Assembly: GCA_022562455.1 (NCBI GenBank)
Contig: JADFPG010000007.1
Span: 1 to 39,036, forward strand
Reading direction: 5' to 3'
DNA length: 39,036 nt
Source: Fidelibacterota bacterium
GTDB taxonomy: Bacteria > Fidelibacterota > Marinisomatia > Marinisomatales > SCKK01
Shown: one piece after another, positions 1 to 39,036 of the stretch
Layout of the letters: each line of letters begins with the position of its first letter
Numbering within the stretch: the first letter of the stretch is position 1
Program-made: the position numbers and the translations under genes
Notes under the pieces: model-generated
What the model saw: the letters and a program-made list of their open reading frames with translations, nothing else
What the model was told of the DNA's origin: nothing
The model's database searches: none

Positions 1-437
1 CGGATATGAAGACGGTAGTGACAGGAGTGGAGATGTTTCGTAAGGAGTTGGATGAAGGCAGAGCGGGAGACAATGCAGGATTATTGTTACGGGGAGTAGA
101 CAAGGATGCGTTAAAACGTGGGCAGGTGATATCTGCACCTGGGAGTATTACACCTCACACGAAGTTTAAGGCTGAGGTGTATGTACTGAAGAAGGAAGAA
201 GGAGGAAGACACACGCCCTTTTTCAATGGGTATAGACCTCAGTTTTATTTTCGGACAACGGATGTGACAGGGATTGTGAATTTACCTTCAGGGACGGAGA
301 TGGTGATGCCGGGAGATAATGTGACGGTTGAAGTAGAGTTGATCAGTCCTATTGCCATGGAGAAGGAATTGCGTTTTGCCATACGTGAGGGTGGTCATAC
401 GGTAGGCGCCGGTGTCGTTACGGAAGTGGTTGAATAA
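1..437 (+). CDS. tuf: Elongation factor Tu, C-terminal part (5' end outside window)
   Basis: EF-Tu is the GTPase that delivers aminoacyl-tRNA to the ribosomal A site. The reading frame is open from the window edge, and about 144 residues are visible, starting at the [12 protein letters not shown] segment of domain 2 and running through domain 3. Family hallmarks include [39 protein letters not shown] and the final [14 protein letters not shown]. The GTP-binding domain lies upstream, outside the window. The stop is 13 bases before the rpsJ start, so tuf is the gene leading into the S10 operon, an arrangement common in bacteria. Confidence 0.97.
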
Positions 438-443
438 AGGAGG
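438..443 (+). promoter_or_regulatory. Shine-Dalgarno site fixing the TTG start of rpsJ
   Basis: AGGAGG lies 7 bases before TTG at 451. The longer frame from ATG 412 would start inside tuf and add residues absent from S10 proteins. The perfect Shine-Dalgarno shows that this organism uses anti-SD pairing, unlike most Bacteroidetes. Confidence 0.85.
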
Positions 444-450
444 TTTCATT

Positions 451-759
451 TTGGCTGGACAAATGCTCAAAATCAAATTGAAGGGTTACGATCACCATCT
501 GTTGGATAAGACAACGGAGAAGATCGTTAAGACTGTGAAATCCACTGGAGCTGTGATCTCAGGGCCAATTCCCCTACCTACAGATAGAACAATCTATACT
601 GTTTTACGATCCCCACATGTGAATAAAAAATCGAGAGAGCAATTCCAGACAAAAATTCATAAACGGCTCATTGAAATTCTCAATGCTTCACCCAAAACAG
701 TAGATGCACTCATGAAATTGGATTTATCAGCAGGTATAGATATTCAGATAAAGGCGTAA
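451..759 (+). CDS. rpsJ: 30S ribosomal protein S10
   Basis: S10 is a 30S head protein that also acts as NusE in antitermination. The product is 102 residues, the usual length. It begins (M)[18 protein letters not shown] and contains the conserved ISGPIPLPT and [12 protein letters not shown] segments, ending in [12 protein letters not shown] chose the TTG start at 451 because AGGAGG lies 7 bases upstream and the family N-terminus aligns there; an in-frame ATG at 412 overlaps tuf and would add an unrelated leader. First gene of the S10 segment after tuf; rplC starts 3 bases after its stop. Confidence 0.97.
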
Positions 760-761
760 AA

Positions 762-1379
762 ATGCCAGGATTAATAGGAAAAAAAGTTGGAATGACACGG
801 ATCTTCGATTTGAAGGGGCATGATATACCTGTTACTGTAATTCAGGCAGGTCCGTGCGTGGTTGTACAGGTGAAAACAAAAAACAAAGATGGATATGACT
901 CTGTACAATTAGGTTTTGGTGATAAAAAAGAGAGCCGGACAAATAAGCCAATGGCAGGGCATTTTAAAAAAGGAAATGTATCTCCAAAGCAATATTTGGT
1001 TGAATTTCCTCTTAAAAGAGGTAGAAAGCCAAAAATTGGGACTTCCTATACTGTCTCATTATTTAAAGAAGGAGATCATGTTTCCGTCAGGGGTGTATCC
1101 AAAGGCAAGGGATTTGCCGGAGTTGTGAAGAGACATGGGTTCAAGGGAGGACCAAAAACTCATGGACAATCTAATCGGTTGAGGGCGCCTGGTTCTATTG
1201 GACAATCTTCAGATCCGTCCCGCGTTTGGCGTGGAATGAAAATGCCGGGACATATGGGTAATAAAAAGATTTTTCTGAAAAATCTCGAGGTTGTTAAGAT
1301 AGATGAAAGTAATAATTGTTTGTTTATTAAAGGCGCTATTCCAGGAGCAAGAAATGGCATTGTTACTTTGTTAAAGTAG
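762..1379 (+). CDS. rplC: 50S ribosomal protein L3
   Basis: L3 is an early assembly protein of the 50S subunit whose extension reaches near the peptidyl-transferase centre. The 205-residue product starts MPGLIGKKVGMTRIF, typical of L3. The extended loop at about residues 115-165 (KGKGFAGVVKRHGFKGG, RAPGSIGQSSDPS, KMPGHMG) is intact. Gln148 in the GSIGQ motif corresponds to the glutamine methylated by PrmB in other bacteria. It sits between rpsJ and rplD in standard S10-operon order. Confidence 0.98.
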   Translation: MPGLIGKKVGMTRIFDLKGHDIPVTVIQAGPCVVVQVKTKNKDGYDSVQLGFGDKKESRTNKPMAGHFKKGNVSPKQYLVEFPLKRGRKPKIGTSYTVSLFKEGDHVSVRGVSKGKGFAGVVKRHGFKGGPKTHGQSNRLRAPGSIGQSSDPSRVWRGMKMPGHMGNKKIFLKNLEVVKIDESNNCLFIKGAIPGARNGIVTLLK

Positions 1380-1393
1380 CGAAGGGTGAAAGT

Positions 1394-2023
1394 ATGCGTT
1401 TGCAAGTACATAATACAAATGGTGAAGCAACTTCAAAAGTAACGGTGCACGATTCCGTGTTCAAGATTGAGCCCAATGAAGATGTTGTGTACAGAGCGGT
1501 TATTGCTGAAATGATAAATTCACGTCAAGGAACACATTCTACAAAAACTAAAGGAGAAGTTAGAGGTGGTGGTAGAAAGCCGTGGCGCCAAAAGGGAAGA
1601 GGAGTAGCAAGAGCCGGTTCCATACGCTCCCCTATTTGGAGAGGCGGTGGTGTTACCTTCGGTCCAAAACCGAAAAAATATAAAGCGAGGCTACCCAAAA
1701 AGATGAAACGTCTTGCTCGACGGAGTGTTCTCTCTCAAAAAGTAAAAGATAAAGCAATTGTTATTTTAGATGAAATTAAATTTGATACACCAAAAACAAA
1801 ATTGTTTTTGGAAGTAATAAGTAATCTTGGGATCGAAAAGAAAAAGATTACATTTTTACCTTGGCAGGTGGACAGGAACGTGATGCTTTCACTACGGAAT
1901 ATTCCCAATGTATCATTGGTTCGAGCTAAGCAGGTTTCTACGATTGATTTATTAGACTGCGATGTGCTTTTATTCGAGAAAAAGGGGATTACAGAGTTAA
2001 ACGAACAATTACTGGTAAACTGA
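1394..2023 (+). CDS. rplD: 50S ribosomal protein L4
   Basis: L4 binds 23S rRNA and lines the exit tunnel; in some bacteria it also represses its own operon. The product is 209 residues. The long basic loop at about residues 45-100 (RQGTHSTKTKGEV, RGGGRKPWRQKGRG, GVTFGPKPKKYK) is the tunnel extension and is clearly recognisable. The start follows a GAAGGGTGA-type ribosome site. It ends 1 base before rplW, so translation of the two is probably coupled. Confidence 0.97.
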   Translation: MRLQVHNTNGEATSKVTVHDSVFKIEPNEDVVYRAVIAEMINSRQGTHSTKTKGEVRGGGRKPWRQKGRGVARAGSIRSPIWRGGGVTFGPKPKKYKARLPKKMKRLARRSVLSQKVKDKAIVILDEIKFDTPKTKLFLEVISNLGIEKKKITFLPWQVDRNVMLSLRNIPNVSLVRAKQVSTIDLLDCDVLLFEKKGITELNEQLLVN

Positions 2024-2024
2024 T

Positions 2025-2348
2025 ATGGATAAGAAGAGGCAAATAATAATTAGACCAATAATGACTGAAAAGATGAGTAGACTTGAGGATACTCAAAGGA
2101 AGTTTGCTTTTCAAGTTGATTCCAGTATTAACAAAATTGAGATAAAAAAAGCGATAGAGAAAAAATTTAATGTGAAGGTTTCAAATGTTCATACAATGAA
2201 TATTAAGGGAAAAAGTAAAAGCATGACAATCCGTAGTGGTGGACGTGTGATCCGGACTTCCGGACGGAGAGCCAATTGGAAGAAGGCAATTGTTACTCTG
2301 CAAGAAGGATTTAAAATAGATTTATATGAATCAGAAGTGGCCAGGTAA
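2025..2348 (+). CDS. rplW: 50S ribosomal protein L23
   Basis: L23 sits at the tunnel exit, where trigger factor and SRP dock. The product is 107 residues with the family start RQIIIRPIMTEKM and the internal KFAFQVDSSINKIEIKKAIE and FNVKVSNVHTMNIKGK segments. Length and position between rplD and rplB are as expected. Confidence 0.97.
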   Translation: MDKKRQIIIRPIMTEKMSRLEDTQRKFAFQVDSSINKIEIKKAIEKKFNVKVSNVHTMNIKGKSKSMTIRSGGRVIRTSGRRANWKKAIVTLQEGFKIDLYESEVAR

Positions 2349-2351
2349 TAC

Positions 2352-3176
2352 ATGCCGATAAAAAATAAGAAACCGAATACACCTGGACAACGGTTTATGT
2401 CTGTGTCTACATTTGAAGAGTTGACGCGGAAAACTCCAGAGAAAAGTCTCATTCGACCCCTAAAGAAATCAGGGGGCAGAAATAATAAAGGTCGTATTAC
2501 ATCTCGAAGGAGAGGAGGCGGTCACAAACGGCAATACCGAATTATTGATTTCAAGCGGAATAAATTTGATATTCCGGCAAAAGTAGCATCAGTTGAGTAT
2601 GATCCGAATCGATCCTCTCGAATCGCACTTTTGCATTATGCTGATGGGGAAAAAAGATATATCCTTGCACCATTTGGATTGAAAGTAGGAGACTCTATTA
2701 TTACCGGTGAAAAGACTCCATTGAGAATCGGGAACTCTATGAAATTAAAAAACATCCCATCTGGGCTTGTTGTTCATAATATTGAATTAATCCCAGGTAG
2801 AGGAGGACAAATGGTAAGAAGCGCGGGTACAGGTGCTCAAATAATGGCGAAAGACGCAGGTATGGTTACTTTGAAACTACCTTCTGGTGAAATTCGGATG
2901 GTACGTGAAGATTGTAGAGCAACAATTGGTGAAGTGGGAAATCGAAGTCATGAGATGGTAAAGTTGGGAAAAGCCGGCAGGAGTCGTTGGTTAGGTCGGA
3001 GACCAAAGGTTCGTGGAGTAGCAATGAATCCTGTTGACCATCCCATGGGGGGAGGAGAAGGAAAATCTTCCGGCGGGAGACATCCTGTAACTCCTTGGGG
3101 AGTACCGACAAAGGGGTATAAAACTCGAAAGAGAAATAAAGCATCTAATAAATTTATCGTGAAAAGGAGAAAATAG
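2352..3176 (+). CDS. rplB: 50S ribosomal protein L2
   Basis: L2 is a core 23S rRNA-binding protein needed for subunit association and peptidyl transfer. The 274-residue product has the full bacterial length. The C-terminal segment [18 protein letters not shown] contains His230, equivalent to the conserved His229 of E. coli L2. Basic N-terminal motifs ([22 protein letters not shown]) are present. It lies between rplW and rpsS with 3-base gaps. Confidence 0.98.
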
Positions 3177-3179
3177 CGT

Positions 3180-3449
3180 ATGTCTCGGTCAGTAAAGAAA
3201 GGCCCATACGTCGATGAGAAGCTACTCAAGAAAATTGAGAAAATGAAAAAAGATGGGAAGAAGAAAGTTATAAAAACCTGGGCAAGACGGTCAGTTATTA
3301 CACCAGATTTTGTTGGGTATACGCTGGCAATACATAATGGAAGACAATTTATTCCTGTCTTTATATCAGAAAATATGGTGGGACATTTACTGGGTGAATT
3401 TTCTCCAACCCGGACGTTTAGGAAGCACTCAGGTGATAGGAAGAAGTAA
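3180..3449 (+). CDS. rpsS: 30S ribosomal protein S19
   Basis: S19 forms a complex with S13 in the 30S head. The 89-residue product starts [19 protein letters not shown] and contains the conserved [16 protein letters not shown] and [11 protein letters not shown] segments, with the [13 protein letters not shown] tail. Its stop shares one base with the rplV start. Confidence 0.98.
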
Positions 3450-3796
3450 TGATAGCAATAGCTAAAGCAAAATACATACGCCAGTCACCGCGAAAAGTCA
3501 GGAAGATATTGGATATTGTTAGGGGGAAAAATGTAGAAACTGCCTTAAATATTCTACATTTTTCTCCACAAAAGGCTTCTTACGTTATCGAAAAAACTAT
3601 TCGATCAGCTGTATCAAACTTTTTGCAGACTGAGGAAGGAAAATCCAAAGATCCGGACGATTTATTCGTAAAAGAAGCTTATGTGGGAGAAGGTCCAACC
3701 ATGAAACGGTTCAGGGCAGCTTCCATGGGTCGAGCATCTCGAATTCGAAGAAGGTCAAGTCATCTGACAATCGTACTTGAAGATATGGAACTATAG
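3449..3796 (+). CDS. rplV: 50S ribosomal protein L22
   Basis: L22 contacts all 23S rRNA domains and forms part of the exit tunnel with L4. The product is 115 residues; it has the IRQSPRKVRKILDIVRGK start of the family and a C-terminal hairpin (GEGPTMKRFRAASMGRA, RRRSSHLTIVL) that reaches the tunnel. The ATG overlaps the rpsS stop by one base, suggesting translational coupling. Confidence 0.97.
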   Translation: MIAIAKAKYIRQSPRKVRKILDIVRGKNVETALNILHFSPQKASYVIEKTIRSAVSNFLQTEEGKSKDPDDLFVKEAYVGEGPTMKRFRAASMGRASRIRRRSSHLTIVLEDMEL

Positions 3797-3807
3797 GAAG
3801 GAAAACT

Positions 3808-4434
3808 GTGGGACAAAAAACACATCCGACTGGATTTAGATTAGGAATTAATAAACCATGGGTTTCAAATTGGTTTGGTGGGAAGAACTTCTCTGAATAT
3901 ATCGCACAGGATATAACCATACGAAAATATATCGAACGTCGTCTACCCAATGCAGGAGTATCTAAAATTGAAATAAGCAGGACTTCCAAAAAAATTACCA
4001 TTACTATTTTAACTTCTCGACCGGGAATTGTGATTGGGAAAGGTGGTGAGGAGGTAGACCGGTTGCGAGAGGAGATGAAAGTATTGATTGGGACAGATGT
4101 TCAAATCAATGTATCCGAAGTTAAAAGACCGGAATTGGATGCCCGTTTGGTTGGTCAGAACATTGCACAACAATTGGTAAAAAAAGTTGCTTATAGAAGG
4201 GCAGTTAAGAAAGCGATTCAATCTACTATACGTATGGGAGCAGATGGTATCAGGATTCGGGTAGCTGGACGACTTGGCGGTGCAGAGATTGCAAGGAGTG
4301 AAACATTTCGAGAAGGGAGGGTTCCGCTTCAAACCCTCCGTTCTGATATCGATTTTGCAGTAGTCGAAGCCAAGACAACTTACGGGATTATTGGTGTTAA
4401 GGTCTGGATTTGTAACGGGGAGATACCTACCTGA
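3808..4434 (+). CDS. rpsC: 30S ribosomal protein S3
   Basis: S3 lies at the mRNA entry site and contributes to helicase activity. The 208-residue product starts at GTG 3808, preceded by AGGAAGGA, giving [14 protein letters not shown] as expected. The KH domain has its GXXG loop in [12 protein letters not shown], residues 72-82. The C-terminal domain includes [15 protein letters not shown]. Its stop overlaps the rplP start by one base. Confidence 0.98.
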
Positions 4435-4853
4435 TGTTAGAACCAAAAAAAGTTAAATGGCGTAAGACGCACCGTGGAAATCGCCGTGGAATGGCCATGA
4501 GAGGAAACAGTGTTGCTTTTGGGAGTTTTGGGCTTAAGGCTTTAGAGCCAAGCTGGATTACAGCAAGGCAAATAGAATCGGCACGTATTGCAATCATCAG
4601 GAAAATTAGAAAGCACGGTAAAATGTGGATTCGAATATTCCCGAACAAATCGATCACAAAAAAACCGGCTGAAGTCCGGATGGGAAAAGGAAAAGGTGCA
4701 CCTGAATATTGGGTGGCAAATGTGAAACCGGGACGTATTATGTTTGAAGTAGAGGGAGTAGATAGGGAACTTGCCGCAGAGGCATTCAGACTTGCCGGAC
4801 ATAAACTCCCTATAAAAACTAAATTAGTTGAACGGAAAGAGTTTGGTCATTGA
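4434..4853 (+). CDS. rplP: 50S ribosomal protein L16
   Basis: L16 binds near the A site and helps tRNA accommodation. The product is 139 residues and starts [19 protein letters not shown]. Conserved stretches include [32 protein letters not shown] and [10 protein letters not shown]. It overlaps the rpsC stop by one base. Length and order match the S10 operon standard. Confidence 0.97.
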
Positions 4854-4870
4854 GATTAGAGATTAACGTT

Positions 4871-5086
4871 ATGAAAAGAGAAGAAATAAAAGAAATGACT
4901 GTAAACGAGTTGAAATTGAAACTTCAAGACGATTTGGAAGAACTTCAAAATTTAAGGTTTCAGAAAGCTCTTCATCAGTTGGAGAATCCTATGCGTATAC
5001 ATCATATTCGGAAGGAAATTGCCCAAGTCAAAACTGTAATCAGGGAATTTGAATTAGGAATTAGGCAGTTAGAGGAGATGAGTTAG
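4871..5086 (+). CDS. rpmC: 50S ribosomal protein L29
   Basis: L29 is a small helical hairpin protein near the tunnel exit. I place the start at ATG 4871, giving 71 residues beginning MKREEIKEMTVNELKLKLQ, which matches the family N-terminus. An in-frame TTG at 4850 would add seven residues and overlap rplP but looks unnecessary. No strong Shine-Dalgarno is visible at either site, so the start is the uncertain part. The product is two helices rich in Glu, Lys and Leu. Confidence 0.93.
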   Translation: MKREEIKEMTVNELKLKLQDDLEELQNLRFQKALHQLENPMRIHHIRKEIAQVKTVIREFELGIRQLEEMS

Positions 5087-5089
5087 CTT

Positions 5090-5356
5090 ATGAGTGAGAG
5101 GGGAAAAGCACAGGTATTTGAAGGAAAGGTTGTCAGCAACCGGATGGAGAAGACGGTTGTTGTTGAGGTTTCTCGTCGTGTCAAACATCCGGTTTATAAA
5201 AAATTTATTACGAGGAAAAAGAAATTCAAAGCTCATACTAGTGACCGTTTTAAATGTGATTTGGGGGATTATGTCAGGATTATTTCTTCCAGACCGATAA
5301 GTAAAACAAAACATTGGCGAGTGCTTGAAATATTGGAAAGATCAAAAGGAGTATAA
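5090..5356 (+). CDS. rpsQ: 30S ribosomal protein S17
   Basis: S17 is a primary 16S rRNA-binding protein with an OB fold. The 88-residue product contains the family signature FEGKVVSNRMEKTVVVEV followed by HPVYKKFITRKKKFKAH and GDYVRIISSRPISKTKHWR. It follows rpmC after 3 bases, and a 32-base gap precedes rplN, one of the wider gaps inside this operon. Confidence 0.97.
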   Translation: MSERGKAQVFEGKVVSNRMEKTVVVEVSRRVKHPVYKKFITRKKKFKAHTSDRFKCDLGDYVRIISSRPISKTKHWRVLEILERSKGV

Positions 5357-5388
5357 AAGAATTTTCTCAAAGGAATTAAGGAAGGAAT

Positions 5389-5757
5389 ATGATTCAGTCA
5401 GAAACCAGATTAAGGGTTGCGGACAATTCAGGCGCAAAAGAAGTACTCTGTTTCAAGGTTCTTGGTGGCACGAGAAAGCGGTATGCCAGGGTGGGTGACA
5501 TTATTGTAGTCACCGTGAAAAATGCAATTCCTGGAGGAATGGTAAAAAAAGGAGATATTTCCCGGGCCGTGGTTGTAAGGACAAAGAAAGAAATACGTCG
5601 AGTTGACGGTTCTTATGTTAGGTTTGATGACAATGCTGCGGTTCTGCTCACAGGTGCTGGAGAGCCCCGAGGAACGCGAATTTTTGGACCAGTTGCCAGA
5701 GAGCTTAGAGAAAAGGGATTTATGAAGATTATTTCGATGGCGCCAGAGGTGATATAG
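5389..5757 (+). CDS. rplN: 50S ribosomal protein L14
   Basis: L14 lies at the subunit interface and is the docking site of the RsfS silencing factor in other bacteria. The product is 122 residues, the canonical length, starting [18 protein letters not shown] and including [25 protein letters not shown] and [22 protein letters not shown] at 5380-5386 supports the ATG start at 5389. Confidence 0.98.
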
Positions 5758-5758
5758 G

Positions 5759-6067
5759 ATGAAAATTAAAAAAGGTGATTTAGTGATTATCATTTACGGG
5801 AATGATCGTGGTAAATCCGGTAAAGTGCTTCGAGTGTTTCCTAAAAGAAGTCAGATTATCGTAGAGGGTATAAATTTTATAAAACGTCATACTAAACCGT
5901 CACAGCAAAACCCACAGGGAGGGATAGTGGAAAAGGAAGCTGCTATTCATGTCTCGAATGTTATGATGGAATTTAAAGGTCAGAGAACACGTATTGGTCA
6001 CCGATTTTTAAAGACTGGGAGAAAAGTTAGAGTTGCAAGGAAAACAGGAGAAGACATCGATACATAG
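5759..6067 (+). CDS. rplX: 50S ribosomal protein L24
   Basis: L24 is an assembly initiator of the 50S subunit with an N-terminal KOW motif. The 102-residue product has KIKKGDLVIIIYGNDRGKSGKV at the N-terminus as the KOW segment, then GINFIKRHTKP and GGIVEKEAAIHVSNVM. The ATG comes 1 base after the rplN stop. Length is normal. Confidence 0.97.
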   Translation: MKIKKGDLVIIIYGNDRGKSGKVLRVFPKRSQIIVEGINFIKRHTKPSQQNPQGGIVEKEAAIHVSNVMMEFKGQRTRIGHRFLKTGRKVRVARKTGEDIDT

Positions 6068-6075
6068 GATGAATC

Positions 6076-6819
6076 TTGGCTGAAGGAAAAACAAAAGTGG
6101 ACAAAAAAGTTAAAACAACTTCGAATGTACGAGGTAAATCCGGTGCTCGTAAAACGAAGATAAAAGCTGTAATAAAAAAAGAATCAAAAACTGTTACAGC
6201 AAAGAAGAAAACCGTCCATCATGAGGGAAATGGTTATATCCCATCCCTGTTGAAAATGTATAATGAAGTGATTATTCTACAATTAATGGATAAGTTGGGG
6301 TACAAGAATAAGTTTGAAGTACCAAAGCTTGAAAAAATATCATTGAATATTGGGATGGGCAGGGCAAAAGATGAACCAGCATCTCTTGAGCACGCCGTTG
6401 AAGATTTAACAACAATTTCAGGGCAGAAGGCAGTTGTCACATCAGCAAAGAAAGCCATATCAAACTTTAAACTTAGGGTAGGAGATCCAGTGGGTTGTCG
6501 AGTTACTTTACGACATTGGAAGATGTATGAATTCTTTGAACGGCTTATTACTATTGCGCTTCCCCGAGTACGTGACTTCACCGGATTACCGGTAAAAGCC
6601 TTTGATAAACGGGGTAATTATAGTTTTGGAATTGAAGAGCAAATTGTGTTTCCTGAGATCGATTATGATAAAATTGACAAGATAAGGGGGTTACAGGTTT
6701 CTATTGTAACCACAGCTAACACGGATAAGGAGGCTTATGAGCTTCTTTCTGCTCTTGGCTTTCCTTTTCGCGGGAAACTCGAAAAGCAAAAAAAGATGAA
6801 TGATACAAAGGAAATTTGA
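6076..6819 (+). CDS. rplE: 50S ribosomal protein L5 with Lys-rich N-terminal extension
   Basis: L5 binds 5S rRNA and contacts the P-site tRNA. The canonical protein corresponds to about residues 54-235, with [58 protein letters not shown] and [13 protein letters not shown]. Ahead of it lies an extension of about 50 residues containing 15 lysines plus Thr, Ser and Ala, which standard L5 (about 180 residues) lacks. The start is TTG 6076 behind AGGATGA; an ATG at 6069 hits a stop after four codons, and no internal in-frame start lies at the canonical N-terminus. Total length is 247 residues. The stop overlaps the rpsN start by one base. Confidence 0.95.
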
Positions 6820-7004
6820 TGGCAAGAAAAGCACTTATTATCAAAGCTAAACGGAAGCAAAAGTTCAGCACAAGGGAGTATAATAGATGTACAAACTGTG
6901 GACGTCCCCGAGCCTATCTAAAGCGGTTTGGACTCTGCAGACTTTGTTTTAGAGAAATGGCGCTGAAGGGTGAAATCCCCGGAGTAACAAAGGCGAGTTG
7001 GTAA
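6819..7004 (+). CDS. rpsN: 30S ribosomal protein S14, zinc-binding type
   Basis: S14 is a 30S head protein. This is the short zinc-binding (type Z) form: 61 residues with Cys24, Cys27, Cys40 and Cys43 in the pattern [21 protein letters not shown] use ATG 6819, which overlaps the TGA of rplE by one base; an in-frame TTG just upstream would add one Met. The remaining core NPGVTKASW-like end ([11 protein letters not shown]) is typical. Confidence 0.97.
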
Positions 7005-7022
7005 TACAGGAGATTTTTTAAA

Positions 7023-7421
7023 GTGACAATGACAGATCCTATAGCAGATTTATTGACAAGAATCAGAAACGCTCAAAAAGTGAAAAATCGCTGGGTAGAT
7101 ATTCCAGCATCAAAATTTAAAAAACGAATTATCTACATTCTGAAAGAGGAAAATTATATTAAGGATTATATTATTATTAAAGATGAATTTAGAAAATATT
7201 TGAGAATATTTCTTAAATATGATCGTAATGGAGATCCGGTCATCCAACATATAAAGAGGGTAAGTAAACCAGGTCGTAGAGTTTATGCAAGTGTTGATGA
7301 TATTCCTCGGGTTTTAGATGGACTGGGAATTTCCATATTGACAACGTCAAAAGGGGTTATCTCCAATAAAGTAGCCAGAGAATTAAAAGTAGGCGGAGAA
7401 ATAATCTGTAATATTTGGTAG
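7023..7421 (+). CDS. rpsH: 30S ribosomal protein S8
   Basis: S8 binds the central domain of 16S rRNA and, in E. coli, represses the spc operon. The product is 132 residues. GTG 7023 gives MTMTDPIADLLTRIRNAQ, matching the family N-terminus, and AGGAGA at 7008-7013 is well spaced from it; the ATG at 7029 would be too far. The C-terminus contains GISILTTSKGVISNKVAREL and GGEIICNIW. Confidence 0.97.
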   Translation: MTMTDPIADLLTRIRNAQKVKNRWVDIPASKFKKRIIYILKEENYIKDYIIIKDEFRKYLRIFLKYDRNGDPVIQHIKRVSKPGRRVYASVDDIPRVLDGLGISILTTSKGVISNKVARELKVGGEIICNIW

Positions 7422-7427
7422 GTAATT

Positions 7428-7964
7428 ATGTCCAGAATAGGAAAAAAACCGATTAATATTCCAGAGAACGTTAAGGTAACTATAGATGGGAATCATGTGA
7501 CCATATCGGGGAACAAGGGAAAATTAGGATTTGATGTCCACCCGGATATCATTGTAAAGAAGGACAATGGAAAGATCGTTGTGACACGACCTTCGGATAC
7601 CAAATCTCATAGAGCCCTTCATGGCACAACCCGAGCGATATTGGCAAACATGATTGAGGGAATTACAGCTGGGTTTAAAAAAGAACTTGAAATCAATGGG
7701 GTGGGTTATTCAGCAATTCTTGAGAGAAATCGGTTAAAACTATTATTGGGATTTTCCCATGATATCTATTTTGATCCTCCGGAAGGGATTAGGATTGTAG
7801 CGAAACGCAGCAATATTACTGTATCAGGTATTGATAAGCAACTTGTAGGAGAGGTAGCGGCGAAGATTCGATCTTTTAGACCACCAGAGCCTTATAAAGG
7901 GAAAGGAATCCGTTATAGAGGAGAATTTATACGAATTAAGAAGGGTAAAACGGTTGGGGGATAG
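7428..7964 (+). CDS. rplF: 50S ribosomal protein L6
   Basis: L6 lies near the factor-binding site of the 50S subunit. The 178-residue product starts MSRIGKKPINIPENVKV and contains both L6 repeats, with KELEINGVGYSAIL in the middle and the PEPYKGKGIRYRGE signature near residues 150-165. Normal length and position between rpsH and rplR. Confidence 0.98.
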   Translation: MSRIGKKPINIPENVKVTIDGNHVTISGNKGKLGFDVHPDIIVKKDNGKIVVTRPSDTKSHRALHGTTRAILANMIEGITAGFKKELEINGVGYSAILERNRLKLLLGFSHDIYFDPPEGIRIVAKRSNITVSGIDKQLVGEVAAKIRSFRPPEPYKGKGIRYRGEFIRIKKGKTVGG

Positions 7965-7967
7965 ATT

Positions 7968-8339
7968 GTGAAACGATTGTATGAAAAGAGGGAAAGGCGG
8001 CTCAGACGTCGGAGACGCAGCAAAAGATCTCCCTATCAAATAAGTGATCGTTACAGACTTGTAGTGTATCGCAGTCTTCGTCATATATATGGCCAAATCG
8101 TAAATGATACAAAGGGAAAAACGCTTATTGCCTCTTCCACGCTTGATATGAATCTTCAGGAAGATTTAAAGAAAGCGGGCTCAAAAATAGAAAAAAGCAT
8201 AATTGTTGGTAAAGCTATAGCTGACAAAGCGAAAAAGAAAAGGATAAAAAAAGTCGTATTTGATAGAAACGGTTATCTTTATCACGGGCGTATTAAAGCT
8301 TTGGCAGACGGAGCAAGATCTGGAGGGTTAGAATTTTGA
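7968..8339 (+). CDS. rplR: 50S ribosomal protein L18
   Basis: L18 binds 5S rRNA together with L5. The product is 123 residues beginning at GTG 7968, 3 bases after rplF, with a G-rich ribosome site (GGTTGGGGG) just upstream. The N-terminus is extremely basic ([14 protein letters not shown]), followed by [18 protein letters not shown] and the C-terminal [24 protein letters not shown]. The stop overlaps the rpsE start by four bases. Confidence 0.97.
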
Positions 8340-8839
8340 ATGTCATCGATCCCACGGAAATAGATTTACAGGAAGAAACAGTTGTCAGGATAAACCGGGT
8401 AGCCAAAGTAGTGGCAGGTGGTCGCCGATTCAGGTTCAACGCTCTGGTTGCAATTGGTGATAAGAATGGTCACGTTGGTCTTGGACATGGTAAAGCTAAT
8501 GAGGTTTTATCTGCAATATCTAAAGCAAAAGAAGATGCAAAGAAGAATTTATTTCGTATTCCTCTTATTAAAGGGACAGTTCCTCATAAAATTATCGGGA
8601 AATTTGGTGCCAGTCGAGTCATGTTAAAACCTGCCTCCCCTGGTACAGGTATCATCGCTGGGAGTGTAGTTCGTGCGCTGGTTGAACAAGCAGGAATCAC
8701 AGATATATTAACAAAGAGGTTTGGATCGAATAATCCAAACAACGTTGTGAGAGCAACAGAGGTTGCCTTAAAGGGTCTTCAAGACCCGGTTTCTGTGGCT
8801 ATGAGACGCGGAATTACTATTTCAAAGATTTTTAAATAA
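8336..8839 (+). CDS. rpsE: 30S ribosomal protein S5
   Basis: S5 lies at the mRNA entry site and affects decoding accuracy. The 167-residue product uses TTG 8336, with GGAGGG at 8322-8327 ideally spaced; an ATG at 8340 is out of frame. It has the dsRNA-binding-like segment [21 protein letters not shown], then [13 protein letters not shown] and the C-terminal [17 protein letters not shown] and [14 protein letters not shown]. Overlaps rplR by four bases. Confidence 0.97.
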
Positions 8840-8846
8840 CAAATCG

Positions 8847-9041
8847 ATGGCAAAGAAAAAGCAAACTCAATTAAAAATTACTCAAATCAAGAGTGGTATT
8901 GGCTACAGGGAAAAAGCGAAAAAAACACTGATAGCCCTCGGTATCAGGAAAATGCACCAGTCCGTATTTCATGATGATACACCCATAATCAGGGGTATGA
9001 TTAAGAAGGTCGACTTTTTGGTAAAGGTTGAAGAAGTATAG
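8847..9041 (+). CDS. rpmD: 50S ribosomal protein L30
   Basis: L30 is a small 50S protein. The 64-residue product contains QLKITQIKSGIGYREKAKKTL, LGIRKMHQSV and a C-terminal GMIKKVDFLVKVEEV, matching the family. The ATG lies 7 bases after rpsE, and the stop shares one base with the GTG of rplO. Confidence 0.95.
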   Translation: MAKKKQTQLKITQIKSGIGYREKAKKTLIALGIRKMHQSVFHDDTPIIRGMIKKVDFLVKVEEV

Positions 9042-9481
9042 TGAAATTGAATTCATTAAAGGCGCCCTTAGGATTAACGAAAAGGACCAAGCGAGTGGGT
9101 CGTGGAGAAGGCTCTGGAAAGGGAAAAACTGCCGGAAGAGGAACGAAAGGTTATCATTCCAGAACCGGTAGCAAACGACGAGCCTGGTTTGAAGGGGGTC
9201 AAATGCCTTTGCAGCGGCGAGTTCCAAAAAGAGGCTTTAAAAACACTCGATTTCGGAAAATTCACCAAATAGTTAATCTGGACAGAATAGCGAGCCTTGG
9301 TTTGGATAAAGTCGATATCACAATCATGGTTAAAAATAGGTTGATAAAAACTGAAAACAAACCTGTCAAAGTTCTGGGTAATGGTGATCTCGTAAAAGCG
9401 GTATTAGTGACTGCAAACGCTTTTAGCAAAACAGCAATGGATAAGATCGAAAGGTCCGGAGGTAAAGCAATAACGAAATGA
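9041..9481 (+). CDS. rplO: 50S ribosomal protein L15
   Basis: L15 is a late-assembly 50S protein. The product is 146 residues from GTG 9041. The Gly- and basic-rich N-terminal half (TKRVGRGEGSGKGKTAGRG, then FEGGQMPLQRRVPKRGF) is diagnostic, and VKVLGNGDL with KAITK ends the globular part. It overlaps the rpmD stop by one base and the secY start by four bases. Confidence 0.97.
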   Translation: MKLNSLKAPLGLTKRTKRVGRGEGSGKGKTAGRGTKGYHSRTGSKRRAWFEGGQMPLQRRVPKRGFKNTRFRKIHQIVNLDRIASLGLDKVDITIMVKNRLIKTENKPVKVLGNGDLVKAVLVTANAFSKTAMDKIERSGGKAITK

Positions 9482-10815
9482 TCGAAAAATTTCGAAATAT
9501 TTTCAATATCCCTGAACTTAGAAAGAGGATTCTTTTTACGTTGACGATTCTTGTTATTGTTCGGGTAGGTGCCCATATTCCTACGCCGGGGATTGATAGT
9601 GAAGCTCTCGGCGCTGCAGTTCAAAATTTCCAGAATACACTTTTTGGGCTTTATGATATGTTTGCCGGAGGAGCATTCCAAAAGGCCACCCTTTTTGCTC
9701 TTGGAATTATGCCTTATATCTCTGCATCCATTATCATTCAGCTTATGAGTGTTGTGGTACCCTATTTCCAAAGACTTCAAAAAGAGGGTGAAGAAGGCAG
9801 AAGAAAAATTACTCAGCTGACCCGTTACGGCACGGTTTTTATTTCTACATTACAGGCTTATGGAGTAGCCATTTATTTAGAAGGCATGACAGCTGCTATT
9901 GCCGGAGGGTCTATCCCAGTCGTTCCAAGTCCCGGTTTATCGTTTCGGTTTATCGTTTTGATAACACTGGTGACAGGGACAATATTTATGATGTGGTTGG
10001 GAGAACAGATAACTGAACGAGGGATTGGCAACGGAATATCGCTCATCATCATGATTGGTATTGTTTCAAGACTTCCTAATGTCATCATTAGTGAAATTTC
10101 GTTAATACAGGAGGACGTGCGAGGACCATTAACAGAAGTAATTCTGCTTGGACTTATGTTTATCATTGTCGGTTTTGTTGTATTACTTACCCAGGGAACC
10201 CGGAAAATACCTGTTCAGTACGCCAAAAGAGTTGTGGGGCGGAAAGTTTATGGTGGGCAATCCACTCATATTCCCATGAAGGTTAACTCAGCAGGTGTGA
10301 TGCCCATTATCTTTGCCCAGTCTATCATGTTTTTACCCTCCACGGTCGCCACGTTTTTTCATGAAAGTGATTTTATGCAGGGAATTATCCGAGTATTTTC
10401 ATTCGATCATTGGTTTTATTGGCTGTTCTTTGGTATGCTCATCATTTTCTTTACTTACTTTTATACGGCAATTGCCTTTAATCCTGTGGAAGTAGCCGAT
10501 AATATGAAGAAACATGGGGGTTTTATTCCAGGTGTGAGGCCTGGTAAAAGAACCGAAGAATTTATTGATAATATCCTCACAAGGGTCACCTTGCCGGGCT
10601 CCATTTTCTTAGCATTTGTTGCTGTATTTCCCTACATCCTGATGAATACAATGGATGTTCGATATGATCTGGCGTCTTTTTTCGGAGGTACAAGTTTGTT
10701 GATTATCGTTGGTGTGGCATTAGATACGCTACAGCAAGTCGAGTCTCATCTCTTAATGCGGCATTATGACGGGTTCTTGAAAAAAGGAAAACTTCGTGGC
10801 AGGCGGAGGTTTTAA
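9478..10815 (+). CDS. secY: Protein translocase subunit SecY
   Basis: SecY is the channel-forming core of the Sec translocon in the inner membrane. The product is 445 residues with ten predicted membrane segments. Signatures include RVGAHIPTPGID near the N-terminus, GIMPYISASIIIQLM in the plug/TM2 region, the TM5-6 segment WLGEQITERGIGNGISLII, and the cytosolic loop PVQYAKRVVGRKVYGGQSTHIP. It overlaps rplO by four bases. The gene adk, often found between secY and map, is absent: map starts 2 bases downstream. The partner secG is at 22790-23128 in this window. Confidence 0.98.
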   Translation: MIEKFRNIFNIPELRKRILFTLTILVIVRVGAHIPTPGIDSEALGAAVQNFQNTLFGLYDMFAGGAFQKATLFALGIMPYISASIIIQLMSVVVPYFQRLQKEGEEGRRKITQLTRYGTVFISTLQAYGVAIYLEGMTAAIAGGSIPVVPSPGLSFRFIVLITLVTGTIFMMWLGEQITERGIGNGISLIIMIGIVSRLPNVIISEISLIQEDVRGPLTEVILLGLMFIIVGFVVLLTQGTRKIPVQYAKRVVGRKVYGGQSTHIPMKVNSAGVMPIIFAQSIMFLPSTVATFFHESDFMQGIIRVFSFDHWFYWLFFGMLIIFFTYFYTAIAFNPVEVADNMKKHGGFIPGVRPGKRTEEFIDNILTRVTLPGSIFLAFVAVFPYILMNTMDVRYDLASFFGGTSLLIIVGVALDTLQQVESHLLMRHYDGFLKKGKLRGRRRF

Positions 10816-10817
10816 TC

Positions 10818-11576
10818 ATGGTGCATATTAGAAGCCAGAGAGAAGTAGATTTTATTCGGGAAAGCAGTCGGATAGTTTTTAATACGCTGAACATGTTAGA
10901 GAAAGAGATTAAACCGGGAGTAAAAGGGGAATACTTAGATCAATTAGCGGAAGAATTGATCCACTCCGAAGGAGGTGAGCCGGCATTTAAAGGGTATATG
11001 GGATATCCTTCAAGTCTATGTATTTCCTTTAATCATGAGGTGGTACATGGAATTCCCAACAGTTGTGAGTTTCGTGAGGGTGACATTGTGGGAATCGATT
11101 GTGGCGTATTGAAAAATGGTTATTACGGAGACAGTGCAAGGACGTATCCTATCGGAGATATCTCAAAAGATTTGAAGCGGCTTTTAGAGGTTACAGAAGA
11201 GTCCCTATATATTGGGATCAAGAAAGCCAAAACAGGTAATCGAGTTTCTGATATCGGTTATGCCGTTCAAGATTTTGTAGAAGGATATGGATTCAGCGTT
11301 GTAAGAGATTTGGTTGGTCATGGAATCGGAAGGCAACTCCATGAGGATCCTCAGGTACCCAATTATGGTGAGCCAGGGAATGGGGTTGAATTACATGCTG
11401 GAGTGTGTCTTGCCATTGAACCCATGGTTAATTTTGGCAGGGAGGAAATCTTCACCAAACCTAATGGATGGACTATTTGCACAAAAGATGGCAAACCCTC
11501 AGCCCATTTTGAACATACTATTGTGGTGACTTCTCAAGGCGGGAAAATATTAAGTAATGGAGTGTATGATGGTTAA
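10818..11576 (+). CDS. map: Methionine aminopeptidase, type I
   Basis: Removes the initiator methionine from new proteins in the cytosol. The 252-residue product has the pita-bread fold metal ligands Asp94 (GIDCG), Asp105 (GDSART), His168 ([10 protein letters not shown]), Glu201 (AIEPM) and Glu232 (FEHT), plus His78 in VVHGIP. Its length is that of a type Ia enzyme without the zinc-finger extension. It lies between secY and infA; its stop overlaps infA. Confidence 0.98.
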
Positions 11577-11796
11577 ACAGAAAGCGATTACCATAGACGG
11601 GACTATTACTGAAGCGCTGCCAAATGCATTGTTTCGGGTAAATGTGGAAATTGGCGGTAAAACGCATGAAGTTCTTGCTCATGTGGCTGGAAAGATGAGA
11701 ATGCATTTTATTAAGATTCTTCCTGGTGATACGGTTACACTGGAAATATCGCCATATGATTTAAGCAGGGGAAGAATCGTTTTTAGACATAAGTAG
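11569..11796 (+). CDS. infA: Translation initiation factor IF-1
   Basis: IF-1 occupies the A site during initiation. The product is 75 residues of one OB fold (S1-like), with [19 protein letters not shown] and RGRIVFRHK. In-frame ATGs occur at 11557, 11566 and 11569; I chose 11569 because GGAG at 11559-11562 is best spaced and it gives the usual N-terminus. The start overlaps the end of map by eight bases. Confidence 0.95.
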
Positions 11797-11808
11797 GAGT
11801 GTATAGGA

Positions 11809-11922
11809 GTGAAAGTTAGATCCTCAGTGAAAAAAATTTGTGATAAGTGTAAAATCATTCGACGGAAAGGTGTTGTTCGGGTGATTTGTATAAATCCAAA
11901 ACATAAGCAGAGGCAGGGTTAA
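11809..11922 (+). CDS. rpmJ: 50S ribosomal protein L36
   Basis: L36 is the smallest 50S protein. The 37-residue product begins at GTG 11809 ([19 protein letters not shown]) and ends NPKHKQRQG. The zinc ligands are Cys11, Cys14, Cys27 and His33, so this is the zinc-binding (C+) form. TAGGAG at 11794-11799 serves as ribosome site. The position between infA and rpsM is the usual one in bacteria that keep it in this cluster. Confidence 0.96.
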
Positions 11923-11924
11923 TT

Positions 11925-12311
11925 ATGGCGCGAATTTCAGGTATAGATTTACCACGAACTAAAAATGTAGAATATGCTATGACCTATATTTATGGAATTG
12001 GTCATACTTTGTCTTGTGAAATTCTTAAACAAACAAATGTGGACGGTAATATTAGAGTGCAAGACCTGAGTGAAGAACAGATCGCTGCAATCAGGAAAGA
12101 AGTCGGTACAAGGAAGGTAGAAGGTGAACTTAGAACAGAATTGACGATTAATATTAAGCGTCTCATAGACATCGGATCATACCGGGGACTACGGCATCGG
12201 AGAGGCTTACCCGTTCGAGGTCAAAACACAAAAAATAATTCCCGGACACGAAAAGGAAAGAAGAGAACCGTAGGTTTAGGAAGAAAGAAGTCAGTTGGGA
12301 AGAAAGGGTAA
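11925..12311 (+). CDS. rpsM: 30S ribosomal protein S13
   Basis: S13 is in the 30S head and contacts the P-site tRNA and L5. The 128-residue product starts [26 protein letters not shown] and contains [18 protein letters not shown] and [12 protein letters not shown] in the C-terminal half. The very basic tail ([16 protein letters not shown]) is typical. It starts 2 bases after rpmJ. Confidence 0.97.
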
Positions 12312-12323
12312 TGAATAATTATT

Positions 12324-12713
12324 ATGGCAAAAAAAAGTAGAAAACGTAAGAAGAAAAAAGGTCAGGTTGCTCCTGAGGGAGTGGCACATATTAAAGCTAC
12401 GTTTAATAATACTAATATAACATTGACTGATATGCATGGGAATGTAATTACTTGGGCAACTGCTGGTACAATAGGATTTAAGGGTTCTCGAAAAAGCACC
12501 CCATTTGCAGCGGGTCAGGCAGCCGAGAAAGCTGCAAGGGAAGCCATGGAACGGGGTTTGAAAAGTGTGGAAGTTCTCGTAAAAGGACCGGGGTCCGGTC
12601 GAGAGCCGGCAATACGGTCGTTGGCGGTAGCCGGTCTCGAGATTACGTCTATGAAAGATATTACTCCAATCCCTCATAATGGTTGTCGCGCGCCAAAGAA
12701 GCGTCGGGTATAG
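12324..12713 (+). CDS. rpsK: 30S ribosomal protein S11
   Basis: S11 lies in the platform of the 30S subunit and contacts mRNA at the E site. The 129-residue product has a Lys-rich start ([13 protein letters not shown]), then [35 protein letters not shown] and [19 protein letters not shown] with the KKRRV terminus. Normal length and position. Confidence 0.98.
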
Positions 12714-12724
12714 GAGGAGAATTA

Positions 12725-13345
12725 ATGGCAAGGTTTTTGGGACCCAAAGGGAAAATCGTTCGGAAATTTGGCGAAAATATTTTTGGATTAAAGAAGTTCG
12801 ACCGTTTATTGGACAGGAAAAATTATAAACCAGGTCAGCATGGTCAGAGTCGGCGTCGTAGAAAATCCAACTATGCCATGCAGTTGAGTGAGAAACAGAA
12901 ACTAAAATATATGTATGGGCTCCTTGAACGTCAATTTCGTCGTTTCTTTAAAATGGCAGATAAGATGAAAGGGAATACCGGGTTAAACCTGTTGATACTG
13001 TTAGAGCGACGCTTGGATAATGTCGTCTACAGGATAGGATTTGCTCCCAGTCGAATGGCAGCAAGACAATTAGTTTCCCACAGACATTTCCTTGTTAATG
13101 ACAGGATAGTGAATATTCCGTCATATCTTGTAAAACCTGGAGATGAGATTAAGGTTCGTGACCAGAGCAGGAAACTAGGGATTATCCATGATTCTATCAA
13201 AAAAATTAAAGGTGATTTGGATCTTCCGTGGTTATCTCTCGATAAAGCTACCCTAACAGGTAAATTTCTTGAGATCCCTGAACGAGATCAAATGGGTCTT
13301 GTAGATGTTAAAGAGCAAATGATAGTAGAATTGTATTCAAAATAG
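12725..13345 (+). CDS. rpsD: 30S ribosomal protein S4, zinc-free type
   Basis: S4 nucleates 30S assembly. The product is 206 residues from ATG 12725, which has TAGGAGGAGA immediately upstream; a longer in-frame start at 12683 would lie inside rpsK and is rejected. The N-terminal domain has no cysteines, so this is the C- form. The S4 RNA-binding domain is seen at RRLDNVVYRIGFAPSRMAAR followed by VSHRHFLVNDRIVNIPSYLV. Confidence 0.97.
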   Translation: MARFLGPKGKIVRKFGENIFGLKKFDRLLDRKNYKPGQHGQSRRRRKSNYAMQLSEKQKLKYMYGLLERQFRRFFKMADKMKGNTGLNLLILLERRLDNVVYRIGFAPSRMAARQLVSHRHFLVNDRIVNIPSYLVKPGDEIKVRDQSRKLGIIHDSIKKIKGDLDLPWLSLDKATLTGKFLEIPERDQMGLVDVKEQMIVELYSK

Positions 13346-13365
13346 TAGAGTGAGGAATCAAAAGA

Positions 13366-14340
13366 ATGACCAAAAATAATGAGTTAAAATTTAAAATTGA
13401 TGAGCAATCATTAACAGATAGTTATGTACGTTTTACGCTTGAACCTCTTCAAAGAGGGTTTGGAATTACGATTGGGAATGCGATGCGTCGTGTACTCATG
13501 ACGAGTATTCCGGGTGCTGCGATCACTTCTGTTAAAATTGACGGTGTTTTGCATGGATATTCTACAATTAAAGGGGTGGTTGAAGATGTTTCAGACATGA
13601 TTATCAACCTCAAAACTGTCCGTTTTAAGTTGTCAGATTCTAAACCGGATAAGGTGGTTTTAAGCTTTAGTAGTGCAGGAAAATTTATTGCTAAAGACAT
13701 TGATGATGCCTCATCTGAATTTGAAGTGATGAATCCGGATTTGCATATTGCCACTATGAACGAAAAAGCTAACTTTACCATTGAAATGCATATTGGCGTG
13801 GGTAAGGGATATGTGGATGCTGACAGTCACCAGAGAATTGACCCCCCCATCGGTACTATTTTTATCGATTCAATTTTTAATCCTGTTACAAGGGTAGTAT
13901 ACGATGTTCAGCCGGTATCTTCTGCTAAGGACAGCTTGGAAAAGTTGGTGCTTGATATTTACACGGATGGTACTACATCTCCCCAAGATAGCATCAATTA
14001 TGCAGCAGAATTGCTTATTGACCACTTCAGGCAATTCTTGCTCTCAGATGCTCATCCTGTGCTTAGTGTTACGGAGGAATTTGATGAAGAATTACTGCGT
14101 ATCAGGGATCTTTTGAACCAATCCATTGATGAAATGGAATTATCCGTACGCAGTCATAACTGTCTTCAAGCCGCTGGAATAAAAACTATTTCAGACCTTG
14201 TTTCCAAAGAAGAAAACGAAATGCTTAAGTATAAAAACTTTGGGAGAAAATCTTTGTCTGAATTGGTTGAGAAATTAGGTGTTATGGGTCTGTCTTTCGG
14301 GATGGATGTGGACAAGTACCTTCTGGATACAGAAGGTTAA
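13366..14340 (+). CDS. rpoA: DNA-directed RNA polymerase subunit alpha
   Basis: The alpha subunit dimerises to start RNA polymerase assembly and its C-terminal domain binds UP elements and activators. The product is 324 residues. The N-terminal domain has RFTLEPLQRGFGITIGNAMRR and LMTSIPGAAITSVKIDGV. The C-terminal domain starts around residue 245 (LLNQSIDEMELSVRSHNCL); the Arg in VRSHNC corresponds to DNA-binding Arg265 of E. coli. Located between rpsD and rplQ as in most bacteria. Confidence 0.98.
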   Translation: MTKNNELKFKIDEQSLTDSYVRFTLEPLQRGFGITIGNAMRRVLMTSIPGAAITSVKIDGVLHGYSTIKGVVEDVSDMIINLKTVRFKLSDSKPDKVVLSFSSAGKFIAKDIDDASSEFEVMNPDLHIATMNEKANFTIEMHIGVGKGYVDADSHQRIDPPIGTIFIDSIFNPVTRVVYDVQPVSSAKDSLEKLVLDIYTDGTTSPQDSINYAAELLIDHFRQFLLSDAHPVLSVTEEFDEELLRIRDLLNQSIDEMELSVRSHNCLQAAGIKTISDLVSKEENEMLKYKNFGRKSLSELVEKLGVMGLSFGMDVDKYLLDTEG

Positions 14341-14349
14341 GGATACCTT

Positions 14350-14769
14350 ATGAGACATAGAATACGAGGCAGGAAATTGGGCAGAACTACGAGTCACAGA
14401 AAGGCATTATTGTCTAATCTTGCTGCTTCCCTCATTGAACATAAAAGAATTACAACTACGGATGCTAAAGCGAAGGAAACCCGTAAATTCATCGAGCCTC
14501 TCGTTACTTTTGCCAAACGAGGGGATCTTCACGCTCGCAGGCAAGTCTTGAAAAAGATTCCTCGGGTAGATATCGTAAAAATCCTGTTTGATGAAATTGC
14601 GCCCGTCTATGCGGATCGTCCAGGCGGGTATACTCGTATTACAAAATTGGGTTTTCGTGATAATGATTGTGCTCCGGTATCACTTCTGGAATTTGTCGAT
14701 TTAGTTGGGACTGAACCCAGTCCAAAGGAAACCAAAGGTAAAAAAGAAAAGAAAAAGGAAAAGGTGTAG
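14350..14769 (+). CDS. rplQ: 50S ribosomal protein L17
   Basis: L17 is a 50S protein near the tunnel exit. The product is 139 residues, with RHRIRGRKLGRTTSHRKALL and LAASLIEHKRITTTDAKAKE at the N-terminus and GGYTRITKLGFRDNDCAPVS in the core. The last 20 or so residues form a charged Lys/Glu tail that is longer than in E. coli. It is the last gene of the alpha segment; the operon's terminator lies 53 bases beyond, inside the next reading frame. Confidence 0.97.
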   Translation: MRHRIRGRKLGRTTSHRKALLSNLAASLIEHKRITTTDAKAKETRKFIEPLVTFAKRGDLHARRQVLKKIPRVDIVKILFDEIAPVYADRPGGYTRITKLGFRDNDCAPVSLLEFVDLVGTEPSPKETKGKKEKKKEKV

Positions 14770-14809
14770 AATCAAAAAAAGATCAGAAATAAATTTGGCT
14801 GATAATCCA

Positions 14810-15976
14810 ATGAAATATCTTCAAAAGGCAACTCATACGGTTGCCTTTTTTATTGTCGGATTGTTTTTTGGGGTTTCCGCACAAGAAAATCCTCAATTTC
14901 AGTTTCGTGGTATTTGGGTTGTTCGGACATCCATGACTTCAAAAGTCTCCATCGACTCTGTCTTAGATTTTGCTCAGACATATCAATTTAATCATCTTTT
15001 TCTGCAGGTTCGTGGAAGGGGGGACGCTTTTTACAAAAGTGATTTAGCGCCGAGGTCTAATACCATAAAAGACGAATTTGATCCACTATTGTACGCGATT
15101 TCGGAAGGTCATAAACGCAATCTAAAAATTCATGCTTGGATCAATGTGTTTCTACTTTGGTCTTCGAACAGTTTCCCTCAAGACAGCACGCATATAATGA
15201 ATTCACATCCTGAATGGGTGGATGGTAGTTTAATGGATAATCATAAAGTTGAGAGCGAATTTCAGAATAATAGTGGTAATGGGATTAAAAAATTCTTAAA
15301 CCCTGCCATTCCTGGAGTCATTGATCATCTTATTTCAGTGTGTGAGGAATTATTGGCTCGATATGATATTGATGGACTTCATCTTGACTATATCCGGTAT
15401 CAAGACATGGATTATGGGTACAATTCTCTCGCTATTCAAAAATTCAAAGATGCATCAGGGGTTTCTCCAATAGACTCCTATATATTCGGGAATTCACCGG
15501 TTGAAATTGGTGTTAATAAAAAACAAAATCAGATAGAAATATGGGATGATTTTAGACGAGCTTCTGTTACAGAATTTGTTCGGAAGTGCAATTCACTTAT
15601 TCTAAAAGTCAATTCGAATGTTGTACTCTCTGCAGCTGTGAAACCTAACTTATGGGAAGCTAACAATAGATATTTCCAGGCATGGGATCAATGGATTATA
15701 AACGGTTATGTGGATTTTGTCATCCCCATGAACTACTTTCCGGATTTAGAGAATTTTTCTCGAAATGTAGACTTAATGATGGACATAATACCATCAAAAT
15801 ATCATCAAGGGATTATTTTAGGATTAGCGGTTTACAATCAGGATACAAATGCAGTTAAACAGAAAATTCGTTATAGCAGGGGCGCTGGGTTTTCGGGTAT
15901 TTCCATCTTTTCTTATGACGCTCGAAAAGATGATACCGACTATTTTGAGACGATTGTGCCTGAATTATTGAAGTGA
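14810..15976 (+). CDS. Secreted glycoside-hydrolase-like protein (GHL10/DUF187 family)
   Basis: Probably an exported carbohydrate-acting enzyme; the exact substrate is unknown. From ATG 14810 the product is 388 residues with a signal peptide at about residues 1-25 (hydrophobic core VAFFIVGLFFGVSAQ). The mature part begins FRGIWVVRTSM, as in GHL10 (PF02638) TIM-barrel proteins such as YngK, and has QVRGRGDAFYKS, LKIHAWINVFLLW, DIDGLHLDYIRY (about residues 185-196, with the acidic pair expected at the barrel end) and FVIPMNYFPD. No good Shine-Dalgarno precedes the ATG, and only 40 bases separate it from rplQ. The signal-peptide codons contain a strong intrinsic terminator, so expression must depend on read-through or on a promoter that I cannot identify. 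Confidence 0.82.
   Translation: MKYLQKATHTVAFFIVGLFFGVSAQENPQFQFRGIWVVRTSMTSKVSIDSVLDFAQTYQFNHLFLQVRGRGDAFYKSDLAPRSNTIKDEFDPLLYAISEGHKRNLKIHAWINVFLLWSSNSFPQDSTHIMNSHPEWVDGSLMDNHKVESEFQNNSGNGIKKFLNPAIPGVIDHLISVCEELLARYDIDGLHLDYIRYQDMDYGYNSLAIQKFKDASGVSPIDSYIFGNSPVEIGVNKKQNQIEIWDDFRRASVTEFVRKCNSLILKVNSNVVLSAAVKPNLWEANNRYFQAWDQWIINGYVDFVIPMNYFPDLENFSRNVDLMMDIIPSKYHQGIILGLAVYNQDTNAVKQKIRYSRGAGFSGISIFSYDARKDDTDYFETIVPELLK
14823..14851 (+). terminator. Intrinsic terminator of the ribosomal operon, inside the next gene
   Basis: A perfect 10-bp stem (AAAAGGCAAC at 14823-14832 with GTTGCCTTTT at 14840-14849) closes a 7-base loop and runs into TTTTTTATT. It lies 53 bases after rplQ but also encodes residues 5-14 of the signal peptide of the downstream gene. 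Confidence 0.88.
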
Positions 15977-16474
15977 TTTGTCATTAAAAGATACCATAAT
16001 CCATCTATAAAAAGGGATTTAGGTGTCATTCTGAATCCCGACTATACAGTCTGATTCTGTTTGATGATTGGGGTAATTCTTTTTTTGCGAGTTCATCATA
16101 GTTGACTTCTTGCAATTGTATATAGGATACCGTGTCCAGTACCTGATTCAAATTTTTCCTTTGAGCCTTTCATAGGTTAGAATAAGGATTATGGATCAGA
16201 GATTTTCCGCTTTATCATTAGCCTTCGCTGCATTCCGACTATTATACGCAAAATCGTAAATCAGTCACGACCATTATACAATATATCCTAAAATAGTCGT
16301 GTTTAATTCGTATTGTTCCAAAACTACCTTAAAATCCTTAACTGTGGGCATCCCATACGGAAAACTCAACTACGACCAGAATTTGCAATCTTTTAATAGA
16401 CACATAAAATAGTAATAAATTCACTGGCAACTCCTTGAATATCACTTTATTGGCATATAAATTTCTGCTGACAA
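15977..16474 (+). other. Intergenic region before hutU, no gene seen
   Basis: About 500 AT-rich bases with no convincing reading frame, RNA gene or strong hairpin on either strand. A weak sigma70-like pair, TTGAAT at about 16435 and TATAAA at 16456-16461, has a short 15-base spacer and lies 14 bases before the hutU ATG; I do not call it as a promoter. The stretch may hold the hutU control region or decayed sequence. Confidence 0.5.
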
Positions 16475-18136
16475 ATGAATCCTAAACGTATTGTAAAATC
16501 GCCAAAAGGAACTCATCTCCACTGTAAGGGATGGGTTCAAGAAGCTGCTTTCCGGATGATTCAGAATAATCTGGATCCGGATGTGGCAGAGAAACCCGAT
16601 GAACTGATTGTCTATGGCGGTACGGGTAAAGCGGCTCGGAATTGGGAATGTTTTGATGCCATTCTACAATCACTGAAAACCCTCGAAAACGATGAGACTT
16701 TACTAATACAGTCTGGGAAACCAGTCGGAATTTTTAAAACTCATCCATATTCCCCTCGTGTTTTAATTTCCAATTCCATGCTCGTTCCTCAATGGGCTAC
16801 GTGGAAACATTTCCGTGAATTAGATAAGCTTGGTCTTATTATGTATGGGCAGATGACAGCAGGCAGTTGGATTTATATCGGAACCCAAGGGATTCTACAA
16901 GGAACATACGAAACATTTTCTGCAGTTGCTGACAGACATTTTAATGGAAGTCTGAGAGGAAAATTACTTCTGACCGCAGGTTTAGGGGGAATGGGAGGCG
17001 CTCAACCATTGGCTGCAACGATGAATGAAGCGGTCACGATTGCCGTTGATGTTGATAGTGAGCGGATTCAGAGAAGGTTGGAGACACAATATTTAGATGT
17101 GATGGTAACATCCATTGATGATGCGATTCACATTGCTCAAACATCTATGGAAAAGAAGGAAGCCAAGTCCATCGGTTTGTTGGGGAATGCGGCTGACATT
17201 TTTCCGGAATTTGTGAAAAGGAAAGTGGTACCTGACCTTGTCACTGACCAGACTTCCGCCCATGATGAATTGAATGGATATATCCCCAATGGCATGTCTT
17301 TGGTGGAAGCGATTGACCTAAGAAAAAACGATCCTAAACAATATGTCGACCTTACTTTTAAAGCAATGGCAGAACACTGTAGGGCGATGATAGAATTGCA
17401 AAGAATGGGATCGGTGGTGTTTGACTACGGGAATAATCTTCGAGGTCAAGCACAGAAAGCGGGCGTGGAGAATGCCTTTGATTATCCCGGTTTTGTGCTG
17501 GCATATATCCGACCACTGTTTTGTGAGGGGAAGGGTCCGTTTCGGTGGGTTGCCTTATCCGGTGATCCTGAGGATATTTCCCGAACCGATGAAAAAGTGT
17601 TGGAACTTTTTCCAGAAGACAAAGCGCTCTGTCGTTGGATAGAGTTGGTTCAAAAGAAAGTGCAGTACCAGGGACTTCCCGCGAGAATTTGTTGGCTGGG
17701 ATATGGTGACCGGGCAAAATTTGGGCTGGCAATCAATGAATTGGTTACAACTGGTGAGATTAAAGCACCCGTCGTTATCGGGCGGGACCATCTCGATACA
17801 GGATCCGTGGCATCCCCGTACAGAGAAACGGAGGGGATGAAAGACGGGAGCGATGCCATCGCCGACTGGCCTATTCTCAATGCTCTTTTGAATACTGCCA
17901 GTGGCGCCGGTTGGGTTTCTGTTCATCATGGTGGGGGAGTCGGCATGGGATTGGCAATCCATGCAGGGCAGGTGGTTGTGGCAGATGGGTCAGAGGAGAT
18001 GGCTGTCAGAATAGAGCGAGTGTTGAATAATGATCCTGGGATTGGAGTTGTCCGCCATGCGGATGCAGGATACCGAAAAGCTATTGAAAATGCGATAAAA
18101 TGGGATTTAACTCTACCGCTTAAGAAGAACGAATAA
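16475..18136 (+). CDS. hutU: Urocanate hydratase
   Basis: Converts urocanate to imidazolonepropionate, the second step of histidine degradation, using tightly bound NAD+ as electrophile. The product is 553 residues, the usual length. It has [12 protein letters not shown] (residues 47-58), the NAD-binding [12 protein letters not shown] (169-180) and the active-site Cys406 in [11 protein letters not shown] (equivalent to Cys410 of the Pseudomonas enzyme). The C-terminal [20 protein letters not shown] is intact. The next pathway enzyme, hutI, follows 83 bases later across a palindrome. No hutH lies in the window. Confidence 0.98.
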
Positions 18137-18165
18137 TCTTTGAATATTATTATTTCATAAGCCAA

Positions 18166-18197
18166 CCTGCCTCCCGAAGTTTTGGGACACAGGCAGG
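18166..18197 (+). repeat. Nested palindrome between hutU and hutI
   Basis: CCTGCCT at the left end pairs with AGGCAGG at the right end, and the loop holds a second palindrome, TCCCGAAGTTTTGGGA (18172-18187). There is no T-run after it, so it is not a standard terminator. It belongs to the CCTGCCT/AGGCAGG set seen also near 19502, 26289 and 30536. Confidence 0.8.
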
Positions 18198-18219
18198 AGA
18201 GAATACAGAGAATATTGAG

Positions 18220-19440
18220 TTGGAATTAAGAACCCTGAAGATTAAAAACATAGGTGAACTGGTTACCTATAACTCTCACCTTTTCAGGTTAGAGAGAGTT
18301 TCGGATGCGGAAATTTATATCGAAGATGGTATCATAGTGGCAATAGGAGAGGAATTGGGGTCAGCAGACCACGAAATTGATGCCGGTGGCGCTTTAGTCA
18401 CACCTGGCTTTGTGGATCCCCATACCCATCCGGTCTTTTCCGAGACAAGAGAGTATGAATTCGAGATGCGGGTGGCAGGAAAAAGTTACCGGGAAATAGC
18501 TGAAGCAGGAGGAGGGATACTTTCTAGTGTTCGATCATTAAGGGAAATTAGTGAAGATGAATTGGTCAAAAAAGTTGCTCAAAGAATGAGAGAATTCCTC
18601 AAATTAGGAACAACCACAATTGAAGCGAAAAGTGGGTATGGTTTGTCTACGAAATCTGAATTGAAATCTTTAAAAGTGTTAAATATAGTCCGAGAGTCCA
18701 TGCAGTTGGATATCGTACCCACATTTCTTGGGGCACATGCATTTCCTGTAGAATATGAAACAGACAGAAATGCCTATATTAAACTTATTTGTGAAGAGAT
18801 GATTCCCGCGATATCAGAACAGGGAATTGCTCAATTTTGCGATGTATTCTGTGAAAAAGGTTGGTTTGAAGTTGATGATGCACGTCGAATTTTAAACACT
18901 GCTAAGAACTACAACTTAGGAATTCGTATGCATGTAGATGAATTTGCTGATTCAGGTGGGGCAATATTGGCTGCAGAGCTCAATGCAACATCTGCTGATC
19001 ATCTGATGCATACATCCGATGAAGGTATCCATAATATGGCAGAATCTGGAGTGACGGCAATTTTACTTCCGGCGACTACCTTCTTTTTAGGAGAATCAAA
19101 CTATGCTCCTGCTCGAAAATTTATTGATGAGGGTGTTAATGTGGCGCTGGCTACCGATTTTAATCCGGGAAGTTCGATGACTCAATCCATGCCGTTTGTT
19201 ATGACTCTGGCATGTCTGTATCTTGGAATGAACGTGGAGGAGGCATTCATTGGCACCACTTATAATTCCGCTCGATCTTTGAATATGGAGGACAAGGTTG
19301 GCAGTCTTGAAGTGGGAAAACAAGCTGATCTTATCATTTGGAACTTGAAAAGCCTTTCCCAGATACCTTACTGGTTTGGAGGGAACAATATTAGATGTGT
19401 CATTAAATGTGGGGAACGAGTTGTCGATTTTAGTGATTAA
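18220..19440 (+). CDS. hutI: Imidazolonepropionase
   Basis: Hydrolyses imidazolonepropionate to N-formimino-glutamate, the third step of histidine degradation. It is a metal-dependent amidohydrolase of 406 residues. Metal-binding motifs are GFVDPHTHPVF (His68, His70), MHVDEFAD near residue 243 and ATDFNPGSS near 315; GYGLSTKSE and LGAHAFP are also typical. The start is TTG 18220; there is no nearby ATG and the family N-terminus aligns here, but AGGAGA at 18195-18200 is about 20 bases away, so initiation is uncertain. It follows hutU directly. Confidence 0.96.
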   Translation: MELRTLKIKNIGELVTYNSHLFRLERVSDAEIYIEDGIIVAIGEELGSADHEIDAGGALVTPGFVDPHTHPVFSETREYEFEMRVAGKSYREIAEAGGGILSSVRSLREISEDELVKKVAQRMREFLKLGTTTIEAKSGYGLSTKSELKSLKVLNIVRESMQLDIVPTFLGAHAFPVEYETDRNAYIKLICEEMIPAISEQGIAQFCDVFCEKGWFEVDDARRILNTAKNYNLGIRMHVDEFADSGGAILAAELNATSADHLMHTSDEGIHNMAESGVTAILLPATTFFLGESNYAPARKFIDEGVNVALATDFNPGSSMTQSMPFVMTLACLYLGMNVEEAFIGTTYNSARSLNMEDKVGSLEVGKQADLIIWNLKSLSQIPYWFGGNNIRCVIKCGERVVDFSD

Positions 19441-19902
19441 TGAACTGATTGTATTACCTCTGTTATGGGTAGGTGAATCAAGAACCAAGATCCAGGTCTG
19501 CCCTGCCTGACGGCCCGTCCGCCGGTGGGCGGGCAGGGAATATTCGGATCTTCTGAAATTTAGTTGGAAACAATTGGTTGGTTTCTTCACGTAATGTATT
19601 AACACGTAAAAGGTTAGCGTATAGTGACCTTTGAAACTAATTGCGAATAAATAAGAAGTATTAAATATGTGTTCATTTCCTTTCTATCGAGTTGGTAAAC
19701 ACATTACCTAAGCCTTTATAAATAGTGACATAATGAAATCTTTTGATTCATATTTGCTTGATCTTTGTGGAGTGAAAACTGTGCAACTAAATTTCAGAAC
19801 ACCCATATATTCATACGATATCCATCTACGGATTATCCACTAATAAAGGGGTTATATGGGAAAGAATTTGGTCAATTAAGTTTTCCAAAACCTATGTGTT
19901 GA
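19441..19902 (+). other. Intergenic region between hutI and comF, with large palindrome
   Basis: About 460 bases with no convincing gene. The only strong structure is the nested palindrome at 19487-19552, described separately. The remainder is AT-rich and featureless to my reading, and the comF start has no clear ribosome site. Confidence 0.5.
19487..19552 (+). repeat. GC-rich palindrome nested in an outer AAGATCC/GGATCTT repeat
   Basis: An outer inverted repeat (AAGATCC at 19487-19493, GGATCTT at 19546-19552) encloses a GC-rich hairpin at 19501-19538 whose ends are CCCTGCC and GGCAGGG and whose core pairs GCCCGTCC with GGGCGGGC. The base composition is far richer in GC than its surroundings. 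The left arm CCTGCCTGAC is the exact reverse complement of the arm at 26309-26318. Confidence 0.85.
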
Positions 19903-20598
19903 ATGATTAAAGAAAAAAGATTTGGATTACGTCAACTGTGGAGTGGGTTTATAGATATCATTTATCCCCCATTTTGCCTTGTTTGTAATATAAAACTATC
20001 GCAAGGAGAACATGTAATATGTAGCCATTGTTGGGATAAATTGATCCCTACACATCTTGGGAATTGGCAAAATGAAGTAACTCATAAAGAGGGGTTGGAT
20101 TATGTCTTAACCGGATGGTTTTTTGATGAAATATTTCAAAATATTATTCATTCATTAAAATACAAGGAAATGAGAATAGTAGCGAAAGAATTGGGTTTAA
20201 GATTGGGAAAAATGTTTTTGACTGAATTACAATATTTAAAATTAGATGTTGTGATCCCAGTACCATTACACCCTGCAAAATTACGATCTCGTGGTTTTAA
20301 TCAGAGTGATCTCATCGGTAAATCACTATCAAAGGTGATCGGAGTGCCTTATGATTTCAAAATATTAAAACGAACGAAAAATACACAATCTCAAACAACT
20401 CTTGGTATTGATGAGAGGAAATTAAATGTATCAGAAGCCTTTTCAGTTTCTTCATCACCATCTTATAAAAGATATTTGATTGTTGATGATGTGTTAACAA
20501 CCGGAGCAACTTTGGCAGGGTGTGCATTTGCATTGAGAGAAAAGAAGGCAGAATTTATTGCGGTTATTACTTCAGGAACCCCTAAAATTGAAGCATGA
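19903..20598 (+). CDS. comF: ComF-type phosphoribosyltransferase-domain protein
   Basis: ComF proteins take part in DNA uptake during natural transformation, and a role with single-stranded DNA handling has been proposed. The product is 231 residues. An N-terminal zinc finger is formed by Cys25, Cys28, Cys40 and Cys43 (CLVC and CSHC). The C-terminal half is a type I phosphoribosyltransferase domain with the PRPP loop VDDVLTTGAT at residues 194-203, preceded by VIPVPLHPAKLRSRGFNQSDL. It stands alone, between hutI and pgk. Confidence 0.93.
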   Translation: MIKEKRFGLRQLWSGFIDIIYPPFCLVCNIKLSQGEHVICSHCWDKLIPTHLGNWQNEVTHKEGLDYVLTGWFFDEIFQNIIHSLKYKEMRIVAKELGLRLGKMFLTELQYLKLDVVIPVPLHPAKLRSRGFNQSDLIGKSLSKVIGVPYDFKILKRTKNTQSQTTLGIDERKLNVSEAFSVSSSPSYKRYLIVDDVLTTGATLAGCAFALREKKAEFIAVITSGTPKIEA

Positions 20599-20720
20599 AA
20601 GTAATGCATCAGTTTGGGTTTCAAATGGGAATAACCTGAAACGTGAATAGCACCAGCCCCTATAGAGAATGAAGTGAACGTAACGGGGAAACTTGTCCGC
20701 AGGACTCTGCTAGAAACTTG

Positions 20721-20736
20721 TCCCGAAATTTTGGGA
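20721..20736 (+). repeat. TCCCGAAATTTTGGGA palindrome
   Basis: A 16-base near-perfect palindrome in the 227-base gap between comF and pgk. It matches the inner palindrome at 18172-18187 except for one base and is related to the perfect one at 26267-26284, so it looks like a recurrent motif in this genome. Upstream, ACTTGTC occurs twice (20696 and 20716). Confidence 0.7.
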
Positions 20737-20825
20737 TAATACCTGATACTTGGAACTTTATCATCAAATTCACCAAAAACCGAACATATAGTAATAAATA
20801 TGAATAAAAACATCCTGAAAGATCC

Positions 20826-22010
20826 ATGATAACGATTGATTCAATAAATATAAGAAATCAAAAGGTACTCATGCGAGTTGATTTTAATGTACCTATTGAA
20901 CATGAGGTTATTAAAGACAATTTTCGAATTCAAGCTGCATTACCTTCCATCGAACACTGTTTGAATAATCGTGCATCTGTCATACTGATGTCTCATTTAG
21001 GAAGACCAAAGGGTAAACGGAATAGTGAATTAAGTCTGATACCTGTCGGGGAATACCTCTCAGATTACCTTCAAAAACCGGTAAAATTTTCTAATTCCTG
21101 CATTTCTAAAGATGCTATAGCAGTGTCGAAAAATCTTCTTCCAGGCGAAGTACACCTGCTTGAAAATTTACGTTTTTATCCAGGGGAAACTGAAAATGAT
21201 TCGGGTTTCAGTCACCAATTAGCCAAACATGGAACAGTTTATATTAATGATGCCTTTGGTACGGCTCACCGAGCACATGCTTCCAACGTTGGAGTCGTAA
21301 AATATTTTAAAACAAAAGGTATCGGATTTTTGATGAAAAGCGAATATGATTTTCTGTTTAATGCAATTCAAAACCCAGTAAGACCACTCGTCATTATTTT
21401 GGGAGGTGCCAAAATAGGAACAAAATTAAAGTTGATTCACCGTTTTTTGAAGGAAGCAGATGATATAATCATTGGGGGCGCCATGGCTTTTACATTTTTA
21501 AAAGCAAAGGGGTTTAAAATTGGAAAATCACTTTTCGAGAATGATTTAATGGAAACCGCCAAAGATATTATGAAGAAATCCAAACAGCTAAATGTTACGA
21601 TTCAATTACCAGAGGATTTTATTGTTGCAAAAAGTCTTTCAATTACATCTGAGATCACTGAAAAAATATTAGAAGATTTTAATAATGACGAAATAGGATT
21701 TGATATAGGAACAATTACATTAAACAAGTTTTTAAAAGTGATAAATAAAGGTCGTACTGTAGTCTGGAATGGTCCCATGGGAGTATTTGAGGATCCAAGG
21801 TTCAGGCAGGGTACAGTAGGTATAGCTGATGCAGTGGGGAAGGTGAATGAACGGGGACTGTCAATCATTGGAGGAGGTGATACGGCAGCGGTTATCAGGG
21901 ACTTAAATATGATGTCGTCAATGTCTCATATTTCTACCGGAGGTGGGGCTTCTTTGGAATTACTTGCAGGGAAAAAGCTACCTGCGTTATCTGTATTGGA
22001 GGGAGTATAA
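20826..22010 (+). CDS. pgk: Phosphoglycerate kinase
   Basis: Transfers phosphate between 1,3-bisphosphoglycerate and ADP in glycolysis. The product is 394 residues with MRVDFNVP (residues 16-23), SHLGRPKG, LENLRFYPGE, AFGTAHRAHAS, VWNGPMGVFE, GGGDTAAVI and STGGGASLELLAG, so the active site and both nucleotide-binding regions are complete. The final stop overlaps the tpiA ATG by one base. Shine-Dalgarno pairing is weak (GAAAGATCC). Confidence 0.98.
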   Translation: MITIDSINIRNQKVLMRVDFNVPIEHEVIKDNFRIQAALPSIEHCLNNRASVILMSHLGRPKGKRNSELSLIPVGEYLSDYLQKPVKFSNSCISKDAIAVSKNLLPGEVHLLENLRFYPGETENDSGFSHQLAKHGTVYINDAFGTAHRAHASNVGVVKYFKTKGIGFLMKSEYDFLFNAIQNPVRPLVIILGGAKIGTKLKLIHRFLKEADDIIIGGAMAFTFLKAKGFKIGKSLFENDLMETAKDIMKKSKQLNVTIQLPEDFIVAKSLSITSEITEKILEDFNNDEIGFDIGTITLNKFLKVINKGRTVVWNGPMGVFEDPRFRQGTVGIADAVGKVNERGLSIIGGGDTAAVIRDLNMMSSMSHISTGGGASLELLAGKKLPALSVLEGV

Positions 22011-22777
22011 TGGATAATAGAATTCCGGTTGTTGCAGCTAATTGGAAGATGAATAAGACCATTAGTGAAGGGAAATTATTTGTTGAAATTTTAAATAATA
22101 AAATTTTGTACAAACCTGAAGTAGATATTATATTATGCGCTTCGTATCCATTGCTCTTTCAAATGAATTTACTTCTTGATAGCGGTAATATTCAACTGGG
22201 CGCCCAGAATATGCATTGGGAGTTATCTGGTCCATTTACTGGCGAGGTATCTCCATTGATGTTAAAATCCTGTGGAGTTCAGTGGGTTATTTTAGGTCAT
22301 TCGGAACGAAGACACCTGTTTCACGAAACTGATGAAACAATCATGAAAAAGGTAATATCAGCGCTGAAATCAGGGATTAAACCAATATTCTGTGTTGGTG
22401 AAAAGATAGACGAAAGGAAAAGTGGGCGGACCGAAGAAGTATTGGAAAGACAGTTGTCCGGATTGCTTGAGACTATAAACGAAGTTGAACTAAATAGGTT
22501 TATTTTTGCTTATGAACCTGTTTGGGCTATCGGGACAGGAGAAAATGCCACGCCCAGCCAAGTCAAAATAACTCATCGGTTTATCCGTGAACGAATTAGT
22601 AGACGTATTCCGGAATGTTTAGAGAAACTTAGGATTATTTATGGTGGTAGTGTGAATTTGGATAATGCGAAGGAACTGATAGAAATTGAGGGAGTGGATG
22701 GGTTTTTAATTGGAGGAGCAAGCTTAGAAGTAGAAAGTTTCGAGAAAATTATTAACATAGTTAAAGAAAACGAATAG
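22010..22777 (+). CDS. tpiA: Triosephosphate isomerase
   Basis: Interconverts dihydroxyacetone phosphate and glyceraldehyde 3-phosphate. The product is 255 residues. Active-site residues are visible: Asn11 and Lys13 in AANWKMNK, His97 in GHSERR, and the catalytic Glu169 in YEPVWAIGTG; the phosphate-binding YGGSV and LIGGASL are present. It overlaps pgk by one base and is followed after 12 bases by secG, so pgk-tpiA-secG is probably one transcript. Confidence 0.98.
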   Translation: MDNRIPVVAANWKMNKTISEGKLFVEILNNKILYKPEVDIILCASYPLLFQMNLLLDSGNIQLGAQNMHWELSGPFTGEVSPLMLKSCGVQWVILGHSERRHLFHETDETIMKKVISALKSGIKPIFCVGEKIDERKSGRTEEVLERQLSGLLETINEVELNRFIFAYEPVWAIGTGENATPSQVKITHRFIRERISRRIPECLEKLRIIYGGSVNLDNAKELIEIEGVDGFLIGGASLEVESFEKIINIVKENE

Positions 22778-22789
22778 AGGAAATAATAA

Positions 22790-23128
22790 ATGTATGGATT
22801 TTTTGTATTTTTGCATGTACTTGTAAGTGTACTATTGGTTGTGGTCATACTTATGCAGTCTAGTAAAGGGGGTGGTTTGGCAGGGACTTTTGGTGGAGGT
22901 ATGTCCACTGCTATGTTTGGAGGCCGAGGTGCCGGGAGTTTTTTAAGTAAAGTTACAGTAGGTTTAGCAATTGGGTTTATGACTTTGGCGATTTTGATAA
23001 GCTTAGTAAATACACCTGGTGGCTCTGCTACAGAATCTATTGTAAAAAAGAAAGCTGAAGAACGAGTTATAACACCAGGCTATGATTTACCCGTTCCTAT
23101 CTCGTTCCCGGTCACTGATGACGAGTAA
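22790..23128 (+). CDS. secG: Protein translocase subunit SecG
   Basis: SecG assists SecYE-mediated export. The product is 112 residues with two membrane segments, FVFLHVLVSVLLVVVILMQ and an aliphatic segment at about residues 58-75, separated by the typical Gly-rich stretch SSKGGGLAGTFGGG. The tail after the second helix is charged and Pro-rich. AGAGGAAAT precedes the ATG. The association of secG with tpiA and a following tRNA-Leu is common in bacteria. Confidence 0.95.
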   Translation: MYGFFVFLHVLVSVLLVVVILMQSSKGGGLAGTFGGGMSTAMFGGRGAGSFLSKVTVGLAIGFMTLAILISLVNTPGGSATESIVKKKAEERVITPGYDLPVPISFPVTDDE

Positions 23129-23133
23129 TATTT

Positions 23134-23217
23134 GCCGAAGTGGTGGAACTGGTAGACACGCTGTCTTGAGGGGGCAGTGAGAGTAATCTTGTGCGGGTTC
23201 GAGTCCCGCCTTCGGCA
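23134..23217 (+). tRNA. tRNA-Leu (anticodon GAG)
   Basis: A complete class II tRNA. The acceptor GCCGAAG pairs with CTTCGGC, with discriminator A at 23217. The anticodon stem CTGTC/GGCAG encloses TTGAGGG, with GAG at 23168-23170. There is a long variable arm, and the T-arm is GCGGG-TTCGAGT-CCCGC. CCA is not encoded. It begins 5 bases after secG. Confidence 0.97.
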
Positions 23218-23236
23218 CAATGGGTGGTCATCATTA

Positions 23237-23244
23237 AAAATACG
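23237..23244 (+). repeat. Left 8-bp target-site duplication
   Basis: AAAATACG directly abuts the left terminal inverted repeat of the 201-bp element and is identical to 23446-23453. Confidence 0.85.
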
Positions 23245-23445
23245 GTAACTCTTTAGGCGCAGGCGAAGGTAAATAGAATGAAGAATGAAGAAATAAATCT
23301 TAAATTTTCGATTTTAAGGAGATGAGCTTTCGTTAGCTAACGGACAGAAATGCCGGTATGGCAACTAAATCTGATCCTTATCCCGAATCTTCTGGGCTTA
23401 GCCTTTTATTAAAGCCTCGTTCCGCAAAATAGGCTAAAGAGTTAC
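23245..23445 (+). mobile_element. MITE-like 201-bp element with perfect 12-bp terminal inverted repeats
   Basis: The ends are GTAACTCTTTAG (23245-23256) and CTAAAGAGTTAC (23434-23445), a perfect 12-bp inverted repeat, flanked by AAAATACG on both sides. No gene is inside. It contains further palindromes, such as CGTTAGCTAACG near 23330-23342 and TCCCGAATCTTCTGGG at 23381-23396. An 8-bp duplication and GTAA-starting ends resemble the IS66 family, but ISL3, IS256 and IS1595 also make 8-bp duplications. It sits between tRNA-Leu and the TPR gene, ending 28 bases before that gene's start. Confidence 0.85.
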
Positions 23446-23453
23446 AAAATACG
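23446..23453 (+). repeat. Right 8-bp target-site duplication
   Basis: AAAATACG directly follows the right terminal inverted repeat and matches 23237-23244 in all eight bases. Confidence 0.85.
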
Positions 23454-23473
23454 AAAATAGGGGGAAACTCTTT

Positions 23474-24790
23474 ATGGAATTGAAGAAAATCGCATTCATG
23501 CAATCACTTCTTGTCACAATTGTTCTGTGTCAAACACCTTATGAATTACTTGATCAGGGGAAAATACTCTTAGAACAAGGTGATTTGAATGGTGCAGAAG
23601 AATCAGTAAAATCAGCGTTAAAGATTGATAATGGTTTGGCAGAGGGTCACTTTATTTTGAGTCAAGTATATTTAACTCGGAATGATTTAAATGCATGTCG
23701 TGAGCATATAAATCGTGCCATTGAAATTGATCAATATAATGAGGACTATCGTGCAGATTTTGATAAGGTAAATGATGTGGCAAAGATGATGGCTACTGGT
23801 TTAAAAAGTCTCGAAACGGGTGACCATGAAAAAGCTATTGTGACTTTTGAACTGGTGATTGAAAAACTTCCTCTTTATGCAGCTGCGCCTATATATTATA
23901 TCGGAGTTGCAGTGGGTCGAGAGGGCGATGTACGCGAAGCTGCCAATCAATTTAGGAAATCTTTAAAGATCAATCCTGGTTATGAACGGGCAAGCTCAGC
24001 GCTGATTAATTTTACTAACCGGACATTCAATGAGGGGAACCAATATGTTCGGAGAGGAGATTATGATGGCGCAATTGAAAGTTATCAACTTGTACTTGAA
24101 TTGGATCCCCTTTACTATAAAGCATATTTTCAATTGGGAGTAGTAAACACAAAGTTGGGAGATTATGCAGCAGCAATAGATAATTATAGAAAATCTGTGA
24201 ATATTGAACCCAATTTTTCGAAAGGATGGTTTGCATTAGGACTTGGATTGCAAAAAAATGATCAGCTGGAAGAAGGTTTGGAAGCCTTTAAAAAGGCAAC
24301 GGAAGTAGACCCCACCTATGCTAAAGCCCATTCGCAAATGGGAACCATTTATGTAATACTGGAAGATTTTAATTCAGCAGAGAATGCTTTTAATATGGCA
24401 ATTCAAGTTGATCCAAGTTATGCGAGACCCTATCAAAACTTGGGGAATATTTATGTGGAACATGAACGATTTGATGAAGCAATTAACACACTATTGACTG
24501 CTACGGCTTTGGATGATAAATCTCCTAAATCCTGGTACTTCCTATCTCGAGCATATAACGCCACAGATCAATGTGACGAAGCGAGAGAGGCAGCTTTGGG
24601 AGCATTGAGGACGAAGAAAAATTATGCTCCTGCACAGTTTGAATTAGGGACTGCGGAAATATGCTTAGGGAATAAAACCGCTGCATTACAAGCTTTCGAA
24701 AAAGCAAGAAAAGATCGTTCTTGGAGAAAATCTGCTGAATATGAGATTGACAAAATAAAAAATCCTCATAAATATGAAAATGTAAAATAA
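23474..24790 (+). CDS. Secreted or periplasmic TPR-repeat protein
   Basis: The 438-residue product starts with a short hydrophobic signal (AFMQSLLVTIVLCQT) and is otherwise made of about ten tetratricopeptide repeats spanning most of the protein, each with the A/G-x-x-x-Y/F and P-x-x-x pattern (for example GDYDGAIESYQLVLELDP and EDFNSAENAFNMAIQVDP). TPRs form a superhelix that binds other proteins; no catalytic domain is present, so I assign no specific role. AGGGGGA shortly upstream serves as ribosome site. The MITE-like element ends 28 bases before it, so its original promoter may have been displaced. Confidence 0.88.
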   Translation: MELKKIAFMQSLLVTIVLCQTPYELLDQGKILLEQGDLNGAEESVKSALKIDNGLAEGHFILSQVYLTRNDLNACREHINRAIEIDQYNEDYRADFDKVNDVAKMMATGLKSLETGDHEKAIVTFELVIEKLPLYAAAPIYYIGVAVGREGDVREAANQFRKSLKINPGYERASSALINFTNRTFNEGNQYVRRGDYDGAIESYQLVLELDPLYYKAYFQLGVVNTKLGDYAAAIDNYRKSVNIEPNFSKGWFALGLGLQKNDQLEEGLEAFKKATEVDPTYAKAHSQMGTIYVILEDFNSAENAFNMAIQVDPSYARPYQNLGNIYVEHERFDEAINTLLTATALDDKSPKSWYFLSRAYNATDQCDEAREAALGALRTKKNYAPAQFELGTAEICLGNKTAALQAFEKARKDRSWRKSAEYEIDKIKNPHKYENVK

Positions 24791-24802
24791 AATGTTTAAT
24801 TT

Positions 24803-24827
24803 GGGTGTCAGAAAACGCCCATTTTTT
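24803..24827 (+). terminator. Probable intrinsic terminator of the TPR gene
   Basis: GGGTG (24803-24807) pairs with CGCCC (24816-24820), including one T-G wobble, across an 8-base loop, followed by ATTTTTT. It is short-stemmed but correctly placed, 13 bases after the stop. Confidence 0.6.
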
Positions 24828-25015
24828 AAGGGCACAGGATTGCCAATGACCTTCGGACAAATCCATCCCTAAACTTCGAGATTCCTTGTTATGGGGCTGG
24901 CGGGGCAGGCAACAAAAGCACAAATAATATCAGCAAGGTACTAACCTATTCATATTTTAAATTGGCGCTGTTCTAAATATCGCATGATCTATGCCGATTG
25001 AGAAATTGGTTAAAA

Positions 25016-25141
25016 GGTTAGTTGTGAGTGGTGAGTAGTGATTGGTGAGCAGTAACTGGTGAGCGGTGGAGTGGTATAGTACCAGTAACCAATAACCAGC
25101 TACCAATAACCAGTTACCACTCACCAATATCAAACCACAGC
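25016..25141 (+). repeat. Degenerate GGTGAGTRGTGA / AACCAATAACC inverted repeat cluster
   Basis: The left half is a run of short GGTGAGT/AGTGATT-type units and the right half a run of ACCAGTAACCAATAACC-type units, the reverse-complement class. The two halves meet near 25075 (GTGGTATAGTACCA) and could form a long imperfect hairpin. Not coding, since frames are of low complexity, and not CRISPR, since there are no spacers. Confidence 0.8.
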
Positions 25142-25210
25142 TCATACATTCCATCAAGAAAAAGTGGATAATTCATACATTTCATAGAACAAAGCCTTTA
25201 AATTCAGGTG

Positions 25211-25897
25211 ATGATTAAAGCCGTAATCTTCGATTTAGACAATACATTGCTCGATTTTATTAGAATGAAGGAAAGAGCAGTAGCTGCCGCCGTAGAAGCT
25301 ATGATTGAAGCCGGTCTTGACGTTGATCTTGAAGAATCATATAAAAAAATCATGCATCTCTATGAATCCCATGGATGGGAAAATCAGGAGGTTTTTAATG
25401 ACTTTCTAACAGAATTGTCAGGTAAAGTGAATTACAAATACCTTGCAGCAGCCATTGTAGCTTACAGAAGAGCGCGAGAGGCGTCGTTAATGCCATACCC
25501 AAATGTTTCAAAGACCCTGACAGAATTAGCAAGAAATGGGGTCAAAATTGCAGTCATATCAGATGCACCTGCAAGAGAAGCATGGTTACGGATTTATTAT
25601 TTGAATCTGCATCACAGCTTTGATTTGGTTTTGACTTTTGACGATATTGGTGTCAGAAAACCTGACCCAAAAGGATTCAAAATGGTATTAGAGAGATTAC
25701 AGATCAAAGCAGAAGAAGCCATCATGGTGGGCGATTGGCCTGAACGGGATATGGTAGGTGCTTCTCAATTAGGCATAAAAACAGTTTTTGCTCGATATGG
25801 GGATACGTTCGATACTGTGGATTCCGGAGCAGATTGGGATGTGGATAATATTTATGAAATTGTGAATATTATCCAATCGATCAATGGCGAACAATAA
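25211..25897 (+). CDS. HAD-superfamily hydrolase, phosphatase-like
   Basis: A cytosolic phosphohydrolase of the haloacid dehalogenase superfamily; substrate unknown. From ATG 25211 the product is 228 residues. Motif I is VIFDLDNTLLDF (nucleophile and acid/base Asp pair near residues 8-10), motif II is AVISDAP, motif III is the Lys in VRKPDPKGF, and motif IV is MVGDWPERDMVGA. A helical cap lies between motifs I and II, as in subfamily IA. A GTG at 25208 is also possible. The 3' end overlaps acpS by 14 bases. Confidence 0.9.
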   Translation: MIKAVIFDLDNTLLDFIRMKERAVAAAVEAMIEAGLDVDLEESYKKIMHLYESHGWENQEVFNDFLTELSGKVNYKYLAAAIVAYRRAREASLMPYPNVSKTLTELARNGVKIAVISDAPAREAWLRIYYLNLHHSFDLVLTFDDIGVRKPDPKGFKMVLERLQIKAEEAIMVGDWPERDMVGASQLGIKTVFARYGDTFDTVDSGADWDVDNIYEIVNIIQSINGEQ

Positions 25898-26258
25898 GTT
25901 AGGTATTGGAAATGATATTGTTGAAGTTGACAGAATACATCAGCTCAGTAACTCACATGGACAGCGGTTTTTCCGTCATGTTTTTACCCAAAACGAAGTA
26001 GAATGGTGTCAAAAAAGACAAGCGCCACATATTCATTTTGCTGGGAAATTTGCGGCAAAAGAAGCGGTGAAAAAGGCATTGATGTCTATGGGAGAATCTG
26101 AGACGATTCCCCTCAAATCAATTGAAATAAATCGAAGCGAGGGAAAACCACCTACAGTCAATGTTTTATGTGATCTTTCGTCTTCTTATCATATAAAAAT
26201 ATCGATTGCCCATACAAACTTACTTGCTACAGCAGTAGCTATTGTTCAGGTAAAATGA
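25884..26258 (+). CDS. acpS: Holo-[acyl-carrier-protein] synthase
   Basis: Attaches 4'-phosphopantetheine from CoA to acyl carrier protein. The 124-residue product has the two family motifs: GIGNDIVEVDRI with the metal-binding Asp11, and GKFAAKEAVKKAL with Glu60. The C-terminal KISIAHTNLLATAVAI strand is typical. The start overlaps the HAD gene by 14 bases. The neighbouring nnr gene is a frequent partner of acpS in bacteria. Confidence 0.96.
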   Translation: MANNKLGIGNDIVEVDRIHQLSNSHGQRFFRHVFTQNEVEWCQKRQAPHIHFAGKFAAKEAVKKALMSMGESETIPLKSIEINRSEGKPPTVNVLCDLSSSYHIKISIAHTNLLATAVAIVQVK

Positions 26259-26266
26259 AACATTCA

Positions 26267-26284
26267 TCCCAATGGCCATTGGGA
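26267..26284 (+). repeat. Perfect 18-bp palindrome TCCCAATGGCCATTGGGA
   Basis: A fully self-complementary 18-mer, 8 bases after the acpS stop. It has the same TCCC...GGGA ends as the palindromes at 18172 and 20721. There is no T-run following, so termination is not supported; a protein-binding site or a mobile palindrome is possible. Confidence 0.85.
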
Positions 26285-26288
26285 CAAA

Positions 26289-26318
26289 CCCGCCCGACTG
26301 AGCACATGGTCAGGCAGG
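26289..26318 (+). repeat. CCYGCCYGAC palindrome copy
   Basis: CCCGCCCGAC (26289-26298) and GTCAGGCAGG (26309-26318) form an inverted repeat with two C/T differences, that is, wobble-tolerant pairing, around a 10-base loop. It lies 4 bases after the 18-bp palindrome in the acpS-nnr gap, and shares its arms with the elements at 19502 and 30536. Confidence 0.78.
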
Positions 26319-26352
26319 GCAGGCAATTCTCCATGCTCAAAACTATCTTCAG

Positions 26353-27888
26353 GTGAAAATATTCTCATCAAAAGAAGCCAGGCAAATAGATGGATATGCC
26401 ATTTCTGATCTCGGTATCCCCGGAGAGAATTTGATGGGTGCCGCTGGCAATGCTGTTGCTCATCAAGCAAAGAAAATGTTGCTTGCAAATGGTGGGAAAA
26501 ATGCGGCAATTATTTGCGGAAAAGGGAATAACGGTGGGGATGGATATGCTGCTGCAATTAACTTAAATAAATTTGGGGTTAAAGTTTCTCTCCTGTCCAT
26601 TGTAAGTGCGGAAGACATTACGGGTGATGCTAAAATATTCCATGACAGATGTATTAATGCGGGTCTCTCTTGTCATTATAATGTCACACCGAAAAATATA
26701 GATTTCCAAGAATATGATTTATTGATCGATGGGCTTTTGGGAACGGGAATTCATGGGAAGGTAAGAGCAAATGTAGCAGAATGGATTAAAAGCGTGAATG
26801 AATCGAAAAAACCTGTACTATCTATCGATATTCCCTCTGGAATTAATTCTGATAATGGTCAGGTGTTGGGCGTTGGGATAAAAGCTGATACCACAATAAC
26901 TATGGGATTTTTAAAACTGGGACTTGTTATTAATCCAGGTGTTGAATATGCTGGAACTGTAGAAGTCGCAGACATCGGCTACCCGGAAAAATCATTTGAA
27001 ATTGTGGAGGCGAATAAAAGATTAGCCGATGAATCCATTGTAAAAACCTATTTACAAAAGCCTCCGTCTGATACCTATAAACATAGACAGGGTAAGGTAT
27101 ATTTTTTAGGCGGTTCTCGTGGATTTACAGGAGCTGCATGTTTATCTTGTGAAGCAGCATTACGAGCAGGAGCCGGTCTTGTGATTGCAGGTATCCCGGA
27201 AACATTAAATCCCATTTATGAAACAAAATTAACCGAAGTTATCACAGATCCACTGCCTGATACGGGAAGTGGACATTTCAGTGGAAAAGCTGCCGAATAC
27301 GCACAGACAAAGCTTGATTGGTGTGATGTGCTCGCTATAGGACCTGGACTGGGAACCGATGAGAAATCTCTTCAATTTGCTCGGGAGATTATCAAAAGAT
27401 TTACGAAAACGATGATCATTGACGCAGATGCTTTAAGAGTTTTTCATGGGAATTTGGATTTATTTCAAGAATTAGAAGGCAGGTTTATTATAACCCCTCA
27501 TTATGGCGAAGCTGCGATGCTGACTGACATCAATAAGCAAAAGATCGTTGAAAGTCCGTTTGAATTTTTAAAAGACCTATCCCGAAGGATTGGTGGTGTG
27601 GTCGTTTTAAAAGGTGCTCCTACACTGATCGGGTTTGAGGATCAGATTGTGGTCTCCACCACAGGGCATCAAGGATTGGCTACAGGAGGAAGTGGTGATG
27701 TGTTAACAGGAATACTTGCCGGAATTACCGCCCAGGGTGTGCCTTTAAAAGCAGCGGCAGAAGTTGCTGTCTATATTCATGGAAAAGCTGCAGATATTTT
27801 ATTGGAAAAACGTGGATACCGGGGATTGATTGCCAGTGACCTTTTAGATGCATTGCCAAATTTGATTTATCAATATGAATGTAAATAA
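26353..27888 (+). CDS. nnr: Bifunctional NAD(P)H-hydrate epimerase / ADP-dependent dehydratase
   Basis: Repairs damaged NAD(P)H: the N-terminal domain epimerises the hydrate and the C-terminal domain dehydrates it with ADP. The 511-residue product has the epimerase motif GKGNNGGDGYAAA (about residues 56-68) and SIDIPSGINSDNG. The dehydratase half starts near residue 235, with KVYFLGGSRGFTGAA, GPGLGTDEKS, IDADALR, TPHYGEAAML and TGGSGDVLTGILAG. The start GTG 26353 lies in TTCAGGTG without a separate Shine-Dalgarno, the same context as the HAD gene start. It overlaps the VanZ-like gene by 14 bases. Confidence 0.96.
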   Translation: MKIFSSKEARQIDGYAISDLGIPGENLMGAAGNAVAHQAKKMLLANGGKNAAIICGKGNNGGDGYAAAINLNKFGVKVSLLSIVSAEDITGDAKIFHDRCINAGLSCHYNVTPKNIDFQEYDLLIDGLLGTGIHGKVRANVAEWIKSVNESKKPVLSIDIPSGINSDNGQVLGVGIKADTTITMGFLKLGLVINPGVEYAGTVEVADIGYPEKSFEIVEANKRLADESIVKTYLQKPPSDTYKHRQGKVYFLGGSRGFTGAACLSCEAALRAGAGLVIAGIPETLNPIYETKLTEVITDPLPDTGSGHFSGKAAEYAQTKLDWCDVLAIGPGLGTDEKSLQFAREIIKRFTKTMIIDADALRVFHGNLDLFQELEGRFIITPHYGEAAMLTDINKQKIVESPFEFLKDLSRRIGGVVVLKGAPTLIGFEDQIVVSTTGHQGLATGGSGDVLTGILAGITAQGVPLKAAAEVAVYIHGKAADILLEKRGYRGLIASDLLDALPNLIYQYECK

Positions 27889-28249
27889 ATACCGAATTCT
27901 TCTTGTTGCTTACTGTACCTTAATTCTAATTATTTCATCCATTCCCGGTACCAGCATTCCCAAACTTCCATTCTTGGGATGGGACAAATTAATCCATTTT
28001 TTAGAATATGCGGGGTTAGGATGGCTTTTGGTCCAATCCCTGACTCAAAAAAAGTTAAAATTCGTTATGATGGTGATTATTGCAGGGATGGTGTTTGGAA
28101 TATTTGATGAGTTGTTTCAATATTTTATTCCTCGAAGGATATCCAGTGTAGCTGATTGGTTTGCTGATTCAGCGGGACTAATTGTAGGTGGATTTTTGGT
28201 AGTATCGAAAGATATTTTCCATAAAAAGGAATTGAATTCAAAGGTATGA
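27875..28249 (+). CDS. VanZ-like family membrane protein
   Basis: A small integral membrane protein of 124 residues. It has the VanZ-like signatures DKLIHFLEYAGLGWLL near residues 35-50 and DELFQYFIPRRISSVADW near residues 77-94. There are about three to four hydrophobic segments (for example LLVAYCTLILIISSI and FVMMVIIAGMVFGIF). The family is named from a teicoplanin-resistance accessory protein, but most members have no known role. The start overlaps nnr by 14 bases and murA follows after 7 bases, so it is cotranscribed with a cell-wall gene. Confidence 0.85.
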   Translation: MNVNKYRILLVAYCTLILIISSIPGTSIPKLPFLGWDKLIHFLEYAGLGWLLVQSLTQKKLKFVMMVIIAGMVFGIFDELFQYFIPRRISSVADWFADSAGLIVGGFLVVSKDIFHKKELNSKV

Positions 28250-28256
28250 TTTAATC

Positions 28257-29510
28257 ATGGATAAAATTATTATAATAGGCGGAAAACGGTTGAGTGGAAA
28301 GGTAACAGTCGGCGGAGCGAAAAATGCAGTATTACCCGTTATGGCGGCAACACTTTTATCACCGGATACTTATCATATAACTCGCGTACCTGATCTCCGT
28401 GATACACGAACGATGATAAGACTGTTAAAAATCATCGGTGCTGAAGTATCCTTTGAAAACAATGTTCTAATCGTTGATACAAGAAAATGTGATCATCCTG
28501 AAGCCCCTTACGGTTTAGTGAAAACGATGAGAGCATCATTTTATGTACTTGGACCACTTCTTTCAAGATTTGGGTATGCAAAAGTGTCACTACCTGGGGG
28601 ATGTGCATGGGGACCTCGACCCGTTAATTTTCATGTGGATGCAATGCGAATTTTGGGGGCAGAAGTTAATCTTGAAGAAGGTTATATAATTGCCAAAAGT
28701 AAACAGTTGAATGGAAGCCAGATAAAATTTGAAGTATCATCTGTAGGTGCTACTGGAAATGCCTTAATGGCTGCTGTGAAGGCAAAAGGAGTTACGGTTA
28801 TTGAGAATGCCGCTCGGGAACCCGAGATAACCTGTTTATGTGAATTTCTCAATAAAATGGGTGCAAATATATCCGGAATAGGTACCCATAGGTTGACCGT
28901 CCAAGGGGTAGAAGAATTACATGGGATAAAATTTGAGGTAATTCCAGATAGAATAGAGGCAGCAACATTTTTAATTGCAGGCGCTATGATCGGAGATGAA
29001 ATTGATATACGAGGGATAAATGTCAGCCATCTAGAAATTGTGTTGGATAAGTTAAGGGATTCAGGCTGTCAGATTATGGAGCAAAAGGACCAGGTAACTA
29101 TCTCCGGTGGAGAAATAATTTTACCGAGAAGTATCAAAACTGGCGTATATCCCGGATTTCCCACAGATCTCCAAGCACAATGGATGGCTTTGATGGCGTT
29201 GGCAAAAGGGACTTCGTTAATCACGGATACAATATACCACGATAGATTTACGCATATTGCAGAACTCAATAGACTTGGTGCAAAAATTACTTTGGATCAG
29301 AATACAGCAACGGTAACAGGACAGTCAAAGCTGAAAGGTGCTCCGGTTATGTCTACTGATATTAGGGCGAGCGCGTCCCTCATTTTAGCTGCATTGGCTG
29401 CAAAGGGAAGGACTGATATTTCCCGGGTATATCATATTGATCGAGGATACGAAAAAATAGAAGAAAAATTCAAACGATTGGGTGCAGATATCTGGCGGGA
29501 AAAAGAATAA
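28257..29510 (+). CDS. murA: UDP-N-acetylglucosamine 1-carboxyvinyltransferase
   Basis: First committed step of peptidoglycan synthesis, transferring enolpyruvate from PEP to UDP-GlcNAc. The product is 417 residues. Lys22 and Asn23 in GGAKNAVLPV and the catalytic Cys116 in PGGCAWGPRPVNFH are present, so by family knowledge it should be fosfomycin-sensitive (Cys rather than Asp). The C-terminal half has PDRIEAATFLIAG, PTDLQAQWMAL and DIRASASLILAAL. It follows the VanZ-like gene and converges with the kinase-like gene. Confidence 0.97.
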   Translation: MDKIIIIGGKRLSGKVTVGGAKNAVLPVMAATLLSPDTYHITRVPDLRDTRTMIRLLKIIGAEVSFENNVLIVDTRKCDHPEAPYGLVKTMRASFYVLGPLLSRFGYAKVSLPGGCAWGPRPVNFHVDAMRILGAEVNLEEGYIIAKSKQLNGSQIKFEVSSVGATGNALMAAVKAKGVTVIENAAREPEITCLCEFLNKMGANISGIGTHRLTVQGVEELHGIKFEVIPDRIEAATFLIAGAMIGDEIDIRGINVSHLEIVLDKLRDSGCQIMEQKDQVTISGGEIILPRSIKTGVYPGFPTDLQAQWMALMALAKGTSLITDTIYHDRFTHIAELNRLGAKITLDQNTATVTGQSKLKGAPVMSTDIRASASLILAALAAKGRTDISRVYHIDRGYEKIEEKFKRLGADIWREKE

Positions 29511-29536
29511 TTTTTTTCTCTTAACTTTAAAGATAC

Positions 29537-29556
29537 CATCCGTTAGTTGACGGATG
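29537..29556. repeat. Hairpin between convergent murA and kinase-like genes
   Basis: CATCCGT (29537-29543) pairs with ACGGATG (29550-29556) around a 6-base loop in the 59-base gap between the two converging genes. It is placed like a two-way terminator, but no clear T-run follows on either strand. The core CCGTTAGTTGACGG resembles CGTTAGCTAACGG inside the MITE-like element. Confidence 0.55.
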
Positions 29557-29569
29557 CCATTTCTCGGAT

Positions 29570-30088
29570 TCAAGAAAATTGGCGAAGCAATTGAATGATC
29601 TTTTCGGTAGTTACTTCAGGAGGTACTTTTTCAGTTGCAATTCGGACATCAGCCTGCTGGTAATATGAATTGCGGTAGTTCATCATTTCCTGGATAATCT
29701 TTACGGGATCTCCCTCGGGCATAACTGGGTTCTCCATTTTATTAATCCTTTCAAGGAGATCCTCTATGGCAACATCGAGCCATATGGTAACACCAGAACT
29801 TTTCATGATCTTTAATTTTCTCTCTTCTATAATTGTATCACAATTGCAGGCAAACACCTGATGTTCACCGTGAGATAATTCTTCTAACAACGTGGATTCC
29901 ATTTTTCTGAATGATTCTTCACCAAAGGTGTCTATTATTTCGGTTAGTTTTTTATCATAAATGGCTTCAATGGTTTGATTCACATCGATAAAAGCCCATT
30001 TTAGTCGATTTGCCAGTAACTTTCCCACAGTCGATTTTCCGACTCCGCTCATGCCGATTAAATAAATATTATTCAATTCTTTCTTCAT
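29570..30088 (-). CDS. Shikimate-kinase-like protein with altered substrate site
   Basis: A P-loop kinase of 172 residues with the shikimate kinase fold. Retained features are Walker A GMSGVGKST (residues 12-20), Asp35 (the Mg site), Arg61 in FRKMES and Arg139 in YRNSYYQQAD. However, three residues that hold shikimate are changed: the second Asp of the DxD motif is Asn37, the Gly-Gly-Gly segment is Asn-Cys-Asp (82-84, aligned by the exact 15-residue spacing to the next strand), and the lid RPLL is replaced by NPVM (120-123). It may therefore phosphorylate something else or be inactive. It is the only - strand gene and stands apart from other aromatic-pathway genes. The symbol aroK is withheld for this reason. 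Confidence 0.8.
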   Translation of the reverse strand: MKKELNNIYLIGMSGVGKSTVGKLLANRLKWAFIDVNQTIEAIYDKKLTEIIDTFGEESFRKMESTLLEELSHGEHQVFACNCDTIIEERKLKIMKSSGVTIWLDVAIEDLLERINKMENPVMPEGDPVKIIQEMMNYRNSYYQQADVRIATEKVPPEVTTEKIIQLLRQFS

Positions 30089-30179
30089 AGTGTGATACTA
30101 AAGTTTAATACACTTTCTCTTTGAAAACAAATAGGAGTCGGGATAAATTTCCACACATTTTTCAGGATAAAAGTTAGAT

Positions 30180-30270
30180 GGAGAGATGGCCGAGCTGGCT
30201 GAAGGCGCTCGCCTGCTAAGCGAGTAAGGGGTTAAAAGCTCCTTCGAGGGTTCGAATCCCTCTCTCTCCG
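30180..30270 (+). tRNA. tRNA-Ser (anticodon GCU)
   Basis: A complete class II tRNA. Acceptor GGAGAGA (30180-30186) pairs with TCTCTCC (30263-30269), with discriminator G at 30270. The anticodon stem CTCGC/GCGAG encloses CTGCTAA with GCT at 30215-30217. A long variable arm precedes the T-arm GAGGG-TTCGAAT-CCCTC (30246-30262). CCA is not encoded. The first GIY-YIG gene starts 2 bases after it. Confidence 0.97.
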
Positions 30271-30272
30271 CA

Positions 30273-30548
30273 GTGAAAAAAGGTTGGAACGTTTATGTAA
30301 TTCAAAGTCAACGCGGTAAATTTCGATATAAAGGAATGAGCCGAAATCCATCAGACCGTCTTGAGAGTCACAATGCTGGAAAAGTAAGAGTTACTAAGCA
30401 TTATCGGCCATTTGAAATTATTTACATGGAGTATGTAGGTAAAAGGAGTGAAGCGAGAAAAAGGGAACGCTATTTGAAATCTGCTGCGGGGAGGAAATTT
30501 ATTGAAAAGCAGATTGAGGAAAGGAATGAGGGTTCCCAGCCCGACTGA
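30273..30548 (+). CDS. Small GIY-YIG nuclease abutting tRNA-Ser(GCU)
   Basis: A 91-residue single-domain GIY-YIG protein. The first motif is VYVI (7-10), the second YKG (19-21), the catalytic Arg29 is in SDRLESHN and the catalytic Glu60 in KRSEARKRERYLKS, so the active site looks intact. GTG 30273 is 2 bases after the tRNA, and the only ribosome site would lie inside the tRNA 3' end, so translation efficiency is doubtful. The C-terminus NEGSQPD is read from a duplicated T-arm and the palindrome that interrupts it; without the palindrome the frame would continue EGSNPSLSA. Family members act in DNA processing or as homing nucleases; the role here is unknown. Confidence 0.8.
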   Translation: MKKGWNVYVIQSQRGKFRYKGMSRNPSDRLESHNAGKVRVTKHYRPFEIIYMEYVGKRSEARKRERYLKSAAGRKFIEKQIEERNEGSQPD

Positions 30549-30581
30549 CGTCGGTCAGGCGGGGAATCCCTCTCTCTCCGC
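30528..30581 (+). pseudogene. Second copy of tRNA-Ser 3' end, interrupted in the T-loop
   Basis: GAGGGTTC (30528-30535) and GAATCCCTCTCTCTCCGC (30564-30581) together reproduce the T-arm and acceptor strand of the upstream tRNA-Ser(GCU) (30246-30271) exactly. They are split by 28 bases at 30536-30563. The tRNA 5' portion is absent from this copy. Confidence 0.85.
30536..30563 (+). repeat. 28-bp palindrome inserted in the duplicated T-loop
   Basis: CCAGCCCGAC (30536-30545) and GTCAGGCGGG (30554-30563) are imperfect inverted repeats, with 8 of 10 positions complementary, around TGACGTCG. It has the CCNGCCYGAC arm shared with the intergenic elements at 19502 and 26289. It interrupts the tRNA copy between TTC and GAAT with no visible target duplication. 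Confidence 0.82.
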
Positions 30582-30617
30582 CAATCTACGTTCGCTTAGC
30601 TCACTACGATTGGCAGG
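30573..30617 (+). repeat. Hairpin module following the first GIY-YIG gene
   Basis: After the tRNA-like CTCTCCGC comes GCCAATC (30580-30586) pairing with GATTGGC (30608-30614), followed by AGGC. The same layout, CTCCGC, CAATCTA, then ACGATYGGCAGGC, recurs after the second GIY-YIG gene at 30935-31005. Confidence 0.7.
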
Positions 30618-30659
30618 CCACATTATCCAAGTGAGTTTGCCGAGGAAGGAATTGATGAA

Positions 30660-30899
30660 ATGTGGTGTGTCTATATGATCACTTCTGAAGAAGGCTTAAC
30701 ATACACGGGGATCACACAGAACCTCAACAAACGAGTTATTGAACATGACAAAGGTGAGAGTTACTATACTAAAAGAGGAACAAATTGGCGAGTGGTTTAC
30801 TATGAAAAGTTTAAAACAAGATCTGAAGCTAGAAAACGAGAGAAGTACTTCAAGAATAATGCAGGGAAAGAATGGCTAAGGAGAAGGGGGTTGATTTAA
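30660..30899 (+). CDS. Second small GIY-YIG nuclease
   Basis: A 79-residue GIY-YIG protein related to the one at 30273-30548 but diverged. The motifs are VYM (4-6), YTG (15-17), Arg25 in LNKRVIEHD and Glu56 in TRSEARKREKYFK. GGAAGGA at 30645-30650 precedes ATG 30660. The frame is open for a further 60 bases upstream and would read PSEFAEEGIDEM before the Met, but has no start codon there. A paralogous pair between two tRNA-Ser genes suggests duplication or repeated insertion of the same kind of unit. Confidence 0.82.
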   Translation: MWCVYMITSEEGLTYTGITQNLNKRVIEHDKGESYYTKRGTNWRVVYYEKFKTRSEARKREKYFKNNAGKEWLRRRGLI

Positions 30900-31005
30900 T
30901 CCCCCTGGCAATCGTAATGAAATGAAGATTGCTCCCTCTCCGCTCAATCTAAGAACGATTTACTATCTATCTATACTGACGGAACGAAGATAGACGATCG
31001 GCAGG
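30886..31005 (+). repeat. Hairpins and module following the second GIY-YIG gene
   Basis: GGGGG (30886-30890) and CCCCC (30901-30905) bracket the stop codon. GCAATC (30908-30913) pairs with GATTGC (30927-30932), followed by CTCCCTCTCCGC (30932-30943), which resembles a tRNA-Ser acceptor end, then CAATCTA and, at 30994-31005, ACGATCGGCAGG. Within it TCTATCT and AGATAGA are inverted. The layout mirrors the module at 30573-30617. Confidence 0.62.
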
Positions 31006-31036
31006 CTAATTTGCACAATGTGGACAATTTGAATAT

Positions 31037-31120
31037 GGAGGCGTGGCAGAGTCTGATTTAATGCACTGGTCTTGTCAACGCACAGCGTCCTGTGGACAGG
31101 ATCCTTCGGAAAAACCAGCG
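31037..31120 (+). pseudogene. Broken tRNA-Ser(UGA)-like relic
   Basis: GGAGGCGTGGCAGAGT and TTTAATGCACTGGTCTTG (ending 31074) match the 5' half of a tRNA-Ser(UGA) through the anticodon loop. AAAACCAGCG (31111-31120) is the other side of the anticodon loop and stem. About 36 bases separate the halves, including TCCTGT and ACAGGA as an inverted repeat (31088-31101). The 3' half of the tRNA (variable arm, T-arm, acceptor strand) is missing, so the gene cannot make a tRNA. Confidence 0.72.
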
Positions 31121-31144
31121 AGGCAATATGTAAAATAAGAAAAA

Positions 31145-31227
31145 GGAGGTGTAGCATAATTGGTAATGCACCGGTCTTGAAAACCGGCGTCCTCACGGAC
31201 TTGGGGGTTCGAGTCCCTCCACCTCCG
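31145..31227 (+). tRNA. tRNA-Ser (anticodon UGA)
   Basis: A complete class II tRNA. Acceptor GGAGGTG (31145-31151) pairs with CACCTCC (31220-31226), with discriminator G at 31227. The anticodon stem CCGGT/ACCGG encloses CTTGAAA, with TGA at 31178-31180. The variable arm GTCC/GGAC is long, and the T-arm is GGGGG-TTCGAGT-CCCTC with one G-T pair. CCA is not encoded. It stands 24 bases after the broken relic. Confidence 0.96.
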
Positions 31228-31345
31228 CATGTTTTATTTTTTTCGACCTAACAGGTCTGGTTCGACTGTTATGTTTATGACATGTAATGTTAAATTTTGA
31301 ATCATTGTATTTTAATTACCTTTTCCTTTCCTTAATTTTCATTTT

Positions 31346-32800
31346 ATGAAATACCCCGTTCGAGTCCGTTTTGCTCCCAGTCCTACGGGTACCCTCCACC
31401 TTGGAGGCGCACGTACCGCACTTTTCAACTATCTCTACGCTGCCAAGCATAAGGGATGTTTCCATCTCAGAATTGAAGATACGGATGTTAAACGGTCAAA
31501 ACAGGAGTATGTTGATGAGATTCGAGACTCGTTAAGATGGCTTGGACTAAATTGGGATGGACCCATTGTGTTTCAATCAGAGCGGAAAACGAATCACAGG
31601 TATGCAGTCCGGCAGTTATTGAAGGCGGATAAAGCGTATCGCTGCTTTTGCACAGTAGAGGAACTGAAGAAAGAGCGCGAAAATGCGATCAAGTCAGGAA
31701 TGGGATATCAATATTCCGGTAAGTGTCTGGATCTCACCTTATCACAGATTAAGTTAAAAATTAATGGTGCCGAGCCGTTTTGTGTTAGGCTAAAAATTCC
31801 CCGGGGTATGACAAAGTTCACTGATCTGATCTATGGCAAGATTAGTGTGATGAATAAAGAAATTGATGATTTCATTATCCAAAGATCTGATGGAAATCCT
31901 ACCTATAATTTGACGGTAGTTGTTGACGACAGCGACATGGAAATCACACATGTGATCAGGGGAGAGGATCACCTCACAAATACACCAAAGCAGATTCTCA
32001 TCTACAAAATGTTGGGGAAAAGGATTCCTAAGTTTGCTCATCTTCCCATGATATTGGGACCGGATATGAAACGGCTGAGCAAACGTCACGGTGCATCCGG
32101 AGTTCAGGAATTCCACCGCCAAGGATATTTGCCGCAAGCTTTGTTGAACTATCTTGCATTACTTGGTTGGAATCCGGATACAGATCAGGAAATTTTCACT
32201 GTTGATGAATTAATAAATAACTTTCGTATAGAACAAGTCCAAAAGAAGGCTGCAGTCTTTGACGAGAAGAAATTACTTTGGGTGAGTGGTCAGCATATGG
32301 CTCAATCTTCATCAAAAGAATTGTTTGACCGAATCCGAAGATTAAACCCGGATTGGCAGATAGATACCGACAAGGACTATTTGCTGAGAATAATAGATAT
32401 TCAGAAGAAACGCATCAAGAAACTGTCTGAAATAATAACGCAATCCGACTTTTTCTTTGAAGATCCTGGTACGTATGATCCTAAAACTGCTAAGAAACGG
32501 TGGCGAGATGAAACAATAAATAAACTGATTCGAGGTTATATCCATCGGTTATCACAATTGGAGGAATGGACTGAAAAAACGCTTGAATCCGAATTGCGGG
32601 AATTGGCAGAGGAAATGAATGTTGGCGCAAGCAAGCTAATTCATGCTACCCGTTTAGCGATCACCGGCATTCCACATGGTCCCTCACTTTTCTTGCTGAT
32701 GGAATTATTAGGAAAGGCAATTTGCCTTAGGCGATTAAAAGTAGCGCTTGAAAGGTTACCGCTATTGTTAGATTCAGATGAAGAAGGTGTTGGTTCCTGA
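31346..32800 (+). CDS. gltX: Glutamyl-tRNA synthetase
   Basis: Charges tRNA-Glu with glutamate. The 484-residue product is a class I synthetase. The HIGH-type motif lies in [14 protein letters not shown] (residues 10-23) and the KMSKS-type motif in [10 protein letters not shown] near residue 245. IEDTDVKRS and the anticodon-binding C-terminal helical domain are present. The stop shares one base with the glnS ATG, so the two synthetases are translationally coupled. Confidence 0.97.
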
Positions 32801-34497
32801 TGAAGTCAGAAAAATCCCAGAAGAATTTTATCGAACAGATAATAGATGATGATCTGGAGTCTGGGAAAAATGATGGTCGAGTCCATACCCGATTTCCTCC
32901 TGAACCGAATGGTTATTTGCACATTGGGCATGCCAAATCCATCTGCCTCAATTTTGGACTTGCAGAAGAATATGGCGGTTTTTGCAATTTACGGTTTGAT
33001 GACACAAATCCCACCAAAGAAGAGGAAGAATATGTAGATTCTATTATTGAGGATGTTAAGTGGTTGGGATTTGATTGGGGGGAACGTCTGTATTTTGCGT
33101 CGGACTATTTTGAGGAGATGTATCGGTATGCGGTACAACTAATCAAAGCCGGAAAAGCCTATGTTGATGACTTAAGCGCTGAGGAAATCAGGGAATACCG
33201 GGGTACTCTGACCAAGCCGGGAAAGAAAAGCCCATATCGTGATCGTTCCATAGAAGAAAACCTCGATCTCTTCCGACGTATGCGGTTAGGAGATTTTGTA
33301 GATGGGACTCGTGTTCTCCGGGCAAAAATCGATATGGCTTCTCCCAATTTGAATATGCGTGATCCGGTCATGTATCGAATCATTCATGCTACTCATCACC
33401 GTACAGGAGACAAATGGTGTATCTATCCCACCTACGATTGGGCTCATGGGCTCGAAGATTCTATTGAAGGTGTTACCCATTCCATCTGTACACTGGAATT
33501 TGAAGATCACCGTCCGTTATATGATTGGTACCTCGATGAATTGAATGTCTTTCATCCTCAACAGATCGAGTTTGCTCGTTTGAATTTAAGCTATACTGTG
33601 ATGAGCAAACGTAAACTTTTAGAGTTGGTTAAACAGGGATTCGTCAGCGGTTGGGATGATCCACGAATGCCTACTCTGTCAGGATTACGTAGACGAGGAT
33701 ATACACCGGAATCCATTCGTAAATTTACCGAACGGGTTGGCATTGCGAAAAGGGAAGGTATTGTCGATTTAGGATTGCTTGAATACAGTGTCAGGGAGGA
33801 TTTAAATAAGCGTGCTCCTCGGGTCATGGGAGTATTGCACCCGTTGCGAGTGGTTATAGATAATTATCCGGAGGACCAGACAGAAGAATTGGAAGCAATC
33901 AATAATCCCGAAGACCCCAGCATGGGTACGAGGAACGTGCCATTTTCTAAAGTCATTTACATTGAGCGGAATGATTTTCGAGAAGACCCACCAAGGAAAT
34001 ACTTTCGGCTTGCGCCGGGGCGTGAAGTGCGACTTCGGTATGCCTATTTTATCAAGTGTGTCGATGTGGTTAAAGATGAAAAAACCGGTGAAGTGATTGA
34101 ACTCCATTGTACCTATGATCCTGCTTCAAAAGGTGGTTCATCTCCCGATGGACGCAAGGTGAAAGGGACGATACACTGGGTCTCTGCCGCTCATGCCATC
34201 AAAGCAAAAGTACGGTTATATGACCGCCTGTTTAGTTCTCCCAATCCTGGTAGGGAGAAAGGTGACGCAGATTTTAAGACCGTCTTGAATCCAAATTCTC
34301 TTGAAACTCTGGATAATTGTTATTTAGAACCCAGTCTATCACATGCAAAGGCGGGTAGTCATTACCAGTTTGAAAGATTAGGATATTTCTATGTGGACCC
34401 TGTGGATTCAATGGAAGGAGCGCCGGTTTTTAATCGTACAGTGTCGTTGCGTGATTCTTGGGCGAAGATAGAGAAATCATTAAAATTGGAGAAATAA
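32800..34497 (+). CDS. glnS: Glutaminyl-tRNA synthetase
   Basis: Charges tRNA-Gln directly with glutamine. The product is 565 residues, near the E. coli length. It has the HIGH motif (41-44) in [25 protein letters not shown], the KMSKS-like VMSKRK (about residues 267-272) and a GlnRS-type beta-barrel C-terminus. Because GlnRS is present, this organism does not need to rely on the GatCAB transamidation route for Gln-tRNA, although gat genes cannot be excluded outside the window. It overlaps gltX by one base. Confidence 0.97.
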
Positions 34498-34610
34498 AAA
34501 ACATCTTGAATTGGGATTATTTGATAAAATGATGCAAATAACTGTAATAGAAATTGATTTCACAGGATTAAGTTTGATATTGAAATATTTACTTATCACT
34601 AATACATTAT

Positions 34611-35912
34611 ATGATTATGCAAGGGATTCGATTTAAACTCATCATTACATTTTTACTCCTCTTAACAATTTTTCAGCCAAATGCATTGGCGTCGAGAATT
34701 GAACGGGTTAATCTCTACATCCTTGAATTTGATAATCTTCACCAGGATCCTTCCATCGTTTGGCTGTCTTCAGGATTGGCTGACATGCTACGAAAGGAAT
34801 TTATGAACATAGATGGTGTCAGGTTGTTTGGGAAACGGAATCTTGAAGAAATCCTTCAGGATAGATCAAGATTGTTAAGACAACCTTCAGGGACGCGAAA
34901 TATTCTCTTGATGGGTAATTTTTCAAGGAGTCTGGATCAAATATCAATCAATGTCCAGTTAATCAATATTGCGAATTGGGAGGAGTTGGGAAGAGTAACC
35001 ACGATAGGATTTTTGAATCAGATGTCACAATTAAATCAAAACTTGTTTTTAATGGTTCAAGAAAAGTTGGCAAAACATCTACCACCCAAGGTAAAGCGGG
35101 GTGACCTTATTACTCCTGAAGCTCAAGCGAAAGTACCGGAATATAGAAGACAGGTTAAAGATATCAATTTGGCGATGTCTACTGCTCTGGAAGAACTCGA
35201 AGAATCGATGGATTATTATATTGGCACTCGTGAAAAAGTTGATAAAGCAGGAGACAAAGGGGGGAAATTCTATCGGGATTTTACTTTTGGAGAACGTGGT
35301 ATTGTGGAGTCACCTGCCGGTAATGCAGAACTTCTGGAATCTATTGTGGAAAAAATTTCAGATAATCCATACCATATTGATATTGAAGAACCGATCATTG
35401 AGATTGACAAGGATGAAAAAGATAATGTGAAGCTTATCTTACCTATTAATTACTCTTTAAGAGAAGATGTGATAAAAGATATGCTTCACTCTCTACCGTA
35501 TACCGCATTAATACAGGACGGCAATCTTACTACACTGGAGTTCTCTCGTAGAAAATTTGGGATTCCCCATGATTTGGTTGAACGGATCAGCCAGGGTAAT
35601 TTTAGAGTTGTCCCGGTGATTCAGATTTTAGATCGAAATGGGGATATTAAAGTTGTCATATTGGACACGCCTGATCCTGAATGGTATAAAAAGTCTTCAG
35701 ATAAGGTGGTATTTTTCGCCAGTCATGCTTTCTCTCCCCTTATTGTTATTTCCATCAGTGGATGGTCATTGCAAGTCACTATGGAATCGGTGGAAATTAA
35801 CGCACGTTATCAATTGGAACTTTTTAGGAAGGAAGTAAGTAACTTCTCAAGAATTGCAGTAGAATTTGTACCTGAATCAGAACTCGATGAATTTTTGAGA
35901 GAAATAATGTGA
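34611..35912 (+). CDS. Secreted protein with TolB/FlgO-like N-terminal domain
   Basis: The 433-residue product has a signal peptide (about residues 1-28, hydrophobic core LIITFLLLLTIF). Residues about 30-150 (LYILEFDNLHQDPSIVWLSSGLADMLRKEF, given here only as the FDNL and SSGLADML landmarks) resemble the TolB-like/FlgO-like domain that begins many bacterial envelope and cyclase-associated proteins. The rest has no motif that I recognise. A second in-frame ATG at 34617 is possible; neither has a clear Shine-Dalgarno. It lies alone after glnS, and its function is unknown. Confidence 0.75.
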   Translation: MIMQGIRFKLIITFLLLLTIFQPNALASRIERVNLYILEFDNLHQDPSIVWLSSGLADMLRKEFMNIDGVRLFGKRNLEEILQDRSRLLRQPSGTRNILLMGNFSRSLDQISINVQLINIANWEELGRVTTIGFLNQMSQLNQNLFLMVQEKLAKHLPPKVKRGDLITPEAQAKVPEYRRQVKDINLAMSTALEELEESMDYYIGTREKVDKAGDKGGKFYRDFTFGERGIVESPAGNAELLESIVEKISDNPYHIDIEEPIIEIDKDEKDNVKLILPINYSLREDVIKDMLHSLPYTALIQDGNLTTLEFSRRKFGIPHDLVERISQGNFRVVPVIQILDRNGDIKVVILDTPDPEWYKKSSDKVVFFASHAFSPLIVISISGWSLQVTMESVEINARYQLELFRKEVSNFSRIAVEFVPESELDEFLREIM

Positions 35913-36119
35913 TACAATTACCCTTAATTTTTTTCTTATAAGTAACTTTCTATTTTCACAGACCAACCAAATACCAGATCTATCCATTAAAATGATGGAT
36001 AGAAAAAAACCACCGTCGATAAGTTACTCCAGGACGGTCCTATATTAATTGATTTTTGGGCGTTATGGTGTGCTCCTTGTTTAAAAGCCATGCGGCATTT
36101 GAATTCTCTCTTATTTTAA
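35911..36119 (+). pseudogene. Thioredoxin/TlpA-like pseudogene, frameshifted and truncated
   Basis: One frame (35911 onwards) reads a secretion-signal-like stretch, FFLISNFLFSQTNQIPDLS, then IKMMDRKK. A second frame from 36015 reads VDKLLQDGPILIDFWALWCAPCLKAM, with the redox motif WCAPC, then a stop at 36117-36119 after RHLNSLLF. The two join if one A is added to the seven-A run at 36003-36009. The frame has no start codon, and the remaining about 100 residues of a TlpA/ResA protein are missing, so the gene is broken. Confidence 0.75.
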
Positions 36120-36245
36120 CTATTTTGAAATTTGGTCAGTTACTTGATGTGATGCAATTAATAAATTCTACATAAACTCAGGCTTATTTTACCATTCATT
36201 GTTCCAAATTTCCTCTTAAATTTCCCGCCGTAATAATAACCAGTG

Positions 36246-37889
36246 ATGAAAAAAATCATATCCAACCTATCTTTACTTTTGGTGTTTATCTCCAGCTTTA
36301 CCATTGGAGAGCAAATTAAAATTCCCCGCTTGGTGATTTATATTGTAGTAGACGGGATGAGGGAAGATTCATTTGACTTATTTGGGGACCTGTACACAGG
36401 AGGATTAAAATACCTTCATGAAAAGGGAATCTACTATGAAGAAGCGTACCACGCTCACGCTTACACTGCTACAAGTCCAGGACATTTTGTTCTCGGCTCA
36501 GGAAGATATCCAGGACCAGCAGGTGTGTTAGGCAATGATTGGTATAATCGTAAATTAAAGAAGAAAATTTATAGTGTAGAGGATTCGGAAGCTGAGTCTC
36601 TAAGTGGCAAAAATAATAACGTTTCTTATAGAAATATTCCTGCAAATGCGATTGGAGATTGGATCAAGATTACATATCCGAAATCCAAAGTTTTTTCTAT
36701 TGGTGGTAAAGACCGATCCGCTATCATGTTAGGAGGGAAAAACCCCGATGGAGTCTTCTGGTTTGATTTTAAAATAGGTGAGTTTGTCACAACATCTTAT
36801 TATCTGACTGAGTATCCTCAATGGCTGGTTAATTTTAACAGTCTCCAATATCCGGAATTGTTTTCGGATTCAACATGGAACCGAATTCTTAAAAACCAGG
36901 CAATTTATGTTGAACGAACCCGTGAAGACGATTTTCCTCCCGAGTCCTCTTCTGATAAAAGGGGAGATACTTCATTCCCACATAATTACTATAAAAGTAA
37001 TTCGAGTAAAGAAGTGACTTTTTATGAATTGTGGAATTTTCCGTGGGTTGATCACATCATTCTTGACTTGGCTAAAGAAGCCATTGAAGAAGAACAGTTG
37101 GGTGAAGACGAAAATCCCGATCTTTTATGTATTTCCCTATCGATGGTAGATGGCATCGGTCACCGTTTCGGACCATTCAGCCATGAAGCGATGGATACTT
37201 ATCTCAGGTTAGATAGAAAACTTGGCGATTTTTTCAAATACGTTAATACCAAATTAGACCTGGATGAAGTATTAATTGTTTTCTCGTCCGATCATGGATT
37301 TACCAGAATGCCTGAACATTCTAGAAGATTGGGACTTGAAGCTGGGCGATTTAGTGAAAACATAAAAATACTAACTAAAAAATTAAATAAAGTATTAAAT
37401 AAGAAATATGGTGAGAAAAAATTAGTAGAAACAATTTTTGGTGGATGGATTTATTACGATATGGAAATTATCAAAAGTAACAATATATCCATAAGTGAGA
37501 TAGATAGTATTTTGATTCCATTGATAGAAAAAGAAATATGGGTGGAAAAAGTATATATTAGAAAAGAAATTGAGGAAAATAATAACTTAGATAATTGGGG
37601 ACGTCTGTTGAAAAATCACTTTCATCCCATATATGGTGGTGACTTAGCAATCGTGCCGAAAGAAAATTATATCTATAAGGGAAAGTACGGAACAACACAC
37701 GGATCACCACATGCTTACGATAGTCATGTGCCTATTATTTTTGCAGGATTTGAGCTGAATCCGACTGTTCAAGTAGATTACATAGAAACCGTCGATATAG
37801 CCCCCACGATTGCAACTATTCTGTCCGTACCCATCCCGATTGAAGTTGATGGGAAGTCGCTGAAGTTAAACTTAACGAAAGGAGAATAA
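36246..37889 (+). CDS. PafA-like alkaline phosphatase, secreted
   Basis: Probably a periplasmic phosphomonoesterase that releases phosphate from organic esters. From ATG 36246 the product is 547 residues with a signal peptide at about 1-22. The alkaline-phosphatase-superfamily site is complete: Asp36 in VVDGMRED, nucleophile Thr76 in YTATSPGH, SMVDGIGHRFGP, SSDHGF and THGSPH. Lys155 and Arg157 in GGKDRSAI match the Lys-x-Arg pair (Lys162/Arg164) that marks the PafA group rather than ordinary PhoA or diesterases. An in-frame GTG at 36243 is possible. It is followed by the M3 peptidase after 3 bases. Confidence 0.88.
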   Translation: MKKIISNLSLLLVFISSFTIGEQIKIPRLVIYIVVDGMREDSFDLFGDLYTGGLKYLHEKGIYYEEAYHAHAYTATSPGHFVLGSGRYPGPAGVLGNDWYNRKLKKKIYSVEDSEAESLSGKNNNVSYRNIPANAIGDWIKITYPKSKVFSIGGKDRSAIMLGGKNPDGVFWFDFKIGEFVTTSYYLTEYPQWLVNFNSLQYPELFSDSTWNRILKNQAIYVERTREDDFPPESSSDKRGDTSFPHNYYKSNSSKEVTFYELWNFPWVDHIILDLAKEAIEEEQLGEDENPDLLCISLSMVDGIGHRFGPFSHEAMDTYLRLDRKLGDFFKYVNTKLDLDEVLIVFSSDHGFTRMPEHSRRLGLEAGRFSENIKILTKKLNKVLNKKYGEKKLVETIFGGWIYYDMEIIKSNNISISEIDSILIPLIEKEIWVEKVYIRKEIEENNNLDNWGRLLKNHFHPIYGGDLAIVPKENYIYKGKYGTTHGSPHAYDSHVPIIFAGFELNPTVQVDYIETVDIAPTIATILSVPIPIEVDGKSLKLNLTKGE

Positions 37890-37892
37890 TAT

Positions 37893-39036
37893 ATGTGTAG
37901 AAAAATTATCTTTGTGAGTATGGGTATTTTTTTATTAGTAAGTTGCTCACCCAATATAATGGTTCAAAAGGTTGCTCCTCTTCAGGAAGAGAAGAGCTCT
38001 AATCCCTTCGTATATAAGTTTAATGAACCTATCCGGTTTGCAGATCTTGAAAAGGGTCATATTACAGAAGCTACTGATTTGGCTATTAATAACGCTAAAA
38101 ATATTCTCCGGAAGATAATTTCAGTTGATGATAATAAACGTACGTTTGCCAATACCATGTTACCTCAGGATGATCTGGTAGAAATTATTGAACGTGTTTG
38201 GAGTCCAGCATATCTAATGGGATCTACCCATACCGATAAAGAAATAAGAGATGAAGCGGATAGCAGTCATGTGAGTTTTTCCAAGTTTATAAACGAACTG
38301 TCTGTAAATGAAGATTTATACAACGCTACGGTTGCTTTTTCAAAGACAGAAGAAGCAAAATCACTGATGGGTGTGGAAAAGAAATTTCTTGAGGAAACTC
38401 TTCGAGATTTCCGTCGAAGTGGTTTTGGATTAAGCAAAGATAAGAGGGAACAGGTGAAGGATATCCGAAATCGATTGGCGGACATCGGATTGGAGTTTAG
38501 TAACAATATTTCCTCCCATCAGGACACTCTATTTGTAACGGAGGAAGAAATTGATGGACTGCCTGATGACTATAAAAATGGTCGCCTCCAGCAGGATGGT
38601 ATGTATGCCATTGACATGACCTATCCCTCATATTTTCCGTTTATGAGATTTGCACAATCTGATGATGCCAGAAAGCGTCTTTCATTTAAATTCCTTAATC
38701 GAGCCAGGGATGATAATCTTAAAGTTTTAGACGACATGTTGCAGGCGCGAAGGGAATTGGTCGAAGTTCTCGGGTATAGCACATTTGCTGAATATAGAAC
38801 GGAAGATAGAATGGCAAAAAATCCTGAAACCGTATGGGAATTTGAGTGGAGCCTTAAAAGTTCCCTGAAGGAAAAAGCTTTACTCGATTATGATGAAATG
38901 CTGAAGTTAAAAACTGAAAAAACCGGTAAGAATGCATCCGTCATCTATTCATGGGAAAAACGGTATTATGGCAACCTGCTGCTTAAGGAAAAATATCAGG
39001 TGGACGAGGAAGAGGTGAAACAATATTTTGAGATCA
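37893..39036 (+). CDS. M3-family metallopeptidase, lipoprotein, 5' part (runs off window)
   Basis: A probable oligopeptidase of the thimet oligopeptidase (M3) family. AAAGGAG at 37878-37884 is well placed before ATG 37893. The N-terminus is a lipoprotein signal with lipobox LVSC, Cys18 being the lipid anchor. The visible 381 residues show the helical N-terminal domain typical of M3 enzymes, with NRLADIGLEFSNNI, GLPDDYK and YPSYFPFMRFA, and VEVLGYSTFAEYRTEDRMA. The zinc-binding HExxH motif would be downstream, outside the window. Its stop is not seen. The lipid anchor is unusual for a family that is often cytosolic. Confidence 0.88.
   Translation, partial: MCRKIIFVSMGIFLLVSCSPNIMVQKVAPLQEEKSSNPFVYKFNEPIRFADLEKGHITEATDLAINNAKNILRKIISVDDNKRTFANTMLPQDDLVEIIERVWSPAYLMGSTHTDKEIRDEADSSHVSFSKFINELSVNEDLYNATVAFSKTEEAKSLMGVEKKFLEETLRDFRRSGFGLSKDKREQVKDIRNRLADIGLEFSNNISSHQDTLFVTEEEIDGLPDDYKNGRLQQDGMYAIDMTYPSYFPFMRFAQSDDARKRLSFKFLNRARDDNLKVLDDMLQARRELVEVLGYSTFAEYRTEDRMAKNPETVWEFEWSLKSSLKEKALLDYDEMLKLKTEKTGKNASVIYSWEKRYYGNLLLKEKYQVDEEEVKQYFEI

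Follow-up and report, generated by a model that had tools for sequence, protein, structure and literature searches.

A miniature element with IS66-type ends beside a tRNA-Leu gene of a Fidelibacterota bacterium, and its apparent origin from a PF05635 gene cassette

The window (the whole stretch of DNA that we analyzed, 39,036 nucleotides) is contig C156 of G000, a 2.89-Mb draft genome. At its positions 23245-23445 lies a 201-bp segment bounded by perfect 12-bp inverted repeats, which starts 26 bp 3' of the tRNA-Leu(GAG) gene (23134-23218) and ends 28 bp before a TPR gene (ORF 23474-24790; TPR confirmed by Pfam). Upstream are genes that we take, from reading their translations, to be pgk, tpiA and secG. 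A sequence-only reading had called the segment a miniature inverted-repeat transposable element (MITE) of 201 bp with exact 12-bp inverted ends and the 8-mer AAAATACG on both sides, and in this it was correct to the base. The features are as follows.

23237..23244, + strand: target duplication, left copy AAAATACG, also at both ends of the copy in the sister genome G001
23245..23445, + strand: MITE of 201 bp without a transposase gene, recognized from its ends, its duplication and the orthologous G001 copy
23245..23256, + strand: left terminal inverted repeat GTAACTCTTTAG (family consensus GTAACTATTCAGSC), from direct sequence comparison and the family motif
23331..23365, + strand: apparent 5' remnant of a PF05635 (23S rRNA IVP) gene, the palindrome CGTTAGCTAACG followed by ACAGAAATGCCGGTATGGCAAC (TEMPVWQ), from alignment to the elements L011 and L012
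23413..23435, + strand: putative subterminal hairpin-capable block AGCCTCGTTCCGCAAAATAGGCT, read from sequences and alignments
23434..23445, - strand: right terminal inverted repeat GTAACTCTTTAG (forward strand CTAAAGAGTTAC), a 12/12 inverted match that carries the family motif
23446..23453, + strand: target duplication, right copy AAAATACG, also at both ends of the G001 copy

A 12-bp inverted pair is by itself not significant in the window (6 observed versus 4.1 expected); the significance lies in its conjunction with a direct repeat. A perfect 12-bp inverted pair (span, 50-1000) with a perfect 8-bp direct repeat occurs a single time in the window, and the looser combination of an 8-bp inverted repeat with an 8-bp repeat was found at a mean of 0.025 per shuffle in 200 order-1 Markov shuffles. 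MITEs stay below about 600 bp, have inverted termini and a target-site duplication and lack a transposase, and the segment agrees on every point: 201 bp, ends matching at 12 of 12 bases, and AAAATACG twice, retained in G001.

Two other segments of the window have a mobile appearance. One, at 19538-19812, is MITE-like, about 275 bp long, with long inverted ends (core TTCTGAAATTTAGTTG) that are unrelated to those of the 201-bp element; a second copy, 80% identical, lies at G000:C136:94085-94344, and G001 has a copy at the same site. In the other, at 30254-30581, the final 18 bp of tRNA-Ser(GCT) (GAATCCCTCTCTCTCCGC) recur 310 bp downstream, and the two copies enclose a gene (30273-30548) for a GIY-YIG endonuclease (PF01541, E=3.8e-14). 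G001 shares this arrangement, at the corresponding site. A small nuclease element seems to have entered the tRNA gene here and restored its 3' end.

G001, the single same-genus genome that we compared, also carries the window insertion: an orthologous 208-bp copy of about 90% identity (G001:C59:24908-25115) occupies the same site, flanked at both ends by the same 8-mer, AAAATACG. The insertion is therefore old, shared by both sister species and predating their split. In the history that we propose, it would have landed between the tRNA-Leu and TPR genes while the two species were still one, and diverged slightly afterwards.

The element belongs to a family with common ends. The end motif GTAACTVTTYAGNC has 28 exact matches in G000 and 18 in G001, against an expectation of about 0.5 per genome (our own arithmetic, with bases taken as equally frequent). 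The stricter GTAACTATTCAGSCT has 15 copies in G000 and 10 in G001, and the reversed pattern has 3 matches in all 244 genomes. In the rest of the phylum, the end motif is nearly absent. Family members are 107-706 bp long, and many of them have a block resembling AGCCTCGTTCCGCAAAATAGGCT at the same end. An 8-mer with at most two mismatches flanks 15 of 41 distinct inverted end pairs (60-720 bp), 7 of them perfectly, where about 0.2 would be expected; independent insertions are somewhat fewer than listed, as the 41 pairs count the window insertion in both genomes and take in other sites common to the two species. Because a search with the whole 201 bp gave no match in 59 order-level relatives outside the genus, the family was traced via its ends. 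Within the order, one element with a perfect 8-bp duplication was found in each of G003 (ATTAAAAG) and G113 (CTAAATTT), and G023 has one with a decayed duplication. The further copies for which the sequence-only reading proposed a search are present; the full-length IS that it also proposed to look for was found in neither G000 nor G001; transposons with the same ends, of the IS66 family, were found in other phyla. A 1438-bp end pair in G001:C23 was considered as a full transposon and rejected, since it holds only a guaB-like copy. At this locus (L024; G001:C23:40205-43218), part of a guaB-like (IMP dehydrogenase) gene seems to be duplicated, and MITE-type ends lie next to the copies.

To look for empty sites, we searched G000 with the joined flanks of G001 elements. 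Elements of 412, 270 and 107 bp are absent from G000, which has exactly one GATTTTAT, AATTTAGT and TTCTGTTA at the respective joins; a fourth G001 element, of 513 bp and with a decayed duplication, has an uninterrupted counterpart there. Clean empty sites were thus seen for three other members, the window site being occupied in both species. Movement of family members after the two species had separated explains this most simply. Numerous relatives with the same ends, the 8-bp target duplications and the empty sites support the interpretation of the window segment as a MITE.

To judge from the alignments, the interior of the window element is not IS66 DNA. Larger family members share with it a left block (GGCTAAGGCGCAGGCGAAGG) and a right block, and between these blocks L012, L234 and L238 hold a PF05635 gene (MGYKDFTEMPVWQQSFELL...), broken in all three; pieces of such a gene are found in L011, L018, L019 and L081. 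The window copy retains a 35-bp stub of the 5' part, partly reading EMPVWQ like its relatives. This stub is 94% identical to the L011 element over 35 bp, and L011 in turn is 97% identical over 34 bp to the L012 element, at the start of its PF05635 match. At a related site, the step by which a cassette shrinks to a miniature through internal deletion can be seen directly: L110 (G001, 706 bp; decayed ends ATAACTATTCA/TTAACTATTCA, decayed duplication matching at 5/8) contains a different PF05635 gene with an intact frame, and L057, at the same site in G000, lacks 333 bp of that gene, with a short overlap at the junction. The window element is apparently what remains of a longer cassette, one with a PF05635 (IVP/S23, four-helix-bundle) gene, after shortening by internal deletion.

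Several observations on these genes stand beside this. In both genomes, decaying PF05635 genes repeatedly have about 8-15 bp broken up or substituted by very short palindromes (TCCCGAAGCTTCGGGA, TCCGYYAGCTRRCGGA and variants); such sites lie at 23331-23342 of the window and in the L012, L234, L238 and L011 elements. L234 (G003:C163), 440 bp long, holds a broken PF05635 gene and is flanked by a perfect ATTAAAAG duplication; the genes on either side resemble bamA and ompH/skp. Aligned blocks of the G003, G023 and G001 cassettes are 76-89% alike, which may reflect old inheritance, transfer between families or mis-binned contigs. PF05635 is abundant, with 16 matches in G000, 27 in G001 and at least one gene (E <= 1e-10) in 116 of 244 phylum genomes. 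Nearly all of the PF05635 genes checked in G000 and G001, and all 30 examined in the phylum at large, have no ends of this type around them, and among intact genes flanking inverted repeats were found for L110 only. We therefore rejected a general rule that IVP genes ride IS66 ends and regard the association as occasional. It is quite possible, if somewhat short of an even chance, that IS66-type ends captured PF05635 genes at least twice in the order, giving cassettes without a transposase that spread through several families (G001/G000, G003 and G023).

Which transposase would have moved the element is suggested by its ends. These have the GTAA start and ISBst12-type continuation of IS66 elements, with the matching 8-bp target duplication; the sequence-only reading had named the GTAA ends and the 8-bp duplication as fitting IS66. 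A published relative, ISDge4 of the ISBst12 group, has ends GTGACTACTCAGCA/GTAACTGCTCAGCA and an 8-bp repeat, and its transposition has been observed (PMC12898284). In complete plasmids from several phyla, we found seven IS66 insertions with GTAAC..CAG/AAG-type ends and exact 8-bp duplications, the transposase being checked by PF03050. They include elements of Paraburkholderia (GTAACTATTCAGCG at both ends, GCCGCCGC twice), Anoxybacillus (GTAACTATTCAGCC/GTATCCATTCAGCC, CTAACGAC twice) and Deinococcus (ends GTAACTGCTCAGCA, GCCGCTTG twice), as well as two Chlorohelix insertions with ends GTAACAATTCAGCC/GTAACAGTTCAGAC and different perfect duplications; transposons of Octadecabacter and Nostoc likewise combine such ends, or very similar ones, with perfect 8-bp duplications. 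IS66 genes also lie between matching ends in a Thalassocella MAG (L140; GTAACTATTCAGCACAATCCAA, 22 bp at both ends) and an Anaerolineales MAG (L142; GTAACTACTAAGCC). No 8-bp duplication accompanies L140, L142 and L144 (in drafts) or L151 (on a plasmid), four IS66 elements whose ends match or resemble these. The sharing of ends and exact duplications with single-ORF ISBst12-type transposons supports the IS66 assignment, and the IS66 elements examined resemble the window element over their first 12-14 bases only.

In a 20-mer scan of the genome collection, most matches were chance ones inside genes, and true MITEs with 8-bp duplications were found in Thalassocella and Burkholderiales MAGs. The Thalassocella blandensis MAG has five 168-bp MITEs (loci L119, L132, L135 and L138) with GTAACTATTCAG-type ends, four of them with perfect 8-bp duplications, and also holds the IS66 element of the same ends, L140.

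No DDE_Tnp_IS66 transposase gene was found in the element, in G000 or in G001, so we file the element as an IS66-type MITE rather than an IS66 element. Within its phylum, just 2 of 245 genomes had a match to the IS66 transposase type, one of them a C-terminal remnant between GTAACTATTCAGCG ends. Repeated IS are often missing from draft assemblies. As neither genome of the genus has the gene, we infer the acting transposase, which may or may not still be available; the assignment is supported by the ends and the duplication length, not by a co-resident enzyme.

Taken together, these data make it very probable that the element is a MITE moved in trans by an ISBst12-type (single-ORF) IS66-family transposase and descended from a PF05635 cassette by internal deletion. 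The transposase would bind the GTAACTMTTYAG ends and join them to the target with an 8-bp stagger, leaving the 8-bp duplication. That some other DDE transposase family mobilized it, sharing GTAACTATTCAG-like ends and the 8-bp stagger by chance, is improbable: several transposase families make 8-bp duplications and the IS66 gene was not found in G000 or G001, but the end type and exact duplications recur in the seven plasmid IS66 insertions, and no other transposase lay between such ends in the loci read. Less probable still is a selfish IVP-type element, PF05635 remnant included, with its own RNA- or protein-based route and merely IS-like ends; larger members do hold the gene, and intervening sequences of 23S rRNA, which likewise combine complementary ends with an S23 ORF, have been proposed to be mobile (PMC4990558), but several members have no recognizable PF05635 sequence, most PF05635 genes checked are not between these ends, and in other phyla the interiors of same-end MITEs with 8-bp duplications are unrelated.

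The IS66-type MITE can be set against known systems. Like MITEs in general, it is short, belongs to a multicopy family and has inverted ends, target duplications, empty sites among its siblings and no transposase; its interior differs in coming, as far as visible, from a gene cassette and not from a parent IS. The GTAACT..TCAG-type ends and 8-bp target duplication are those of the ISBst12 group (ISDge4), whereas the transposase gene is missing and just the first 12-14 bases are common. Mobile insertion cassettes (named in PMC3129680) hold a passenger gene between IS-type ends without a transposase, as do the relatives L012, L234, L238 and L110; here the cargo is a PF05635 gene, which in the window copy is deleted to a stub. 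With 23S rRNA intervening sequences carrying an S23 ORF, such as that of Coxiella (PMC4990558), the family shares the PF05635 cargo and complementary ends, but it lies outside the rRNA gene and is flanked by DDE-type 8-bp duplications.

The suggestion that the element supplies a promoter or terminator was not borne out, as no promoter-like or terminator-like site was detected inside it; with the TPR frame intact downstream, we saw no sign that the insertion changed expression. An Rfam search gave the tRNA only, and the RNA fold (z = -2.4) probably reflects mostly the pairing of the inverted ends and is not evidence of a functional RNA. The open-access literature held nothing directly matching an IS66-derived MITE or PF05635 cargo in IS66-type elements, an absence that is weak evidence.

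The mechanism is ordinary transposition; only the PF05635 cargo of the larger relatives is unusual. The element is a well-supported example of the path from cassette through internal deletion to MITE in an almost uncultured phylum, and it makes IS66-type ends a possible vehicle for some of the PF05635 genes, a family for which mobility has been an open question. If the repeated capture proposed above is true, it would be one concrete DDE-type route of dispersal for scattered, otherwise unexplained PF05635 genes, with the window element as a shrunken descendant.
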